A stretch of 64,000 nucleotides of DNA. Origin: Bacillus sp. J37. Its GTDB lineage: Bacteria; Bacillota; Bacilli; Bacillales; Bacillaceae. A program made the position numbers and the translations under genes. The stretch's first letter is position 1, and the number at the start of each line of letters is the position of its first letter. A model generated the notes under the pieces. It saw only the letters and a program-made list of their open reading frames with translations, was not told the origin of the DNA and did not search any database. Location: assembly GCF_000518865.1 (NCBI RefSeq), contig NZ_JAEK01000004.1, positions 1 to 64,000 on the forward strand. The letters run 5' to 3'. Shown one piece after another: positions 1-64,000 of the stretch.

Positions 1-45
1 ATAACTAGAGATAACTGCCCGTAAAGATCCGATAAGTTTCGCTAA

Positions 46-81
46 CCATCAGTGGGGGATGAAGTAAACCCCCACTGATGG
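46..81 (-). terminator. Perfect 13-bp hairpin downstream of the sensor kinase
   Basis: The 13-bp arms at 46-58 and 69-81 are exact reverse complements around a 10-nt loop, starting 6 bases after the kinase stop codon. No clear U-run follows on either strand, so it may be an mRNA 3' end stabiliser or a weak terminator rather than a classic intrinsic terminator. Confidence 0.55.
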
Positions 82-86
82 AAGTC

Positions 87-1850
87 TCACTTTATACATA
101 AGGTAATTTTCGTTCCGTGTCCTACTTCAGACTCTATCGAAAAAGAAAAGTCAGCTCCATAATATAAGCTTAATCTCCCTAATACATTTTTAAGCCCGAT
201 ACTATGACCATCACTATCTAAAGCAGAATCGTTTCCATCAATTTTCACAGAATGGCATATGTTCGCTATTTCTTCTTCTGACATTCCAATTCCTTTATCT
301 TCTACGACAATAAATAATTGACCATTTTGCAGCATTGTTTTTATTTTAATTTCTGCTTCTTTATGGTGAATAAAACTATACTTGACTGCATTTTCAACTA
401 GAGGCTGTATGATAAATTTAATAATGGAGATAGATTTCGTTTCTTCTGCCTCATCAATTTCACACACTAGTGCACCTTCATATCTTAATTTTAGTATTTC
501 TATAAAACTTCGAATATAAGAAATTTCCTCACCTAATTTCACCACATCTGTTCGGGTGTTCAATGAGTATCTCATCATACGACCTAAATAAATACTTACA
601 TTCATGACTTCTTTCTTCTTTCCTTGAACAGCTAAGCCACCGATGACTTCAAGTGTATTATTTAAAAAATGAGGATTTATTTGTAACAATAATGCCTTGT
701 ATTCTGCATCCTTTCTACGAATGTTTGCTTCATACTCCGTTTCGATTAAATGATTTAATTGCTCAATCGTATGGTCAAAGACTTTTATCACATAACCAAT
801 TTCATGATGATGTGATTTTATGGAAGGCATTACCCGCTTTGCTCCATTGAAATCTCCACGTTCTACAAATTTCATTGCTTTTGTCAACTTCCCTAATGGA
901 CTTACAATATTAGAAGACAATAAATAAGAGGTTAGAATGGTCAACAGAAATATCAAGGCACTTGTGATGAGTAAGTTCTTTTGCAGTTGATCGATTTTAG
1001 CAAATAACTCTGACTTCGTTATTTCACTTATTAAGATCCAATCACCGATTTTTTGTTTTTGAAAGAAAACAAGGTATTCCTCGTCACGATGGTCCACTTC
1101 GACTAAACCCTTTTCTATACCGCTTTTGATATTCTCAAGACTTTTTTTTAAGACCTCCTTGGGGGTATGAACCTCTCCTGGTAAAACATTAATACCATCT
1201 CCATCCAATAAGTAAACTCTGCCATTTTCACCAAGCTTAATTTTATTTAACGCAGTTTCTAGTAAAGAAGATGGAAAACTTACCTTTATAATCCCGGATA
1301 ACTCCAGCATATTCATATCAAATAAAGGGATAAGATAGCCATTTAAGTTTGTTTCCCGCATTTCTTGATGGAGTTGAAAGGAGTCAATATGAGTATTCAT
1401 CCACCTTTGATCATTTACTAAAAAATCTTTGTACCACTCAGTTTTCTGAAGGGAAGGATTATTTCCCCAAGTCCCGGTCCCATCATTAAGAAATATAGAA
1501 ATGGACATATTATTTGAATTGTTTATCATCATGGATGATAACTGCATTTTAAGTTGGTTTTTGATCAATAGCTTTTGTGCATTAGTTGTTGTTTCATCCT
1601 CCTTTTCAGCCTTCAGCCAATCTTGTGTTGCCTGACCCACCAGCACTTGTTTGCCGAGATCTTCCGCCTGAGTTGTAATGGAATCAAGGTATAAAGAATA
1701 TTGATCCATCATTTCAATAGTTGAATCCTTTGTTTGCTGTTCTATGATCGAGGTAAACCAGGAAGGAATGATAATAGATAAAAGCAAGAATGGAATCGTT
1801 AACAGTAAAGTGAAGATTAAAAAAAGTCTATTCCTAAGCGAATAAAACAT
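87..1850 (-). CDS. YesM-type sensor histidine kinase
   Basis: A 587-residue membrane sensor kinase. One N-terminal membrane segment (about residues 8-30) is followed by a roughly 260-residue extracellular sensor region of Cache type, a second membrane segment (about 290-312) and a HAMP linker. The cytoplasmic part has the His_kinase family H-box (LLQINPHFLNNTLE) and a HATPase with DKGIGMSEEE and GIGLKNV-like G boxes. This class usually phosphorylates an AraC-type YesN regulator and senses carbohydrates or peptides. No partner regulator lies on either visible side; one could lie left of the window, although a hairpin follows the stop codon. The start has an AGGAGG site at the right distance. 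The ligand cannot be told from sequence. Confidence 0.9.
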   Translation of the reverse strand: MFYSLRNRLFLIFTLLLTIPFLLLSIIIPSWFTSIIEQQTKDSTIEMMDQYSLYLDSITTQAEDLGKQVLVGQATQDWLKAEKEDETTTNAQKLLIKNQLKMQLSSMMINNSNNMSISIFLNDGTGTWGNNPSLQKTEWYKDFLVNDQRWMNTHIDSFQLHQEMRETNLNGYLIPLFDMNMLELSGIIKVSFPSSLLETALNKIKLGENGRVYLLDGDGINVLPGEVHTPKEVLKKSLENIKSGIEKGLVEVDHRDEEYLVFFQKQKIGDWILISEITKSELFAKIDQLQKNLLITSALIFLLTILTSYLLSSNIVSPLGKLTKAMKFVERGDFNGAKRVMPSIKSHHHEIGYVIKVFDHTIEQLNHLIETEYEANIRRKDAEYKALLLQINPHFLNNTLEVIGGLAVQGKKKEVMNVSIYLGRMMRYSLNTRTDVVKLGEEISYIRSFIEILKLRYEGALVCEIDEAEETKSISIIKFIIQPLVENAVKYSFIHHKEAEIKIKTMLQNGQLFIVVEDKGIGMSEEEIANICHSVKIDGNDSALDSDGHSIGLKNVLGRLSLYYGADFSFSIESEVGHGTKITLCIK

Positions 1851-1982
1851 ATTTCCTCCTGAAATCTAACATTCTATTAACTAGTAATATACACCTTCCA
1901 TTTTCAATTTTAAATAGCCAAAAAGAGAATATTATATGAGGTAAAAACCTAAAATATATATTGCTGTCGCGATCAGGTATAT

Positions 1983-2048
1983 ATGACACTTGTCATACTG
2001 TCCCTATGACACCTATGTCTACAATATTTTATTTCTTCTCTATATAAT
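1983..2048 (+). promoter_or_regulatory. des promoter with two DesR-type boxes
   Basis: Box 1 is ATGACACTTGTCAT (1983-1996), GACA and TGTC two bases apart. Box 2 is TATGACACCTATGTC (2005-2019), the same half-sites four bases apart. A TATAAT -10 lies at 2043-2048 with a poor -35 (TACAAT, 2020-2025), as expected of an activator-dependent promoter. With a start site near 2055 the boxes span about -72 to -36, which fits what is known of DesR binding upstream of B. subtilis des. Assignment to DesR is inference from position and symmetry. Confidence 0.75.
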
Positions 2049-2079
2049 TAAGATACAAACGATGAAGGGAATTAAAAAG

Positions 2080-3081
2080 ATGAGTAAAGAATTGCAAAGA
2101 AATTTAAGGAAGCAAGTTGCTCCCTTTGAAAAAGCCAATACAAAGGCTAGTATTTGGCAACTTATTACAACACTTGGCCCGTTTTTTATTCTTTGGACAC
2201 TTGCGTATCAAAGTTTAACGATATCTTACCTCCTTACCTTTGCGTTTACGGTCATTGCAGGAGGATTCCTTGTACGGATTTTCATTATTTTTCATGACTG
2301 TTGTCACTACTCATTCTTTAAAAATAGAACTGCTAACAAAGTCCTGGGAACGATTACTGGCATCTTAACATTATTTCCATATAGCCAGTGGCAGCATGAT
2401 CACTCAATCCATCATGCAACAAGTGGTAACCTTGATAAACGAGGGACAGGAGATATATGGGTGCTAACAATCGATGAATATCTCGCATCCTCAACTTGGC
2501 GGAAAATAAGCTATAGACTTTACCGTAATCCGTTTGTGATGTTTGGTCTTGGGCCGATTTATCAATTTTTGATTTTAAACCGATTTAATAAAAAAGGTGC
2601 TAGAAAAAACGAACGCTTGAATACGTATTTAACAAATGTTTCAGTAGTAGCTCTAATCGTACTCCTCTGCTGGGCACTTGGTACAGTACCGTTTCTTTTA
2701 GTACAAATCCCGATCTTTATGGTTTCAGGCTCACTTGGAATATGGCTTTTTTATGTTCAACATACATTTGAAGATTCTTATTATGAAGAAAGTGGGGAAT
2801 GGGAATATGTATTAGCTGCTGTTGAAGGCAGTTCGTACTATAAACTTCCAAAACTTTTACAATGGTTATCAGGCAATATCGGGTATCACCATGTCCATCA
2901 TTTGAGCCCGAGAGTACCAAATTATAAACTTGAGGAAGTTCATAATCGTACAGAGCCATTACAAAATGTCCCTACGATCACGTTGGCTACCAGCTTACAA
3001 TCTCTAAAATTCAAACTATGGGATGCACATAACAAACGCTTTGTAGGCTTTAACGCATTAAGAAGCTACCAAAATAATTAA
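2080..3081 (+). CDS. des: Delta5 acyl-lipid desaturase Des
   Basis: A 333-residue membrane fatty acid desaturase that inserts a cis double bond into acyl chains of existing phospholipids to restore fluidity in the cold. The three histidine boxes are present: HDCCH, HDHSIHH and HHVHH, with hydrophobic segments between them. Long stretches match my memory of B. subtilis Des. The reading frame is open from 1990, but that would place the DesR box inside the gene; the ATG at 2080 follows an AAGGGA site and gives the family length. It sits directly upstream of its own two-component regulators, separated by a terminator-like hairpin. Confidence 0.93.
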   Translation: MSKELQRNLRKQVAPFEKANTKASIWQLITTLGPFFILWTLAYQSLTISYLLTFAFTVIAGGFLVRIFIIFHDCCHYSFFKNRTANKVLGTITGILTLFPYSQWQHDHSIHHATSGNLDKRGTGDIWVLTIDEYLASSTWRKISYRLYRNPFVMFGLGPIYQFLILNRFNKKGARKNERLNTYLTNVSVVALIVLLCWALGTVPFLLVQIPIFMVSGSLGIWLFYVQHTFEDSYYEESGEWEYVLAAVEGSSYYKLPKLLQWLSGNIGYHHVHHLSPRVPNYKLEEVHNRTEPLQNVPTITLATSLQSLKFKLWDAHNKRFVGFNALRSYQNN

Positions 3082-3087
3082 CCTAAA

Positions 3088-3155
3088 GAGGATGACACTT
3101 AGCGCATTACGATCCTAATTCATTTGGATAGTAAGATCTAAGTTGTCATCCTTTT
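3088..3155 (+). terminator. Hairpin between des and desK
   Basis: Arms AGGATGACACTTAG (3089-3102) and CTAAGTTGTCATCCT (3138-3152) pair with one bulged base and are followed by TTTT. It would limit read-through from the strongly induced des gene into desK. The arms happen to contain GACA/TGTC half-sites like those of the DesR boxes, but they lie too far apart to be a box. Confidence 0.7.
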
Positions 3156-3220
3156 AAAGCATGGAAAAAATCCATATGATAAAATATCACTAAAATCAAT
3201 CTTTAAAGAAGGTTCAAAAA

Positions 3221-4333
3221 ATGAAGAGAATTTCTCAAATAAGTAATGGCATTTCTCCATATATATGGGCTTTTTTAAGTATTTTACCTTTTTATTTCAT
3301 TTTCCAATCATCTTCTACAGCTGAAATAATTACTGGTATTATTCTAACAATTATGTTTTTTATCACGTTTCGTTATGCTTTTCTCTCTAAGAGTTGGAGG
3401 GTCTATGCTTTCACACTCATTCTCATTGGGATTTCCTTTACATCTACGTACTTGTTTAATTATTTCTACTTTTCCTTTTATATTGCGTATTTTATTGGAA
3501 ATATAAAGGACCGTGTTCACTTTTTGACGCTTTATATTATTCACTTAGTTGCAACAGCAGTAGCCATAAACTTTAGTATTGTCTTACATGAGGAGTTACT
3601 ATTAAAACAATTACCCTTTGTTCTGATTAGCTCCCTTAGTGTGATCTTCTTGCCTTTCAGTATTTACAATCGAAAAGTACGGGACAATCTTCAAGAAAAA
3701 TTAGAGGATGCCAACAAACGAATTTCTGAATTAGTCATTTTAGAGGAGCGTCAAAGAATAGCTCGTGATCTTCACGATACATTAGGACAAAAACTGTCGA
3801 TGATCGGACTTAAAAGTGATTTGGCTAGAAAGATTATCCATAAAGATCCTGAACATGCAAAAAATGAGATGAAGGACATTCAACAAACTGCACGGTCAGC
3901 ATTAAATGAGGTTAGAAATATGGTCTCACAAATGCGCGGGATTCGATTAAAAGAAGAACTGACGCATGTAAAGCAAATTTTAAACGCAGCTCAAATTAAA
4001 TTAGTTTGTGATGAGAATATATCGGTAACAAAAAATGTACCCCTACTAACAGAAAACATTTTAAGCATGTGCTTAAAGGAAGCTGTTACAAATGTTGTAA
4101 GACATAGTCAGGCATCAACTTGCTTTATTTCATTAGAACAAACCCAAACTCAAATTATATTAAAAATAAGTGATGATGGAATTGGTAACACATCCACTGA
4201 TTTTACCAAAGGAAACGGATTAGCAGGGATGAGAGAACGTCTTGAATTTGTTAATGGCTACCTTAGCATTTTGACAGATAACGGTACAGCACTCTTCATA
4301 ACCGTTCCACATGTCGCCAAACAAGCAGATTAG
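3221..4333 (+). CDS. desK: Thermosensor histidine kinase DesK
   Basis: A 370-residue kinase, exactly the length I recall for B. subtilis DesK. The N-terminal 150 residues form four to five membrane segments, the thickness sensor. A coiled linker (EKLEDANKRISEL) leads to the HisKA_3 motif RIARDLHDTLGQ with the phosphorylated His at residue 185. The HATPase has KEAVTNVVRHSQ (N box) and GNGLAGMRERL (G box). At low temperature it phosphorylates DesR; at high temperature it acts as phosphatase. It is followed 11 bases later by desR, so the two are one transcription unit. Confidence 0.95.
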   Translation: MKRISQISNGISPYIWAFLSILPFYFIFQSSSTAEIITGIILTIMFFITFRYAFLSKSWRVYAFTLILIGISFTSTYLFNYFYFSFYIAYFIGNIKDRVHFLTLYIIHLVATAVAINFSIVLHEELLLKQLPFVLISSLSVIFLPFSIYNRKVRDNLQEKLEDANKRISELVILEERQRIARDLHDTLGQKLSMIGLKSDLARKIIHKDPEHAKNEMKDIQQTARSALNEVRNMVSQMRGIRLKEELTHVKQILNAAQIKLVCDENISVTKNVPLLTENILSMCLKEAVTNVVRHSQASTCFISLEQTQTQIILKISDDGIGNTSTDFTKGNGLAGMRERLEFVNGYLSILTDNGTALFITVPHVAKQAD

Positions 4334-4344
4334 GAGGGATACTT

Positions 4345-4944
4345 ATGATTCGTATTATCATTGCTGAAGATCAACAAATGCTTTTAGGCGCCTTAGGTTC
4401 TTTACTTAATTTAGAGGAAGACATGGAAGTCGTAGGGAAAGCTGGTAATGGAAAAGAAGCACTCACTCTTGTTGAAGAATTTAATCCGGACATTTGTATT
4501 ATGGATATTGAGATGCCGGGCATGACTGGTCTAGAGGCTGCTGAACATTTAAAGGAGAAAAGCTGTAAAGTCATTATCCTTACAACATTCTCCCGCTCCG
4601 GCTATTTTCAACGTGCATTAAAAGCAGGTGTGAAAGGGTATCTTTTAAAAGATAGCCCAAGCGAAGAATTAGCCAATTCAATCCGTAGTATCATGGCCGG
4701 AAAACGAATTTATGCTCCTGAGTTAATGGATGATCTATATAGCGAAGAAAACCCTCTAACAGAACGTGAAAAAGAGGTACTTGGCTTAGTCGCAGAAGGA
4801 ATGAACACAAAAGAAATTGCAGATCAACTTAGCATTAAATCAGGCACTGTCCGAAACTATATTTCAACAATTTTAGAAAAGCTCAATGTAAAAAATAGAA
4901 TCGAGGCTATTAGCCAGTCAAAGGAAAAAGGTTGGTTTAAATAA
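4345..4944 (+). CDS. desR: Response regulator DesR (NarL/LuxR family)
   Basis: A 199-residue regulator with a receiver domain (residues 1-118; acidic pair E8/D9, phospho-acceptor D54 in CIMDIEMPG, K in LLKDSPS) and a LuxR-type helix-turn-helix (about 135-195, TEREKEVLGLVAEGMNTKEIA). Phosphorylated DesR activates des. The start has GGAGGG five bases upstream. Its likely target is the pair of boxes at 1983-2019. Confidence 0.95.
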   Translation: MIRIIIAEDQQMLLGALGSLLNLEEDMEVVGKAGNGKEALTLVEEFNPDICIMDIEMPGMTGLEAAEHLKEKSCKVIILTTFSRSGYFQRALKAGVKGYLLKDSPSEELANSIRSIMAGKRIYAPELMDDLYSEENPLTEREKEVLGLVAEGMNTKEIADQLSIKSGTVRNYISTILEKLNVKNRIEAISQSKEKGWFK

Positions 4945-4986
4945 AAGTTAAAAAGAGACTTCAACTTCCTTCCCGAAAACAAAAAA

Positions 4987-5022
4987 AACGCAGCGTTTAT
5001 GGTTCAGACCATTCGCTGCGTT
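4987..5022 (-). terminator. Intrinsic terminator of the small gene at 5038
   Basis: AACGCAGCG (4987-4995) pairs with CGCTGCGTT (5014-5022), with an inner ATGGT/ACCAT stem. Read on the minus strand it is followed by eight T residues. It also closes the region after desR on the plus strand, with a weaker tail. Confidence 0.85.
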
Positions 5023-5037
5023 ATATTAAGAAATCAT

Positions 5038-5211
5038 TTAGTTTGATTGACTATTTGTTTCCCCTTTTAATAGGTTAAAATCTGTAACTGGCATCGTAAT
5101 GATTTTCCCGCCAATCTGGATATGAACGGTATTATCAAAGATTGCTTTTACAATTCCTTTTAATGATATTGTTGAGTCAACAGTAATCGGATTTTTTATA
5201 TTAGCTTCCAT
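5038..5211 (-). CDS. Small conserved-type protein, possibly DUF2187-like
   Basis: A 57-residue acidic to neutral protein with alternating beta-type sequence (TISLKGIVKAIFDNTVHIQIGG), no signal peptide and no membrane segment. The pattern of a short barrel with G-x-V and an N-T-V-x-I strand resembles DUF2187/KOW-like small proteins, but I do not recognise it with certainty. The frame is open further upstream (to 5274), but the ATG at 5211 is preceded by AAAGGTG at nine bases, so that start is chosen. It has its own terminator and stands alone between desR and the LysM gene. Confidence 0.6.
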   Translation of the reverse strand: MEANIKNPITVDSTISLKGIVKAIFDNTVHIQIGGKIITMPVTDFNLLKGETNSQSN

Positions 5212-5541
5212 TCTATGACACACCTTTCTATTAAAATAGGTTTGTGTGAAACGAATAAAAAGTGTTTCAACCAATGTTCGTTTTCAATTAAGTAAAAATG
5301 ATTATATGCTTTATTATAAACCGCTAGAACCCAAAAGTCTCTTGAAATGACTCAAAAATAATCAACAAAAAGCTCCAATTTTCATCATATTAAAAGTCCC
5401 CAAAAATTAGGCTCATCCATTTGAAACGATATGATTATTCATTTCGTCTAATGTACTAAGTACGGCATCTTGAAAAGAACATGTAATTGGACCTCACTCT
5501 TCCAACTCATCCGTATATAGAATAAATATTGGGGGATCAAA

Positions 5542-6474
5542 ATGAAGACAACGAAAGGTTTTATAAAATTAGCAGCTTTAACATTAGGATTAACTGGAAT
5601 TTGGGGTATTTCCAATGTAGAGGCTTCGACACAATATACGATAAAAAAGGGTGACACACTTTATCGTATTGCAGGTAAAAACCAGTTGACAGTATCGCAA
5701 TTAAAACAAATGAACAACCTCTCTTCTTCACTCATTTATCCTGGTAACACATTAACCATCCCAACTACGATTACCATTAATAAAGGTGATACACTCTACA
5801 GTTTTGCAAAAAAATATAACACTACTGTACAACAATTAAAATTCCTTAATCAACTTTCTTCAAATACAATTTATGCAGGAGATAAGCTCATCATTCCTAC
5901 AACCGTTACAGTAAAAAAAGGTGATACCTTATACAGTATTGCAAACAATTATGGTTTATCAATGAAAGAATTAAAAACCATCAACTATTTAACCTCTGAT
6001 ATGATTAAAATTGGTCAGATTCTAAATGTCGCCCAAGCAGGGACCACACCCTTCACACCAACGAATTACCATGCATCTGAAATCATGATCAGTGCTTCTC
6101 CTAAAGAAGGATACAGCTTTGATGCTGAGGAACCTAGACGTTTTATAATAAGTTATGACAAAAATGGTGAATATTTTTCCAGAATTGAAGTGTTGGATGC
6201 AAATGCTACTATTAATGAGATAAGGGAAAACTCAAGGGCATACTTAAAGGACTATAAGATAACTGAATATCCAACCAAAACAAGTTCACACCCCTTTTAT
6301 CAAGATGCTGAATTTTTCCTGCACGGAACATCAAGTAAAACCCAAGTGAATATTGTTATGAAAAAAGTAGATGGTGTTTGGATGCGTATGACGATTCATT
6401 ATTTAAACAAAGAGGAGTCAGAAGGGATCACTCCAAAAATGATTGAAGCATTACAAACAATTAAGGTCAAATGA
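5542..6474 (+). CDS. Secreted protein with three LysM domains
   Basis: A 310-residue exported protein. Residues 1-28 form a signal peptide ending near VEA-S. Three LysM peptidoglycan-binding repeats follow (about 30-75, 76-120, 121-165), each opening with Y/V-T-I/V-KKGDTLYxIA or a close variant and ending in IYPGNTLTIP-like turns. The remaining C-terminal half (about 175-310) has no enzyme motif I know and looks alpha/beta; it contains no NlpC/P60 or 3D-domain catalytic residues. The protein probably sits in the cell wall or spore cortex. RBS GGGGGA precedes the ATG. It is monocistronic. Confidence 0.85.
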   Translation: MKTTKGFIKLAALTLGLTGIWGISNVEASTQYTIKKGDTLYRIAGKNQLTVSQLKQMNNLSSSLIYPGNTLTIPTTITINKGDTLYSFAKKYNTTVQQLKFLNQLSSNTIYAGDKLIIPTTVTVKKGDTLYSIANNYGLSMKELKTINYLTSDMIKIGQILNVAQAGTTPFTPTNYHASEIMISASPKEGYSFDAEEPRRFIISYDKNGEYFSRIEVLDANATINEIRENSRAYLKDYKITEYPTKTSSHPFYQDAEFFLHGTSSKTQVNIVMKKVDGVWMRMTIHYLNKEESEGITPKMIEALQTIKVK

Positions 6475-6510
6475 CCTTGAAATCGTAACAAAACTGTAAC
6501 ATTAAAACAA

Positions 6511-6539
6511 TTGACGATAACAGTAAAATACTTTATGAT
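6511..6539 (+). promoter_or_regulatory. Sigma-A promoter of the riboswitch transcript
   Basis: TTGACG (6511-6516), a 17-base spacer and TATGAT (6534-6539) put transcription start near 6546, about 20 bases before the riboswitch aptamer. Confidence 0.75.
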
Positions 6540-6562
6540 TAACTTAATTAAATAAGTCGTTC

Positions 6563-6659
6563 TCCTAAAGGGGAGTAGCTTTTACAACAAAGTCGTCATT
6601 ACAGAGTGAATCACTCTCGGCTTCGTTGGCAACCTTAACGTTGTTAGCAAGACCTTTAC
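6563..6659 (+). ncRNA. yybP-ykoY manganese riboswitch
   Basis: The conserved landmarks of this class appear in order: AAAGGGGAGTAGC (from 6568), AACAAAGTCGTCA, a variable hairpin (AGAGTGAATCACTCT), GGCTTCGTTGGCA, a second variable hairpin (ACCTTAACGTTGTT region) and GCAAGACCTTT (6648-6657), whose CCTTT pairs with the opening AAAGG as P1. The class binds Mn2+ and usually turns on Mn exporters. The 3' strand of P1 is shared with the first terminator, so Mn binding would permit read-through. The downstream genes are not an exporter. Confidence 0.93.
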
Positions 6660-6686
6660 TTTATTGGTAAAGGTCTTTTATGTTTT
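6650..6686 (+). terminator. Riboswitch expression-platform terminator 1
   Basis: AGACCTTTAC (6650-6659) pairs with GTAAAGGTCT (6667-6676), followed by TTTTATGTTTT. The left arm overlaps the 3' half of aptamer helix P1, the usual switch geometry. Confidence 0.88.
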
Positions 6687-6688
6687 CT

Positions 6689-6722
6689 AAACCTTTACCA
6701 TGACGGTAAAGGTTTTTCTTTT
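6689..6722 (+). terminator. Second tandem terminator behind the riboswitch
   Basis: AAACCTTTACC (6689-6699) pairs with GGTAAAGGTTT (6705-6715), followed by TTTTTCTTTT. It repeats the ACCTTTAC/GTAAAGGT core of terminator 1, suggesting a local duplication. Both must be passed to express the genes from 6759. Confidence 0.85.
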
Positions 6723-6758
6723 ATACCTATAGGATAACGAATAAAGGAGATCACTATA

Positions 6759-6902
6759 TTGGTAAAAAAACGATCAATGGACGAATTAATTAAGAAAAAC
6801 AAAGAAGAGCTTCTTAATGATAAAGATCAACTAGATAAAATTGAAAAACGCCTTGAACAAAAATATGTCAAACAAAGCGAATATATTGGAGGAGATAAAT
6901 GA
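6759..6902 (+). CDS. FbpB-like small basic protein
   Basis: A 47-residue highly charged protein (MVKKRSMDELIKKNKEELL at its start, then a helical KIEKRLEQKY segment). The pattern of a basic start, a LI-x-x-NK-x-ELL helix and an IEKRLE helix resembles the Fur-regulated basic protein B family, whose B. subtilis member works with the small RNA FsrA in iron sparing. The start is TTG with AAGGAGA eight bases upstream. Its TGA overlaps the ATG of the next gene (ATGA), implying translational coupling. It is the first gene behind the Mn riboswitch. The family call is by resemblance only. Confidence 0.7.
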   Translation: MVKKRSMDELIKKNKEELLNDKDQLDKIEKRLEQKYVKQSEYIGGDK

Positions 6903-7288
6903 TGTTACTGAGGAAATATATGTCCCTTTTAGGTGTTGGTTCAGCTGTGATTGACCTAATTCTACCAAAAGACACTTATAAACGCGGTGATTTAATTAAC
7001 GGTTTTTTTCACCTTAAAGGTGGAACAATTGAGCAACAATTAAAAAGGATTGATAGTGATCTTGTTTTAATTGATAGAAATACAGATATAGAGAAAGTCA
7101 TTGATACAGCTACAATCTTATCATCAAAGCTTATCAATCCTGAAGAAGATAGCAAGGTATCTTTCACCTTTAAATTACCAGAAGATATCCCTGCTTCAAC
7201 AGATAGTATTTCATATCGATTTAAAACCCGGCTTACTTTTAATGAAGGGGTTGAAAGTAAAGACCAGGATATCATTCAGGTCATATAA
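6899..7288 (+). CDS. Half-length Spo0M-like (arrestin-fold) protein
   Basis: A 129-residue protein matching the N-terminal lobe of Spo0M: LLGVGSAVIDLILPKD, then RGDLINGFFHLKGGTIEQQL and a DQDIIQVI end that corresponds to the middle of full-length Spo0M (about 258 residues). Spo0M affects sporulation and the cell surface through an unclear mechanism. The second lobe is absent, and the next 150 bases show no continuation in any frame. Either ATG (6899 or 6902) could be the start; GGAGGA lies six to nine bases upstream. It is coupled to the FbpB-like gene and so presumably also Mn-responsive. Confidence 0.8.
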   Translation: MMLLRKYMSLLGVGSAVIDLILPKDTYKRGDLINGFFHLKGGTIEQQLKRIDSDLVLIDRNTDIEKVIDTATILSSKLINPEEDSKVSFTFKLPEDIPASTDSISYRFKTRLTFNEGVESKDQDIIQVI

Positions 7289-7439
7289 GATTTCTTTATA
7301 GGGATAGTGCTATTAACAATTTTCGAAACAAGCTTGTTACCTCACTTACATTAGAGGTGAAAAATCCCCCCAGATTCCATCAAAGTCTTGCTACTACAAT
7401 CCAAAGCTTACCGTTCAAACCATAAAGGGGTGATTAATA

Positions 7440-7712
7440 TTGATGAAACGATTAAAGAGACTTAAGTTTATCATTACTTTTTGGAGATTCCTTCCGTTTT
7501 TAAAGGAGTTCTTCTTCTCCAAACACGTAGAATCTCACAAAAAGATGTTGGGAACTTTACTCATTCTCACATATGCTTTCTTCCCATTTGATTTAATTCC
7601 TGACTATATTTCATTTTTAGGAATTGTGGATGATGTTGTGATTGCGACATTTGTGCTGGATTGGATGATTAAGTTGGCTCCGGAGTCATTGAAAGAGAAA
7701 TATAAACTCTAG
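7440..7712 (+). CDS. DUF1232 (YkvA-type) small membrane protein
   Basis: A 90-residue protein with the DUF1232 signature: a hydrophobic segment carrying PFDLIPDYISFLGIVDDVVI. A basic amphipathic N-terminus precedes it. Members are widespread inner-membrane proteins of unknown function. Start is TTG at 7440 or ATG at 7443, both served by AAGGGGTG. It ends in a strong terminator and could be co-transcribed with the upstream Mn-riboswitch genes, which lie 150 bases away with no terminator seen between. Confidence 0.85.
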   Translation: MMKRLKRLKFIITFWRFLPFLKEFFFSKHVESHKKMLGTLLILTYAFFPFDLIPDYISFLGIVDDVVIATFVLDWMIKLAPESLKEKYKL

Positions 7713-7726
7713 TTAGTTATGAAAAA

Positions 7727-7762
7727 AACGTCCTTCATATCACTATGAAGGACGTTTCTGTT
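7727..7762 (+). terminator. Intrinsic terminator after the DUF1232 gene
   Basis: AACGTCCTTCATA (7727-7739) pairs exactly with TATGAAGGACGTT (7744-7756), followed by TCTGTTTGTT. Confidence 0.88.
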
Positions 7763-7798
7763 TGTTCTCTCTTCCCTTTTGTCCAACATCACTCATCT

Positions 7799-7835
7799 AA
7801 AAAGCCACATTCCAAGTTTATTGAAATGTGGCTTT
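7799..7835 (-). terminator. Intrinsic terminator of ppaC
   Basis: AAAGCCACATT (7801-7811) pairs with AATGTGGCTTT (7825-7835); on the minus strand the stem is followed by a short T run. It starts 8 bases beyond the ppaC stop codon. Confidence 0.82.
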
Positions 7836-7842
7836 AACATTA

Positions 7843-8772
7843 TTATTTACTAAATGCTTCTGTTAAGACAGGAACAATTTGCTTTTTACGTGATACAACA
7901 CCTTGTAATGTCGCTTGATTATTATCTAACGACACATTAAATGCCTGCTCTACTTTTCCTGCTTGTTGACCGATTGCAACAGCAACTGAATCATTTGTTA
8001 AAATGTCCGTTACAACAAATAAGAATAGGTCTAAACCTTTTTCAGAAACAACATTGTTAAGTGCAGCTTCAATATCTGCCTTATTTGCAAGAACATCGTT
8101 TGTATCCACAGCATTTACTTGTGCAATTTCGACTTTGCTAGAACCCATTTGGAATTCTTTTGCATCTAATGAGATTAATTGCTCAACTGATTTATCACTT
8201 AAATCAGCACCGGCTTTTAACATGTCTAAGCCGTAAGCATTTGCATCAACACCAGCTATTTCAGCTAATTCTTTAGCTGCATCGATGTCTTCTTGAGTGC
8301 ATGTTGGAGATTTGAATAATAAAGAATCAGAAATAATCGCTGAAAGCATTAATCCTGCTGTTTCTTTTTCAATTTCTACACCATGTTCTTTATAAAGCTT
8401 ATTTAAAATTGTTGCAGTACAACCAACTGGTTCAGCACGATAGTACAAAGGATCACTTGTTTCAAAATTTGCAATGCGGTGATGATCAATTACTTCAAGA
8501 ACACGAACTTCATCGATATCGTCAGCACTCTGTTGACGCTCATTATGGTCAACTAAAATTACTTCGCTTGCTTCTCCGGCTACTTTCTCTACTAAACGAG
8601 GTGCTTCTTTTTTGAAGAAATCAAGTGCGAATTGAGTTTCACCACTTACTTCCCCCAAACGTACAGGTTCAGCGTTTTGTCCGATTTTATTTTTTAACTC
8701 AGCGTATGCAATCGCAGAACAGATTGTATCTGTATCAGGATTTTTGTGACCAAAAACAAGTACTTTTTCCAT
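7843..8772 (-). CDS. ppaC: Manganese-dependent inorganic pyrophosphatase
   Basis: A 309-residue family II pyrophosphatase that hydrolyses PPi to two phosphates and needs Mn2+ (or Co2+). The DHH domain carries the metal ligands in [22 protein letters not shown] and [10 protein letters not shown]; the DHHA2 domain has the substrate-binding SRKKQIVP near the C-terminus. Length is typical (309 in B. subtilis). RBS AAAGGAG precedes the ATG. It is monocistronic. The nearby Mn riboswitch on the other strand does not control it directly, but the proximity of two Mn-linked loci is worth noting. Confidence 0.95.
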
Positions 8773-8857
8773 AATTAACTCCTTTACACATTGAAATATA
8801 CTCTATCATATCATAACTACTATGGTTTAATTAACTAGGATTTGTGAAAAAATTGGA

Positions 8858-9748
8858 TTAATCTCTTTTAAAATGGATGGAAACCCATTCATTTGTTTGT
8901 GATTTTTCTTCAATAGAGAAGCCACCTTTAGCGAATACATTGATTAAGTCATCAAGGTGCCATTCCACAAGACCAGATATAAAAAAGTCGTCACTATTTT
9001 TAAGAAGATTATGTCTTTCAATAATGCTTATCGTTTCATTTGCACCGATATTAATTAAGATTAAATCATAGTTTTCATTAATCTCATAATCTCCTGTGAT
9101 TAAATCCGCTTGAACAACCTGAAGATCATTTGTTAAGTCATTTAGCTCCGCATTATGATAAAGTTCACGTCCAACCTCCTCATAATCAACTGCAACAACT
9201 TTATCTGCTCCTTTTAAAGATGCAGCAATTGCAAGCATACCAGAGCCTGTACCAAGGTCAAGAACTGATTTACCCGTAAGATCCTTATTAAGAATCATAC
9301 GTAAGCAGCCTTGTGTTGTTTCATGTAGACCTGTACCAAATGCCGCAAGTGGATCAAATTTCAATACATACTTGTCATCGTATTCCTGTACTGAGCTAGG
9401 ATACTTTATGATCCATTCATTTCCTAAATCAATGTCCTCAAAATCATAGGATTGCTCCCAATTTGTTTCATCGTATGTTTTATATGTAATGTCATCTCTA
9501 GAAATAGAAAGAGTTGCTTCTAATAAAGGGTAGTATGCTTCTGGTAGATGGTCTATTTCTTGATCACTTGCATAAATTTTCAGTTCAACAAGCTGATCTT
9601 CTTTTTCCTCATACCCATAGCCATTTTGTACCTTAATAATTTCAATAGGTGATTCATAGTAAAGATTGTAAATACCGGCTGCATTAAGCAAATCAGTCAC
9701 TTCATGGATCTCATTAGAAGGTACATATATTGAAAATTCATGTAACAT
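8858..9748 (-). CDS. PrmA-like SAM-dependent methyltransferase
   Basis: A 296-residue class I methyltransferase of the ribosomal protein L11 methyltransferase family. The C-terminal domain has the PrmA-type AAFGTGLHETTQGC motif, the SAM-binding DLGTGSGMLAIAA and an acidic strand end VVAVDYEE. The expected NI-x-A motif is present as LILINIGANE. The N-terminal roughly 100 residues are more divergent than in PrmA proper (about 311 residues in Bacillus, encoded beside dnaJ), so this is likely a paralogue with another substrate. RBS GAGAGGAA is upstream. Confidence 0.8.
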   Translation of the reverse strand: MLHEFSIYVPSNEIHEVTDLLNAAGIYNLYYESPIEIIKVQNGYGYEEKEDQLVELKIYASDQEIDHLPEAYYPLLEATLSISRDDITYKTYDETNWEQSYDFEDIDLGNEWIIKYPSSVQEYDDKYVLKFDPLAAFGTGLHETTQGCLRMILNKDLTGKSVLDLGTGSGMLAIAASLKGADKVVAVDYEEVGRELYHNAELNDLTNDLQVVQADLITGDYEINENYDLILINIGANETISIIERHNLLKNSDDFFISGLVEWHLDDLINVFAKGGFSIEEKSQTNEWVSIHFKRD

Positions 9749-9962
9749 TTAATCGATTCCTCTCTTTAATGTAGCTTTTTTTTCACTACAATTGTCCATA
9801 CACAGTTTAATATACAATGAAAGAGGATAGCAAATTGTTTTTGTTAATATTTTTTGCAAGTAATGTTTACAGCTCGAAAAACCGGAAATTTTTCAAAAAC
9901 CCAGGAAAATCTATCAACTTTTAAGGAAACCTATCATTGACATATTCGGGGCAACATCCACG

Positions 9963-9987
9963 AAAAAACCTAGCTTTAAGCTAGGTT
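9963..9987 (-). terminator. Terminator of the reductase-epimerase operon
   Basis: AACCTAGCTT (9967-9976) and AAGCTAGGTT (9978-9987) form a stem; minus-strand continuation is TTTTTTCG. Lies 10 bases after the epimerase stop codon. Confidence 0.85.
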
Positions 9988-9996
9988 AATTTAATA

Positions 9997-10848
9997 TTAG
10001 TTTTCAACTTTCACATAATCACGCCATCTATGTTTTGGCTGCCAATTTAATAGTTTCTTTGCCTTTTCATTTGAAAACAAAGTTTCATATCCCTGTAATG
10101 GTCTTCTAATTTCTGCAGCAGGATAAATGGTTTCCATTAACTGATGACTTTCGATATTAACGCTCGTTTCATCTGCAGCAATATTAAGAGCTACTGAACC
10201 TAGCCCTTCTGTTTCAATCGCCAGTCGGAAAGCGGTTGCTGCGTCCCTTGCATCAATATAACTCCACATAATCACCTTTCGTTGTTCAGGATCATGAATA
10301 AAACTTGGAAAGTTGTTATACATATGAGGAGCAATAATATTACCAAGTCTCATTGAAACAACTTGGAGACCTGTTCTTCGATGAATCATATCTGCTGTTT
10401 GTTCATTTACAATTTTGGATAACCCGTAGCTATCTTCCGGTAATTGTGGATGCTCTTCATCAAGTGGTACATATTGTGGTGAAAGCTCCTTTAGCGGAAA
10501 CACCAAACCATATGAGGACTCACTTGAAGCAATGACCGCTTTTTTGACTCCCAATGTTCCAGCTGCTTCCAACACATTATAAGTAGACATCACATTGTTT
10601 TTAAATGTTACTTCATTAGGATGTGAGTATGCAACTGGAATTGCTGCTAAATGAACAACAGCATCCGCTCCAGCTAATACTCCATACACTTCTCCTAAAT
10701 GTTGCAAATCTACTAAGACCGTTTTACATATAGATTCTTGTGGATATGTTCTATCTGCATTTACGACTTCATATCCATTATCAAGAAATTCCTTTATAAC
10801 GGCTGATCCTAGTAATCCGCTCCCACCGGTTACAACGACTTTTTTCAT
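9997..10848 (-). CDS. NAD-dependent epimerase/dehydratase (extended SDR)
   Basis: A 283-residue extended short-chain dehydrogenase. The Rossmann motif TGGSGLLGSAVI opens the protein, an NAD-binding DLQHL and AAIPVAYSHP follow, and the catalytic YGLSK (Y-x-x-x-K) with an upstream SSESSYG serine are present. Substrates of this group are nucleotide sugars or uronates. It lies 12 bases downstream of the aldo/keto reductase gene and is plainly co-transcribed with it. AAGGATG serves as RBS. The exact substrate is unknown. Confidence 0.85.
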   Translation of the reverse strand: MKKVVVTGGSGLLGSAVIKEFLDNGYEVVNADRTYPQESICKTVLVDLQHLGEVYGVLAGADAVVHLAAIPVAYSHPNEVTFKNNVMSTYNVLEAAGTLGVKKAVIASSESSYGLVFPLKELSPQYVPLDEEHPQLPEDSYGLSKIVNEQTADMIHRRTGLQVVSMRLGNIIAPHMYNNFPSFIHDPEQRKVIMWSYIDARDAATAFRLAIETEGLGSVALNIAADETSVNIESHQLMETIYPAAEIRRPLQGYETLFSNEKAKKLLNWQPKHRWRDYVKVEN

Positions 10849-10860
10849 TCGTTCACATCC

Positions 10861-11808
10861 TTATTTTAAAATTCCCTCGATTTGTGCAAGAACATCACTT
10901 GGTATTGTCACATCAGACCCTTTAGCATTTTCTATGATTTGTTCAGGTTTTGTTGCCCCTACCAATGTACTTGCAATACCCGGTAAACGAAGAATCCAAG
11001 CAATTGCTAATTGTGACAAACTAATATCTAATTCCTTCGCAATCCCATCTAATTTTTCTACCTTTGATAAAACCTCATCTGTTAAAAGCCTGTTCATATG
11101 CATGTTCGATTTCGGATCAGTAGCACGACTTCCTTCAGGAGCACGATTACTTAAACTATATTTCCCTGTTAATAATCCTTGGGCTAATGGAGAGAAAACA
11201 ATTTGACTAATGCCGTGTTGCTCACTAACCGGCAGAACTTCATCCTCAATATAACGATGTAACATACTGTAATTAGGTTGGTTAACGACAATTCGATCCA
11301 ATAAATATTTATCAGCTGTTCCAATTGCTTCTTGGATTTGCTGTGCTGTCCATTCACTCACACCGGCATATAAAATTTTTCCTTGACGTACCAAATCATC
11401 AATTGTACGTAATGTTTCATCAACAGGTGTTTCTGGGTCATAACGGTGACAGTAATAAATATCCACATAATCTGTTTTTAATCTTTTTAAACTTGCATGC
11501 AGTTGCTCAAAAACATGCTTTCTTGATAGACCCCGATCATTCGGTCCTTCATCCATCGGCCAAAACACCTTAGTAGCCAACACGTATGAATCACGACGAT
11601 ACTTCCCTAAAGCCTCACCAACTACTTTCTCAGATTCCCCTTTGGCATAAACATTCGCTGTATCAAAAGAATTAATTCCTAAATCATACGCTGTTTCAAT
11701 TGTTTTTATCGCTTTATCATTTTCCGTAGAAGCTCCATATGTTAGCCAGCTACCCAAGCTAACTTCACTTACTTTAAGCCCCGATCTTCCAAGACGTCTA
11801 TACTTCAT
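10861..11808 (-). CDS. Aldo/keto reductase (AKR6/Kv-beta-like)
   Basis: A 315-residue NADPH-dependent TIM-barrel reductase. The tetrad is recognisable: D49 and Y54 in SFDTANVY, K80 in LATKVFW and H in YYCHRYDP. The cofactor loop TLVGATKPEQI is near the C-terminus. The opening MKYRRLGRSGLKVSEVSLG is typical. First gene of a two-gene operon with the SDR epimerase and divergent from an HxlR-type regulator, an arrangement common for aldehyde or quinone stress. RBS AAAGGGG is upstream. Confidence 0.9.
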   Translation of the reverse strand: MKYRRLGRSGLKVSEVSLGSWLTYGASTENDKAIKTIETAYDLGINSFDTANVYAKGESEKVVGEALGKYRRDSYVLATKVFWPMDEGPNDRGLSRKHVFEQLHASLKRLKTDYVDIYYCHRYDPETPVDETLRTIDDLVRQGKILYAGVSEWTAQQIQEAIGTADKYLLDRIVVNQPNYSMLHRYIEDEVLPVSEQHGISQIVFSPLAQGLLTGKYSLSNRAPEGSRATDPKSNMHMNRLLTDEVLSKVEKLDGIAKELDISLSQLAIAWILRLPGIASTLVGATKPEQIIENAKGSDVTIPSDVLAQIEGILK

Positions 11809-11863
11809 TCAACCCCAACCCCTTTATAAATTATGTAATAATAGAAACCGTTTACAATTTTAA

Positions 11864-11892
11864 ATTATAAATTTTTTGAAGATTGTATACAA
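11864..11892 (-). promoter_or_regulatory. Promoter of the reductase-epimerase operon
   Basis: On the minus strand TTGTAT (11892-11887), a 17-base spacer and TATAAT (11869-11864). The -35 sits in the 10-bp palindrome TTGTATACAA (11883-11892), a possible regulator contact. Confidence 0.7.
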
Positions 11893-11907
11893 GTACTGAA
11901 ATTTTGT

Positions 11908-11956
11908 TGATATAATTAAAAACAAGTAATCTACTATACTTTTTATAGTAACTATA
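11908..11956 (+). promoter_or_regulatory. HxlR gene promoter and candidate auto-operator
   Basis: An extended -10, TGATATAAT (11908-11916), predicts a start near 11923. Just downstream, TACTATA-N5-TATAGTA (11932-11950) is a perfect 7-bp inverted repeat of the TACT...AGTA type used by HxlR regulators such as YodB, and it overlaps a second palindrome TATAGTAACTATA (11944-11956). The position after the start site suits auto-repression. Confidence 0.65.
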
Positions 11957-11966
11957 AGGGGGTACT

Positions 11967-12284
11967 ATGGAAAAAGTAAATGAACTACATATTGAATGTT
12001 CAATTGAAAAAGCACTGAATATTATTGGTGGAAAATGGTCTTTTCTTGTCATTAAACAGCTTTTTGATGGCACAAAACGATTTGGTGAATTACAACGGGC
12101 TATTCCGAAAATCAGCCCAAAGGCATTAACAGATACGCTTCGTCATTTAGAAAATCATCAGGTCTTAACTAGAAAAACATTTGCAACAGTACCTGTTACT
12201 GTGGAATATACGTTGACAGAAAAAGGCCATTCTCTTCATCCTATGATTAAAGAAATGAAAAAATGGGGTTCACATTGGGGATAA
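11967..12284 (+). CDS. HxlR/DUF24-family transcriptional regulator
   Basis: A 105-residue winged-helix regulator with the family opening IECSIEKALNIIGGKWSFL, whose Cys11 matches the conserved N-terminal redox-sensing cysteine of YodB/HypR-type members. The recognition helix region is KRFGELQRAIPKISPKALT. Such proteins sense electrophiles or disulfide stress and control adjacent reductases. It is divergent from the aldo/keto reductase-epimerase operon, its likely target. AAGGGGG is the RBS. Confidence 0.92.
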   Translation: MEKVNELHIECSIEKALNIIGGKWSFLVIKQLFDGTKRFGELQRAIPKISPKALTDTLRHLENHQVLTRKTFATVPVTVEYTLTEKGHSLHPMIKEMKKWGSHWG

Positions 12285-12309
12285 AACTGTCACAAATATG
12301 GTCCAGCAG

Positions 12310-12339
12310 AAAAAGGATTCGATTATTCGAATCCTTTTT
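12310..12339. terminator. Bidirectional terminator between hxlR-type gene and trpB
   Basis: AAAAAGGATTCGA (12310-12322) pairs exactly with TCGAATCCTTTTT (12327-12339). The A/T flanks give U-runs in both directions, serving the converging genes. Confidence 0.9.
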
Positions 12340-12352
12340 GTTTAACGATTTA

Positions 12353-13519
12353 TTAATTTTTCAACATGTTATAAACCTGTTCAACATCCTTATCTCCGCG
12401 CCCTGAAAGATTTACGATAATTGAGTCCTCTGATCCTAGTTGTTTTGCCAGCTTCATTGCATAAGCAACGGCATGTGAGCTTTCAAGTGCCGGAATAATG
12501 CCTTCTACTTTTGACAAAATTTGAAATGCCTCTAAAGCTTCCTCGCCTGTTACTGTTACATATTCAGCCCTGTTTATTGTTTTCAAATAGCTATGTTCAG
12601 GTCCAATCCCCGGGTAATCCAGTCCTGCTGCAATCGAATAAGTTGGCTTTGGTTCTCCCTTCTCGTCAAGCAATGTTAAGCATTTAAAACCGTGTATAAC
12701 AGCGGGTTTTCCTTCTGTTAATGAAGGAGCTTCTGCAGGTTCCACTCCAATTAATCGTACTTCTTGTTCATCAATATAATGAGCAAATGCCCCGATGGCA
12801 TTACTGCCTCCACCTGCACATGCAATGACGGCTGCCGGCAGCTTTCCTTCCTTCTCTATAATCTGCTTTTTCGATTCTTCACTAATGATAGATTGAAAAT
12901 GCTTGACCATCGTTGGGAAAGGATGTGGCCCAACTGCAGAGCCTAAAAGATAAAAGGTATTTTCATAGTTTTCAACTAGATCATTTAAGGCCGCATCTAC
13001 GGCATCTTTTAACCTACCTTGCCCCTTATCGACTGAAACTACCTTTGCTCCTAAAAGCTCCATACGAAATACATTTAATGCTTGTCGTTCAGTATCTAAT
13101 TTCCCCATATAAATCGTGCAATCCATACCACCAACGATCGCACAAGCAGTTGCTGTTGCAACACCATGCTGTCCGGCACCAGTTTCGGCAATAATTCTTG
13201 TTGCTCCCATTCGCTTTGCTAATAATATTTGTCCGATTGCATTGTTAATTTTATGTGCCCCTGTATGGTTTAAATCTTCACGTTTTAAATATATTTTGGC
13301 TCCACTTACTTGCTTCGAGAGATTTTCAGCATATGTAAGTGGATTTTCCCGCCCGATATATTCCTTCATATAGTATTGAAACTCTTGAATAAACTCAGGA
13401 TCGTTTTTATATTTTTCAAAGTTTTCATCTAGTATGGTTAAAACATTTTTTAAAGCATCAGGAACAAAACTACCGCCAAACTCACCAAAATAGCCTTTTT
13501 CAATCGTATGATTACTCAT
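12353..13519 (-). CDS. trpB: Tryptophan synthase beta chain, stand-alone variant
   Basis: A 388-residue PLP enzyme condensing indole or an indole equivalent with serine. The PLP lysine lies in NHTGAHKINNAIGQ, the catalytic Glu in IIAETGAGQHG and the phosphate cup in CAGGGSNAIG. The segment after GVEP, where ordinary TrpB has a G-x-G-x-x-T-x-x-H-A stretch, is about 8-11 residues shorter (AEAPSLTEGKPAVIHGF). No trpA or other trp gene is near, and terminators flank it, so it is a separate unit, perhaps an indole-salvage TrpB. AAAGGGGAG is the RBS; no T-box or TRAP leader was seen. Confidence 0.88.
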   Translation of the reverse strand: MSNHTIEKGYFGEFGGSFVPDALKNVLTILDENFEKYKNDPEFIQEFQYYMKEYIGRENPLTYAENLSKQVSGAKIYLKREDLNHTGAHKINNAIGQILLAKRMGATRIIAETGAGQHGVATATACAIVGGMDCTIYMGKLDTERQALNVFRMELLGAKVVSVDKGQGRLKDAVDAALNDLVENYENTFYLLGSAVGPHPFPTMVKHFQSIISEESKKQIIEKEGKLPAAVIACAGGGSNAIGAFAHYIDEQEVRLIGVEPAEAPSLTEGKPAVIHGFKCLTLLDEKGEPKPTYSIAAGLDYPGIGPEHSYLKTINRAEYVTVTGEEALEAFQILSKVEGIIPALESSHAVAYAMKLAKQLGSEDSIIVNLSGRGDKDVEQVYNMLKN

Positions 13520-13599
13520 TAAGCTCTCCCCTTTGTTTAAAAATATGAAAATTCAGATTTTATCTATTATTATATCATTGTTTATATTTAAGCCGTAAC

Positions 13600-13620
13600 A
13601 AAAAAGAGCCACAGGGGCTC
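13600..13620 (-). terminator. Terminator of the PrsA-like gene
   Basis: GAGCC (13606-13610) and GGCTC (13616-13620) form the stem; the minus-strand continuation is TTTTTTG. Lies 6 bases past the stop codon. Confidence 0.8.
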
Positions 13621-13625
13621 CTTTA

Positions 13626-14513
13626 TTATTCTGATAGGTAGTTCTTAACATCATATTCTTTTTGCTTTTTCTCTAACCATGTTGGATATTCAGTTGTCAT
13701 TTTCTCGTCTAGTAAAATTCCTTTTATTTCTTCTTTACTCTTTTCGAAGTTTGCTTCTGCGGCTTCTTTAGTGTCGGTTACTTTAATAATATGATAACCA
13801 TAATCAGACTTCACAGGATCACTTATTTCATCAACTTTCATTGAAAAGGCCGCTTCTTCAAATTCAGCCACCATACTTCCTTCACCAAAGAACCCTAAAT
13901 CTCCACCTGATTCAGCTGAAGCTGTATCTGTTGAGTACTCTTTTGCCAGCTCAGCAAAATCTTCACCATTATCAAGTTTCTCTTGTACTTCTTTTGCTGT
14001 TTCTTCATCTTCAACAAGAATGTGACTTGCTTTTACCTGCTTCGTTTGTGCAAAAGAGTCTTTGTTTTCATCAAAATACGTTTGCATTTCTTCCTCAGTA
14101 ATCTCGATTTGAGGTTCTAAGAGTTTTTCAATTTTAAGATTAACTTCAATATCCTCTTTAATATCATCCTGTGTTAATCCACTTGCTGTTAACTGTTGTT
14201 CAAATGTTTCTTCTCCACCATAAGAGTCAACCAACTCTTGCAGCTCTGCGTCTATTTCCTTACTTGAAACGGTTATTTTCTCTTTTTCCACCTCTTGATT
14301 AATCAGTTTTTTTGTAATAAGCGTGTCTAAAGCCGCTTCACCGTTTTGTTCCACAAAAAATGTATATAAATCGTCCTTTGTCAGTGATTCACTACCAACC
14401 TTAGCGACAACATCGCTGCGAGTTGATAAAAAGATAAATACAGCAATAGCTGCTACTATTAGGACTGCTAGAATAGCTAATGTTTTTTTACTTGCAAATA
14501 TTTTTTCAATCAT
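13626..14513 (-). CDS. PrsA-like membrane-anchored peptidyl-prolyl isomerase
   Basis: A 295-residue extracytoplasmic foldase. An N-terminal membrane segment (about residues 9-30) is followed by a SurA-type chaperone region and a parvulin domain (about 160-255: [36 protein letters not shown]). Unlike PrsA, no lipobox cysteine follows the membrane segment, so it is anchored by the helix itself. It would help exported proteins fold outside the membrane. The ATG at 14513 has AGGAG six bases upstream; a TTG just before it is unlikely. Confidence 0.88.
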
Positions 14514-14637
14514 CAAATTCTCCTCAATCTTATTTATTGTTAACCTTCATCTCTCTGCTATCTACTATAAGAGACAAGTATGGGATAAATATGTACGAAT
14601 TATGGGAAATTGTAAAAACAAGCCCCATTTTCAAAAT

Positions 14638-14664
14638 AAAAAAGACTCCTAAACGGAGTCTTTT
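14638..14664 (-). terminator. Terminator of the cold shock gene
   Basis: AAAAGACTCC (14640-14649) pairs with GGAGTCTTTT (14655-14664); on the minus strand a T-rich tail follows. Confidence 0.85.
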
Positions 14665-14690
14665 ATAGAGCTGCTTCTGCAGCGTTATGC

Positions 14691-14888
14691 TTATTTTTGA
14701 ACGTTAGCAGCTTGTGGTCCACGAGCTCCTTGCTCTACTTCAAAAGTAACTGTTTGGCCTTCTTCTAAAGTTTTGAAACCATCACCTTGGATAGCAGAGA
14801 AGTGTACGAATACATCGTCTTGTCCTTCAACTTCGATGAAACCGAAACCTTTTTCTGAATTAAACCATTTTACTTTACCTTGTAGCAT
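14691..14888 (-). CDS. CspB-type cold shock protein
   Basis: A 65-residue OB-fold RNA chaperone with RNP1 ([10 protein letters not shown]) and RNP2 ([10 protein letters not shown]) motifs, nearly the length and sequence of CspB/CspD. The frame is open to 14921, but the ATG at 14888 has AGGAGG at the proper distance and starts the canonical [10 protein letters not shown]. The mRNA has a leader of about 130 bases, as in cold-inducible csp genes. Confidence 0.95.
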
Positions 14889-15023
14889 TGTTTTTCCTCC
14901 TGTGTGGAATCTAACGTCCACTTTGTATTACTATTCTTGCTAGACAACGATTCATCAAGAGGAAAACACTTTTTAAAGCTACTTCCATCTCTCAATCTTA
15001 TCCGAACAAAAATAATTAACTCA

Positions 15024-15052
15024 ATTCTAACACTTAATTTTGTTTAAATCAA
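15024..15052 (-). promoter_or_regulatory. Cold shock gene promoter
   Basis: On the minus strand TTGATT (15052-15047), a 17-base spacer and TAGAAT (15029-15024). Predicted start near 15017 leaves a 5' leader of about 130 bases before the start codon. Confidence 0.7.
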
Positions 15053-15134
15053 GGAACTGGGCAACCTTTTATACACAAATATTCGATAATATCCTACATA
15101 TTTTTCACTGAACAAAGCGGTAAATAATACGATA

Positions 15135-18100
15135 TTATGCTCGTTTAAACGGCCACCAGTTTGCTGCACCAAAAGTTTTTACCATGACAGGTATGAATAA
15201 TGGGAGCACGATTAACGCGTATAAGAATAAGCCTGTTAAGATGATAGCGGCAATTTGAATAAGGGAAAGCATACCTGATGGAATCATTGCAGCGAAGGTA
15301 CCACCCAGGATAATAACAGCTGAAATGATAACTGTTCCCATCTTCTTCATTGCCAATAACATCGCTTGACCTACAGATAAATCTTTGTATTCATTAAAGC
15401 GGTCCATTAAGAAAATACTGTAATCAACTCCAAGTGCAACAAGTATGACGAATGCAAAGAAAGGAACTGCCCAACTAATACCTGTGTATCCCAAAATATT
15501 CACGAAAATCACTTCATTTATACCCATTGCCGTATAGTACGTTAATATCAATGAACCAATAATATAAATCGGCATAATAATGGAACGGAATAAGAATACG
15601 AGAATGATAGATATACCGATTAACATTAACACAACTGTGCGTGAGTAATCGTTATTTGACATCGTGTTTAGGTCGGCATTCGTACTTGTAATTCCGCCAA
15701 TTGCCACCTCGGCATTTTCAAGCTTTGTATCTTTTGTTGCTCTCTCAATTGCTGCATTTACCTCATCCATTTGATTAATTGCCTCATTTGAGTATGGATT
15801 ACTTGAGAAGATCACATCAAATGTCATAACTTTATGATTATTAGACATATACGTATTCAATGACTCCTCAAAGTCCTCACTTTCTAAAACATCTTCAGGC
15901 AGATAAAAGCCTGCTGAGTCATCTGATTTTGACAAATCAGCCAAGTATTCCTGTGCTGACCCTAATCCATCTGAAACTTGGTTTAAACCATCAACACTTT
16001 CACTTAGTCCATCTGTTAGCTGACTCATTTGCCCATCAAGGTCGCCAAATCCGTCCAAGAGCTGTTGCTGACCATTTGTAACTCCAGCAAGACCATTTGT
16101 TAGCTGTGGGATGTTATCCACAATTTGTCCCTGACCATCAGCCAACTGATTTAATCCTGCTTGCTGCTGTTCAATTCCGGCAATTAATTGCGATAAGCCT
16201 GTAGTAAGTTCTTTTTGGCCATCTACAAGTTTAGCAAAGTTTGTGTTTGCCAGATTTACACCATTTGAAAGTTCATTTAACCCATTATTTAATTGGTCAA
16301 TAGTACCTGCTAGCACTGGTAATTGTTTATTTGCTTCAAGAACAGTACCTTTAATTGCTAAATAATTTGGATCCTTTTCTATATTTGGATAGGCTTCATT
16401 TGCTTCTAGATCTCCGAATTTACCTTCTATTGATGATAGGGCACCTGATAGACTAGAAACACCTTTACCAACTTCTCCATAATTTTTATAAAGAGTATTA
16501 ATGGTACTTTCAACTTCTTCATATCCGGCTAAAAGTTGAGCACTTCCTGCTTGAAGCTCTTCTGCTCCTGTCTTTGCTTCTTCTAACCCTTTTTTAATTT
16601 CTGTGGATCCAGCTGAACCTTGACGAATACCATCCTCAATTTTTGCAAGGTTTGTTTGAATTTCGGACATTCCTGAATTGATTTTTGTCGTCCCTGTGAT
16701 CAGCTCGTTGATGCCGTCTGTTGCATCTTTCAATTGTGGTGAAGAGTTTGAGAGCTCACTTTCAGCTTCTGCAAGTCCTTCACTTATTTTGCCAATCCCC
16801 TCGTTTCCTTCTCCAAGACCTTCTTCAAGTGTTTCGACTTGTTTTGAAACATAGAAATCTTCTATTTTCTCTCCAGTTGGCCTCGTCACAGAACGAACGG
16901 AATCGACAAGGTCAACCTTTTCCAACTCATTGCTAATCGTTTCTGCCAAAGCAATGTATTCAGTTGAATTCATTGCTTCATCATTCTTTAATACAACTTG
17001 TGTTGGCATAGATTCACCTGGACCAAAGCTGTCTGAAATTGCGTTAAATGCTTTAATAGAATTCACATCAGAACCGATTTCTTCTAAAGAGTTGTAAGAT
17101 AATTCTCCATCATAGGTGAGTAAGAACGGCACACATACTGCTGCTACGACTAACAAAGCAATGAGTGGTCTTGCTAATGAAAATCTGCCTACAATTTCCC
17201 AGAATTTACTGTCCTTATGCTCTAATGTACCTTTTGAAGGCCAGAAAATTTTGTTACCTAATACAGCCATAAAAAACGGTACAACCGTAAACAACGCAAT
17301 AAGTAAAATAGCTACACCCACTGCAACAGCTGATGCTGATTGGTATAGTTTAAATTGTGAGAATCCGATTGCTGCAAAACCAATCATAACGGCTACACCG
17401 CTAAAAAACACTGTTCTTCCGGCATTACGATATGTTTCAATAATTGCTTCTACAGTACTCTCTCGGTGTGAGAGCTCTTCTTTAAAACGACTTAGTAATA
17501 AAATACAATAATCTGTTCCAATTCCAAATAATACGGCTACCAGGAAAATCTGGGTAAAGTTTGAAATAGGAAAATTAACAATATCTACAAGGATCGCCAC
17601 AATGGATTGTGAAGCCAAATACGTAAGTCCAACTGTAATTAAAGGAATAATAGGTGCGATAACCGATCTAAATACTAAAAGTAAAACACCAAGAATAAAA
17701 ACAACTGTTATTCCCTCAGTTTTCTTTAACCCCTCTTGTGAACTTGTCATCACATCCTGATCAATCATCCATCCGCTTGTGTAATAATGTTCAACATTTA
17801 CATCTTCAATTGTCTCATACAATAATTCTGAGATTTCACTACCTTCACGATCATTACGATTTATACTAATCGATGCTAGAATCGTCTTACCATCATCAGA
17901 AACAAGCTGTTCCTCCAATGCTTCTTCATTAAAGTGAGTGAGGATATTCGCTACATCTAATTCTTTATTTTCCTCTAGAAGACGAATGGCTTTCTCCGCC
18001 TCTTTCATTTCTTCATTTGTTAGCTTTTCATTATTATGAAAGACAAGGGCAGCGGTTATTTCATCACCAACACTATCTTGTTCCTGGACCTCATTTAAGA

Positions 18101-18257
18101 TCTCTTCAGCTAAAGATGAGGAATAGCCTTCCGGAACACTTATTTGTCCCTTCTCACTAACGAGATCACCCATATTAGGGGCTACTAAAAACAGCCCAAT
18201 AACAACTGCAATCCAACCAATAATAACGAACCATTTCCCTTTAATTATTGCACTCAC
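15135..18257 (-). CDS. MMPL/RND-family transporter (YdgH/YdfJ-like)
   Basis: A 1040-residue membrane transporter. Two MMPL halves each have one membrane helix, an extracellular domain and a five-to-six-helix bundle: the first bundle includes GIGTDYCILLLSRFKEE, the second ALGVDYSIFLMDRFNEY. Between residues about 480 and 750 lies a long repetitive coiled region full of LxxGxxQL heptads, as in YhgE-like proteins. Family members export lipids or drugs using proton motive force. The gene follows a MarR regulator with a two-base gap, so export is likely induced when MarR is released. Confidence 0.92.
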   Translation of the reverse strand: MSAIIKGKWFVIIGWIAVVIGLFLVAPNMGDLVSEKGQISVPEGYSSSLAEEILNEVQEQDSVGDEITAALVFHNNEKLTNEEMKEAEKAIRLLEENKELDVANILTHFNEEALEEQLVSDDGKTILASISINRNDREGSEISELLYETIEDVNVEHYYTSGWMIDQDVMTSSQEGLKKTEGITVVFILGVLLLVFRSVIAPIIPLITVGLTYLASQSIVAILVDIVNFPISNFTQIFLVAVLFGIGTDYCILLLSRFKEELSHRESTVEAIIETYRNAGRTVFFSGVAVMIGFAAIGFSQFKLYQSASAVAVGVAILLIALFTVVPFFMAVLGNKIFWPSKGTLEHKDSKFWEIVGRFSLARPLIALLVVAAVCVPFLLTYDGELSYNSLEEIGSDVNSIKAFNAISDSFGPGESMPTQVVLKNDEAMNSTEYIALAETISNELEKVDLVDSVRSVTRPTGEKIEDFYVSKQVETLEEGLGEGNEGIGKISEGLAEAESELSNSSPQLKDATDGINELITGTTKINSGMSEIQTNLAKIEDGIRQGSAGSTEIKKGLEEAKTGAEELQAGSAQLLAGYEEVESTINTLYKNYGEVGKGVSSLSGALSSIEGKFGDLEANEAYPNIEKDPNYLAIKGTVLEANKQLPVLAGTIDQLNNGLNELSNGVNLANTNFAKLVDGQKELTTGLSQLIAGIEQQQAGLNQLADGQGQIVDNIPQLTNGLAGVTNGQQQLLDGFGDLDGQMSQLTDGLSESVDGLNQVSDGLGSAQEYLADLSKSDDSAGFYLPEDVLESEDFEESLNTYMSNNHKVMTFDVIFSSNPYSNEAINQMDEVNAAIERATKDTKLENAEVAIGGITSTNADLNTMSNNDYSRTVVLMLIGISIILVFLFRSIIMPIYIIGSLILTYYTAMGINEVIFVNILGYTGISWAVPFFAFVILVALGVDYSIFLMDRFNEYKDLSVGQAMLLAMKKMGTVIISAVIILGGTFAAMIPSGMLSLIQIAAIILTGLFLYALIVLPLFIPVMVKTFGAANWWPFKRA

Positions 18258-18259
18258 AG

Positions 18260-18721
18260 TTATTCCCCCATTTTACAATCTTTTAAATTATCTAATTGCT
18301 CATTTAACTTTTCATATGTCTCAATAAACGAAACAATTTCTTTTTCATTAAAGCTTGTGATAATGGATTCCACAAGCTTATGAATTTTTTCTTCTGTTTT
18401 TTCAAATAAGACTTTACCTTTATCAGTTAGAGTTAGATAAATAACACGACGATCGCTCTCATCACGTGTTCTCTTAATCAATTCTTTCTCTGTTAAACGA
18501 TTAACAATAGCGGTAATCGCACTTTTCTTCACATCAAAAACTTCTGAAAGCTCTGTCGATGTACATGTACCAGCTTTATGTATATAGCGAAGTGTGTAAT
18601 GCTGGTCATTCGTAATTGTGTCACCTATACTCTCTTTAATAAGATTTTCTGCTTTTTTTGTCACTGCAAAACTAACATTGACATACCGATTAATTAAATC
18701 TTGTATCAAAATATCATTCAT
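18260..18721 (-). CDS. MarR-family transcriptional regulator
   Basis: A 153-residue winged-helix protein. The HTH covers CTSTELSEVFDVKKSAITA and the wing has the family motif RDESDRRVIYLTLT. It is the first gene of a two-gene operon with the MMPL transporter, which it most likely represses along with itself. A TTG at 18739 would begin inside the Shine-Dalgarno GGAGG, so the ATG at 18721 is chosen. Confidence 0.93.
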   Translation of the reverse strand: MNDILIQDLINRYVNVSFAVTKKAENLIKESIGDTITNDQHYTLRYIHKAGTCTSTELSEVFDVKKSAITAIVNRLTEKELIKRTRDESDRRVIYLTLTDKGKVLFEKTEEKIHKLVESIITSFNEKEIVSFIETYEKLNEQLDNLKDCKMGE

Positions 18722-18746
18722 TGGATTTCCATCCTCCAAAAAAATA

Positions 18747-18804
18747 ATTAAACAATTTAACTATTAACGTGTTTAACTATAAAACGACTTAACCTGCTTG
18801 TCAA
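18747..18804 (-). promoter_or_regulatory. marR-MMPL promoter with repeat operator
   Basis: On the minus strand TTGACA (18804-18799), a 17-base spacer and TATAGT (18781-18776), close to consensus. Downstream to 18747 the sequence carries direct repeats TAGTTAAA 16 bases apart and an inverted TTAAATTGTTTAA, a plausible MarR operator covering the start site. Confidence 0.7.
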
Positions 18805-18868
18805 TAACATCATCATATTCAACCAGAAACAAAAAATTCTCTGTCTCTGATTCAGGTTCCGAGGACAT

Positions 18869-18897
18869 GAAAAAAGAAGGAGTTTATATCTCCTTCT
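18869..18897 (-). terminator. Terminator overlapping the end of a short minus-strand frame
   Basis: AGAAGGAG (18875-18882) pairs with CTCCTTCT (18890-18897); the minus strand continues TTTTTTC. It covers the stop codon of the short frame ending at 18884. Confidence 0.7.
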
Positions 18898-19015
18898 CGG
18901 CTTTCACATGTTCAATTGTTTCTATTGCGGATTGCAAATATAGATTGTATTTTATTGCCTCAGCTGATTGATGTGTATGTAATGCCTTTTTTATTCTATC
19001 AAAATTTTCGTTCAA
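18884..19015 (-). CDS. Short possible gene or gene remnant, unknown function
   Basis: A 43-codon frame from a TTG reads as a plausible helical protein (NENFDRIKKALHTHQ, then YNLYLQSAIETIEHV). The same frame is open 11 codons further upstream to a stop but has no ATG and no good ribosome binding site. A terminator sits exactly at its end, which suggests it is, or recently was, a real gene. I do not recognise the family. The rest of the 18722-19101 interval holds only the marR promoter. Confidence 0.35.
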   Translation of the reverse strand: MNENFDRIKKALHTHQSAEAIKYNLYLQSAIETIEHVKAEKEI

Positions 19016-19116
19016 GATACGATAGGAGAAAACCGATATCCATTCCTCTTAACACATCATACTCTGCGAATTTTAAGAAATACTAACACTACTATAGAAA
19101 AATGGAGGTTATTAAA

Positions 19117-19947
19117 GTGGAGAAAATGCCCCTTACTTCAATGACAAGTGGAATGGGTTTTGAGGTTTTACCAGATGTTTATTGCTTTACTGTTCAAATC
19201 GTTAATATTATTTTTGTCGGGAACCCTAGAGATTCTAATGAATTTATATTAATTGACGCGGGTATGCCCGGTTCAGAAGAGGTAATTTTAGCAGAGGCGA
19301 AAAAAAGATTCGGTGAAAACTGCCGTCCCTTGGGAATTGTCCTGACTCATGGGCATTTCGATCATGTTGGTGCATTAAACGAATTACTGAGAATATGGGA
19401 TGTTCCTGTATATGCTCATCCTCTCGAACAACCGTACTTAACAGGAAAAAGTGATTACCCACCGCCAAATACCAAAGCAGAGGGTCTTGTTGCAAAAATG
19501 TCACCATTATTTCCAAGGCACAGCATAGATATAAGCTCTCATTTAAGGTTATTTAATGGTGATGGTAGCATACCATGTTTACCAAACTGGCGTTTTATTC
19601 ACACTCCTGGCCATACACCTGGACATGTTTCCTTATTTAGAGACAGTGACAAAGTCTTAATTGCCGGAGATGCAATAACTACCGTGGAGCAGGAATCTTT
19701 ATACGAGGTTATCACACAAAAACAGGAATTGCATGGACCACCGGCATACTTCACCCTTGATTGGGAAGCAGCCGAACAATCAGTGAAAAAAATTGAGGCC
19801 CTTCATCCAGAAATCGCTATTACCGGACATGGTCTACCAATGACCGGTAATGAGTTACAAAGCAATTTAGGCATTCTAACAGACAACTTTGTACTCACGG
19901 AAATTCCTGATAACATTAAACAATCAGGCGATATTACGTTATTGTAG
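19117..19947 (+). CDS. MBL-fold metallo-hydrolase
   Basis: A 276-residue metallo-beta-lactamase-fold hydrolase with the zinc motif THGHFDHVG, a second ligand in HTPGHTPGHVS, D in AGDAIT and the last His in ITGHGLPM. Members of this group hydrolyse thioesters, lactones or phosphoesters; the substrate here is unknown. An ATG at 19102 is possible, but its GGAGG is better placed as the Shine-Dalgarno for the GTG at 19117, eight bases on. It is the gene before tgl but has its own context. Confidence 0.88.
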   Translation: MEKMPLTSMTSGMGFEVLPDVYCFTVQIVNIIFVGNPRDSNEFILIDAGMPGSEEVILAEAKKRFGENCRPLGIVLTHGHFDHVGALNELLRIWDVPVYAHPLEQPYLTGKSDYPPPNTKAEGLVAKMSPLFPRHSIDISSHLRLFNGDGSIPCLPNWRFIHTPGHTPGHVSLFRDSDKVLIAGDAITTVEQESLYEVITQKQELHGPPAYFTLDWEAAEQSVKKIEALHPEIAITGHGLPMTGNELQSNLGILTDNFVLTEIPDNIKQSGDITLL

Positions 19948-20005
19948 GAAAAGTATAATCTAAAGTAAGAATTCACCATTTTGTTTCTATCTTTGATTGC
20001 ACCAC

Positions 20006-20014
20006 CATACAATA
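20006..20014 (+). promoter_or_regulatory. Candidate sigma-K -10 element of tgl
   Basis: CATACAATA fits the CATANNNTA -10 consensus of the late mother-cell sigma factor. It lies 30 bases upstream of the tgl start codon. The -35 is not clear. Late sporulation control is expected for this gene from B. subtilis. Confidence 0.5.
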
Positions 20015-20044
20015 TGATATGACAAATTCCTTAGGAGGGTCATC

Positions 20045-20863
20045 ATGATTGTTATTGGTAACCGTGTGGTGGATGCAAACACATTAAAATCCTCCGGTTT
20101 TCCACCAGAAAAAAATGAAATGATCGACAAAATGAGCCGTTATCAAGAAAATTATTCTTATTTAAATAGTCAGCATTTTGAATTCACCCTGAACCTTCGT
20201 TACAGCATCATACAAGCCGCTCGTCATTTATTAGCTAGTAAAGCAAAGTTCGCAACCTTTGAAAAAGCTAGATGTAATGAACAGTTTTGGCATTTAACAG
20301 AGCAAGGCGGATTTAAACTAAGAGCAGGAATAAACCCTTCGGTTGCCATATCAGATATTTTTCACAATGGAATAGAATATGCATTTGAGTGTGCAACCAG
20401 CATCGTCATTATCTTTTATAAGGCTGTACTCGACTCGATTGACGTTTCTCAATTTAATCGTATATACCAAGGCATATATCTGCGTGACTGGCAAACTGAT
20501 AATGACTTGCCGATTTTTACCCGACGCGGAAATGATTATATTCCGGGGGACTGTTTATACTTTGATAATCCTCAATTTAATCCCCAAACCCCCCAATGGC
20601 AAGGTGAGAATGTGATCGATTTAGGAAACGATCTTTACTTCGGACATGGTATTGGAATAAAAACTTCTGAGGGAATTATAGATTCCTTAAATAAACGCCG
20701 AAAGCCATACCCGACAGAATCTGCTTTTCTTCTTTCACAAGTTACAAGACTCGATGATCAATATCTGTACCGTTTTTCACTTTCAAGGGTAAATCTGATG
20801 ACTCAATTTATTGAAACAAGAACAATAGTTGGAAGGATTGGGTCACAAAAGTATTATATCTAG
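20045..20863 (+). CDS. tgl: Protein-glutamine gamma-glutamyltransferase (spore coat)
   Basis: A 272-residue bacterial transglutaminase that forms glutamyl-lysine crosslinks in spore coat proteins such as GerQ. The catalytic Cys116 is in YAFECATSIVIIF, and downstream GENVIDLGNDLYFGHGIG supplies the Glu and His. Conserved blocks AKFATF and GDCLYFDNPQFNPQ match B. subtilis Tgl (245 residues); this protein has about 27 extra residues, partly at the C-terminus. RBS TAGGAGGG is strong. Confidence 0.95.
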   Translation: MIVIGNRVVDANTLKSSGFPPEKNEMIDKMSRYQENYSYLNSQHFEFTLNLRYSIIQAARHLLASKAKFATFEKARCNEQFWHLTEQGGFKLRAGINPSVAISDIFHNGIEYAFECATSIVIIFYKAVLDSIDVSQFNRIYQGIYLRDWQTDNDLPIFTRRGNDYIPGDCLYFDNPQFNPQTPQWQGENVIDLGNDLYFGHGIGIKTSEGIIDSLNKRRKPYPTESAFLLSQVTRLDDQYLYRFSLSRVNLMTQFIETRTIVGRIGSQKYYI

Positions 20864-20876
20864 GTTAGGGTTTCGT

Positions 20877-20911
20877 AAAAAAAGCACCAGTTTTAACACA
20901 GGTGCTTTTTC
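20877..20911. terminator. Bidirectional terminator between tgl and the small membrane gene
   Basis: AAAAAGCACC (20879-20888) pairs with GGTGCTTTTT (20901-20910), with A-run and T-run flanks that serve both converging genes. Confidence 0.88.
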
Positions 20912-20924
20912 GTAATTGATGTTG

Positions 20925-21164
20925 CTATTTTTCTTTTCTGTTTTTAAATAATAAAAACATGATGAATGTTATGAAAAGGGAGAAACAGGTATATATGATG
21001 ACCCATATAAAAAATGTTTCATTAAAATAGAGTAACATCAAAAAGGAGAAGAGGACAAAGATAAGCGCTGGTGGTACATATATTTTCCTAGTAATGATAT
21101 ATCCAAAAATGGAAGTTAGGAAGACAACCCCAGCGAATATAAAAAGGAGAGTATACAATTCCAT
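20925..21164 (-). CDS. DUF2651-like small membrane protein
   Basis: A 79-residue protein made almost wholly of three hydrophobic helices separated by RKIYVPP and NETFF, ending in basic FKNRKEK. The order G-Y-I, K-x-x-x-P-P, and FFIWVIIYT resembles DUF2651 proteins of Bacillus. Function unknown. It converges with tgl. Confidence 0.65.
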   Translation of the reverse strand: MELYTLLFIFAGVVFLTSIFGYIITRKIYVPPALIFVLFSFLMLLYFNETFFIWVIIYTCFSLFITFIMFLLFKNRKEK

Positions 21165-21289
21165 ATGTCACCTCATAAGCGTACTGCTCTTACATTCCTC
21201 TTATTTTACCATAAAAGAAGGATTGCACCCATTCATCTATGCCAATTCACCTATTTGTCATAAACTTGACTATTTAGCCCAGAGGCTCT

Positions 21290-21685
21290 TTAATATCCTT
21301 TAAGATAGAAATTTCGTTGTCTTGGTCCATCAAACTCACAGAAATAAATACCTTGCCACGTTCCTAGTAAAAGATTCCCTCCGGAAACGATAACTGATTG
21401 GGAAGCTCCGACTGTACTTGCCTTCATATGAGCCGCTGTATTTCCTTCCGCGTGAAGATCCTTCACAACTTTCCACGGAAACATTTCATCAAATCGTCTT
21501 ATCATATCCGTCTTAACATCCGGATCCGCATTTTCATTAATTGTTATACCTGCAGTCGTATGCGGACAATATACAAGTACTTGGCCATCTTTCATTTGCT
21601 GTTCATTAACGAAAGCTTGGACGATATGAGTTATTTCGATCATTTGGTCGCGTTGATGAGTCTCAATCGTATACTTCTTTAACAT
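21290..21685 (-). CDS. yugU: YjbQ/UPF0047 family protein (YugU)
   Basis: A 131-residue cytosolic protein with the family motifs CPHTTAGITINENADPDVKTD and GTWQGIYFCEFDGPRQR (metal-binding His and Glu residues). Members can replace thiamine-phosphate synthase weakly, but the true role is unknown. Position next to the yugP-yugO segment agrees with B. subtilis yugU. Confidence 0.9.
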   Translation of the reverse strand: MLKKYTIETHQRDQMIEITHIVQAFVNEQQMKDGQVLVYCPHTTAGITINENADPDVKTDMIRRFDEMFPWKVVKDLHAEGNTAAHMKASTVGASQSVIVSGGNLLLGTWQGIYFCEFDGPRQRNFYLKGY

Positions 21686-21778
21686 CTAGACCACACCTCT
21701 CATTGGAAATCTATCCCTAGTATATACCATTAAAAGTGGGTGGTTAAACATATTCGTATTTGGTTTAAGTATTTTATG

Positions 21779-23365
21779 TTAGTTGTTATCATCGCTTTCT
21801 TCTTCACTTGGAATGAGGATTTGCCCGCTCCAATCCTTTTTCAATAATGTTTGGAGGATTAGTTTCGAGAGCTTACTAGGCTGATAAGGTTTAATTAAAT
21901 ACTCATTCACGCCTAATGCTAAACCTTTCTCCTTTTCATCCAGTGCAGTAGATATAAAAATCGGGATTGTTTTTAATTCTTCAATACCTTTTAACTGTTT
22001 AATCATTTCCCAGCCATCTATTCCTTTTTCCTCCAACATGATATCAAGGACAATGGCGTCAGGCCGCTCTTTTTTTATTGCTTCTAAAGCAAGCTCTCCA
22101 TTACTGTAGGTTTTAACATGGAAGTTACTTTCTTCAAGCTCTGTTTGTAGTAAATTAGCCAGACTGTTGTCATCTTCAACAATAATGACATTCACATTTC
22201 CTTTCTGCGATGGAACACCTTGATTATCTTTTGAATGCTCTCTATTTCCCATAACTAACGGAAAACTGACTGTAAAGGTACTTCCCTTTTTAAGTGCAGA
22301 TTGAACACATACATCCCCATCATGTGACTTCATGATTTCCTTAACGATTGCCAGACCTAAGCCTGTTCCCCCAATTCTTCTCCTATCAGAATTATCCACT
22401 CTAAAAAACTTGGTGAATAATTTATCAATCGCTTCTTCCGGTATGCCCAGTCCTTCATCTTTTATCGAAATGTTTAAATTTGCCCCTTCTTCATAAACCG
22501 TAATTAGTATGTTTCCTCCATTTGGAGAGTACTTAATTGCATTACTTATTAAATTCGTAAAAACTTGGCTAATTTTATCTTTATCACCAAAAACACAAGT
22601 ATTAGAAGTTTGTACATCATATTGGATTGAATGACTGGGATGATTCACTTGATGTGTTTCAACGATATTAGAAATGAGAGGAACAATATCATCAAACTTT
22701 TTATCATAGGTTTGTTTACCCGCTTCCATTCGTTGAACGTCTAAGAAGTCATTAATAAGGACAGTCAAACGTTTGGCTTCTTGGTAAATTGTCGTTAAAT
22801 ATTTCTTTTGCCGATCAGGTTTTACTTCTCTATTCAACATTAACTCTGTAAAACCAAGAACACTTGCTAGTGGTGTTCGTAATTCATGGCTAACTGTACT
22901 TACAAACTCAGATTTCATAACATCGACTTCATATTCTTTTGTAATATCACGATGGACAACGACCGTTCCGAATTTCTCCCCGTCTCGTGCAAGTGGTTCA
23001 CAGTAAACCTGAATGACTCGATTAGTTGGACTATGTTGATGGTAAATAAACGATTGACGATCTGTTTTCCCTTGAATCAAGATTTGATCAAAAAACTGTT
23101 TTATTTCATGATGATTATCTACTTTCTCCAATATCATGTTTAACCAATATTTATAGGAGCTCTTGATCAAAATTTCTCTTTGGCAATCAATCATGTCACA
23201 CATCTTTGTGTTAACCTGTAGGACAGTACCATTTATGTCAATTAACTGAATACCCTCATTAATCGTATCCAGAATATCCTGAGTCAATTGACGTTCCCCT
23301 TCAGATAATTCAAAGATTTGAATTTTATCTAATGAAATTGCAATTTGTTTACTTAAGCCATTCAA
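21779..23365 (-). CDS. Hybrid kinase C-terminal part: PAS-HisKA-HATPase-REC (frameshifted)
   Basis: A 528-codon frame with PAS (about residues 25-150), HisKA (FVSTVSHELRTPLASVLGF), HATPase (NAIKYSPNGG, DEGLGIPEEA, GTGLGLAIVKEI) and a C-terminal receiver (VIVEDDNS, acceptor D in AIVLDIMLEEKG, lysine in YLIKPYQPS). The start is TTG and the first 20 residues (NGLSKQIAISLDKIQIFEL) are the last helix of a GAF domain whose body is encoded in the overlapping upstream frame. One extra base would fuse the two into a single protein of about 965 residues. Confidence 0.85.
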   Translation of the reverse strand: MNGLSKQIAISLDKIQIFELSEGERQLTQDILDTINEGIQLIDINGTVLQVNTKMCDMIDCQREILIKSSYKYWLNMILEKVDNHHEIKQFFDQILIQGKTDRQSFIYHQHSPTNRVIQVYCEPLARDGEKFGTVVVHRDITKEYEVDVMKSEFVSTVSHELRTPLASVLGFTELMLNREVKPDRQKKYLTTIYQEAKRLTVLINDFLDVQRMEAGKQTYDKKFDDIVPLISNIVETHQVNHPSHSIQYDVQTSNTCVFGDKDKISQVFTNLISNAIKYSPNGGNILITVYEEGANLNISIKDEGLGIPEEAIDKLFTKFFRVDNSDRRRIGGTGLGLAIVKEIMKSHDGDVCVQSALKKGSTFTVSFPLVMGNREHSKDNQGVPSQKGNVNVIIVEDDNSLANLLQTELEESNFHVKTYSNGELALEAIKKERPDAIVLDIMLEEKGIDGWEMIKQLKGIEELKTIPIFISTALDEKEKGLALGVNEYLIKPYQPSKLSKLILQTLLKKDWSGQILIPSEEESDDNN

Positions 23366-24675
23366 TCTCCTAACTCATCATCAGTAAAAGCTTGATTTAA
23401 TCTTGAATACACCATAACAGCTTCCATGAGTCCGGATGAGGATAAAACAGGCATATAAATGTCATAGCAATAAGATGCTTGAGTATGAAACCCTTTTTCT
23501 TCCGTTTCACATTTCCGTTTAATGATAAAAGGCTCTCTTTTCTCCTCTAGCCTGATCATTAAGCCCGAATCCAAGTGTGTAATAAATTGGTTTATCCCTT
23601 CTTCTGATACTCCAAAGCTTGAATGTGGGAGACCGCGGCCCAACAGGACTATTAAACCCTTATCTGCACCTATTACTTCACACATCGTTACCACTATACT
23701 CTTTAATACTTTCTCTTTATTAAGTGAGTTTGCCAGTCCGTTTACTAAATCATTACGGCGTCTAAGGTCAAGCTCTCGTTTTTGAGTTGTCTCTAAAGCT
23801 TCTTCAAGCTCAGTTTGCTGTGCTTGTAACTCATCCTGTTGAGCATGCAACTCCTCATTTTGTGCACTTAAATCCTGTTCTTTGTCCTGAATGCTTTTTG
23901 TCATTTTTTCAAAAGCTACGGATAGAAGACCAAGTTCATCCTGACGGTTTGTGGTGTCATTGAAAAGGATTGGGTTACCTTCCGTAATTTCACCAGCTGC
24001 AACCGTTAATTTTTTAAGTGGATCTCTGATACTTACAAGCATTCTTCTTGTGAAGGTAGCCATACTAACGATTAATAGAAAAAGCAAAATCCCGAAAACG
24101 ACCTGACTTATGAAAATTTTATTATTGTGAGTATCGTGGATACTCGAAAGCTGCTCCTCTAGATTCTCAGTGTAATCCTTAAAGTTTGCTTGATATAATC
24201 TAATCGTATCTGAAGCATTTTGATCGATTGCTATTTTATAAACTTCTTCATATTGTTTATTATCATAGAGTTCTTTTGATTTTGGCATAACGTCTCTAAA
24301 ATAATATTCAAAAAACCCGTTGGTTTGTTGCAAGAACAGTTCGTCTTCATCATTTTCTACGACATCTTTTAACTGTGATATTCTCTTCTCTGCTTTTGTT
24401 TTTTGTTCAAGGACCTTATCGTAATATATTTCCGTCCCATTATAAGCAAAATAGCCGCGCATTTCGGATATGGCTAGGTTGAATGAATAATCCAACTCTG
24501 ATGCAATATAATCCTTTTGTTCCAAGCTATCATTTATATTCTCAAAATTCTCATTGATGGCTGCTTGGTAAATCATTAATCCTGTCATCAATAAAGTAAA
24601 AGCTAAAATAATCGAAATCGTCAACAAACTAAACTGCCTTGCTAAACTTGTTTGTAAATATTTATTCAGCTTCAC
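23362..24675 (-). CDS. Hybrid kinase N-terminal part: 4HB sensor-HAMP-coil-GAF (frameshifted)
   Basis: A 437-codon frame. Membrane helices near residues 15-35 and 188-208 bracket a four-helix extracellular sensor of MCP/CHASE3 type; then HAMP, a glutamine-rich coil (LHAQQDELQAQQTELEEAL) and a GAF domain. The GAF is cut at QAFTDDELGD, just where the GAF C-terminal helix should begin; that helix opens the next frame. The start overlaps the end of the CheY-like gene by 14 bases. Read alone it would be a sensor with no kinase, so I treat it as half of a disrupted gene. Confidence 0.8.
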   Translation of the reverse strand: MKLNKYLQTSLARQFSLLTISIILAFTLLMTGLMIYQAAINENFENINDSLEQKDYIASELDYSFNLAISEMRGYFAYNGTEIYYDKVLEQKTKAEKRISQLKDVVENDEDELFLQQTNGFFEYYFRDVMPKSKELYDNKQYEEVYKIAIDQNASDTIRLYQANFKDYTENLEEQLSSIHDTHNNKIFISQVVFGILLFLLIVSMATFTRRMLVSIRDPLKKLTVAAGEITEGNPILFNDTTNRQDELGLLSVAFEKMTKSIQDKEQDLSAQNEELHAQQDELQAQQTELEEALETTQKRELDLRRRNDLVNGLANSLNKEKVLKSIVVTMCEVIGADKGLIVLLGRGLPHSSFGVSEEGINQFITHLDSGLMIRLEEKREPFIIKRKCETEEKGFHTQASYCYDIYMPVLSSSGLMEAVMVYSRLNQAFTDDELGD

Positions 24676-25027
24676 CTAAAATCTCCTCGATTCTTTCAAC
24701 AAGCTGAATGGGACTGAAAGGTTTTGACATAAAAAAGTCAGCACCAGCTTCCAACACCTTTTGTTGATCTGATGTTTGACTTTTTGCACTTAGCATCATA
24801 ATTTTTGTTTGAATTTGATCGTTTCTTATCATTTCGATTAATTCCAAACCTGTATATACAGGCATCATATAGTCAAGAAGAATAAGATCATAGTCATTTT
24901 GTATAATCAGATTATAAGCTTCTTCCCCGTCACAAGCTTCATCAATGATATATCCTACATCTTCAAGTGTATCTACTACAAGCATGCGTAACACTTCTTC
25001 ATCCTCTGCAAGTAATATCCTTTGCAT
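24662..25027 (-). CDS. Single-domain CheY-like response regulator
   Basis: A 121-residue receiver with no output domain: acidic pocket in LLAEDEEV, phospho-acceptor D52 in LILLDYMMP, T/S in MLSAKS and lysine in FMSKPFSP. It probably shuttles phosphate within the adjacent hybrid kinase/HPt-GGDEF pathway. Of two adjacent ATGs (25030, 25027) the second is better spaced from GGAGAG. It lies only 18 bases after a strong hairpin, with no room for a separate promoter. Confidence 0.9.
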   Translation of the reverse strand: MQRILLAEDEEVLRMLVVDTLEDVGYIIDEACDGEEAYNLIIQNDYDLILLDYMMPVYTGLELIEMIRNDQIQTKIMMLSAKSQTSDQQKVLEAGADFFMSKPFSPIQLVERIEEILGEAE

Positions 25028-25047
25028 CATAAGTCTCTCCTTTGTTA

Positions 25048-25090
25048 AAAATCTCAGACTCGATTATTGCTCATATCGAGTCTGAGATTT
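25048..25090 (-). terminator. Strong hairpin between the hydrolase-like gene and the CheY-like gene
   Basis: AAATCTCAGACTCGAT (25048-25063) pairs perfectly over 16 bp with ATCGAGTCTGAGATTT (25075-25090); minus-strand tail TTTTAAC. It starts 13 bases after the stop of the upstream gene and ends 18 bases before the next start codon, so it can act as an attenuator. Confidence 0.82.
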
Positions 25091-25102
25091 TCTGCATTAC
25101 TG

Positions 25103-28100
25103 TTATTTTATCCTTCCAAATGCTTCTTGTAGGTAGTCATAGGATTTTTTTAGTCGTTCGTGGTAGATTGGTTGGTCCCAATTATCCCATGTATACTCAA
25201 TCCAATCTCCTTTTGCAGATGGTATTTGCTGTACAGCTTCTTTGTTTTTGCTTGAAACCACTATTTTGGCAAAAATAAAATCAATTGTTTCTGAGTTCTC
25301 TTCTAAAGGTTTCCCAGACCATAAATCACCAGTAATTTCTTTCTGACTAGGGTCTTTTACATTCAACATTAGCCACGGCAATCGGAGCTCAAGTGTTCCA
25401 TCTTTCATATAAAAATCCGCTAAAGAATTGGAATTTTCCATTTCCGGATTACCAATACCATATGTTAATTTCCCTGTTTCATAGTCTGAAAAAGGAATAG
25501 TAAGTTGTCCCTCTTCTTTCTTTATCGTCAATTCCTTATTAAGTGTTAAGCGGATTGGATGATACACCCCATTATTTTTTTTATTTGCATAATCCTTTAT
25601 CGGAATCATTTCGAGAAGATTTCCATAGTGATAATAGAACGTGTCGTAATAGCTATCAATTAGTACTCTTGACGTTTTTTCTCCATTAAGCTCTACGACA
25701 AAATCAATTCCATCTTCCTTCACATTTTCTGCACTTGGAATAGTCGACTGCCCTTGATCTTTTATTGTGTCTAACAAGATAGACGTACTAAAGTTCTCAG
25801 AGTCCCACTCGTTTTCATCATAGTCAATGCGGATAAACAATCCTTGTTCATCACTAGACAAAAATACATTCTTAATGAGATCCAGCTCTTTAACCTCTAC
25901 AACCGGTTGTTCATTCCGTTTCTCCCAATCTGAGGTTTCTCCATCAATAAGAAGTTGCTTTTCTTCTGTATCAGGATCAAAACTCAGCAAACCAAAATGT
26001 TGTTCATTCGTTTGTATATTGTCCCAAAATGGTCTGCGGTTAGGATTATCATAATCCATTGTGTTCCACGTTCGTTTGAACCACTCATCCTGCCAAGCAA
26101 ACACAAGTCCTCCAGCCATTCCTTCTTCAACAATATCTTCATATAAAGAAACGAGATATCGACCCTGCTCTTGTTCTGAATGCTGGCCCTGATCATATCC
26201 ATAAACATTTTCATGTGTTAACCCTCTGGATGCCGGGATGCCATACTCAGCTACTACTACCGGCATTTCGTGATGTTTTTTCATATCATGCAGATACCCT
26301 GCATAGTTGTTCTTTTCCCCTCGATGATCAACATAGTTCACGTACTTTTCTTCATAATTTAAGAAATCCGGGTAGTAAGGATAAATATGATAAGACGCAA
26401 ACATACCTGGATAGAAGGCTTCCTTCGCCTTAATTTGGTTTGGATTTACTGACACCATATCTTCCTCTTCACTTGGTTCAGCAGGATGCTCTAATAAGTC
26501 TGTTGTTACCCAGTTTGTAAAACTCATCGGATGCTGCCAGTTATAAGTTTCCGCCTCATATGTTGCCGTATAATCCATCATTTCAGCTAGCCATACTTCA
26601 AAAGGTGATGAGTCTGACGTTGTGAAGTACTTCCCATCATAGCTTGTTTTATCTGGGTATTTTTCATTTGTCCTCACAACAGCCTTAGGATCCCACTCAA
26701 CCCCAATAACCCAGCCTAATAAATACGGAGACAAGTCATGTACATATTTCCCGCTTGCATGTCCAGCTCTTTCTTCAATATCAGCATTTCCATGAATGAT
26801 ATCAATTGTTCGTTGTATCTCTGCTTTAAAGTCATCCATTACTTCTGGATCATATGCTGTTCTTTGCTTTTTCTCATCAAAAAAAACATCTTCATTAACC
26901 CATACTCCATGAAATAAATAGATTGGATCTTCCCGACTACTATTATGTTCATACAAAGCTTGGTAAAATGCAGGCGGATGAATTGTGTAAACACGTAGTG
27001 CATTTGCATTCATTTCACTTATTTGGTCAAACCATCGTGCATATTCTTCCTTTGTTATACCAGTTTCTCCCGGGAAAGTACCAGGTTTAGCAATACCCAT
27101 ATTTACGCCTTTTATCAGCATATCTTCCCATTTTCCATCTTTATATAATTGAAGATATTCATCACTCGCAGCACCTGTCAGTTTTAAACCATCTTTTGTA
27201 AGGATTTCTGGTTCAACGAGTGTATCTTTCTGGTTAGTGGCAGAAATCTTCTTATTCGTTAAAATTTCTGTCATCAACGGTACATATGCTTTCCAAAAGA
27301 AAGTGTCTGTTCTCCCTTCTTGTTCAAACGAAAATAACTTTTGCCACCATGAGAGACCATTCATTTGATAAATACTTGGAACCTTCTCTTGATCAACAAA
27401 ATCACCTGCAAAGTAGTAGGTATCATAAGATTGATTTTGATGATGAATAACGGCAGGGAATTGAGTTGGAATCTCATAATTTTCTAACGTTTGCTTTCCA
27501 CTATCTGTTAAAGGTAATTCAAACGTTGCTTGGACCTCTTCCTCATTTCTGGCATTCACAATATCAAACCAATAATTATACTGAACAGCCTTTTTTATAT
27601 GAAATTGTTTTTGTCCTTTGTCTGTTAACTGGAACAAAGCATGGTTTTCTGCCATATCTTTGTCTGTTAACACAACAACCTGATCTTTTTCATTAACAAA
27701 TACAAAGCCATTACCTTCATAGTCAAACGGTTCATTATATTGTGTTTCATAATTTTGTTTTACCCAGACAGGCACTTCATCATTAGTTAAATCATGAAAA
27801 TACCTTCCCATCCAACCAGTCCATTCCAAATTTAATAATTGGTAAAACTCCGCTCTGACATTCTCCTCAGTCGGTGAACCAAATGTATTAAACTCTGCAA
27901 TTAATGTTTGGTTATTCTCAATTAATGAGTCGTTTAATGATTGAATCTCCTCTTGTGTGATACCTCCATATAGAAGCTCTGAACGCTTCCCCTCCTTGTT
28001 ACCGTTCATATATTCATCCTCATAAACACCATATCCATCTGCAAGATATAAAATATCATAAGAGGATAAATCTTCCGGTAGCTCCCGGGTACGGAACTCC

Positions 28101-28360
28101 GGAGGATTGTCAGTTGGGACAAACCCTACATAATCCTCCTCTAGATTATAATTGTCTGTTCCATCCTTTTTTAACTTTAAATGGTTAAGAACCCAGATCA
28201 ATCCTTTATGTTCACGGTAAGATTGATCTGGTACCGTTTTATCAATTATAAGTACGTTAAGATTTTGACTTGCTTTTAATTGCCATATCCAAAAAGGAGA
28301 TGTGAAGATAATAAACAGCAGCAGAACTCCAACTGTTAAGAATACATTTTTTTTAGTCAT
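25103..28360 (-). CDS. Membrane-anchored glycoside hydrolase-like protein
   Basis: A protein of about 1085 residues with an N-terminal membrane segment (about 5-27) and the remainder outside. Residues about 30-390 resemble a beta-rich/ThuA-like region; about 400-800 is a TIM-barrel glycosidase-like domain with candidate acid/base Glu in GWVIGVEWDP and nucleophile Glu in PVVVAEYGIPASRG. The C-terminal about 210 residues begin LLIDGETSDWEKR, like CBM9/DOMON-type sugar-binding sandwiches. GT2 partner next to it suggests it trims or modifies the exported polymer. GTG at 28369 is possible; ATG 28360 follows AAAAGGTG. Family assignment is tentative. Confidence 0.8.
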   Translation of the reverse strand: MTKKNVFLTVGVLLLFIIFTSPFWIWQLKASQNLNVLIIDKTVPDQSYREHKGLIWVLNHLKLKKDGTDNYNLEEDYVGFVPTDNPPEFRTRELPEDLSSYDILYLADGYGVYEDEYMNGNKEGKRSELLYGGITQEEIQSLNDSLIENNQTLIAEFNTFGSPTEENVRAEFYQLLNLEWTGWMGRYFHDLTNDEVPVWVKQNYETQYNEPFDYEGNGFVFVNEKDQVVVLTDKDMAENHALFQLTDKGQKQFHIKKAVQYNYWFDIVNARNEEEVQATFELPLTDSGKQTLENYEIPTQFPAVIHHQNQSYDTYYFAGDFVDQEKVPSIYQMNGLSWWQKLFSFEQEGRTDTFFWKAYVPLMTEILTNKKISATNQKDTLVEPEILTKDGLKLTGAASDEYLQLYKDGKWEDMLIKGVNMGIAKPGTFPGETGITKEEYARWFDQISEMNANALRVYTIHPPAFYQALYEHNSSREDPIYLFHGVWVNEDVFFDEKKQRTAYDPEVMDDFKAEIQRTIDIIHGNADIEERAGHASGKYVHDLSPYLLGWVIGVEWDPKAVVRTNEKYPDKTSYDGKYFTTSDSSPFEVWLAEMMDYTATYEAETYNWQHPMSFTNWVTTDLLEHPAEPSEEEDMVSVNPNQIKAKEAFYPGMFASYHIYPYYPDFLNYEEKYVNYVDHRGEKNNYAGYLHDMKKHHEMPVVVAEYGIPASRGLTHENVYGYDQGQHSEQEQGRYLVSLYEDIVEEGMAGGLVFAWQDEWFKRTWNTMDYDNPNRRPFWDNIQTNEQHFGLLSFDPDTEEKQLLIDGETSDWEKRNEQPVVEVKELDLIKNVFLSSDEQGLFIRIDYDENEWDSENFSTSILLDTIKDQGQSTIPSAENVKEDGIDFVVELNGEKTSRVLIDSYYDTFYYHYGNLLEMIPIKDYANKKNNGVYHPIRLTLNKELTIKKEEGQLTIPFSDYETGKLTYGIGNPEMENSNSLADFYMKDGTLELRLPWLMLNVKDPSQKEITGDLWSGKPLEENSETIDFIFAKIVVSSKNKEAVQQIPSAKGDWIEYTWDNWDQPIYHERLKKSYDYLQEAFGRIK

Positions 28361-29762
28361 TTGACACACCTTTTCTTACCATTTCTCCCCAGCCTTTTTT
28401 CCCAATTACCATCTCTATCATTCCCTCGACCCTCCATATAACTGTAAGAGGACGGTACCAAAGTGTTTCTGTCATTGAAACTAGAAAAAGAATAACAAAA
28501 TGCTTTACTTTTGGATATCTTTCCATACTCCACTCCTCCAATAAAACAGATGCCATGGAATAAATAGAACCATAAATAAGGGAGAGAAGGAAAAAGATAA
28601 TGGCATACTCAACATATATGCTGCCTGTAAATATGGAAATAATTAATATGATATAACCGATTAATTCGATTAATGGTCCTAAAAACTCAACAAAAAAGAA
28701 ATAAGGCATTGAAAACATCCCTATTGATCCATACTTAGGATTAAACATCAGTTTTCGATGTTTCCATAGGCTATCAAATAATCCCTTGTGCCATCTTTTT
28801 CGTTGTCGTCGTAAGAATTTGATCGACTCGGGAGCCTCTGTCCAGCAAACTGGATCTGGTACATATATAATTTTTTTATTCTCCTTTTTTTCTTTAATTA
28901 ATCGATGAAGACGAACAACTAACTCCATATCCTCCCCAACCGTATGAGCATAGCCTCCTGCATCAATAACCCATTTCTTTGAAAAAACACCAAAAGCACC
29001 TGACACAATGAGCAGCAAATTGTTTTCACTTAATCCGACTCTACCTGTTAAAAATGCCCGGAGATACTCAATAATTTGCATAATAACAAGTGGTTTTCGC
29101 GAAAGTTCCACGTTAACAAGTTCACCATTTTGGATGTCACATCCATTTGCAATTCTTACACTACCTCCCGATGCAATCACTTCATCATCAGACTCAATAA
29201 TCGGTTTTAAAACTTTCAGGAATGCATTGCGCTCGATAATTGAATCTCCGTCAAGAGAGCAAAAATACGGATATCTTGATAGATTAATTCCAGCATTTAA
29301 TGCATCTGCCTTCCCTCCATTTTCTTTGTCGATTACGATTAGATTCGGATAGATCACGGATTGATGGATTCCTTTTACTTTCTTCGTTTCCAGCTGCTTT
29401 CGTATAACACGATTTATTTTCACCATTTGAAAACGATCGATTAGTTTTTCTAAAGTATCATCTTTTGAACCATCATTAATGATGATGATTTCATATTCTG
29501 GATATTCAATACTGATCAAAGAACGTATACTCCCATAAATTCCGGCTGATTCATTATAAGCCGGAACTAGAATGGATACCGGTTTGGTAAACTCTGATTG
29601 CAATAATTCTTCATAAGGCTCAATCTCGTCAAGTTCATATGTTTTTCGTATATGGAAAAGGGAAATAATCAACATTCCACCATAAACTGCAATAATCATA
29701 ACCATATAAATGACAATAACCCAACTGCCGACAACTAAAAAATTAGACCAATTAATTATCAT
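28353..29762 (-). CDS. Processive GT2 glycosyltransferase (polysaccharide synthase)
   Basis: A 469-residue membrane glycosyltransferase. One N-terminal helix, a GT-A domain with SILVPAYNESAG, the donor-binding DG in IIINDGSKDDT, ENGGKADALNAG, the D-x-D-like SLDGDSII, the catalytic TVGEDMEL and the processive-synthase motif QRKRWHKG, then three to four C-terminal helices. This set is shared by poly-N-acetylglucosamine, hyaluronan and cellulose synthases. No PilZ domain is present. The ATG at 29762 overlaps the HEAT gene end by 11 bases; the frame is open to 29813 but lacks a better start. Confidence 0.92.
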   Translation of the reverse strand: MIINWSNFLVVGSWVIVIYMVMIIAVYGGMLIISLFHIRKTYELDEIEPYEELLQSEFTKPVSILVPAYNESAGIYGSIRSLISIEYPEYEIIIINDGSKDDTLEKLIDRFQMVKINRVIRKQLETKKVKGIHQSVIYPNLIVIDKENGGKADALNAGINLSRYPYFCSLDGDSIIERNAFLKVLKPIIESDDEVIASGGSVRIANGCDIQNGELVNVELSRKPLVIMQIIEYLRAFLTGRVGLSENNLLLIVSGAFGVFSKKWVIDAGGYAHTVGEDMELVVRLHRLIKEKKENKKIIYVPDPVCWTEAPESIKFLRRQRKRWHKGLFDSLWKHRKLMFNPKYGSIGMFSMPYFFFVEFLGPLIELIGYIILIISIFTGSIYVEYAIIFFLLSLIYGSIYSMASVLLEEWSMERYPKVKHFVILFLVSMTETLWYRPLTVIWRVEGMIEMVIGKKGWGEMVRKGVSND

Positions 29763-30801
29763 CACCGCTCTCTTTACTAATCCATTCCTTGGCCATATCC
29801 CTGGCAAATTCATCTTTTGTTTCCTCTATTACTCTCTTTAATCGATTAATTCCACCTTTGAACTGCAGGATGGCTTTAGCAGCCTCGGCTCGAACAACAT
29901 ACTCTTGATCTGATAGTAAGGTAATAAGTTGAGCTTCAAAAACACTTAACCTCCTTACTCCAGCTACCTTTGCTGCCATCATACGCACCTGCCAGCTTGA
30001 TGATAAAAAAAAGGCGCTTAACATTGTTTCATTAATCGGCGCACCTGTATAGGCATAGGCTTTTAATGTTCGTATTTTGAGTTCTTCATCATCACGTTGA
30101 AGCAATTTTCCAAGGAGAATGTGGTGATGCAAATATTGTTCTTTTCCAATGGTTTCAATGATCATATATTGTGTTTGCTTAGATAATGTATCAAAGTCAT
30201 TGACTAACTTATTAAAGGAATCCTCCTCCAAGAGAGAAAGAATAGATAACAAAGCAAAATCAGAAATTGTTGTATCTAATTCTTTCAAATAACCTACTAT
30301 TCTTTGATCATTAAATTTAGCAAATAACCTTAGTATTTGAATTTTCTCTGGAACTGTTGTGTTCTTTTTTCTATACAAATTGTGCAATAGGTCTATCAAA
30401 TGATCCATGTAAAAATCTTCAATCGAATAAAGAGCATTCATTCTTAAGCTCCATCGTTTTTTCTTTAATTTTTCAACAATATATTTTGTTAAATGCCTTT
30501 TAGCAAAATCACTTATTCTTTGCTTAATATCTTCACTATCCAATACATCCGAGTACTCATTAAGCAACTCGATAAGTGCCATAAATTTTTCCTGACTTCC
30601 ATTTGGATTTAAAGGACCCTCATTGCCTGATTGTAAAAAATGAAACATATCTAAACGATATGTTTCTTTATATGCATCAATTTTTTTTCTTGTTTCATTA
30701 CGAATTTTCTTTTGTATAACCAAGTATAGAAATAGACTTAACAGAAGGAAAAACAACCCTAGAAACAAGATAAAAAGTAAACTGAGACTTACTTCTATCA
30801 T
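29752..30801 (-). CDS. Membrane-anchored HEAT-repeat protein
   Basis: A 349-residue protein with an N-terminal membrane helix (about 5-28), a charged linker and helical pairs to the end. The last third shows clear HEAT-type units: SSWQVRMMAAKVAGV, then DQEYVVRAEAAKAILQFKGG. It is probably a scaffold linking the GGDEF regulator and the synthase. One base separates it from the upstream GGDEF gene, and it overlaps the GT2 gene, so the genes are translationally coupled. Confidence 0.82.
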   Translation of the reverse strand: MIEVSLSLLFILFLGLFFLLLSLFLYLVIQKKIRNETRKKIDAYKETYRLDMFHFLQSGNEGPLNPNGSQEKFMALIELLNEYSDVLDSEDIKQRISDFAKRHLTKYIVEKLKKKRWSLRMNALYSIEDFYMDHLIDLLHNLYRKKNTTVPEKIQILRLFAKFNDQRIVGYLKELDTTISDFALLSILSLLEEDSFNKLVNDFDTLSKQTQYMIIETIGKEQYLHHHILLGKLLQRDDEELKIRTLKAYAYTGAPINETMLSAFFLSSSWQVRMMAAKVAGVRRLSVFEAQLITLLSDQEYVVRAEAAKAILQFKGGINRLKRVIEETKDEFARDMAKEWISKESGDDN

Positions 30802-30802
30802 A

Positions 30803-32314
30803 TTATTTCATCCTCTTAATTAAATGACCTAAACGTGTTTCAAGCTCTAAAAGCTTAAATGGCTTTGTAATATAATCATCCGCCCCTAATTGCAAAGCCC
30901 TCGTGATGTCATGTTCACTCTTACGTGAAGTTAACATCATTACGGTAAATCGCTCTTGATACGAAAGCGCCCTAAGCTTCTGTAACACTTCTAATCCATC
31001 CATTCTCGGCATCATACCATCTAAAATAATTAAATATTGCTCATTATTATTCAAATGCCATGCTGCTTCAATAAATTCCATTCCATCTTTAAATGTCTTA
31101 ATATCAACGGTGAATCCGTCCGTAAATTTGCTTTTGCTAATTAAATCCTCCAGCATTGTTCGAATGATTGGGTCATCATCCACGATTCCCACATGAATTG
31201 GTTTCTTCTTAATATCTTTATAATCAATAGCTGCTACCTTAATTTGATTTCTCCCAGACTGTTTCGCTTCATAAAGGGCACCATCAGCAATTTCAATATT
31301 CCTTGTTATCTCAGTTTCATTTGATTGGACTTCATGTATCCCCGACGAAAATGAACAGTAAAACTCTTCTTCATTTCCTTCAAAAGATATATTGGAAAAT
31401 TCCCTTAAGATTCTTTCAAGAACAAGCTTCGCTTCGTTAGCTTTTGTCTCTGGAAGAAGGATGATAAATTCTTCTCCGCCATACCGGATTATGATGTCAT
31501 TAATTCGCAACCCTTTTCTTATCGTATCAGCAAATGTCGCTAAAACCTCTTCTCCCACAATATGGCCATATGTGTCATTTACTTGTTTAAAGTGATCAAG
31601 ATCCAATAAAGCGATACAAAATGATACTCGCCTTCTTTTCAAGCTACTTACAAAGCGTTCATACGTTTGAGGTAAAAACTTACGATTGTATACTCTTGTT
31701 AGTTCATCAATCAACATGACATTATCAATTGCTTGTTTTCTCTCTAATTGACGGTTTATTCGGACAATAAACTCTTCAATGTCGATTGGTTTTTGAATAA
31801 AATCATCTGTACCTAATTGATAGCTTTTCATTCGCGTCTCTTTTGAGTGATCAATGCTGATCATAATTGTTGGTATAAACTGTTGTTTCATCTTTTCTTT
31901 AAGTTGTACCAGCACATCCCACCCATTTTTATCTTTCATGTGAATATCAATGATGACACAATCTGGATTTAAATCATAATAAGAGTTAATCGCACGATCA
32001 GGGTTAGCTACAGCTATGACGATCCAACCATGTTTTTCCAAATGCTCCTTTATATACATTAACAGCGCTGTGTCATCATCTATAAGTAAAATTAATTTTT
32101 TATCTTCAAATTCGCTTTTTCTCTCAATAATTTCATCAATATTGGAATATTCCTCATAATAAATAATGGAAATAAGAGGGAGTAGAAAAGACTGTAACTC
32201 TTCTTTTTTCCACTCTTTTTCTTCATCCAAATTTATTTGATCCATAAGCTTTCTTGCCATATCACCAGCTACTGTAAATCCAATCGTGGAAGCTGTTCCT
32301 GCTATTGAATGCAA
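30803..32314 (-). CDS. (HPt)-REC-GGDEF-REC diguanylate cyclase, main part (frameshifted)
   Basis: A 503-codon frame. It opens inside an HPt domain (HSIAGTASTIGF carries the phospho-His), then receiver 1 (LLIDDDT, CVIIDIHMKDKNG), a GGDEF domain with active-site RYGGEEF and an inhibitory RIND five residues upstream, and receiver 2 (GIVDDDP, LIILDGMMPRMDG, ITKPF). The catalytic motifs are intact, so it should make c-di-GMP. The TTG start at 32314 is not credible: the missing HPt helices are encoded in another frame from 32418, and one extra T in the run at 32313-32317 joins them. Confidence 0.88.
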   Translation of the reverse strand: MHSIAGTASTIGFTVAGDMARKLMDQINLDEEKEWKKEELQSFLLPLISIIYYEEYSNIDEIIERKSEFEDKKLILLIDDDTALLMYIKEHLEKHGWIVIAVANPDRAINSYYDLNPDCVIIDIHMKDKNGWDVLVQLKEKMKQQFIPTIMISIDHSKETRMKSYQLGTDDFIQKPIDIEEFIVRINRQLERKQAIDNVMLIDELTRVYNRKFLPQTYERFVSSLKRRRVSFCIALLDLDHFKQVNDTYGHIVGEEVLATFADTIRKGLRINDIIIRYGGEEFIILLPETKANEAKLVLERILREFSNISFEGNEEEFYCSFSSGIHEVQSNETEITRNIEIADGALYEAKQSGRNQIKVAAIDYKDIKKKPIHVGIVDDDPIIRTMLEDLISKSKFTDGFTVDIKTFKDGMEFIEAAWHLNNNEQYLIILDGMMPRMDGLEVLQKLRALSYQERFTVMMLTSRKSEHDITRALQLGADDYITKPFKLLELETRLGHLIKRMK

Positions 32315-32418
32315 AAATCGATATACTTCTTTATGTGTTGAATAATTTCCTTTTCATTAAGCCAAGATTCAAGTTGTTTTCTTACGTTCTTTACCAATAA
32401 TTGAAAATATTTATTCAT
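32302..32418 (-). pseudogene. N-terminal HPt fragment of the diguanylate cyclase gene
   Basis: From an ATG at 32418, preceded by GGGAGAGG, 38 codons read as HPt helices (NKYFQLLVKNVRKQLESWL and KEIIQHIKKYIDF) before a TAG. Adding one T to the five-T run at 32313-32317 continues the frame straight into LHSIAGTASTIGF, the canonical HPt phosphorylation motif. This is the true 5' end of the gene; the break is a single-base deletion or a sequencing error in a homopolymer. Confidence 0.8.
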
Positions 32419-32515
32419 TGGCCTCTCCCATTACTCACTATTTTTTCTAAAATCTTACTTTTAATGATGAAAATGTATCATACAACAGACAATTTTACTA
32501 GAAAAAACTTTTTGT

Positions 32516-32538
32516 TTTGACAAAATTCGACTTTTGTC
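32516..32538 (-). promoter_or_regulatory. Candidate Spo0A box / inverted repeat upstream of the polysaccharide cluster
   Basis: On the minus strand TTTGTCAAA (32524-32516) matches the 0A-box consensus TTTGTCRAA. It is part of a 7-bp inverted repeat GACAAAA-N6-TTTTGTC (32519-32538), about 100 bases upstream of the ATG at 32418. A chance match in AT-rich DNA is possible. Confidence 0.4.
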
Positions 32539-32586
32539 CTACTCATTTAGAGGTTGCGTCATCCACAATATGATAAAAGACTCTCC

Positions 32587-33270
32587 TTATTCTCGATTAC
32601 CTTGGGAAAAAATCGCTATAAACTTAAATAGTTGGAGCAATGATATAAGTGCGGCAGCTACATATGTTAAAGCAGCAGCATTTAACACTTTATTTACACC
32701 CCGCTCCTCTGCATTTGTTATATAACCCTCAGCAATCATCAAATGCTTTGCTCTTGAACTTGCATTAAACTCCACTGGAAGTGTAACGAGCTGAAAAGCA
32801 ACCACACCCGAAAAAAAGATAATGCCCAATCCAATTAAATTTAAGCTCCCTAATAAAAATCCTCCCAGCAATAAAAATGGGGCAATGCCGGATGTGAAAT
32901 TTACAATAGGAAACATTTTATGACGAAGGACGAGTGCCCCATATGCCTCATTATGCTGGATTGCGTGACCAACTTCATGAGCTGCAACAGAAACAGCGGC
33001 TATTGATTGGCTGCCATAAACTGAATCCGATAGCCTGACGGTTTTTCTCGTTGGATCATAATGATCTGTTAATGATCCTCTTATATGTTCCACCGGTACA
33101 TCATATAACCCATTTTGGTCTAATAAATTTCTGGCGATTTCAGCACCTGTCAAACCTGAGGATGCATGGACTCCAGCATATTTCTCAAAATTCCCTTTCA
33201 CCCTGAATTGAGCCCATAATGAAAGTCCAAAAGCAATGATAATTAAGAAATCCAACGGATGAAAAAACAT
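32587..33270 (-). CDS. yugP: Membrane zinc metallopeptidase YugP
   Basis: A 227-residue membrane protein of the neutral zinc metallopeptidase family 2. The zinc motif is AAHEVGHAIQHNE, with an N-terminal helix and two to three C-terminal helices (about 115-225). Substrate unknown. Divergent from mstX-yugO, as in B. subtilis. The polysaccharide cluster begins just downstream of it. Confidence 0.92.
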   Translation of the reverse strand: MFFHPLDFLIIIAFGLSLWAQFRVKGNFEKYAGVHASSGLTGAEIARNLLDQNGLYDVPVEHIRGSLTDHYDPTRKTVRLSDSVYGSQSIAAVSVAAHEVGHAIQHNEAYGALVLRHKMFPIVNFTSGIAPFLLLGGFLLGSLNLIGLGIIFFSGVVAFQLVTLPVEFNASSRAKHLMIAEGYITNAEERGVNKVLNAAALTYVAAALISLLQLFKFIAIFSQGNRE

Positions 33271-33412
33271 CGTAATTAACCCTCCTATATGTCGTAATCA
33301 TTACTTATAGTTTGAGCAAAAGCTTTATATCTACCATAGAAATTTAATTTCCATGAATTTCGCAAGCTAAATCTAAATATGTACATACTAAACATAATTG
33401 TGTAGGATGATC

Positions 33413-33430
33413 GTTCTTTTAAAGGAAGTG
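33413..33430 (+). promoter_or_regulatory. mstX RBS with adjacent SinR-like heptamer
   Basis: GTTCTTT (33413-33419) matches the SinR consensus GTTCTYT and touches the AAGGAAG ribosome binding site (33422-33428) that decides the TTG start at 33438. A single heptamer is weak evidence of SinR control. Confidence 0.35.
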
Positions 33431-33437
33431 AAACAGC

Positions 33438-33689
33438 TTGAAATTAAATGAAGAAGAAAAAAAACTTTTAAGCGAAGCGATAGATAAAATGAACGAAGGA
33501 TTAGATACATTTATCGGATTTTATAATGACTCTGAAGAAGATAAAGCATTAATTGAATTTACCGAAGACACAATCGAAACAATTGAGAAGGCTATAAGTT
33601 TCTATGGAAAAGATGAAGTAACAGCAAAAATCAATACCATTGTAAAAGAAGTGTTATCCTTTATCCCGAATAAGAAAGGAAATTCATAA
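33438..33689 (+). CDS. mstX: Mistic (MstX), short form
   Basis: An 83-residue acidic helical protein matching B. subtilis Mistic from its second helix: LLSEAIDKMNEGLDTFIGFY and a C-terminal INTIVKEVLSFIP. It lacks the roughly 27 N-terminal residues of the B. subtilis 110-residue protein, as in other Bacillus Mistics. Mistic associates with the membrane without a signal and aids membrane insertion or function of the YugO channel, with a role in biofilm formation. TTG start; its TAA overlaps the yugO ATG (TAATG). Confidence 0.92.
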   Translation: MKLNEEEKKLLSEAIDKMNEGLDTFIGFYNDSEEDKALIEFTEDTIETIEKAISFYGKDEVTAKINTIVKEVLSFIPNKKGNS

Positions 33690-34684
33690 TGGCAAGAACA
33701 AATAGAACGATTGTTCAGTGGCTACGATGGCCAATTCACTACCGAATTACCATTATTGTTCTCCTTATTGTGCTTATATTTGGGGAAATCATTTCACTCG
33801 TTGAACCTGATGAGTTCCCTACAATTTTTGATGGAATTTGGTGGGCTGTTGTCACTGTTTCGACGGTAGGATTTGGAGATTATGTACCGCAAACCTATGT
33901 TGGCAGAGGAATTGCTATGCTCATGATATTAGCCGGGGCCAGCTTTGTAACCGCCTATTTTGCGAGTGTGTCTACAGCAGCAATAAAAAGGCAGCATTCT
34001 TATCTGGAAGGAAGAGTACGGTTTACTGGGAAAAATCATGTTGTATTAATTGGATGGAATGAGAAGGCAAAAGAAATGGTTGAATCTCTCCAAACAGTAA
34101 AACCTTTTAAACAAATTGTCCTTATAGATGAATCATTGAAAGAATCACCTTTAATTGAGAATGTTCATTTCATTAAAGGAAACCCGATACACGATGATAC
34201 CTTATTAAAAGCAAAGGTGCTGGAAGCTGATGCTGCGATCATAACCGCCGATCAGCACAAAAACGAACAAGACGCTGATATGTGTTCTATTCTCGTCTTA
34301 TTAGCTTTAAAAGGGATTAATCCTAACCTGTATTGTGTTATTGAGATATTAACTGAACAGCAAACGAATAATGCAACAAGAGCAGGAGCAGATGAAATCA
34401 TTAAAACCTATAAACTAACAAGTCATTTGATGATGAGCAGCTACCTGGCGAAAAGCGGATTATCATCTTTTTACTCTGAATTTAACCCGGCCAACGGGAA
34501 TTCTTTCAAAGTCCTTCCGGCTGATCAACGGCTAATAGGAAAAACCTTTAAAGAAGCAAGTTATGAACTTTTGAAAAATGAATCAATTTTAATTGGAATA
34601 AAAAGAGGAGATGAAGCAAAAGTAAATCCGCCTCTCTCCTTTACCATTCAACAAGATGATTACTTAATTGTCTTTACCCACTAA
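33689..34684 (+). CDS. yugO: Potassium channel YugO
   Basis: A 331-residue two-helix K+ channel with pore helix and selectivity filter TVSTVGFGDYVPQ between membrane segments (about 20-40 and 75-95), followed by an RCK/TrkA-N domain (from about 115, VVLIGWNEKAKEMV) and a TrkA-C domain. In B. subtilis this channel carries electrical signals in biofilms. Translationally coupled to mstX. It converges with yugN and overlaps its stop by four bases. Confidence 0.95.
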   Translation: MARTNRTIVQWLRWPIHYRITIIVLLIVLIFGEIISLVEPDEFPTIFDGIWWAVVTVSTVGFGDYVPQTYVGRGIAMLMILAGASFVTAYFASVSTAAIKRQHSYLEGRVRFTGKNHVVLIGWNEKAKEMVESLQTVKPFKQIVLIDESLKESPLIENVHFIKGNPIHDDTLLKAKVLEADAAIITADQHKNEQDADMCSILVLLALKGINPNLYCVIEILTEQQTNNATRAGADEIIKTYKLTSHLMMSSYLAKSGLSSFYSEFNPANGNSFKVLPADQRLIGKTFKEASYELLKNESILIGIKRGDEAKVNPPLSFTIQQDDYLIVFTH

Positions 34685-35085
34685 TCTAATAATTCAGCCT
34701 CAAGCTCTTTCACAAGTGCCTTCCCTAAATCAAGATATTCTTTAGGGAAGGTTGCATCCTTATCAACCGGCTCCTGAAACTGATCAAAGGAAGCACTAAA
34801 GTTTCCAATATGAACATGGTCATCTAAACCAATTTGATATTTATGTGATAAAAGAAAAGGTGTTCCAAGCTTAACTGTTGTATTACGTGAGTCAAGCTGC
34901 CCATCTACTGCTGTAAATGGAATTCTTAAAAATTGATAGCCAACTTCTGAATCAATTTTATAATCGAAAGACCCGTGGTCATAATCCCAATTTCCCCCAA
35001 TATCATATCCCAAAGGCTTAAGTGTTTGTTCTAAATTATATAATTGAAATGTTTGTCCTTCTAATCTTGAACGAACCTCAATCAT
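34681..35085 (-). CDS. yugN: YugN-like protein
   Basis: A 134-residue cytosolic protein of the YugN family (EVRSRLEGQTFQLYNLEQ; then GNWDYDHGSFDYKID). Function unknown. The ATG at 35085 is preceded by GGAGGG; an upstream ATG at 35118 would start within that leader. Lies between yugO and pgi as in B. subtilis. Confidence 0.88.
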   Translation of the reverse strand: MIEVRSRLEGQTFQLYNLEQTLKPLGYDIGGNWDYDHGSFDYKIDSEVGYQFLRIPFTAVDGQLDSRNTTVKLGTPFLLSHKYQIGLDDHVHIGNFSASFDQFQEPVDKDATFPKEYLDLGKALVKELEAELLD

Positions 35086-35151
35086 GGCAAACCCTCCTTT
35101 TTCTTTAGATTTGCCCATTTATGAAAAAACATGCTTTCGTGCAGCGCACAA

Positions 35152-35189
35152 ATTAAAAAGGCCGACAATTACACTTGTCAGCCCTTCAT
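35152..35189 (-). terminator. pgi terminator
   Basis: On the minus strand GGGCTGACAA pairs with TTGTCGGCC (G-U pairs allowed) across a short loop, followed by TTTTTAATTT. Lies 10 bases beyond the pgi stop codon. Confidence 0.75.
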
Positions 35190-35197
35190 TACCTAAA

Positions 35198-36550
35198 TTA
35201 TTTTTCTAAACGTTTTTCAAGCTCTGCTTTCTTCTCTTCAAAACCAGGTTTACCAAGTAATGCAAACATATTTACTTTATAGGCTTCAACACCTGGTTGA
35301 TCAAATGGGTTCACTCCTAATAAGTAACCACTCATTGCACATGCTTTTTCGAAGAAATATACTAAGTAACCAAATGTGTACTCGTCCATTTGTGGAATAG
35401 ATACAACTAAGTTTGGTACACCGCCGTCAGTATGAGCAAGCATTGTCCCTTGGAATGCCTTTTTGTTAACAAAATCAACTGATTTTCCAGCAAGGTAATT
35501 TAATCCGTCTAGATCACTTTCTTCAGCTTCAACAATTAGTTCATGGCGAGGAGCTTCAACATTAATAACTGTTTCAAAAATGTCGCGACGGCCTTCTTGA
35601 ACATATTGACCTAATGAATGCAGATCTGTTGAGAAGTTGGCTGAAGAAGGATAAATTCCTTTTTGGTCTTTTCCTTCACTTTCACCAAATAGTTGTTTCC
35701 ACCATTCTGCAAAGTATTGAAGACCAGGCTCATAGTTAATAAGCATTTCGATTGTTTTTCCTTTATTATAAAGAACGTTACGTACAGCCGCATATTGGTA
35801 GGCAGGGTTTTCTTCAAGCTCTGACTTACCAAAGTCATCACTAGCTGCTGCTGCCCCATTCATCATCGCTTCAATATCCACTCCAGTAACAGCAATTGGA
35901 AGTAACCCTACAGCTGTTAAGACAGAATATCTTCCACCAACATCATCAGGAATAATAAATGATTCATATCCTTCCTCTGTTGCAAGCGTTTTAAGAGCAC
36001 CACGTGCTTTATCTGTTGTTGCATATATACGTTGCTTTGCTTCAGATTTTCCATACTTTTCTTCAAGAAGCTTTCTGAAGATACGGAACGCTAATGCAGG
36101 TTCAGTTGTCGTTCCTGATTTAGAAATAACATTGATTGAGAAATCTTTACCTTCTAATAAATCATGAAGATCCTTCATATATGTAGAACTGATGTTATTA
36201 CCAACAAAGATCACTTGTGGAGTTTTTCTTTGTTCTTTTGATAAAGAATTGTAGAAAGAATGGTTCAGCATTTCAATTGCTGCACGAGCTCCTAAGTATG
36301 AGCCTCCAATTCCAATAACAAGAAGAACGTCAGAATCATTTTTAATTTTTTCAGCACTTTTTTGAATACGTGCGAATTCTTCTTTATCATAGTTTTTCGG
36401 TAGATCCACCCAACCTAAGAAGTCACTACCAGCGCCAGTTTGTTCATGGATAGAATGGTGTGCAACTTTTACAAAGTCACGTAAGTATGTAATTTCATGT
36501 TCGTTAAAAAAAGATAAGGCATTCGAGTAGTCAAAGCGTACATGCGTCAT
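35198..36550 (-). CDS. pgi: Glucose-6-phosphate isomerase
   Basis: A 450-residue enzyme interconverting glucose-6-phosphate and fructose-6-phosphate. The substrate-binding [13 protein letters not shown] ([11 protein letters not shown]), the [12 protein letters not shown] motif and the catalytic region [14 protein letters not shown] are present. The frame is open to 36598, but the ATG at 36550 follows GGAGGAAAAAC and gives the exact family length. A cre site lies about 90 bases upstream. Confidence 0.96.
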
Positions 36551-36639
36551 AACAGTTTTTCCTCCATTAATCATCATTATATTATAGCTTATTATCACTT
36601 TATCTAAACTGATAGGTTAAATCAAGCAAAGATATCAAT

Positions 36640-36653
36640 TGTAAACGTTATCA
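36640..36653. promoter_or_regulatory. CcpA cre site upstream of pgi
   Basis: TGTAAACGTTATCA fits the catabolite-responsive element consensus TGWAARCGYTWWCW at every position. It lies upstream of the likely pgi promoter, so it could activate rather than repress. The rest of the 369-base interval 36551-36919 holds a repeat (36723-36761), a palindrome (36854-36867) and the yugJ terminator. Confidence 0.65.
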
Positions 36654-36712
36654 CTCTGTTTTATTTTTCATAATACTTTTGCATGCTCTTTTTTTTAAAA
36701 ATTTATATAAGT

Positions 36713-36761
36713 GCGAGAATTAGTTCGTTCCATTGCGCTGCAGACTCTCGCTTCATTCCAC
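36713..36761. repeat. Short copy of a palindromic intergenic repeat
   Basis: Read on the minus strand, 36761-36723 begins GTGGAATGAAGCG and ends GCGCAATGGAACGAAC, the same two ends as the longer element at 52431-52525 with the middle deleted. An outer GCGAGA/TCTCGC pair (36713-36718, 36746-36751) adds a stem. Confidence 0.6.
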
Positions 36762-36885
36762 TATAGTTTTCATAGTTTAATAGCAGCCTAGTTTTTTTAC
36801 ACTTAGACTGATATCAAATAATTTATCGTTCTAATATATTGACCAAAGAGTGGCTGAATTAATTCAGTACAAATAACTTGTCATG

Positions 36886-36916
36886 AAAAAAGAAAACACG
36901 GAGAACCCGTGTTTTC
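36886..36916 (-). terminator. yugJ terminator
   Basis: AAAACACGG (36893-36901) pairs with CCGTGTTTT (36907-36915); the minus strand continues CTTTTTTC. Confidence 0.88.
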
Positions 36917-36919
36917 CCT

Positions 36920-38083
36920 TTATAAAGAAGCCGTTAAAATAGCAACAACATCTTCCTTGTTAAGCTTTTTAAAGTTTCCGAATTCACCGTTGACCATGGC
37001 TTTATCTGCCATTAGATCAATATTTTCATCGGTGATGTTATAATCCTGTAATCGGCTTGGAGCACCTATGCTGCTCCAGAATTCACGCAGTCGATCAATT
37101 CCTTCTAAGGCAACAGTTCTGTCATCTTTACCAGTTGGATCAACGTCAAACACGTTTACCGCCAGCTGAACAAAGCGAGAAACATTCACATCAAGATTAT
37201 GCTTCATCCAGTTTGGAAAAAGTATTGCCAGACCACCAGCGTGAGGAATATCATATACAGCAGATACCGCATGCTCAATATTATGACTTGCCCAATCACC
37301 ACGATATCCCATTTGCAACTGTCCATTTAAAGCAATTGTTCCTGAATAAAGAATGGTCTCACGAAGCTCATAATTCTCTAAATCCTCAATTAATTTTGGT
37401 GCTGCTTCAATAACTGTCTTAAGTGTTGATTCGCAAAAGCGGTCTTGTAATGGAGTATTTTTTGTATGATGAAAATATTGTTCAAAAATATGTGACATCA
37501 TATCAACAATTCCATAGACCGTATGATCCTTTGGAACAGAAAATGTATTAACAGGATCTAAAATTGAAAATTTAGGAAAAGTCAGCGGACTTCCCCAGCC
37601 GTACTTCTCTTTTGTTTCCCAATTTGTAATGACAGATCCTGAATTCATTTCTGAACCAGTTGCAGCTATTGTTAAAACTGTACCAAATGGTAAAGCTTCT
37701 GATGGAATGTGTTTCTTTGTGACAATATCCCAAGCATCACCTTCATATTTCGCCCCGGCAGCAATCGCTTTTGTGCAGTCAATAACGCTGCCTCCACCTA
37801 CTGCTAATATAAAATCTATGTTTTCCTCTTTACAAATTTCAACTCCGCGATGAACCGTTGACAATCTTGGATTCGGTTCAACCCCGGCTAATTCAAACAA
37901 TTGAAGATTGGATTTATTCAGTATCTCAACAACTTGGTCATATAGACCGTTACGTTTAATGCTTCCTCCACCATAAACAAGTAGTACATTCCTTCCATAC
38001 TTAGGAACCTCTGCTTCTAATTGCTCGACTTGTCCCTTACCAAAAATAAGTTTTGTGGGATTATAATATGTAAAGTTTTCCAT
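36920..38083 (-). CDS. yugJ: Iron-type alcohol (butanol) dehydrogenase YugJ
   Basis: A 387-residue NAD(P)H-dependent group III alcohol dehydrogenase. NAD motif [16 protein letters not shown], the family segment [17 protein letters not shown] and the metal-binding HDI/HAGGLA region ([19 protein letters not shown]) are present, with further His residues at HIFEQYFHH. Reduces aldehydes such as butyraldehyde in relatives. Synteny with pgi fits yugJ or its paralogue yugK; only one copy is here. Ends in its own terminator. Confidence 0.9.
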
Positions 38084-38225
38084 TCATTATCGCCTCCATA
38101 TTTAGATTATGTAATTTTCACGTTTTCTTGTAAAGAAATGTGCATGAGAAGAAAAAAATTTCTTGAATAGAAATGATTATTTTTCACAACATAATAATGT
38201 AGTTCACAACTAAGGAGGTTGCACA

Positions 38226-38456
38226 ATGAGCGCAATTCAACGTATAGCACTTGTACTTACAATAATCGGAGCCATTAACTGGGGGTTAATCGGATTCTTT
38301 CAATTCGATTTAGTAGCCTCTATCTTTGGTGGACAAACGTCAGCACTATCAAGAATTATCTACGGATTAGTTGGTATTGCTGGCTTAATCAACCTTGGGC
38401 TATTATTTAAGCCTTCTGAAGAAGTGTCAAGAGAACCACGTCCTGAAGCAAGATAA
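38226..38456 (+). CDS. yuzA: DUF378 membrane protein YuzA
   Basis: A 76-residue protein with two membrane helices and the DUF378 signature TIIGAINWGLIGFFQFDLVA and GLVGIAGLINLGLLF. Function unknown. RBS AAGGAGG. Sits between yugJ and yugI as in B. subtilis. Confidence 0.92.
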   Translation: MSAIQRIALVLTIIGAINWGLIGFFQFDLVASIFGGQTSALSRIIYGLVGIAGLINLGLLFKPSEEVSREPRPEAR

Positions 38457-38460
38457 ACAC

Positions 38461-38573
38461 AAAAGCGCAAGCGCCTTGGTTAGCCTCGGGCAAATAAGAC
38501 GATTTTGAATAGAAGGCGTTCTTTTCCTTCAATTCTAAATTAGCTAGGCGCTGGATCTGGATGTCAAAGCGGT
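38461..38573. repeat. Imperfect palindromic intergenic repeat
   Basis: The ends AAGCGCAAGCGCCTTGG and GCTAGGCGCTGGATCTGG are imperfect reverse complements. The centre is an inverted repeat, TTGAATAGAAGG (38505-38516) with CCTTCAATTC (38526-38535) around CGTTCTTTT. It resembles a dispersed repeat I have seen in Bacillus intergenic regions. Related centres lie at 60158-60187 and 60908-60956. Confidence 0.65.
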
Positions 38574-38610
38574 TATCAAGTTCTTGCAGTTAATAATGTC
38601 ATAAACAAGG

Positions 38611-38643
38611 TAGAAAAGACTAACACTACGTTAGTCTTTTCTA
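38611..38643. terminator. Terminator in the yuzA-yugI interval, first hairpin
   Basis: TAGAAAAGACTAAC (38611-38624) pairs with GTTAGTCTTTTCTA (38630-38643), a perfect 14-bp stem, mainly for plus-strand transcription from yuzA. Confidence 0.75.
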
Positions 38644-38654
38644 TTTAGGTAAAC

Positions 38655-38690
38655 AAAAGGATGTCCGCAAAGTATGTGGACATCCTTTTT
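38655..38690. terminator. yugI terminator, second hairpin
   Basis: AAAAGGATGTCC (38655-38666) pairs with GGACATCCTTTT (38678-38689), with T-runs on both strands. Confidence 0.85.
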
Positions 38691-38701
38691 ACCGTTCATT
38701 C

Positions 38702-39100
38702 TTATTTTTTTACTTCTTCGCGTTTTGATTGCTCAATCCACTCTTCTAGTTTATCCTTTAATGTATTAAAACCTTGAGGAGTTTCAGTCTCAGCCTTAAC
38801 AGTCGCTTGACGTTTTTTTGGTTTTTTAGGAGCTTCCTTTTTCTCTTCAACAGGTGCTTCTTGAGTTGCACGGATTGATAAGCTAATTTTTCCTGATTTC
38901 TCGTCAATTGAAAGAACTTTCACTTGCACTTCATCATTTACATTTAAGTGTTCGTTTACATCCTTAACAAAACCATGTGTAATTTCAGAGATGTGTACTA
39001 GTCCTTGTGTTTCTTCATCAAGTGCAACGAATGCTCCGTATGGTTGAATTCCTGTTACTTTTCCTGTATGAACACTACCTATTTCAAACTTAGTTGTCAT
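38702..39100 (-). CDS. yugI: S1-domain protein YugI (general stress protein 13)
   Basis: A 132-residue protein with one S1 RNA-binding domain (residues about 5-75: GSVHTGKVTGIQPYGAFVAL, GLVHISEI, VKVLSIDEKSGKISLSI), a lysine/proline-rich linker and a short acidic helix. Binds ribosomes or RNA in relatives. ATG 39100 has TAGGAGTG upstream; the frame extends to 39148 without a better start. Confidence 0.92.
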   Translation of the reverse strand: MTTKFEIGSVHTGKVTGIQPYGAFVALDEETQGLVHISEITHGFVKDVNEHLNVNDEVQVKVLSIDEKSGKISLSIRATQEAPVEEKKEAPKKPKKRQATVKAETETPQGFNTLKDKLEEWIEQSKREEVKK

Positions 39101-39221
39101 ATTTAACACTCCTATTTTTCTTATATTTATATGTCCCAATATACGCAATTAAAAATTATACCACAGCTTAATGCATTTGACAAAAGATTTTGAACTGCTC
39201 TCACAATGTAGTATACCCTAA

Positions 39222-39248
39222 AAAAAGCAACGATGAACCCGTTGCTTT
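39222..39248 (-). terminator. Terminator of the sigma operon
   Basis: AAAGCAACG (39224-39232) pairs with CGTTGCTTT (39240-39248), overlapping the stop codon of the anti-sigma-like gene; the minus strand continues TTTTTAGGG. Confidence 0.82.
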
Positions 39249-40923
39249 AAAATAGTGACCGATGTTCTACTTTTGGAACTCCATCTTCAAGTCGAAGCTT
39301 GAGCTGAGCTGTTTCTCCATCTTTTTTAATATAAATATGCTCAATCCTTTCTCCATTTTGTGTATAGGTGATATCAACCATTTTCACTTCATTTGATAAA
39401 TGTTGAATATCAAAGCCCGCATTATTTATCTCAGATGTGAATTGCTCAAGTGTTGGTACATCAGCCTCTCGACCTTTATAAATTAAAGCATATGCCATTT
39501 CGTAGTCCTCTTTTTCAAGAGCATGCATATACATTCTCACTACAACCAAATCAATTGTATTGTTACCAGCAAAAGGACCATCCAATAGCTGATTATTTTC
39601 AGTTTCTTTGTAGGATTTATATGTTTCCATCATTTGGTCTGTCAACGGTAAAAGATTCACACTTAATCCGTTTGGAACAGCTTTTAAGTTGGATGGAATA
39701 AGGGTTTCTACCTCTTTTTTTAAATCGTCTGTTAATTGATTGTCTTGGTCTCTGAGTTTATGCAAAAAGACCTGTACAATCTTAGATGTTTCACTGTTAG
39801 GGTTTGCTGAAATAAACCGATCAAACTCGTTTAGTGTTTCTTCCTCAATATATCCCTGTTCATTTACTATTGGAGTATTGTTTAACCCGGTCAAATAATA
39901 CTGAACCCATAGTTGGTATAATGACTTTAATTCATAAAGGTCTACAAAATTTGGATTTTTTAAGATAATGCCCTCTAAAAGAATGATTCTCTCCTCAAGC
40001 TCTTTCCTAGTAATAATTAAAGCACCATCAGACGCAATTTTAGCTCCTTGCTTAATGTCAAGATAACCCTGTATTTCCTTTGACATATGACCATTAAAAG
40101 CTTCTAAGATTTTTGTATAGTCAATCTTAAAATAAATGGTACCTTCACCATCATCTATAAAGATATATCCTATACGTTTCATTTCTTCAACTAAATCAAC
40201 ATATTCTTTAGAGCTGCTGCTAAAATCAGGTGAATTTAACTTCTCCACATATTCGGATATGTTTGTTACTTCTGCTTGATTCTCTTCATAAACTTTTTGC
40301 CATTTATTTGTATATCTTTCTTTCAGATATTCCAGCTTTTCAATATATTTGATAATTTCCTCGTCACTCACTTGATCGTCTTCAGCCATGGTACGGATTA
40401 ATTCAAATTCTTCGTTAGGGAGAGATACACGTAAATCAATGATTTGCTTTACATTGTCCGAGTAATTTTTCAGCTCAGTTTGCGTTTTGTACGATGTTCG
40501 CTCTTCAAATTTTTGAACAGCTTCTTTGGCTTCCTGTACAAATGCATATTGTTCCACATCCTGAAAACCTAGTTCTTCTTCAAGCTCATCCACTTTTCTT
40601 TCATAATATCCTCTTATTTCGTTTATTGCATTCTCAATGTCATTGGCTGTTACGAGCTGATTTTCAGTTGTATTCTGAGAAGGTGGTGAGTTTGTACCTG
40701 TATTTTCAGGCTGAGTTAATAGCTGTGTTGCTAGTAAGCCGGCAATGAACAAAACTCCGATAAATGATGCGACATAAGGTAATGTGAGCTTTACTTTCCG
40801 CTTATATGGTTTTTCTGCTTTTTTTACTTCCCCGACAATTTTTTCGACAGAAGAGATCGTTGACATTTGGTCATATGAGTTCTTCAGATTCTTCATTTTT
40901 TCTTCAAATAATTTGTCATCCAT
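39247..40923 (-). CDS. Large anti-sigma-factor-like membrane protein
   Basis: A protein of about 558 residues. A cytoplasmic N-terminus of about 47 residues with paired charged helices, a single membrane segment (about 48-66, LPYVASFIGVLFIAGLLAT) and a long mostly helical extracellular part with coiled stretches (about 90-540). No zinc-binding HxxxCxxC anti-sigma motif is seen. It overlaps the upstream ECF sigma gene by 8 bases, the usual position of an anti-sigma factor. The extracellular domain is far longer than in most anti-sigma proteins and I do not recognise it. ATG 40923 is preferred over 40932. Confidence 0.72.
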   Translation of the reverse strand: MDDKLFEEKMKNLKNSYDQMSTISSVEKIVGEVKKAEKPYKRKVKLTLPYVASFIGVLFIAGLLATQLLTQPENTGTNSPPSQNTTENQLVTANDIENAINEIRGYYERKVDELEEELGFQDVEQYAFVQEAKEAVQKFEERTSYKTQTELKNYSDNVKQIIDLRVSLPNEEFELIRTMAEDDQVSDEEIIKYIEKLEYLKERYTNKWQKVYEENQAEVTNISEYVEKLNSPDFSSSSKEYVDLVEEMKRIGYIFIDDGEGTIYFKIDYTKILEAFNGHMSKEIQGYLDIKQGAKIASDGALIITRKELEERIILLEGIILKNPNFVDLYELKSLYQLWVQYYLTGLNNTPIVNEQGYIEEETLNEFDRFISANPNSETSKIVQVFLHKLRDQDNQLTDDLKKEVETLIPSNLKAVPNGLSVNLLPLTDQMMETYKSYKETENNQLLDGPFAGNNTIDLVVVRMYMHALEKEDYEMAYALIYKGREADVPTLEQFTSEINNAGFDIQHLSNEVKMVDITYTQNGERIEHIYIKKDGETAQLKLRLEDGVPKVEHRSLF

Positions 40924-41476
40924 AAATGTCACCTTCCTTCTTCTTGAACTCTTCTATAACTTTCTTTAGCATGGTTTTTCCTCTGAGAATCCTTGTTTTA
41001 ACAGTTGATAACGAAATGGACATAATATCAGCGATTTCTTCATATTTTTTTTCATGAAAGTAAAATAGTACGATTGGAACTCGGTATTTTTCATCCAGTT
41101 TTTGAATGGCTAAATGCAGCATCCGGTCTTCTTCATTTCGAATCACTTCTGCTTCAGTTTCAGGATAGTCATCATTTCTAAGATCCTGTTGTATTTTAAA
41201 TACCTTACGAAGGTTGGACTGTCGTTTCCGAGCAAAGTCTCTCGTGACATTTAAGGTGATTTTATATAACCACGTTGAAAATTTAGCTTTTGTAAATTGA
41301 TCAAGAAACCGATATACGCGAATAAATACTTCCTGTGTAATATCTTCAATTTCATCCTGCCTATTTCCTAATTGGTAGGCAAATTTCTCAACAACGGGAT
41401 AATGCATCTCTACTAGTTGCTGAAATGCATTCATATTGCCTTGTTTCGCTTTTTTGATTAAGTCATCTTCAATCAT
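40916..41476 (-). CDS. ECF-type RNA polymerase sigma factor
   Basis: A 186-residue sigma-70 factor of the ECF group. Region 2 includes DEIEDITQEVFIRVYRFLDQF and FSTWLYKITLNVTRDFARK; region 4 includes YEEIADIMSISLSTVKTRILRGK. The ATG at 41476 follows GGAGGG; the frame opens further upstream without support. It starts a two-gene operon with the anti-sigma-like protein. I cannot equate it with a named B. subtilis ECF factor, and B. subtilis lacks an ECF gene at this position. Confidence 0.92.
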   Translation of the reverse strand: MIEDDLIKKAKQGNMNAFQQLVEMHYPVVEKFAYQLGNRQDEIEDITQEVFIRVYRFLDQFTKAKFSTWLYKITLNVTRDFARKRQSNLRKVFKIQQDLRNDDYPETEAEVIRNEEDRMLHLAIQKLDEKYRVPIVLFYFHEKKYEEIADIMSISLSTVKTRILRGKTMLKKVIEEFKKKEGDIYG

Positions 41477-41505
41477 GTTACACTGCCCTCCTCTTTCACT
41501 CATTA

Positions 41506-41532
41506 AACGGATGGTTACAGGAATTTGTTGCA
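41506..41532 (-). promoter_or_regulatory. Candidate ECF-type autoregulatory promoter
   Basis: On the minus strand TGCAAC (41532-41527), 17 bases and CGTT (41509-41506), close to the TGAAAC-N16/17-CGT(A/C) pattern of Bacillus ECF factors, 30 bases upstream of the sigma gene start codon. Confidence 0.45.
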
Positions 41533-41599
41533 CATTTGAATGGAACTGGATTGGAGAAATAAAATGAGGAAAAAACAAAAAAATGTGTTTAATATATAC

Positions 41600-41655
41600 A
41601 AAAAGAGGGGAATACTATATCCATAAGGCTTTCTAGTATTCCCCCCCTTTTTTTC
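41600..41655. terminator. Terminator after alaT
   Basis: GGGGAATACTA (41607-41617) pairs with TAGTATTCCCC (41634-41644). Minus-strand tail TCTTTTTG, plus-strand tail CCCTTTTTTTC. It separates alaT from the sigma operon. Confidence 0.8.
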
Positions 41656-41662
41656 TCTATAT

Positions 41663-41685
41663 ATGCTGACCTAAAAGGTCAGCAT
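41663..41685 (-). terminator. Hairpin overlapping the alaT stop codon
   Basis: ATGCTGACC (41663-41671) pairs with GGTCAGCAT (41677-41685). The TGA stop of alaT lies within the stem; no T-run follows on the minus strand, so the next hairpin is the true terminator. Confidence 0.6.
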
Positions 41686-42848
41686 TTTTTTTGTACAAAA
41701 CGTTGCATTCTTCTCAAAGCTTCTTGGAGTTGCTCTAGGGAAGATGCATAGGAGCAACGGATATACCCCTCTCCACTTTCACCAAAGACACTTCCAGGTA
41801 CAACCGCTACCTTCTCTTCCATTAATAATTCTTCTGCAAATTCTTCTGAAGAAAGATTTGTTTTTTGAATTGATGGGAATGCATAAAAAGCTCCTCCAGG
41901 CACATGACATGAAAGCCCCATTTCATTTAACGCACTAACAAACAGGTTTCTTCGTTGTCTGTAGCTTTTTTTCATATGCATAACATCTTCTTTTCCATTT
42001 TTTATCGCTTCAACTGCAGCATATTGTGCCATTGTTGGAGCACACATCATGGCATATTGATGAATTTTAAGCATAGCACTTAAAAACTCCTGGTTTGCTG
42101 CCACATATCCCAGACGCCAGCCTGTCATTGCAAAACCTTTTGAAAAACCAGAGACAAGAATTGTACGTTCAGCCATACCCTCGATTGAAACAAAGCTTGT
42201 ATATGCTTCATCGTATGTCAACTCTGCATAAATTTCATCTGAGATGACTAATAAATCATGTTTTTCAATAATACTAGCTATTTTTTCAAGGTCCTCTTTA
42301 TTGAGAACTGTTCCGGTTGGATTGCTCGGGGAACACAAAATGATCGCTTTTGTTTTTTCGGTAATTGCCTTTTCCAGATCTGATGGCTGTAATTTAAATT
42401 CCATTTCTCCGCTTGTTTGAACAGAGACAGGAACTCCTCCAGCTAATGAGACAAGAGACGAGTATGCAACAAAACTGGGTTCGATTACAATTACTTCATC
42501 GCCCGGATTTACAATTGCTCTTAATGCAATATCAAGTGCCTGGCTTGCGCCTACTGTAACAAGAATCTCTTCTTTTGCACTGTACGTGATATCTGTTTTT
42601 TCTTTTAGGTAATAGCTAATTTCGTTTCTCAACTCAAGCAATCCAGCATTAGCTGTATAAGATGTATACCCTTGTTCAAGCGAAAGAATACTTGCTTCCC
42701 TTACGTTCCAGGGAGTAACAAAATCAGGCTCACCTACACCTAAGGAGATTACGCCTTCCATGCTAGAAGCCAAGTCAAAAAACTTTCGAATTCCTGATGG
42801 TTTTAAGTTTTTGACTGTACTTGACAGATAATGAGACGGTTCAATCAT
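41679..42848 (-). CDS. alaT: Alanine aminotransferase AlaT (YugH)
   Basis: A 389-residue class I PLP aminotransferase. The PLP-lysine motif is VSGFSKGFAMTGWRLGY, substrate-binding SPSNPTGTV and the arginine in IRCSYASSL are present. In B. subtilis the homologue converts pyruvate and glutamate to alanine. It overlaps the Lrp-type regulator alaR by four bases (ATGA), forming an operon. Confidence 0.9.
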   Translation of the reverse strand: MIEPSHYLSSTVKNLKPSGIRKFFDLASSMEGVISLGVGEPDFVTPWNVREASILSLEQGYTSYTANAGLLELRNEISYYLKEKTDITYSAKEEILVTVGASQALDIALRAIVNPGDEVIVIEPSFVAYSSLVSLAGGVPVSVQTSGEMEFKLQPSDLEKAITEKTKAIILCSPSNPTGTVLNKEDLEKIASIIEKHDLLVISDEIYAELTYDEAYTSFVSIEGMAERTILVSGFSKGFAMTGWRLGYVAANQEFLSAMLKIHQYAMMCAPTMAQYAAVEAIKNGKEDVMHMKKSYRQRRNLFVSALNEMGLSCHVPGGAFYAFPSIQKTNLSSEEFAEELLMEEKVAVVPGSVFGESGEGYIRCSYASSLEQLQEALRRMQRFVQKKC

Positions 42849-43345
42849 GGTGATACCACAATTCTTTTGTCCTCATCATCTTGTTCGAATATAGTACCAT
42901 CATGCTTATATTTCTTTAAGATAAAATGAGTTGTTGTTGATAATACTGAATCTAATGTTGACAGCTTCTCGGATACAAACTGTGCAATTGCCGACATAGA
43001 TTTCCCCTCAATAATGACGGAAAGATCATATGCTCCTGACATAAGGTAGACAGATTTCACTTCATTGAAACGGTAAATACGCTTCGCGATATCGTCAAAT
43101 CCTACGCCTCGCTTCGGTTGGACTTTTACATCAATCATTGCCTTGACACCTTCATGTCCTTCCACTTTGGCCCAGTTTACCTGTGCTGTATAGTCAACGA
43201 TAATTCGCTGCTCTTCAAGTTTCTTTATCATGTTTTTTGTATCATCCACAGATAGATCAATCATTTTGGCGATTTGTTCTGCAGTCAAGCGGCAGTCGTC
43301 TTGTAATAATTCTAACAGCTCCACTTCTTTTTCACTAAACTTCAT
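42845..43345 (-). CDS. alaR: Lrp/AsnC-family regulator AlaR (YugG)
   Basis: A 166-residue regulator: N-terminal HTH (LTAEQIAKMIDLSVDDTKNM) and a C-terminal RAM amino-acid-binding domain (EVKSVYLMSGAYDLSVIIEG). Activates alaT in B. subtilis. First gene of the alaR-alaT operon, with TAGGAGTG upstream. Confidence 0.9.
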   Translation of the reverse strand: MKFSEKEVELLELLQDDCRLTAEQIAKMIDLSVDDTKNMIKKLEEQRIIVDYTAQVNWAKVEGHEGVKAMIDVKVQPKRGVGFDDIAKRIYRFNEVKSVYLMSGAYDLSVIIEGKSMSAIAQFVSEKLSTLDSVLSTTTHFILKKYKHDGTIFEQDDEDKRIVVSP

Positions 43346-43552
43346 TAAATACCACTCCTACTTTTCAAATCTTCAGACAATTATACCCCATATTACTTGT
43401 TTTTCATATGTTTCATAAAAAGAAATAGGGGTAGATTTTTACATGTGTGTTTTTTATATTTCCGTAAATCCTAAAAAAACAACATGTTAAATCAATCTAA
43501 TATTTTATCATACAATCGACAATATTTTATAGGAAAATTGGAGTGAATGCTT

Positions 43553-44380
43553 ATGGACTATTATTGCAGTGCCATGAAAATACTTGGCATTAACGTTCAC
43601 TATGAGGTATATAAACATCATCCTCTTAATCCAACCATTGTTTTAATTCATGGTTTTCTTTCCTCCAGCTTTTGCTATCGTAAGATTATTCCAATCTTAC
43701 AGGAGGATTTTACACTTGTCACAATTGATTTACCACCTTTTGGCAAAACAGAAAAATCAACAGATTTCGTCCATTCATACTCAAACATGGCAAAAGTCGT
43801 TATTCAGTTAGTAGAAGGGTTAAATATAAAGAAAGCGTATCTTGTGGGACATTCAATGGGTGGACAAGTTTCTCTAAATGCCGCAAAGCAGAGACCTGAT
43901 TTATTTGAAAAAGTGGCATTACTATGCAGCTCAGGTTATATGAAAGGTGTCCACCCTAGTTTAAAGCTCGGTTCTTATTTTCCCTATTTCTATTTAGGGA
44001 TAAAACATTGGCTGGCAAGACAAGGTGTTTTAAAGAATTTATATAATGTTGTTCATGATCGAACTCTTATAGACCAGGAAATGATGGACGGATATATGGA
44101 GCCTTTCCTTGATGATAAAATTTTCAGAGCCTTAAACCGGATGATTCGTGATCATGAGGGTGATCTCTCGTCAGAAGAATTAAAGCTAATTGAACAACCA
44201 AGCTTACTTCTTTGGGGGAATGAAGACAAAGTCGTACCAGTTCATATCGGGGAAAGGTTAAAAAAGGATTTACCAAATTCAACGTTTTTTTCATTTAAAC
44301 AAACAGGACACCTTGTCCCTGAGGAAAGACCTGAACATGTATCTGAAAAAATTGCTACATTTTTTTACCAGGCAACATAA
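43553..44380 (+). CDS. yugF: Alpha/beta hydrolase YugF
   Basis: A 275-residue alpha/beta hydrolase with the oxyanion HG (LIHGFLSS), nucleophile elbow VGHSMGGQVS, acid in LLWGNEDKVVP and catalytic His in KQTGHLVPEE. Substrate unknown. Two ATGs (43547, 43553) are possible; the second is nine bases from GGAG and better spaced. Confidence 0.9.
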   Translation: MDYYCSAMKILGINVHYEVYKHHPLNPTIVLIHGFLSSSFCYRKIIPILQEDFTLVTIDLPPFGKTEKSTDFVHSYSNMAKVVIQLVEGLNIKKAYLVGHSMGGQVSLNAAKQRPDLFEKVALLCSSGYMKGVHPSLKLGSYFPYFYLGIKHWLARQGVLKNLYNVVHDRTLIDQEMMDGYMEPFLDDKIFRALNRMIRDHEGDLSSEELKLIEQPSLLLWGNEDKVVPVHIGERLKKDLPNSTFFSFKQTGHLVPEERPEHVSEKIATFFYQAT

Positions 44381-44383
44381 AAA

Positions 44384-44409
44384 GAAGTCCTTATATCCAT
44401 AAGGGCTTC
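44384..44409 (-). terminator. yugE terminator
   Basis: GAAGTCCTTAT (44384-44394) pairs with ATAAGGGCTTC (44399-44409) with one mismatch; minus-strand tail TTTTTATG. Confidence 0.7.
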
Positions 44410-44429
44410 CTCAATATCCTGCTTCAATA

Positions 44430-44729
44430 TTACATCTCACAACTTGAATTGTGTTTAATTAGGAGAAGTTTTCTAGCCATCCTTTCACAATCGGAAAGTG
44501 GAATAATTTCTTCAAAGGAAAACTCAAAAATGGCTTGTATTTTTCTTGCAAGTTTTATTTCTTCTTCAAAAAGATGTACTGCTTGCAACACATCAACTAC
44601 CTCTGTTTCATAATGGCCTGCCCCATAACCTAAAGGATCCCATTGTAACAATACATCCATAATTTTTAGATTCGTTTGTTGTGCTTCCAATTTTTTCACC
44701 TTTGATAATCTTTTTTTTTGCACTGCCAT
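44430..44729 (-). CDS. yugE: DUF1871 protein YugE
   Basis: A 99-residue cytosolic protein of the DUF1871 family: MDVLLQWDPLGYGAGHYETE and a FEFSFEEIIPLSDCERMA segment. Function unknown. The first 20 or so residues are very basic and have no clear ribosome binding site, so the real start may lie further inside. Convergent with yugF as in B. subtilis. Confidence 0.85.
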   Translation of the reverse strand: MAVQKKRLSKVKKLEAQQTNLKIMDVLLQWDPLGYGAGHYETEVVDVLQAVHLFEEEIKLARKIQAIFEFSFEEIIPLSDCERMARKLLLIKHNSSCEM

Positions 44730-44796
44730 TGTAACATACTTATAGTAAGAGTATATATTAGAATCTATCCTATAAAAAGATGAGGTGTGATAATCA

Positions 44797-45972
44797 ATGA
44801 GTCGATTTGATAAAGTGATTAATCGAAAACAAACAGATTCAGTAAAGTGGGACTATACAAAGAAAATTTTCGGTGTGGAAAATGTCTTGCCAATGTGGGT
44901 AGCTGATATGGATTTTTCAGTACCTGAAGAAGTAATAGCTGCCTTACACTCCCGTGTTGATCATGGTATTTTTGGTTATACAATGCCAGGGACAAATATG
45001 GAAAAAGCTGTGCAGAGCTGGTTAAAAAAACGCCATCGTTGGGAGATTGATCCTAAAACTATCTCATATAGCCCAGGGATTGTAACGGCTATTAGCTTAG
45101 CTATTCATGCCTTTACATCTCATGACGAAAAGATTGTCGTTCAACCACCGGTTTATTATCCTTTTTTTGAAATTGCTCAAAAGCATAAAAGAGAAGTATT
45201 ATACAATAAATTAATTCTTAATGAAGATTTCCGCTACGAGATTGACTTTAATGACCTTGAAGCAAAGCTTTCTGACGAAAAAACAAAGCTGTTTATTCTT
45301 TGTAATCCGCATAATCCTAGTGGACGTGTTTGGTCGCGTGAAGAATTAACCAAAATTGGTGATCTATGTATTAAGCATAATGTCATCATCATTTCAGATG
45401 ACATTCATTCTGACCTTTTATTATTTGGAAGTCGTTATACACCAATCGCATCAATAAGAGAGGACATCGCTAATCAGACTGTCACATGTATCGCACCAAG
45501 TAAAACATTTAATTTAGCAGGACTCCAGTCTTCTCTCGTTCTTATTCCAAATGATTCTCTTAAACGGAGATATCACGATGTTCAACAACTTTTTGGTCTT
45601 TTAAGTATTAATACAATAGGAGCCGATGCTATGGAAGCAGCCTACTCTTATGGCGAAAAATGGCTTGATGAACTTCTCCCATATCTGGAGGAAAATGTTG
45701 TTATAATCGAAGACTATTTAAAAGAGCATTTGCCCCAAGTGAAAGTCATGAGACCTGAAGCCACATATCTTGTATGGCTTGATGCAAGAAGTTTAAATAA
45801 AACAGATAAAGAATTACAAGAACTTCTACTTAAAAAAGGGAAACTGGCATTACATATCGGATCTAAATTTGGAGCAAATGGTGAAGGATTTTTAAGAATG
45901 AATATTGCCTGTCCAAAATCAACTATTATTGAAGGAATGGAAAGGCTTGTCACAGCTTTAAAAGCAAAATAA
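44797..45972 (+). CDS. patB: Cystathionine beta-lyase / C-S lyase PatB
   Basis: A 391-residue MalY/PatB-type PLP enzyme cleaving C-S bonds of cystathionine and related thioethers. The PLP lysine lies in IAPSKTFNLAGLQ; CNPHNPSGRVW and the N-terminal MWVADMDFSVPEE are family hallmarks. GATGAGGTG gives the RBS. Monocistronic, ends in a hairpin. Confidence 0.95.
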   Translation: MSRFDKVINRKQTDSVKWDYTKKIFGVENVLPMWVADMDFSVPEEVIAALHSRVDHGIFGYTMPGTNMEKAVQSWLKKRHRWEIDPKTISYSPGIVTAISLAIHAFTSHDEKIVVQPPVYYPFFEIAQKHKREVLYNKLILNEDFRYEIDFNDLEAKLSDEKTKLFILCNPHNPSGRVWSREELTKIGDLCIKHNVIIISDDIHSDLLLFGSRYTPIASIREDIANQTVTCIAPSKTFNLAGLQSSLVLIPNDSLKRRYHDVQQLFGLLSINTIGADAMEAAYSYGEKWLDELLPYLEENVVIIEDYLKEHLPQVKVMRPEATYLVWLDARSLNKTDKELQELLLKKGKLALHIGSKFGANGEGFLRMNIACPKSTIIEGMERLVTALKAK

Positions 45973-45985
45973 CGATACATCAAAA

Positions 45986-46025
45986 ACTCTTCAGATATTT
46001 AATCAGTTGATACCTGAAGAGTATT
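45986..46025 (+). terminator. patB terminator
   Basis: ACTCTTCAG (45986-45994) pairs with CTGAAGAGT (46014-46022) followed by ATTTGG; the T-run is weak. Confidence 0.6.
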
Positions 46026-46167
46026 TGGTACATAAAAGTCCATTTATTTTAGAAAACAATACTTACTGCAAAGAATTAGGACGTCGATGTCTTTTCTATA
46101 CTTTAATCCTTAATATAGTTAAACTTTCTTAAAGTATTAAAAATTTAAACAAATCCCCTTCAAGTAA

Positions 46168-46176
46168 TGGTATAAT
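46168..46176 (+). promoter_or_regulatory. kinB extended -10 promoter
   Basis: TGGTATAAT forms an extended -10 with a perfect hexamer; no good -35 is present. Predicted start near 46183, about 33 bases before the kinB start codon. Confidence 0.6.
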
Positions 46177-46215
46177 TAGACAGAAAATACTTTTACTAAC
46201 TAAAGGTGACTAATA

Positions 46216-47535
46216 ATGGATCTCGTAAAAGATATCATCCTACAAACTACATTTGTTATATTACCAATTTTTATCTTCCATCTGTTTTGGTTAAGCAGGA
46301 ATGATCTTAATGCATTGAAAACGAATATACCTTTAATCACATTCGGGTGTATGATTTCATCCATTCTTTGCATTATTGCTCCAATTGAAATCATTGATGG
46401 TTTATATTTCAATTTGCATACAATCCCATTATTTATTAGTTTTGTATACGGCGGCTATATTTCCGGCTTCATCACTCTTCTATCAACAATAGCTTATTTT
46501 GTATATCCGTATGAATATAGTCTGTTTTATCTGGGTATTAGTATACTAGTCTATGGTATTATTTCACTATCGATTCGGAATCGTTGGCTTACATATACCT
46601 TAAAGAAAAAATTCTTATACACACTACTTTATGGCGCAAGTATTCTGACTTTCACTTTATTAGTATTTTTGTTTGTAAGCGTTTCAAAAATTGAATCGGT
46701 TCATTTTCAACAAATTATCCTTGTCGGGGTTTCCATTTTCATTTTAACACTAATGCTGGTCTTGTCCGTTTACCTAGTTGAATATATGAGAGCAACAGCT
46801 GTTTTACGATTAGAGTTGGTGAAAGCCGAAAAGCTATCAATAGTGAGTGAACTTGCCGCAAGTGTAGCCCATGAAGTCAGAAATCCACTGACTGTTGTTC
46901 GGGGCTTCGTTCAGCTTATTGGAAACTCAACCGATAGCACAGATAATCAACGAAAAGAATACATGAATCTCGTTCTTGCCGAATTAGACCGAGCTCAATC
47001 CATCATCACAGACTACCTTGGAATGGCTGGTCAGCACAAGGTTCAAAAGGAAAAAATCAACCTAACTGATACTCTTAATGAAATTACGGTTTTAATGACT
47101 TCATATGCTAATTTCAAGACTGTTCGATTCAACTGTGATATCGAAAAGAACTTGTATGTCTTTGGTGACCGTTCAAAATTAAAACAAGTATTTATAAATA
47201 TTATTAAAAATTCTATTGAAGCTGTTCCAAGTATCAACGGTATCGTGTCTATTAAAGCTGAAGTGAAGGAAGAACTTATTTATATTAAGATTTCAGATAA
47301 TGGGGTTGGAATGACTAAAGAACAAATCGAACGGTTGGGAGAGCCTTATTATTCGCTTAAAGAAAATGGGACTGGTCTCGGATTAACCGTTACCTACAGC
47401 ATCATAAACAGTCACGGCGGATCTGTTAAATATTCAAGTGAACTAAACAAAGGAACAATTGCCATTGTTCGATTGCCCTTCTATGTCAACAAAAGCACCA
47501 CACATCCATTTGAGGTACATCAAAATTTAGGGTAG
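46216..47535 (+). CDS. kinB: Sporulation sensor kinase KinB
   Basis: A 439-residue kinase that feeds phosphate into the Spo0F-Spo0B-Spo0A relay. Six membrane helices (5TM-5TMR_LYT-like, residues about 5-200) precede HisKA (ASVAHEVRNPLTVVRGF) and HATPase (NIIKNSIEAV, DNGVGMTKEQ, GTGLGLTVTYSI). In B. subtilis kinB is co-transcribed with kapB, which is required for its activity; here sodC and another gene on the opposite strand separate them. Confidence 0.94.
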   Translation: MDLVKDIILQTTFVILPIFIFHLFWLSRNDLNALKTNIPLITFGCMISSILCIIAPIEIIDGLYFNLHTIPLFISFVYGGYISGFITLLSTIAYFVYPYEYSLFYLGISILVYGIISLSIRNRWLTYTLKKKFLYTLLYGASILTFTLLVFLFVSVSKIESVHFQQIILVGVSIFILTLMLVLSVYLVEYMRATAVLRLELVKAEKLSIVSELAASVAHEVRNPLTVVRGFVQLIGNSTDSTDNQRKEYMNLVLAELDRAQSIITDYLGMAGQHKVQKEKINLTDTLNEITVLMTSYANFKTVRFNCDIEKNLYVFGDRSKLKQVFINIIKNSIEAVPSINGIVSIKAEVKEELIYIKISDNGVGMTKEQIERLGEPYYSLKENGTGLGLTVTYSIINSHGGSVKYSSELNKGTIAIVRLPFYVNKSTTHPFEVHQNLG

Positions 47536-47578
47536 AAAAATGATAGATATTGTCTTTTTTATAATACATACTTTATAC

Positions 47579-47612
47579 ACAAAAAAGGATGATTGTTAGT
47601 CATCCTTTTTTG
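47579..47612. terminator. Bidirectional terminator between kinB and sodC
   Basis: AAAAAAGGATGA (47581-47592) pairs with TCATCCTTTTTT (47600-47611), with poly-A and poly-T flanks for both converging genes. Confidence 0.9.
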
Positions 47613-47613
47613 T

Positions 47614-48183
47614 TCATTCCTCTTCCTCTTCAGGCTTAACTTCCTTCTTATCACTTCGTTCTGCCTCTTTTTCTGTAATTTCACCACATGCGATTCTCTG
47701 TCCTGAATTGCCTGCAGGTTGTGACATACCGTCGTCTTTACCATCTGTTATGACAATAGACGTACCTTCTTGACGGAGCAAGGAGTTTTTCTTGTCAGCC
47801 TTTAACGTTAGCTGAGGAGCCATTAATGTTGCTTCAGCTTTCCCATTTTCCGAAATGATGTTTGGCAGGTCCCCTGCGTGTGCTCCTTCAGGATGAAGTA
47901 ATCCGTGTTGCTTTTCATCAGGGTTAAAATGATTTCCAGCAGATTTAAACTCGGGAGCTTCACATGTTCCTTTTTCATGTATGTGAAACCCTAGCTCCCC
48001 ATCAGGCAATCCCTCCAGCATAACGTCCAGTTCGACACCCTCAGACTGCTCCGACAGTTTAATTGTCCCTAAAGAATCACCGCTAGTATTAAACATTTCA
48101 ACATCCATTTTCGTGATCTCTTTTTCCATACAACCGGTTAATACAAAAAGAAATACAATAGAAAAAAAAGTTATATGCTTCAT
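47614..48183 (-). CDS. sodC: Cu/Zn superoxide dismutase-like lipoprotein SodC
   Basis: A 189-residue lipoprotein with lipobox LTGC near residue 20. The SodC fold motifs are GFHIHEKGTC (two Cu ligands), SAGNHFNP (bridging His), HGLLHPEGAHAGDLPN (Zn ligands) and SGQRIACGEI with both disulfide cysteines. At the fourth Cu ligand the usual VVIH is VIT (TSIVITDGKDDG), so dismutase activity is uncertain. The tail is an acidic/charged run. B. subtilis YojM also lost Cu ligands but different ones. The second of two ATGs (48186, 48183) is better spaced from GGAGG. Confidence 0.88.
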   Translation of the reverse strand: MKHITFFSIVFLFVLTGCMEKEITKMDVEMFNTSGDSLGTIKLSEQSEGVELDVMLEGLPDGELGFHIHEKGTCEAPEFKSAGNHFNPDEKQHGLLHPEGAHAGDLPNIISENGKAEATLMAPQLTLKADKKNSLLRQEGTSIVITDGKDDGMSQPAGNSGQRIACGEITEKEAERSDKKEVKPEEEEE

Positions 48184-48293
48184 CATACCCTCCAACAAAA
48201 GTATTGGCTAAAGGGTATTTTTCGCCTGACAATCTGTTTTTATACTATTCATGAACACAAAACTGTGAGCGATTGCAAAAACAGGTTAGATAC

Positions 48294-48503
48294 TCACTTT
48301 TCTTTTGACTGTTTGCCTCCCTTCATTAATTTATCCACTTTGTCTTCTTCTTTTTTTGATACTTTTAATATAAAACGGAAAGCAAAAAAAGCTGCGATGG
48401 TAAAGATGACCATTGTTATAGCTGCTGGAATATATTCCGTTTTATCCTCCGGGAAATATAAGAACAATCCTATTATAGGGTTTAGATAATCCAATTTATT
48501 CAC
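48294..48503 (-). CDS. Small membrane protein of unknown function
   Basis: A 69-residue protein with one strong membrane segment (about residues 24-46, IPAAITMVIFTIAAFFAFRF) and a highly charged C-terminus (KKEEDKVDKLMKGG). Start GTG at 48503 or TTG 12 bases later; GAGAGGG lies upstream and fits the TTG better. No family recognised. It lies with sodC in the insertion between kinB and kapB and might be transcribed with it. Confidence 0.5.
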   Translation of the reverse strand: MNKLDYLNPIIGLFLYFPEDKTEYIPAAITMVIFTIAAFFAFRFILKVSKKEEDKVDKLMKGGKQSKEK

Positions 48504-48674
48504 GCCCTCTCTTTGTCCTACTATAGCAAGATTTTTTAATTTTCACTAGTTCGCAAAAGCAGATAAAACAAAACGTTCACAATTGCGTTGGAATACCGAC
48601 TTAATGAAATAAATGGTAGTATAGACAGAGAGTAGTTCATTTGAATGAAGTTTTAGTTTAAGGGGGTAAACATA

Positions 48675-49058
48675 GTGGAAGAAAAGAAAATTGGAGATGT
48701 TGTAACAGGGATTTATAAAACAGGAAAATATATCGGAGTCGTTACGGACATTCGCCAAATGCATTACTTAGTTCAAGTAAAAGCTGTGATTAAGCATCCT
48801 CAACAAGGAGATTTACATAATCCGAAACAGGTGGATGTCCAAATGTTTCATGAACGAAGAGCTTTAGCTTTTAATGAACAAACAAATGTACCAAAGCAGA
48901 TGGTTAAACCTTTTGATGGAGATATACCTGATTATCAGCAGTCTTTACAGAAAGCTGTGATATCCATGAAACAGGATTTAGAAGAAATGAACACTGAGTG
49001 GGCACAACAGTCTTTAAACAGACTACAAGTATTGGAAAAAGAATACTTCTCTAAATAA
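48675..49058 (+). CDS. kapB: Kinase-associated lipoprotein-like protein KapB
   Basis: A 127-residue SH3-like beta-barrel protein (GDVVTGIYKTGKYIGVV, HPQQGDLHNPKQVDV, MVKPFDGDIPDYQQSL) needed for KinB signalling in B. subtilis. GTG start with AAGGGGG upstream. It no longer adjoins kinB and must have its own promoter. Confidence 0.93.
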   Translation: MEEKKIGDVVTGIYKTGKYIGVVTDIRQMHYLVQVKAVIKHPQQGDLHNPKQVDVQMFHERRALAFNEQTNVPKQMVKPFDGDIPDYQQSLQKAVISMKQDLEEMNTEWAQQSLNRLQVLEKEYFSK

Positions 49059-49072
49059 TCGCAAATGATTTA

Positions 49073-49125
49073 CTCAATAACAATATTACTCCACACTTCA
49101 TACAATATTGTTATTGAGCTTTTAT
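49073..49125. terminator. Shared kapB-kapD terminator
   Basis: CTCAATAACAATATT (49073-49087) and AATATTGTTATTGAG (49104-49118) form a perfect 15-bp stem, followed on the plus strand by CTTTTATAC. AT-rich, serving converging kapB and kapD. Confidence 0.75.
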
Positions 49126-49150
49126 ACTTTGTTTACTTCCATTGATAAAG

Positions 49151-49774
49151 TTATGTGGCATATTTATTTAAAACCTCTGATAAATCAATTCGGTCTCCAA
49201 TTGTAGGTGGAGTCGGTTTTTGTAAATAACGCTTATCATCCTCAACTAACTTGAATAAATTATAGGTAGTTAGAGCATCATCCAGTGCACGATGATGTTT
49301 TCCAGTTGCTTTCTTTCCGTATTCTTCAACAGCCTTCCATAAACCGGTTTGATTACGATCTCCAAAGAACTTTTTATATTCCATTGATAGATCTCTAAAT
49401 TTACCCGTGAACGGGAATTCTATTTTATTCATTTCACAATTATGTCTTAATACTTTCATATCCATATTCCCCCACGTAATAACTGTTGTAGGGGCTTTTT
49501 GATTATAATTAGATAAAATACCTAATAGTTCTGTAAACGTCATACCCTGGTCTATTTTTTCCTGTGAAATTTGCAGAAAGGTTTTACATCGTTCACTCAA
49601 ATTGGGGAATTGGTTTGGTTTTACGTATGAGGAGAATTGCTCTTCAATCTTTTGGTTTTTAACAGAAACAATACCCACTTCAATTATTTCAGGGTAAAAC
49701 CCCTTTGGGTTGGATTTTCCTTCTGGCATTGTAAATTCAAAATCAATAAATAGTAATTGCTCTTGTCCCTCCAA
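49151..49774 (-). CDS. kapD: KapD, 3'-5' exonuclease-fold inhibitor of KinA pathway
   Basis: A 207-residue DEDDh exonuclease-fold protein: FIDFEFTMPEG (Exo I, D and E), VITWGNMDMKVL (Exo II) and GKHHRALDDALTTYNLF (Exo III with H and D). In B. subtilis KapD reduces KinA-dependent sporulation by an unknown route. TTG start with AGGAGG upstream. Synteny fits. Confidence 0.92.
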   Translation of the reverse strand: MEGQEQLLFIDFEFTMPEGKSNPKGFYPEIIEVGIVSVKNQKIEEQFSSYVKPNQFPNLSERCKTFLQISQEKIDQGMTFTELLGILSNYNQKAPTTVITWGNMDMKVLRHNCEMNKIEFPFTGKFRDLSMEYKKFFGDRNQTGLWKAVEEYGKKATGKHHRALDDALTTYNLFKLVEDDKRYLQKPTPPTIGDRIDLSEVLNKYAT

Positions 49775-50067
49775 TCTGCTTCACTCCTCCTTTACTAAGA
49801 AATAGTTTGTTAGTTTCATTATATCACCGAAGCGCTAGAAAGAACTTCAATTTTCCGAAAAATAATGAAATATCCCTTGACTATTTTTTTATAGTAAATC
49901 TTTAAGGTGGACGATTCATTTTAAATATATTCAACTGGCAGGATTGTTAGGTATAATTTTTTTAGAACATATACAATCAATACGCTTATTTTTAAGAAAA
50001 ATCATGTACAATATGACTAATGACCTTAAAAAAGCCTTGTCTACTAATATAGAAAGAAAGTGAATGT

Positions 50068-51918
50068 ATGCGGAGATTATTTGGCTGGATATGTATCTTT
50101 ATCATGGTTCCCATTTTCCTCCTTTGCGGTTTTATAGCAGGAAAAGAATCTCAGGCAGTAAAAGGATTGGGAACTGTATTAGATGAAAAAATTCCTATCG
50201 ATACTGTCCAACTCGTTGAAAACAGCTACGTCTTTGACCATGAGGGACGTCTAATATCAGAGATTGTTACCGATCAACAAAACCGAACATATCTTTCATA
50301 TGAAGATATTCCTGATGTTGTCAAAACAGTTTACATCGAATCAGAAGATAAGCGTTTTTTTGAACATATCGGATTTGATGCAGCAGGTATGCTTCGGGCA
50401 GTCTTAATTAATGCCCAATCTCAATCGGTTGAGCAGGGTGGGAGTACCATTACCCAGCAATTAGCACGGAATGTCTATTTATCACATGAACAATCTTATA
50501 ATCGTAAATTAAGTGAGCTTTTATATTCCTATCAACTGGAAAAAAACTTCACGAAGGAACAGATCTTAGAGGCCTACTTAAATGCCATATACTTCGGAAA
50601 TGGAACATATGGAATCGGGACAGCTTCCAGTTATTATTTTAATAAACAAATTCAGGAACTAAGCTTGGCTGAGCTTGTCTTTATTAGTGCTATACCAAAT
50701 AACCCGACAATGTACGACCCGGTAAAAAACTTTCAAGCAACGAAAGAGCGGCAGGAAAGATTGCTTCAGATTCTATATGAAAATGGTTCTATTTCAAGTG
50801 ATGAATTGCAGGATGCTTTGAAAGATTCTATCAACCTTACCATAAAAACCCGGACAGATACTAATGCCGACTATGTGACATATGTTCATCACGAGTTAAA
50901 ACAATTAATCGCTGAAAAAGAAGGCTTTGCTCAACAAGCAGAATCAGCAAAAAATAAAGATACACTAAAAAAACAACTAAATGAAAAAGTAAATCAAGTC
51001 TTAAGCAAGGGTGTTATTATCCATACAGCATTGGAAACTGAGCGTCAGAATACATTAGTACATGCAATAGAACAGTATATTCCATCAAAAGATACTCAAG
51101 GATCAGCTGCAGTCATTAATCATAAAACACATCAAATTGTTGCATTATCCGGTGGTAAAAATTATGAAAAATATTCATTTAACAGAGCATATCAAGCTTA
51201 CAGACAACCTGGTTCAGCAATAAAACCTTTATTGGATTATGCTCCCTATATTGATATTACCGGCGCAACAGCTACCTCAAGAATTGACGCAGGTGAATTT
51301 TGTAAGGATGACTGGTGCCCGGAAAATTATAGTGGTAAAAATTATGGAAAAGTCACATTGGAGACAGCCCTAAAATATTCCTATAATACGGCAGCAGTTC
51401 GCTTGCTCGATCAAATTGGAATTGAACAAGGATTTTCTTACTTGGATCCTTTTCAGTTTGCCAACATCTCAAATAGCGACCATCAGCTTCCAGCTGCAAT
51501 TGGTGGTGTCAGCATCGGTGTATCTCCACTTGAATTGACAAATGCTTACACAACCTTTGGTAATAAAGGGGTCTTTTATCAAAACCATGCGATTACCAAA
51601 GTAACAGATTTAAATGGGCAAACTCTCTATGAATGGAAGGAAGAGCCTACACGTGTTTGGAAGGAATCAACCAATACACAGATGCTTTCATTACTGTCAG
51701 CTGTTGTAAAAAGTGGCACAGGGCAAAAGGCATACTTTCCAAGTGATTATATCGGAGGAAAAACAGGTACTTCTAACAATTATTATGATCTTTGGTTTGC
51801 CGGTCTAACAGAAACCTATACAGGGGCAGTTTGGGTTGGAAAAGATCAGCCTGCTAACATTGAAAGAATGTATACCCAATCACCTCAACAACTAATATGG
51901 AAAGAGATGATGAAGTAA
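50068..51918 (+). CDS. pbpD: Class A penicillin-binding protein 4
   Basis: A 616-residue bifunctional peptidoglycan synthase. N-terminal membrane anchor (about 5-25), GT51 glycosyltransferase with ESEDKRFFEHIGFDAAGM and GGSTITQQLARN, and a transpeptidase with S-x-x-K in QPGSAIKPLLDY, S-x-N in YSYNTAAV and KTG in GGKTGTSNNY. Length close to B. subtilis PBP4 (624). Divergent from kapD across 293 bases in which I find no further gene. Followed 27 bases later by yuxK. Confidence 0.95.
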   Translation: MRRLFGWICIFIMVPIFLLCGFIAGKESQAVKGLGTVLDEKIPIDTVQLVENSYVFDHEGRLISEIVTDQQNRTYLSYEDIPDVVKTVYIESEDKRFFEHIGFDAAGMLRAVLINAQSQSVEQGGSTITQQLARNVYLSHEQSYNRKLSELLYSYQLEKNFTKEQILEAYLNAIYFGNGTYGIGTASSYYFNKQIQELSLAELVFISAIPNNPTMYDPVKNFQATKERQERLLQILYENGSISSDELQDALKDSINLTIKTRTDTNADYVTYVHHELKQLIAEKEGFAQQAESAKNKDTLKKQLNEKVNQVLSKGVIIHTALETERQNTLVHAIEQYIPSKDTQGSAAVINHKTHQIVALSGGKNYEKYSFNRAYQAYRQPGSAIKPLLDYAPYIDITGATATSRIDAGEFCKDDWCPENYSGKNYGKVTLETALKYSYNTAAVRLLDQIGIEQGFSYLDPFQFANISNSDHQLPAAIGGVSIGVSPLELTNAYTTFGNKGVFYQNHAITKVTDLNGQTLYEWKEEPTRVWKESTNTQMLSLLSAVVKSGTGQKAYFPSDYIGGKTGTSNNYYDLWFAGLTETYTGAVWVGKDQPANIERMYTQSPQQLIWKEMMK

Positions 51919-51945
51919 CTCATTCTACTTAAAGGAGGGTTTAAG

Positions 51946-52359
51946 TTGCTGAATAACCATAATGCCTCTATATTGCTTTTTGATGGAGTATGTCATTTTT
52001 GTGATCGATCTGTTCAATTCTTAATTCACCACGATCACAAAGGGGTCATAAAATTTGCTGCTCTGCAGTCGAACAAAGGGCAAGAATTGTTACGTGAATA
52101 TCAACTTTCAACTACTGATCTAAACAGTTTGGTCTTTATACACGGTCAACATTACTTCACAAAATCAACGGCCGTGAGAGAAATTTGCCGTCAGCTAGGC
52201 GGTAGGTGGAAACTTTTAGCTGTAATACTAAAACTGATCCCAAGACCAATAGCTGATACTATATATGATTTAGTCGCAAAAAATCGTTATAAATGGTTCG
52301 GTCAAAAAGATCAGTGTTTGATTCCGAGTAAAGAAGTAAGAAAACGATTTTTACAGTAG
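51946..52359 (+). CDS. yuxK: DCC-family thiol-disulfide oxidoreductase YuxK
   Basis: A 137-residue DUF393 protein with the family motif FDGVCHFCDRSVQFLI (D-x-x-C-x-x-C). Cytoplasmic, function unknown. TTG start with AAAGGAGGG upstream. Likely co-transcribed with pbpD. Confidence 0.92.
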   Translation: MLNNHNASILLFDGVCHFCDRSVQFLIHHDHKGVIKFAALQSNKGQELLREYQLSTTDLNSLVFIHGQHYFTKSTAVREICRQLGGRWKLLAVILKLIPRPIADTIYDLVAKNRYKWFGQKDQCLIPSKEVRKRFLQ

Positions 52360-52430
52360 GAGTACGCTATTTTTATAGGCTTTTTCTAAGTAAAGTTTGA
52401 TACTTTTAAATACTAGTTTTAACGTTTTTA

Positions 52431-52525
52431 GTGGAATGGAGCGGAAGACACTTGACTCCTGCGGGAGGTAGAGGAAAGGCCGAGACCCAGCGGAAAGCAA
52501 GTGTCTGGAGCGTAATGAAACGAAC
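52431..52525. repeat. Palindromic intergenic repeat, long copy
   Basis: A GC-richer 95-base element starting GTGGAATGGAGCGG and ending GGAGCGTAATGAAACGAAC. Stem AGACACTTG (52446-52454) pairs with CAAGTGTCT (52498-52506); the loop holds CTCCTGCGGGAGG, a second small hairpin. A shortened copy with the same ends lies at 36723-36761. It has the look of a non-coding dispersed element or structured RNA. Confidence 0.7.
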
Positions 52526-52541
52526 TCAGTCTGAATTAAGA

Positions 52542-52577
52542 AAGATGGCCTTTGACTAATGTCAAAGGCCATCTTCT
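52542..52577. terminator. yufK/yuxK terminator
   Basis: AAGATGGCCTTTGAC (52542-52556) pairs perfectly with GTCAAAGGCCATCTT (52561-52575), immediately beyond the yufK stop codon. Confidence 0.82.
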
Positions 52578-53135
52578 TTATACAGGTAAACTAGCCATAA
52601 TACTATTGTAAAGCCTAAAACAAATATATAAGGTCCCTAATATAAAGATAAACCAAAAAAGAACATGAAATAAAACCAATCCTACTAATGAAAAAGATGT
52701 CAGTGTTTGACTTATCTTATAAACGATATAGATGAAATATCCAAGTGTCGAAAGCAGAAAAATCGCAATAATAAAGATTGGATATTGCACGGCAATTAAA
52801 GATAAAGAACCACCTACTAAATAAATAGCTGATCCACCTCTAATTTTCGTTAAGTTCTCCCCTGCAACATCTTTTGAAAAAAACAACAGTGAAACTTCTG
52901 TTACAGTGTTCGCTATAAGTTTTAATGCCGAAAAAACCATAAAATACAAAAGAGCAAAAAGGATAAACAAAGCCAGTTTAATTCCATTATTTGAAAAAAA
53001 CTCTAGCATTCCATCATAAATGCCAAATGTCTGTAAGTATTCAATGATAATCATGACTGTCGAAATGGAAAGAGAAGCACTAAAAAGTAAAATCGTTATA
53101 AGTGGGAAATAACTTGTAAAGTATGTGTTTTTCAT
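52578..53135 (-). CDS. yufK: YufK-like membrane protein (DUF5366)
   Basis: A 185-residue protein with five to six membrane helices and few charged residues. The position after yuxK and the length agree with B. subtilis YufK. Function unknown. ATG 53135 has AAGGAA upstream; a TTG six bases earlier is possible. Confidence 0.75.
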   Translation of the reverse strand: MKNTYFTSYFPLITILLFSASLSISTVMIIIEYLQTFGIYDGMLEFFSNNGIKLALFILFALLYFMVFSALKLIANTVTEVSLLFFSKDVAGENLTKIRGGSAIYLVGGSLSLIAVQYPIFIIAIFLLSTLGYFIYIVYKISQTLTSFSLVGLVLFHVLFWFIFILGTLYICFRLYNSIMASLPV

Positions 53136-53275
53136 GGTCAAATTCCTTACTCTATAAAATGATCAGATCTACTTAATTATGAAGTAGAGGAAAGGTTTTG
53201 ACAAGACTATGATGGACTTCATCACAATCTTGTGACACACATACGAAAACAGGATGTATTTATCCTCACACCCTG

Positions 53276-53503
53276 TTAACGAATGACCACACGAACATAT
53301 TCCCGTGGTCGAAACTTTTCAAAGACATTCGCTTCCTCTGTTAATTTCTCAATAGGTGTTTCTGTATTTGTTAACCGAATTGCGGAATCGTCAAATGAAA
53401 CAGCTTCTACATATTCTCTTTTTACTTTTTCGTTCACGTACCAAGCACCACTGAACAAGGATGAAAATAAGCATCCTGCAACAAAAATCTTTGCTTTGTG
53501 CAT
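53276..53503 (-). CDS. Small exported/membrane-anchored protein, YufS-like
   Basis: A 75-residue protein with an N-terminal hydrophobic segment (about 5-22) and a mature part ending REYVRVVIR. The VNEKVKREYVEAV segment and the end recall B. subtilis YufS, which also lies divergently upstream of mrpA. Function unknown. TGATTCC-rich leader with GAGGTGATTCC upstream gives an RBS. Confidence 0.7.
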   Translation of the reverse strand: MHKAKIFVAGCLFSSLFSGAWYVNEKVKREYVEAVSFDDSAIRLTNTETPIEKLTEEANVFEKFRPREYVRVVIR

Positions 53504-53732
53504 GGAATCACCTCAAGGTTAGGATGCTCTTTTGACTTTTATAATATACAAGTCAGCAGAAATTTGTTATCATTTTTATGTTCATATGAACCTGAAATGA
53601 GCAATTTTTGCTATCATTTCATAGTTGTCCACAATCTGGAACATAATAAATCAGTAAATGTTAAGTATGATTTTTTCTTTTCTTAAACTGAAAAACCAGA
53701 TGAAATAATGAATACTGTAAGGAGGTTAAAAA

Positions 53733-56138
53733 ATGACGTTATTACATGTGGCCATCTTATCGCCCTTTTTGCTCGCCATCTTGATTCCGTTCCTGTATAA
53801 GTTTTTCCGTCAAATACATACAGGCTGGTTCGTGCTGGTTTTACCAGTCATACTCTTCACATACTTTATACAATTTATTGAAGATACTATGCACGGACAC
53901 ACTATCCGCCAAACGATGGAATGGATCCCTTCTCTCGGTATTAACTTTACAGCATACATAGATGGTCTGGGACTATTATTTGCCTTATTAATTTCAGGTA
54001 TAGGTGCGTTAGTTGTTCTTTATTCAATTTACTATCTTTCAAAAGATAAGGAACAGTTAAATACCTTCTATGTGTATTTGTTATTGTTCATGGGAGCAAT
54101 GCTTGGGGTTGTCTTATCTGATAACTTAATTGTACTTTACACGTTCTGGGAGATAACTTCTCTTTCTTCTTTCCTACTCATTGGGTATTGGTACAATCGA
54201 GAAAAATCTCGTTACGGTGCACAAAAATCGATGATTATCACCATTTTTGGCGGACTACTCATGCTGGGTGGTTTCATCATGCTTTACATCATGACAAATA
54301 CCTTCAGCATTAGAGACATAATTAGTCAGGTACCACAAATAACAGACCATACATTATTTGTACCTGCACTCATTCTTGTGCTTTTTGGGGCATTTACAAA
54401 GTCAGCTCAGTTCCCGTTCTATATTTGGTTACCAGATGCGATGGAGGCACCAACGCCTGTCAGTGCCTACCTTCACTCAGCAACAATGGTAAAAGCAGGG
54501 ATTTATCTCGTCGCCCGTTTTAGTCCTGTATTCGCTGGCACACCTGAATGGTTTTGGATTGTGTCATCCTTTGGAATTTTCACGATGTTCTGGGGATCTT
54601 TTAATGCAGTAAAACAAACCGACCTTAAAGGAATATTAGCATTCTCAACTGTCAGTCAATTAGGTATGATCATGTCAATGTTTGGAATTGGTTCCGCAGC
54701 ACTTGTACTTGACTCTATCGATAACAGCTACTATACAGTAGCCACATTGGCGGCAATCTTCCATTTAATTAATCATGCTACCTTTAAAGGAAGTTTATTT
54801 ATGGTTGTCGGCATTATTGATCATGAAACAGGTACACGTGATATACGAAAACTCGGTGGATTAATGAGTCTTATGCCGATAACTTTTACCATTTCGATTA
54901 TCGGAGCTTTTTCAATGGCTGGCTTACCTCCATTTAACGGATTTTTAAGTAAAGAAATGTTCTTCACAAGTATGATACGAGTACTTGAAATGGATGTATT
55001 TAATATTGAAACCATTGGTCTACTTTTCCCAATTATAGCTTGGGTTGGAAGTGTCTTTACCTTTATCTACAGCATGGTATTAGTTTTTAAAACATTCACA
55101 GGGAAATATCAGCCGGAAAAACTAGAGAAGAAACCGCATGAAGCACCAATTGGTATGCTTATTTCGCCAATCATATTAGCTTCACTAGTGATTATTTTCT
55201 TCTTCTTCCCTAATATCTTAGCATATACCATTATCGAACCTGCGATGGCGTCGGTTATACCTGCTTTATTAGGAGAAGAGGGACATTTCCATGTTCATAT
55301 TTATCCTTGGCACGGGTTTACGGTTGAGCTGTTTATGACGCTTGGTGTCATCGCTTTAGGTGTCATTGGCTATTTATCCCTTACAAAATGGAGATCCGTA
55401 TATGGCTTGTTCCCAAAGAAGCTTACGCTTAACAAAGGATATGACGCAGCATTGGTTCAACTGGATAAATCCTCTTTCCGTCTAACAAGATTTTACATGA
55501 CAGGATTTATCAGAGATTATCTAGCTTATATTTTTACGTTCTTTATTTTAATACTAGGTACTTCCCTTTTTCTAACCGGTGGTTTTTCCTTTTCGTTAGC
55601 CAATACAGCTCCAGTTGGAATATATGAAGCTGTCCTTGCCATCGTCATGGTAATTGGTACAATTACTGTTTTATTATCTAAGTCACGGTTAACAGCGATC
55701 ATTGCATTAGGATCTGTCGGATATTCATTATCCCTGTTCTTTGTATTATTTAGAGCACCTGACCTTGCATTAACTCAACTTTGCGTAGAAACAGTTTCTG
55801 TAGCTTTATTCTTGCTTTGCTTTTATCACCTGCCGGAATTTAAGAAAAAAGAAAAGAAACTAAATTTTAAACTAACAAATCTTATTATTTCATTAGGTGT
55901 TGGAACAATCGTTACACTTCTTGCATTAGCTGCAAACAGTCAACGTGTAACTGAAACCATTTCAACTTACTTTGTTGAAAATAGTTACAAGCTTGCAGGA
56001 GGAAAAAATATGGTTAATGTCATTCTTGTAGATTTTAGAGGTTTCGATACATTATTTGAAATAACCGTATTAGGAATTGCTGCTCTAGGCATTTATGGGA
56101 TGATTCGCTTAAAAGTCAGAAAGGGGGAAGAAGGGTGA
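53733..56138 (+). CDS. mrpA: Na+/H+ antiporter subunit MrpA
   Basis: An 801-residue polytopic subunit related to NuoL/NuoN, with about 20 membrane helices. The NuoL-like core has ATFKGSLFMVVGIIDHETGT and QFPFYIWLPDAMEAPTPVSA; the C-terminal part carries MrpB-like helices. With MrpB-G it forms the proton-driven Na+ exporter needed for alkali and salt tolerance and for sporulation in B. subtilis. RBS TAAGGAGG. Stop overlaps mrpB by four bases. Confidence 0.97.
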   Translation: MTLLHVAILSPFLLAILIPFLYKFFRQIHTGWFVLVLPVILFTYFIQFIEDTMHGHTIRQTMEWIPSLGINFTAYIDGLGLLFALLISGIGALVVLYSIYYLSKDKEQLNTFYVYLLLFMGAMLGVVLSDNLIVLYTFWEITSLSSFLLIGYWYNREKSRYGAQKSMIITIFGGLLMLGGFIMLYIMTNTFSIRDIISQVPQITDHTLFVPALILVLFGAFTKSAQFPFYIWLPDAMEAPTPVSAYLHSATMVKAGIYLVARFSPVFAGTPEWFWIVSSFGIFTMFWGSFNAVKQTDLKGILAFSTVSQLGMIMSMFGIGSAALVLDSIDNSYYTVATLAAIFHLINHATFKGSLFMVVGIIDHETGTRDIRKLGGLMSLMPITFTISIIGAFSMAGLPPFNGFLSKEMFFTSMIRVLEMDVFNIETIGLLFPIIAWVGSVFTFIYSMVLVFKTFTGKYQPEKLEKKPHEAPIGMLISPIILASLVIIFFFFPNILAYTIIEPAMASVIPALLGEEGHFHVHIYPWHGFTVELFMTLGVIALGVIGYLSLTKWRSVYGLFPKKLTLNKGYDAALVQLDKSSFRLTRFYMTGFIRDYLAYIFTFFILILGTSLFLTGGFSFSLANTAPVGIYEAVLAIVMVIGTITVLLSKSRLTAIIALGSVGYSLSLFFVLFRAPDLALTQLCVETVSVALFLLCFYHLPEFKKKEKKLNFKLTNLIISLGVGTIVTLLALAANSQRVTETISTYFVENSYKLAGGKNMVNVILVDFRGFDTLFEITVLGIAALGIYGMIRLKVRKGEEG

Positions 56139-56569
56139 AGAAAAACATTAAAACAAATGATGTGATCTTTCAAACAGCTACAAAGGTTATTGTGTTTATC
56201 ATCATCCTCTACTCCTTACATCTCTTCTTTTCCGGACACTATACACCGGGTGGAGGTTTTATTGGCGGATTAATGACGGCAGGGGCTTTAGTTCTTTTAC
56301 TGTTGGCATTTGATATCAAGACCGTTGTCAATACGTTACCGCTTGATTATATAAAGCTGACAGCTACCGGGCTGCTCATAGCTGTTCTCACTGGGATTGG
56401 ATCATTCTTTTTTAAGGTCCCATTTCTAACTCATACATTCAGCTATGTTGAATTACCATTTTTGGGTGAAACTGCTTTAGCCACAGCTGTTTTATTTGAT
56501 CTAGGTGTATATCTTGTTGTAATTGGTGTAACGATGACCATTATTCAAACGATAGGAGAGACGGAATAA
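56135..56569 (+). CDS. mrpB: Na+/H+ antiporter subunit MrpB
   Basis: A 144-residue subunit with four membrane helices; the segment FFSGHYTPGGGFIGGLMTAG is the family hallmark. GTG start overlapping mrpA; its TAA overlaps the mrpC ATG. Part of the seven-subunit Mrp complex. Confidence 0.96.
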   Translation: MKKNIKTNDVIFQTATKVIVFIIILYSLHLFFSGHYTPGGGFIGGLMTAGALVLLLLAFDIKTVVNTLPLDYIKLTATGLLIAVLTGIGSFFFKVPFLTHTFSYVELPFLGETALATAVLFDLGVYLVVIGVTMTIIQTIGETE

Positions 56570-56910
56570 TGGAAATATTAATGTCTATTGTTGTTGGTAT
56601 CTTATTTTCTGCTGCTGTTTATTTAATGTTATCTAAAAGTTTATTACGAATTATCATCGGTACAGGTTTACTTAGTCATGGAGCCCATTTACTCATCTTA
56701 ACAATGGGCGGTCTGAAAAAAGGAGCTGCACCGCTACTAGGAGAACATGCAGAAGTCTATGTTGATCCACTACCACAAGCGTTGATTTTAACTGCAATCG
56801 TTATTAGCTTTGGGGTAACTTCATTTTTCCTTGTTCTTGCATATCGCTCATATCAGGAATTAGGAACAGATGATATGGATCAACTAAGGGGAAATGATCA
56901 ATATGAATAA
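56569..56910 (+). CDS. mrpC: Na+/H+ antiporter subunit MrpC
   Basis: A 113-residue NuoK-like subunit with three membrane helices (RIIIGTGLLSHGAHLLILT, DPLPQALILTAIVISFGVT). Overlaps mrpB by one base and mrpD by a few codons. Confidence 0.96.
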   Translation: MEILMSIVVGILFSAAVYLMLSKSLLRIIIGTGLLSHGAHLLILTMGGLKKGAAPLLGEHAEVYVDPLPQALILTAIVISFGVTSFFLVLAYRSYQELGTDDMDQLRGNDQYE

Positions 56911-58381
56911 CTTAATTATTTTACCTATTGTCATCCCATTACTGATGGGGGTTATTCTAATCTTTTTCAATAAAAACATAAAAATCCAAAAATGGCTAAG
57001 CGCTATTGCATCCTTAGCTAGTGTGATCGTTGCGATTATAATCGTTCAAACTGTTCATACAAACGGAATACAAACATTGGAGATTGGAAACTGGGTACCG
57101 CCTTATGGGATTGTTCTAGTTGCTGATATGTATGCTAGCTTATTGGTTCTAACTACTGCAATTATTGGCTTCACTTCCCTGTTATTTGCCTTCTCCTCAA
57201 CAACTGCTGAGAGAGAAAAATTTTACTTTTATCCTGGTGTACAGTTCCTTCTACTAGGTGTCACGGGAGCATTTTTAACAGGTGATATATTTAATCTGTT
57301 TGTTTTCTTTGAAGTCATGCTTATGTCATCCTATATGTTGATCGTCTTAGGAAGTTCAAAGAATCAACTTAGGGAATCAATAAAATATATTCTTGTGAAT
57401 GTCATCTCTTCTGCCCTTTTCGTCATTGCTGTAGCTTATCTTTATGCCTTAACAGGAACATTAAATATGGCTGATTTAAGTGTAAGAATTGCGGAAATGG
57501 GTCAATCAGGATTATTAACGGTCATTGCCATTCTTTTCTTAGTTATTTTTGGGCTAAAAGGTGCAATTTTCCCGTTATATTTCTGGCTTCCCGGTTCCTA
57601 TCAGGCACCGCCTGCTGTCGTAACTGCACTTTTTGGAGCATTACTAACCAAGGTCGGAGTTTATTCCATCACACGTGTTTTTACACTTATTTTCTATCAT
57701 GAACCGACCTTTACTCATGAGATTCTTGCATGGTTATCCGCATTAACGATTATTTTTGGAGTGATCGGGGCGATTGCCTATTGGGATATAAAGAAAATTG
57801 TGATCTATAATATCATCACTGCTGTGGGAGTTATTCTCTTTGGTGTTGCGGCAAATACGCCAAATGCTATTGAAGGATCTGTTTACTATCTTGTTCATGA
57901 TATGATTATTAAAGGAGCCTTATTCTTCCTGGTCGGAGCTATTGTAGCCATTACAGGTACGAGTAATTTACGGAAGTTTAGTGGTTTAATTGCTAGCCAT
58001 CCCTTATTAGGCTGGATGTTTTTTATCTCTGCTTTGGCCCTTGCCGGAATACCACCGTTAAGCGGATTTGTAGGAAAACTTAAAATTGTTCAAGGCGGCT
58101 TCGAAGCTGGTGAATATACGATTGCTTTTGTTGTTTTACTTTCAAGTTTATTGGTTCTCTATTCCGTCATGAAGATTTTCATACATGGTTTCTGGGGAGA
58201 ACCAAATAAAGAGGCAATTTCACAAACGTCACCAAAAGGGTTACTCATCCCAATTGCAATTCTTTTAGCATTATCTATTGCGTATGGTTTCGGTGTAGAA
58301 TTCTTATCACCTTATATATCACAGGCTGCCGATACTCTACTTGATCCATCAATCTATATTCAAGCCGTATTGAAGGAGTAG
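56903..58381 (+). CDS. mrpD: Na+/H+ antiporter subunit MrpD
   Basis: A 492-residue NuoN/NuoM-like proton-translocating subunit with about 14 helices: FNLFVFFEVMLMSSYMLIVL carries the conserved Glu, and GAIFPLYFWLPGSYQAPP the conserved Lys region. ATG at 56894 is possible; 56903 matches the B. subtilis start (MNN) and is better spaced from AAGGGG. Overlaps mrpE. Confidence 0.96.
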   Translation: MNNLIILPIVIPLLMGVILIFFNKNIKIQKWLSAIASLASVIVAIIIVQTVHTNGIQTLEIGNWVPPYGIVLVADMYASLLVLTTAIIGFTSLLFAFSSTTAEREKFYFYPGVQFLLLGVTGAFLTGDIFNLFVFFEVMLMSSYMLIVLGSSKNQLRESIKYILVNVISSALFVIAVAYLYALTGTLNMADLSVRIAEMGQSGLLTVIAILFLVIFGLKGAIFPLYFWLPGSYQAPPAVVTALFGALLTKVGVYSITRVFTLIFYHEPTFTHEILAWLSALTIIFGVIGAIAYWDIKKIVIYNIITAVGVILFGVAANTPNAIEGSVYYLVHDMIIKGALFFLVGAIVAITGTSNLRKFSGLIASHPLLGWMFFISALALAGIPPLSGFVGKLKIVQGGFEAGEYTIAFVVLLSSLLVLYSVMKIFIHGFWGEPNKEAISQTSPKGLLIPIAILLALSIAYGFGVEFLSPYISQAADTLLDPSIYIQAVLKE

Positions 58382-58863
58382 TGCATATGGCATTTCAAAT
58401 TTTACTTAACGTTTTTCTAGCGTTTATATGGATGTTTCTATCAAATGATTATTCTTCCCTGGCATTTTGTAAGGGTTACTTTTTCGGGTTTATCATTATC
58501 TTTGCTCTAAGACGCTTTTTTGATCACCGCTTTTATTTTTTAAATATTATAGCGGTCATCAGACTTATTGGTATCTTTCTGATTGAGCTTATTAAATCCA
58601 ATATCTCTGTGTTAAAAGTCATTCTATCTCCAAAGCTAGAATTACGTCCGGGTATTTTTGCTTTAGAGACAGAATTGAAAAAGGACTGGGAAATTACGAT
58701 TTTATCCAATCTGATTACTTTAACACCTGGTACGCTTGTTCTCGAAGTTTCTGAAGATAATAAGACGTTATATATTCATGCAATGGATATTGATGATGTT
58801 GAGCAGGCAAAGTTGGATATTAAAAATACGTTCGAAAAGGCGATTAAGGAGGTGAGCCGTTAA
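58381..58863 (+). CDS. mrpE: Na+/H+ antiporter subunit MrpE
   Basis: A 160-residue subunit with two to three N-terminal helices and a cytoplasmic domain with LSNLITLTPGTLVLEVSED. The start as given reads GTG with a nearby ATG at 58387. It overlaps the mrpD stop. Confidence 0.94.
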   Translation: MHMAFQILLNVFLAFIWMFLSNDYSSLAFCKGYFFGFIIIFALRRFFDHRFYFLNIIAVIRLIGIFLIELIKSNISVLKVILSPKLELRPGIFALETELKKDWEITILSNLITLTPGTLVLEVSEDNKTLYIHAMDIDDVEQAKLDIKNTFEKAIKEVSR

Positions 58864-58864
58864 T

Positions 58865-59149
58865 ATGTTTAAGATTATCATGACCATTTCACTTATTATC
58901 GTAGCATTCTCAACACTGTTATATGTTTATCGGTTAGTGAAAGGTCCTTCAACTCCCGATCGCGTTATTGCTTTAGATGCAATCGGAATTAACTTAATTG
59001 GTATTACGGCCATTATCTCTATTGTCCTTGACACAAGTGCGTTCGTAGAGGTTATCCTTTTATTGGGGATACTGGCATTTATCGGAACAGTTGCCTTTTC
59101 TAAATACCTGGAGAAAGGAGAGATTATCGAGAATGATCGAAATCAGTAA
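58865..59149 (+). CDS. mrpF: Na+/H+ antiporter subunit MrpF
   Basis: A 94-residue three-helix subunit with the hallmark RLVKGPSTPDRVIALDAIG. RBS AGGAGGTG lies in the end of mrpE. Overlaps mrpG by 17 bases. Confidence 0.95.
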   Translation: MFKIIMTISLIIVAFSTLLYVYRLVKGPSTPDRVIALDAIGINLIGITAIISIVLDTSAFVEVILLLGILAFIGTVAFSKYLEKGEIIENDRNQ

Positions 59150-59489
59150 ATTCATCGTAGGTTTTCTTATTCTCCAAGGAGCGATTTTGAGTTTAGTAGC
59201 AGCAATTGGTGTTATAAGACTTCCTGATGTTTATACGCGTAATCACGCAGCATCTAAAAGTGCAACATTAGGAGTTATCAGTATTCTGCTAGGTTTATTT
59301 CTCCATTACATTCTCATTGATCATCATGCGAATTCAAGAGTCTTGCTAGGGATTATTTTTGTCTTCGTCACTGCACCTGTTGCAGGTCATTTAATTAGTA
59401 GAGCGGCTTACAATACAGGAGTACCCTTATGGAACAAAAGTGTTCAAGATGATTTAGCCAAAGTCCGATCCAAACAAAAAAGTAGATGA
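59133..59489 (+). CDS. mrpG: Na+/H+ antiporter subunit MrpG
   Basis: A 118-residue three-helix subunit with IGVIRLPDVYTRNHAASK and FVTAPVAGHLISRAAY. The frame is open to 59091, but the ATG at 59133 gives the family length and has AAGGAG upstream. Last gene of the mrp operon. Confidence 0.95.
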   Translation: MIEISKFIVGFLILQGAILSLVAAIGVIRLPDVYTRNHAASKSATLGVISILLGLFLHYILIDHHANSRVLLGIIFVFVTAPVAGHLISRAAYNTGVPLWNKSVQDDLAKVRSKQKSR

Positions 59490-59513
59490 GCCATGTGCTC
59501 GTCTACTTTTTTT
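59474..59513. terminator. mrp operon / yuxO terminator
   Basis: AAAAAGTAGATGAGC pairs with GCTCGTCTACTTTTT around CATGT, with poly-A/poly-T flanks on both sides; the stem begins before the mrpG stop codon. Confidence 0.88.
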
Positions 59514-59534
59514 TGTAACTATGGAAAGGTTAAA

Positions 59535-59927
59535 TTATTTGTTCCTCTTTAAAATGGCTATTGTACATCTTGAGAGACATATTAGTTCGTTTTCTTCATC
59601 AACGATCTTCACTTCCCACACCATCGTAGTTTTACCACGATGTACAGGTTTGCCATAAGCAGTAACAATACCTGATTTCTTTCCACGTATATGATTGGCA
59701 TTGATTTCAAGGCCAACACAAGCCTCTGCTTCCTGATCTATTAAATGAAAAGCACCAAAACTTGCCACAGTTTCGGCTAAAGCGACAGAAGCCCCTCCGT
59801 GTAACAAGCCGAATGGTTGATGTGTACGATGATCAACAGGCATCGTTGCAATAACCTCATTGTCTGTAACGGAAACCATCTCAATTCCCAGTGCTTCCAT
59901 TAATGTATTCTTCATATTCAGTTCCAT
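59535..59927 (-). CDS. yuxO: Hotdog-fold thioesterase YuxO
   Basis: A 130-residue PaaI-type thioesterase: QPFGLLHGGASVALAET (catalytic region) and HRGKTTMVWEVKIVD. Hydrolyses acyl-CoA thioesters in relatives. Downstream of comA as in B. subtilis. GGAGGTG is eight bases before the ATG. Confidence 0.92.
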   Translation of the reverse strand: MELNMKNTLMEALGIEMVSVTDNEVIATMPVDHRTHQPFGLLHGGASVALAETVASFGAFHLIDQEAEACVGLEINANHIRGKKSGIVTAYGKPVHRGKTTMVWEVKIVDEENELICLSRCTIAILKRNK

Positions 59928-59951
59928 TGGAACACCTCCCCCGCATTCAAT

Positions 59952-60035
59952 TTATTTCCTTAGCACATACACCACAAGAGTAAAATATCCACAAATTAAA
60001 AGTAACACCGGCCACACTGCCATAATATCCATCAT
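59952..60035 (-). CDS. 27-residue membrane micropeptide, undescribed
   Basis: Between comA and yuxO an ATG-ATG start at 60035/60032, preceded by AGAGGGGG, opens a 27-codon frame with a single hydrophobic helix (VWPVLLLICGYFTLVVYVL) and a basic C-terminus RK. Two starts, a strong Shine-Dalgarno and the positive-inside pattern argue for a genuine small membrane protein. It would be expressed with yuxO, whose start lies 25 bases on. No family recognised. Confidence 0.6.
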   Translation of the reverse strand: MMDIMAVWPVLLLICGYFTLVVYVLRK

Positions 60036-60157
60036 AACCCCCTCTACTCGTAAAGGTATTATTAAGATCATAAAGGATAAACATCATGGCAATATTGAGT
60101 CTATGTTTAGGTTTTGTAAAATTTTAGAAAACCAGGATGCTGAGCATTAGGCGAACT

Positions 60158-60187
60158 GGAATGAAGGAGTTCTTTGTCTTCATTTCC
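60158..60187. repeat. Degenerate repeat centre downstream of comA
   Basis: GGAATGAAGG-AGTTCTTTGT-CTTCATTTCC is an inverted repeat aligned base for base with the centre at 38505-38535. The flanking bases 60040-60235 hold no gene that I can see. Confidence 0.45.
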
Positions 60188-60235
60188 TATCTCTATATAT
60201 TTTTATCCTTTTTCACAGTATAGAAAATGTAAAAA

Positions 60236-60877
60236 TTAATCGATTACCCCATTTGATTTTGCAATCAATACCGCTTCTGTCCGACTACTAACATTCAATT
60301 TGTTGAAAATAGATGTTAAACTGTATTCTATTGATCTTTTACTTAAATGAAGGTTATCGGCAATTTCCTGATTTGTAAGTCCTTTTTCTACTTCTTGCAG
60401 AATGGCTTTCTCCCGCTCATTAAACACTTCTTCTATCGCTTCAGAGTGCTCTGCATGAACTTGATTTTGTGATAGCAGCTTTTGGAAGAATTGATAAGGT
60501 ACAACGATGTCTCCCTCTATTGCAAGGCGAATATATGTAAGTAACTTCTGCTTTGATTCTGTTTTACTAATTGCACCATGTATACCTAGTCGAAGTGCCT
60601 CTTCAAAATAATCATCAACATCATAACCCGTGTAAAGAATGACTTTACACGTTTCTTTCATATCTAATATTGTTTTAGAAAGCTCCATTCCATTAACTTC
60701 ACCTAAGTTTAAATCCATTAAAATAACATCAAACGGTGAAAAATCAAGTTTTTCGAAAGCTTCCTCAGTATAAGGCGGGTTTAAACAATCCACTTTTACA
60801 CCTTCCTCGGCTTCCAAGATCGCTTTCGTGCCTTCTCTAACCGCTGGATGATCATCCACAACTAATATGTGTATCAT
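60236..60877 (-). CDS. comA: Competence/quorum response regulator ComA
   Basis: A 213-residue NarL-type regulator. Receiver: VVDDHPAV, phospho-acceptor D55 in VILMDLNLGE, lysine in AISKTES. LuxR-type HTH near the C-terminus: NEREKAILQEVEKGLTNQEIA, KRSIEYSLTSIFNKLNV. Phosphorylated by ComP; activates competence and biosurfactant type genes in relatives. RBS GAAAGGAGT. Separated from comP by 124 bases with two hairpins. Confidence 0.95.
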   Translation of the reverse strand: MIHILVVDDHPAVREGTKAILEAEEGVKVDCLNPPYTEEAFEKLDFSPFDVILMDLNLGEVNGMELSKTILDMKETCKVILYTGYDVDDYFEEALRLGIHGAISKTESKQKLLTYIRLAIEGDIVVPYQFFQKLLSQNQVHAEHSEAIEEVFNEREKAILQEVEKGLTNQEIADNLHLSKRSIEYSLTSIFNKLNVSSRTEAVLIAKSNGVID

Positions 60878-60907
60878 AAGAACTCCTTTCAGAAAAACTA
60901 TTTACAT

Positions 60908-60956
60908 TAAGGCAATTTGGAATAGAAGGTTTTCCCTTCCATTCCAAATTGCCTTA
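60908..60956. repeat. 22-bp inverted repeat between comP and comA
   Basis: Arms 60908-60929 and 60935-60956 (TAAGGCAATTTGGAAT... and its complement) pair over 22 bp with one mismatch and a five-base loop. The inner GAATAGAAGG...CCTTCCATTC matches the centre of the repeat at 38461-38573. No T-run follows on the comA strand, so it is not a plain terminator. Confidence 0.75.
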
Positions 60957-60970
60957 TATTCAAGCCTTGT

Positions 60971-60999
60971 AAAAAGGGACTTGGTAGTTAACCAAGTCC
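60971..60999 (-). terminator. Terminator-like hairpin after comP
   Basis: GGACTTGGT (60977-60985) pairs with ACCAAGTCC (60991-60999); the minus strand continues CCTTTTTAC. It starts three bases after the comP stop and would reduce read-through into comA. Confidence 0.78.
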
Positions 61000-61001
61000 T
61001 A

Positions 61002-63296
61002 TTATATTTCAATATCTAATTTTAGACCATTGCCCAGTGAGGTTTCAACAGAAAAAGAGCCCTTAAGTGCCTTAACCCGCTCACTTATACCTGAAAGCCC
61101 CATACTCTCTGCTTTATCTTCCAATTCACTAGGCTCAAAGCCAATTCCATTATCCTCGTAATGAAAAACAATTTTGTCTTTTATACAAACTAAAATAATG
61201 AGAACATTGGTTGCCTGTGAATGCTTATGTGCATTTGTGAGTAACTCCTGGACAATTCGATAAATATTCAACTGTGCATCAATATCTAATGTTTTTGTGA
61301 AGTTTCCTGTATTTAATCGAATATCAAAGTTCACAATTTCTTGATATTGAGCTACTAATTTATTTAAAGCTTTTACAAGACCTAAATCATAAAGTAACTG
61401 AGGACGTAATTCCTGGCAGGTTTCTCTAGTTGTTTTAATAATTCGTGTCATACTACTATTCATGTTTTGCAACTGACTTTTTAATCCTTCGTCATTTGCC
61501 TCAGCCAGCGCTAATTCACACTGTCTTTTTAATGAGACTAGATCTTGTAAAACAGAGTCATGCAAATCCTTCGCTAAGTTAGAACGCTGTTTTTCCTCAA
61601 TTGAAAATAAAAGCTTTGTTAACCAGCCTGGATTTTCCCCCTCTGTTTCAACCTTTTGCAAATGCTGCATCAACTCATCGATTTTCAAGAAATTTTCCAA
61701 TGAAACATTCGTATAAAATGATAGTGTCTTTAACCATGATATCTCATCACGAGTTAAAATCGGTGTATTTAAAATAGATAAACACACTAACACATAGCTA
61801 CGATCATCTGTTACACCTATATTAATAATAAACCCTTTATCCACTTCTATAATCTTACCAATTTCATTAGAAACTTCTTGGATTTCAGAAACATATGCTC
61901 CATAATCTGCTTCCTTAGCCTGTGGATCTATTGATCTAATATTCTTAAGCTTATCAACTTCAATAAAATAAGCCTTGCTGACAAGCAACACATCCACAAT
62001 AACCTGCTTCAACTCAGAAATAACCTGATCTAAATTACTCGCCTTCCGGATGCTTTGAGTATATTTGAAGATACTATCCTGATAATTGTATTTCTCAGAA
62101 AATCGCTTAAGCCTAAAACGGAAGTCGAAGATTTCTTTGATGTAGAAGACTAGGATCAGACAGAAAAAGATAGCTACTGAGAGCTGAATTTGATAAAAAT
62201 CCGGGTTTTTTTCTTTTAGAGTGAGCATAATTCCTACCATTACAAAGGTTGGGATTACCGCTAACAATGAATAATATCTAATTCGTCCAAGTAAGAATTC
62301 AATATCATATATTTTTGTTGCCAAAAATTGATACACAAGTGAAAATGGTATAAGTAATAAAAAGGTTGCCAATAAGGTCGGTGGGAACACATAATTTTGA
62401 AAAATAATATAAGGGATTACATAAAATAATAAAAATGGTGAAAATGCTAATACATTTGTAACAATCAGCACTTTTACTATATATGCCTGCTCAGAATATT
62501 TAATCTTTTTTAAACCAGTAAATTTAAGTACAAAAGTCAAAACTAGCATTACAAAGAACGTGGTTAAATTAATAAACTTATTAACTTGGAAATTAAAGTG
62601 AATTATATCCTGTGCTATCTCCAAGCCTAGATTAATACCAACTATGATATATCCTAGCTTAATATAATTTATACTAAATAATTTCTTACCAAGCTCGAGA
62701 AAATATTGATATAAAAAGTGAAGATAGCTTACTGGAACTAATAAAAATAAGCAAAGATTAACATACCTACTAATTATATCTCCCTTTGAAGAACCTGTGG
62801 CACTTATATATGCTACTGCTATAATTAATAAAAATAAATTTAATAAATTTGCAGATTTAAGATTTGTCCTTTTATTTGATTTATAAATATAAAAACTACA
62901 AAAAAGGCATAAAGTTAGAACAGTAAAGGGAATAATTATGATAAGTAAGCTTTGCGTACTAAAAATAGTTTCATTTTTTATTGAATATTCTTTGATTACT
63001 CCATTCCTAATAAGTGAAAATGACTCAACTTGTTCGATGACATTGAATTCAGTAATTGGTTTATGTTTAATAGGATCTTCACCATTAACTTCAACAACTA
63101 CATCTCCACTTTGGATACCTGCCTTTTCAGCCCATGATTTCGGTTCAATGAAAGTAATAGTTATCTCTTTATTTTCATTTATTTTTACATTCGCTCCAAC
63201 ATATGGATGGTTAATATTCAGTGTTGTTAAGTAAATAGAAAAGATAATACTTAAAATAACAAAGAATATGAATGTCTTGTTGAAGTTATTTCGCAT
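61002..63296 (-). CDS. comP: ComX receptor histidine kinase ComP
   Basis: A 764-residue membrane kinase. A first helix (about 8-28) is followed by an extracellular PDZ-like domain (about 35-110: FIEPKSWAEKAGIQSGDVVVEVNGE), then seven or more helices to about 400, a GAF-like region and HisKA_3 (NLAKDLHDSVLQDLVSLKR) with HATPase (YRIVQELLTNAHKHSQ, EDNGIGFEPSE, MGLSGISERV). Detects the prenylated ComX pheromone and phosphorylates ComA. ATG 63296 follows GAAGGGTG; a GTG three codons earlier is unlikely. Confidence 0.95.
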   Translation of the reverse strand: MRNNFNKTFIFFVILSIIFSIYLTTLNINHPYVGANVKINENKEITITFIEPKSWAEKAGIQSGDVVVEVNGEDPIKHKPITEFNVIEQVESFSLIRNGVIKEYSIKNETIFSTQSLLIIIIPFTVLTLCLFCSFYIYKSNKRTNLKSANLLNLFLLIIAVAYISATGSSKGDIISRYVNLCLFLLVPVSYLHFLYQYFLELGKKLFSINYIKLGYIIVGINLGLEIAQDIIHFNFQVNKFINLTTFFVMLVLTFVLKFTGLKKIKYSEQAYIVKVLIVTNVLAFSPFLLFYVIPYIIFQNYVFPPTLLATFLLLIPFSLVYQFLATKIYDIEFLLGRIRYYSLLAVIPTFVMVGIMLTLKEKNPDFYQIQLSVAIFFCLILVFYIKEIFDFRFRLKRFSEKYNYQDSIFKYTQSIRKASNLDQVISELKQVIVDVLLVSKAYFIEVDKLKNIRSIDPQAKEADYGAYVSEIQEVSNEIGKIIEVDKGFIINIGVTDDRSYVLVCLSILNTPILTRDEISWLKTLSFYTNVSLENFLKIDELMQHLQKVETEGENPGWLTKLLFSIEEKQRSNLAKDLHDSVLQDLVSLKRQCELALAEANDEGLKSQLQNMNSSMTRIIKTTRETCQELRPQLLYDLGLVKALNKLVAQYQEIVNFDIRLNTGNFTKTLDIDAQLNIYRIVQELLTNAHKHSQATNVLIILVCIKDKIVFHYEDNGIGFEPSELEDKAESMGLSGISERVKALKGSFSVETSLGNGLKLDIEI

Positions 63297-63317
63297 TACA
63301 AACACCCTTCACAAACA

Positions 63318-63476
63318 TTATATCCAGAAAGTACTAAACATCTTCCCTGCTTCCTTAATTCCCTCAATCAATCCTAAAACATCGTCTAAATCTACACCTA
63401 GTAAACTAGCTTCTCCATTCACTACTTTTTCTAATACATCTGGGTTTTCAACTAGAAAGTTTACGATTTCTTGCAT
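63318..63476 (-). CDS. comX: ComX pre-pheromone
   Basis: A 52-residue peptide (MQEIVNFLVENPDVL start; EAGKMFSTFWI end) located exactly between comQ and comP. ComX precursors of this length are cleaved near the C-terminus and prenylated on a Trp; here the single Trp is the penultimate residue (F-W-I). AAGGAGAG gives the RBS. Two bases separate it from the comQ stop. The pheromone would be the last 6-10 residues, with its exact processing unknown. Confidence 0.93.
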   Translation of the reverse strand: MQEIVNFLVENPDVLEKVVNGEASLLGVDLDDVLGLIEGIKEAGKMFSTFWI

Positions 63477-63478
63477 AG

Positions 63479-64000
63479 TTATCTCTCCTTGTTTTCGGGA
63501 TTTAATTTTATGATCAAATGAGCAATTAAACGCTCACTTTGATTATGATTAATTGGTAATTGCCTGATCATCCGGGTTGCTTTGTTGATCGCAAGTTGTT
63601 TCATAACATTTAAGTATTGAGCGACTCCGGCATCGATCAGCTTTCGTTTTAGATTTAATGGGCTGCCAAAGTATTCGTTGATTGGCATGCCACTATTGAA
63701 GCCTTCTAAAATTTCTATGGCGTGATCATTGTATTTTTTTTGAAGATATAGATATGCCAGTGATTTCTTTTGTGAAGATACATCATTTTTGAGTGGATTA
63801 AATAGATCTCTAAAATCATTATCGATTTGCGCTGCAATACCTATTTGATATGAATATTCTTCTACAGCTGGAGAATTTGTGCCGGCAAGCAGCATGCCAC
63901 TTACTGAGGCAAGGGCTATTAATGAACCGGACTTGTTTTTCATGACTTCCAAACAGTCTTCCTCAGTCAAAATGGAGTTTTTTAAATCTACATGTTGTCC
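63479..64000 (-). CDS. comQ: ComX prenyltransferase ComQ (truncated by window edge)
   Basis: The C-terminal 173 codons of a polyprenyl-synthase-like ComQ, running off the right edge in frame (GQHVDLKNSILTEEDC at the edge). The second aspartate-rich motif is present as QIDNDFRDLF, and helix KSGSLIALASVSGMLLAGT is typical. ComQ prenylates and processes ComX. The start and the first D-rich motif lie outside the window. Confidence 0.92.
   Translation of the reverse strand, partial: GQHVDLKNSILTEEDCLEVMKNKSGSLIALASVSGMLLAGTNSPAVEEYSYQIGIAAQIDNDFRDLFNPLKNDVSSQKKSLAYLYLQKKYNDHAIEILEGFNSGMPINEYFGSPLNLKRKLIDAGVAQYLNVMKQLAINKATRMIRQLPINHNQSERLIAHLIIKLNPENKER

Follow-up and report, generated by a model that had tools for sequence, protein, structure and literature searches.

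A conserved operon of Bacillus-like bacteria that probably couples a putative phosphorelay to a HEAT-paired polysaccharide synthase

The window (the whole 64,000-nucleotide stretch of Bacillus sp. J37 DNA that was analysed) contains an operon that is conserved across many Bacillus-like bacteria. The conserved gene set has apparently not yet been described: no operon of this order was noticed among the papers listed in the literature search, most of them judged by title and the first part of the abstract, with preprints and most subscription papers outside its scope. The explanation we favour on computational evidence, and consider somewhat probable, is that the operon encodes a relay-controlled, synthase-dependent exopolysaccharide system with a built-in switch, its product perhaps a β-glucan and its HEAT-repeat protein a dedicated partner of the synthase.

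Gene order, spread and genomic setting

The sequence and the list of open reading frames (ORFs) confirm that the six genes lie on a single strand with hardly any intergenic gaps, in the order GGDEF protein, HEAT-repeat protein, GT2 synthase, glycosidase-like protein (GHL), receiver and hybrid kinase. From upstream to downstream, the features are:

32519..32540, minus strand: unexplained upstream stretch AGGACAAAAGTCGAATTTTGTC, identical in relative L003, with two changes in L002, occurring once in the window
30803..32418, minus strand: gene of an HPt-REC1-GGDEF-REC2 protein; open frame 30803-32353, HPt-coding part frameshifted
29752..30801, minus strand: HEAT-repeat protein (HEAT_2, 32.7 bits; cut-off 27.7) whose sequence shows a hydrophobic stretch at the N-terminus
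28353..29813, minus strand: processive-type GT2 synthase with QRKRW and no PilZ (Glycos_transf_2, 79.4 bits)
25103..28369, minus strand: anchored GHL, with an N-terminal helix, a GATase1/GH42-trimerisation-like domain, a GH157-like barrel and, ahead of the last helix, a beta-rich region
24662..25030, minus strand: stand-alone CheY/Spo0F-like receiver (Response_reg, 100.6 bits)
23362..24675, minus strand: N-terminal half of the hybrid kinase, with the membrane sensor part, HAMP and a GAF-like region; a frameshift divides it from the C-terminal half, and it ends at the GAF-PAS junction
21779..23365, minus strand: C-terminal half of the hybrid kinase (PAS-HisKA-HATPase-REC), from Pfam and comparison with relatives

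In a Pfam scan of the operon, the first gene gave GGDEF and a pair of receivers, the next two HEAT repeats and GT2, and the stand-alone receiver gene a receiver; PAS-HisKA-HATPase-receiver was assigned to the last ORF and HAMP to the one preceding it. An earlier reading made from the sequence only had proposed a signalling-linked synthase operon, and had named scattering of these genes in relatives as the observation that would speak against it. When neighbourhoods were compared, the genes were not scattered: their order recurs in Bacillaceae and is kept in Metabacillus, Rossellomorea, Niallia, Paraliobacillus and others, so that the arrangement is more than chance, and the proposal is supported. 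The relay counts below come from a first set of loci (34 with receiver and kinase and 7 without) and a class-level sample of 54 loci, in both of which loci from the same genus are not independent; L111 alone was used out of 20 background stretches.

The same reading had placed the operon as an insertion between yugU and yugP, for which we found no support. None of the window's other flanking genes was found around yugP in seven operon-free genomes of the same genus (two of these stretches were ended by contig ends, and three yugP matches were only about 50% identical), and there is thus no empty site for comparison. The GC content of the operon equals that of its flanks. No riboswitch, for c-di-GMP or otherwise, was matched in the window by Rfam at gathering thresholds, and neither sigma-70-like promoters (39 found, 46.3 in shuffles) nor terminator-like sites (7 found, 5.4 in shuffles) gave a signal. 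A Spo0A box upstream of the GGDEF gene, scored against its consensus, was rejected as a conserved feature; among 77 upstream stretches, exact matches were limited to 3 (the window, L003 and L014), and allowing up to one mismatch gave 35, mildly more than the 21% seen when the letters of the stretches were shuffled. The first 12 bases of AGGACAAAAGTCGAATTTTGTC were likewise restricted to 3 of the 77 (the window, L002 and L003).

The putative phosphorelay and its c-di-GMP output

The window's GGDEF protein has GGEEF, the I-site motif RIND (RxxD), the HPt motif FLHSIAGTAS and both receiver aspartates, and its GGDEF domain scores 143 bits in Pfam; as GGEEF follows the GG(D/E)EF active site, diguanylate cyclase activity is predicted. 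The domain order and intact motifs proposed earlier were thus borne out, and the gene's 5' end was not: the start is the ATG at 32418 rather than 32538, with the long open frame opening only past that point, and the frame breaks near this end, where close relatives (94-95% identical) are open. The HPt falls under the Pfam cut-off even in the intact L003 (21.3 against 24.6 bits) and has no Pfam match in L083, and its identification therefore rests on the motif and on a purpose-built profile. The CheY-like receiver gene was confirmed by Pfam; at the score thresholds used, this receiver either co-occurs with the hybrid kinase or is absent altogether. HAMP, PAS, kinase and REC of the proposed 4HB-HAMP-GAF-PAS-kinase-REC hybrid were recovered, while 4HB had no Pfam match and GAF was matched in intact relatives only, below the cut-off. 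Nor is the kinase one gene here. Its N-terminal ORF shares 93% identity with the opening 437 residues of the undivided 965-aa protein of L002, and since the close relatives L002 and L003 each have one 965-aa kinase gene, the two-ORF copy in the window is frameshifted.

These parts had been drawn as one multistep relay. The residues of a His-Asp-His-Asp chain (HisKA, receiver, HPt and terminal receiver) are present and linked, a pattern that predicts phosphotransfer, and the comparative data support the relay, as the HPt histidine tracks the receiver and kinase. Among first-set loci with both of these genes, the HPt motif was found in 34/34 and the REC1 aspartate in 33/34 (the window being counted by its open part), whereas a histidine within an HPt was kept in only one (L094) of the seven loci without them. 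The HPt profile, derived from first-set loci and applied to the class sample, matched 13/13 loci with receiver and kinase (28.9 to 94.5 bits, with the histidine motif in all); the motif was found in 0/23 loci that have a GGDEF-like protein without the pair. Histidines in the aligned column of L014, L070, L148 and L159 were left out of the kept count because they lie in no HPt motif and have no meaningful profile match (none, or 1.4 bits in L159). Such differences between loci with and without a relay occur inside single GTDB families (f13, f25 and f49). L094, which keeps the histidine with no receiver and kinase nearby, counts against the relay reading.

In this genome, the HPt and kinase parts are not intact in the assembly. 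Set against relatives, the HPt-cyclase gene and the kinase gene each carry a frameshift. A comparison with two close relatives that covered 53.7 kb of coding sequence, in ORFs of 120 aa or more, showed no further uncompensated internal frameshift; the relay genes account for about 4.5 kb of this length. If the assembly is correct, the relay cannot work as drawn earlier. As the GGDEF, HEAT, GT2 and GHL parts are open, the synthase has probably been uncoupled from its sensor here, unless the frameshifts are assembly errors. That exception is a serious possibility, which we rate a little below even: the assembly is a 96-contig draft, both frameshifts are small indels, and relative L007 also has split kinase and GT2 frames that may be errors. 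The relay would then be intact in the living strain. Against it, random placement would put both frameshifts in relay genes with a chance of about 0.7% (with n=2), and the same branch shows decay elsewhere, the HPt histidine being replaced in L085 and L126 and the receiver and kinase lost in L094.

The GGEEF and RxxD motifs mark a predicted c-di-GMP-making or -binding protein within the operon. The receptor, previously sought in the HEAT protein or in an outside protein, need be neither; the RxxD site within the GGDEF protein itself is the likely and better candidate, because 15 loci have lost the catalytic motif and retained RxxD (L017, L019, L030 and L070 in the first set; L127, L130, L134, L135, L137-L142 and L167 in the class sample). 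A precedent is YdaK of Bacillus subtilis, reported as a c-di-GMP receptor with a degenerate GGDEF domain and a working I-site (PMC7064775); the window, with GGEEF, is not of this type, and other lineages such as L017 are. Two first-set relay loci without RxxD (L009 and L088) count against this reading.

One alternative scenario is that c-di-GMP is not the output, and that the GGDEF protein works as an adaptor switched by phosphorylation, touching HEAT-GT2 with its C-terminal receiver, its GGDEF domain being dispensable. REC2 is indeed the most conserved domain of the protein by domain-wise scoring, and within one genus ten loci from the class sample (L158-L166 and L169) have beside HEAT a 248-250 aa protein with no GGDEF motif, in which, for the three loci scored by domain, REC2 alone aligns. 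L129, L131, L133 and L136 also keep the HPt histidine and REC1 aspartate with GGDEF and RxxD both degenerate; however, another protein that has RxxD together with GGEEF is encoded in the same cluster in L129 and L133, and further off in the stretch in L131 and L136. As GGEEF/GGDEF and RxxD are kept together in 32/34 first-set relay loci, and RxxD outlives the catalytic site in the 15 loci listed above, we regard this scenario as unlikely.

The HEAT-GT2 pair and the glycosidase-like protein

A HEAT-repeat protein and a QxxRW synthase lacking PilZ had both been predicted, and both predictions hold by Pfam and by the QRKRW motif; no PilZ match was obtained in the window's GT2, which is a GT2-type synthase whose processivity is predicted from its family. 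The two ORFs overlap as listed. HEAT profile matches were found in 71/299 class-level genomes, and in all 54 loci fetched from these (15 weaker HEAT loci were left out) the GT2 gene adjoins HEAT, on the same strand in 53, with the ORFs overlapping or at most 67 bases apart. A GGDEF-like ORF is missing just upstream in 18 of the 54, so HEAT-GT2 can do without the GGDEF protein. Sequence relatives of the HEAT protein in the PDB are mostly artificial alpha-repeat proteins. The pairing itself is observed; a role as dedicated synthase partner is what it suggests.

The GHL, 1088 aa long, has its N-terminal helix at residues 6-31 and, in the structure model, a barrel of glycosidase type; it matches the anchored protein of about 1085 residues proposed earlier. 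In clan-A glycosidases the acid/base follows strand 4 and the nucleophile strand 7. E558 and E708 are invariant in 48 aligned GHL sequences and follow strands 550-555 and 704-709, which would fit this pattern with strands numbered from the model. A profile of the 48 sequences found no relatives in the PDB up to E 10; by structure, GHL and GH157 are 16% identical, and the PDB titles for GH157 name laminari-oligosaccharide complexes. Barrel matches filled the Foldseek and VIA-align lists, so that a family absent from them may still be related to GHL. Of 41 genomes near the window, 17 match GHL, and every one of these matches GT2 strongly as well; 28/80 GHL loci have no GT2 above 150 bits in the fetched flank. 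From the modelled fold, the substrate is perhaps a β-glucan.

The best-scoring NCBIfam model for the GT2 is PgaC_IcaA (TIGR03937), which would suggest an amino-sugar polymer and argue against β-glucan. The synthase would then make a poly-N-acetylglucosamine-like or other amino-sugar chain, GHL would hydrolyse it, and the GH157-like fold would reflect shared clan-A architecture only. The match, at 127.4 bits, is far under the cut-off of 422.3, and we think this account improbable.

In the favoured explanation, the GT2 would polymerise and extrude a sugar chain with the HEAT protein as its membrane partner, and the anchored GHL would trim or remodel the chain outside the membrane. In intact relatives, the membrane hybrid kinase would pass phosphate to the stand-alone receiver and from there to the HPt and REC1 of the GGDEF protein, switching local c-di-GMP synthesis; this protein may use its C-terminal receiver to dock on HEAT-GT2, and may read c-di-GMP at its own RxxD site. 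More tentatively, and with rather less than even confidence, HEAT-GT2 could form a class of its own among the synthase-dependent polysaccharide machines of Bacilli, with an α-solenoid replacing PilZ or PgaD as regulatory subunit, a GGDEF subunit that has repeatedly changed from relay-driven cyclase to pure receptor or bare receiver adaptor, and GHL as part of a so far unnamed glycosidase family whose genes lie close to such synthases in haloarchaea, Acholeplasma and Treponema too. If so, the locus is a natural series of c-di-GMP control gained, rewired and lost around one synthase, and its cyclase-receptor intermediates make the evolution of c-di-GMP receptors testable. Polymers and their c-di-GMP control are poorly known in Gram-positive bacteria; the operon offers a testable wiring (sensor kinase, receiver, HPt-cyclase, synthase partner), a candidate regulatory subunit with a synthase next door in every locus examined, and a carbohydrate enzyme group that has no Pfam family.

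Comparison with known systems

The degenerate GGDEF domain and working I-site of YdaK resemble those of several lineages of the present operon. YdaK is not known to have an HPt, receivers or a linked kinase. The ydaJKLMN operon of Bacillus subtilis likewise combines a putative synthase (YdaM/YdaN) with YdaJ, a putative glycosyl hydrolase, and with the GGDEF-type c-di-GMP receptor YdaK; its polymer is not fully known (PMC7064775, PMC13274460), and YdaK has four TM helices (PMC7064775). The description in PMC13274460 supports the earlier view that the two gene sets differ. The present operon has an intact, relay-linked GGDEF protein and a constant HEAT partner, a distinction drawn from published descriptions of ydaJKLMN.

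PelD is a degenerate-GGDEF protein. The Gram-positive Pel cluster of Bacillus cereus is similar in being a c-di-GMP-regulated polymer locus of Bacilli with an in-operon receptor, PelD (PMC7112194, PMC7112168). Pel uses PelF and PelG, whereas the Pfam scan of the present operon gave neither domain, only GT2, HEAT and signalling domains. The PgaC/IcaA poly-N-acetylglucosamine synthases provide the nearest NCBIfam model, yet at 127 against 422 bits, and unlike those systems the operon has no deacetylase domain in the Pfam scan. Nor does the GT2 qualify as a bacterial cellulose synthase, with 30.2 bits against BcsA (TIGR03030; cut-off 699.1) and no PilZ. A Gram-positive GT2 with QxxRW, RiGT2 of Romboutsia ilealis, makes mixed-linkage β-glucan and needs its C-terminal PilZ for activity (PMC10374906), a domain for which the present GT2 has no match.

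GHL differs from GH157 in its N-terminal GATase1-like domain, its anchor and its β-rich region. LaGH157, a GH157 enzyme, is an endo-β-1,3-glucanase; GHL sits in a putative biosynthetic operon.

Gene order and neighbours of the synthase

The features of the window considered first are the following.
21.8-32.4 kb, minus strand: genes for an HPt-REC-GGDEF-REC protein, then a HEAT protein, a GT2 synthase, a glycosidase-like protein of 1088 residues (GHL), a receiver and a hybrid kinase
32519-32540: AGGACAAAAGTCGAATTTTGTC, 5' of the operon and, among the relatives checked, common to the closest ones only

This gene order, proposed earlier as lying on one strand with hardly any gaps, was borne out, with starts and stops almost touching. 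The GGEEF motif of the GGDEF protein and its inhibitory-site motif RIND are intact; the GT2 carries a QRKRW motif, and no PilZ domain was matched in it.

To place the HEAT protein, a profile search was run against 299 genomes sampled evenly across the class, and 71 of them matched. We fetched 54 of these loci, including, apart from the window and L085, every match with E below 1e-30; the other 17 were the window and L085, already in the first set of relatives, and 15 weaker matches (E 4e-20 to 8e-11) that were left out. GT2 adjoins HEAT in all 54 loci, on the same strand in 53, and the two open frames (stop to stop) overlap or lie at most 67 bases apart; HEAT thus appears to be a partner dedicated to GT2 proteins of this group. 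GHL was inside the fetched stretch in 32 of the 54. In nine loci from large genomes (L147, L149, L151-L157; f26, g59), HEAT-GT2 lacks both GHL and a GGDEF-like protein immediately upstream.

GHL relatives were encoded in 96 cases, and 80 loci were kept. HEAT with an adjoining GT2 was found in 28 of them, and another 24 had a GT2 of at least 308 bits in the fetched flank without HEAT, including haloarchaea (L032, L053), Acholeplasma (L054) and Treponema (L061). No GT2 reached the threshold of 150 bits in the fetched flank of 28 loci, some with weaker matches and several being short contigs. Given GHL-type barrels near related GT2 in the four named loci, the association of synthase and glycosidase seems to extend beyond the Bacilli operon. 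Among 41 genomes near the window, 21 had a strong GT2 match and 17 a GHL match (one a 128-residue fragment), all 17 within those 21. In neighbouring lineages the operon occurs without GHL (L082-L084) or as GGDEF-HEAT-GT2 only (L085, L094). One further locus has the N-terminal GATase-like domain of GHL apart from the barrel and adjoining GT2, with a barrel gene nearby (L037:1329-2414, minus strand).

HPt histidine, receiver and kinase

If the receiver and kinase feed HPt, its histidine should be retained only where both exist. This prediction was tested in a first set of 41 GGDEF proteins adjoining HEAT, the window among them (L005 and L093, whose contigs are equally long, are probably one record, making the independent number slightly lower). 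Where receiver and kinase were present, the HPt motif was found in 34 of 34 loci and the aspartate of the first receiver (REC1) in 33 of 34. Among the seven loci lacking the pair, five had no HPt (L014, L017, L019, L030, L070), L085 has Arg in place of His, and L094 retains the His with the motif glycine altered.

In the class sample, an HPt profile built from the first set only matched all 13 loci with the pair (28.9 to 94.5 bits), each with the histidine motif and the REC1 aspartate (12 by alignment, L134 by eye). The motif was absent from all 23 loci that lack the pair but have a GGDEF-like ORF upstream, and among these L126 alone exceeded 4 bits, with Asn replacing His; 18 of the 54 loci had no GGDEF-like ORF upstream. 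In L085 and L126 the REC1 aspartate is Ser while GGEEF is retained. The Pfam HPt model stayed below its own cut-off. As the HPt contrast is seen within single GTDB families (f13, f25, f49), it does not reflect shared ancestry alone. At the level of sequence, these comparisons show that the HPt histidine is linked to, and decays with, receiver and kinase; phosphotransfer itself is our proposal.

The phosphorelay of the sequence-only reading stands in part: its residues co-occur with the pair, but the sensor branch is frameshifted in the window. What had been read as a single hybrid kinase gene is two ORFs, and the HPt end of the GGDEF gene loses its frame soon after the ATG at 32418. Both genes are open in the relatives L002 and L003. 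A comparison against collinear DNA from two close relatives, covering 53.7 kb of window coding sequence (ORFs of at least 120 aa), left just two internal frameshifts uncompensated, one in each of these genes; of the remaining indels not divisible by three, two pairs cancel nearby and two lie at gene ends, each against one relative only. Of the relatives' ORFs, 117 were matched in the window, a redundant set as they come from overlapping stretches. Among them only the three kinase copies were split over two frames, and two other ORFs matched partially, at one end only; the GGDEF break is too close to the start for detection by this check. With frameshifts in both genes, this strain has probably lost a working sensor branch; otherwise the draft assembly is wrong at both sites. 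In another relative, GT2 and kinase each lie in two frames (L007:8615-16470).

Possible c-di-GMP output and known systems

The source genome (G000; 5.34 Mb in 96 contigs) is Metabacillus-like, its GHL being 95% identical to those of M. niabensis and M. halosaccharovorans. Its nine GGDEF, seven EAL and one PilZ matches suggest that c-di-GMP is probably in use there. Two of the EAL-domain matches lie beyond the window, on contig C89:
66451-66885: EAL-domain match, partial
103341-104027: EAL-domain match

The receptor had been sought in HEAT or an outside protein; the RxxD site of the GGDEF protein itself is instead our first candidate. The catalytic motif is destroyed, with RxxD at its usual spacing, in L017, L019, L030 and L070, and by aligned column the same combination occurs in L127, L130, L134, L135, L137-L142 and L167. 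According to PMC7064775, B. subtilis YdaK, a degenerate GGDEF protein in an exopolysaccharide operon, binds c-di-GMP via such a site. Retention of RxxD despite catalytic loss, together with this precedent, argues for the GGDEF protein as candidate receptor, and that of the window could be cyclase and receptor in one. Against a c-di-GMP output universal among these loci, L129, L131, L133 and L136 keep the relay residues with both GGDEF sites (catalytic and RxxD) lost, although the stretch fetched for each contains a different ORF that carries GGEEF and RxxD.

In all five groups compared, conservation is highest in the C-terminal receiver of the GGDEF protein (REC2), which is also the sole domain common to all 36 proteins scored. 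This pattern suggests that REC2 docks on HEAT-GT2. Ten genomes of one genus (L158-L166, L169; f38, g72) encode, between an upstream GHL and downstream HEAT and GT2, a receiver-like protein of 248-250 aa in the place of the GGDEF protein.

To our knowledge, HEAT, an HPt-fused cyclase and a GH157-like enzyme occur together in none of the ydaJKLMN, Pel, PNAG, cellulose and RiGT2 systems, and no description of this operon was found in the literature searched. The nearest known kinds are ydaJKLMN (PMC13274460), Pel (PMC7112194, PMC7112168) and RiGT2 (PMC10374906), with the PNAG and cellulose systems also among them.
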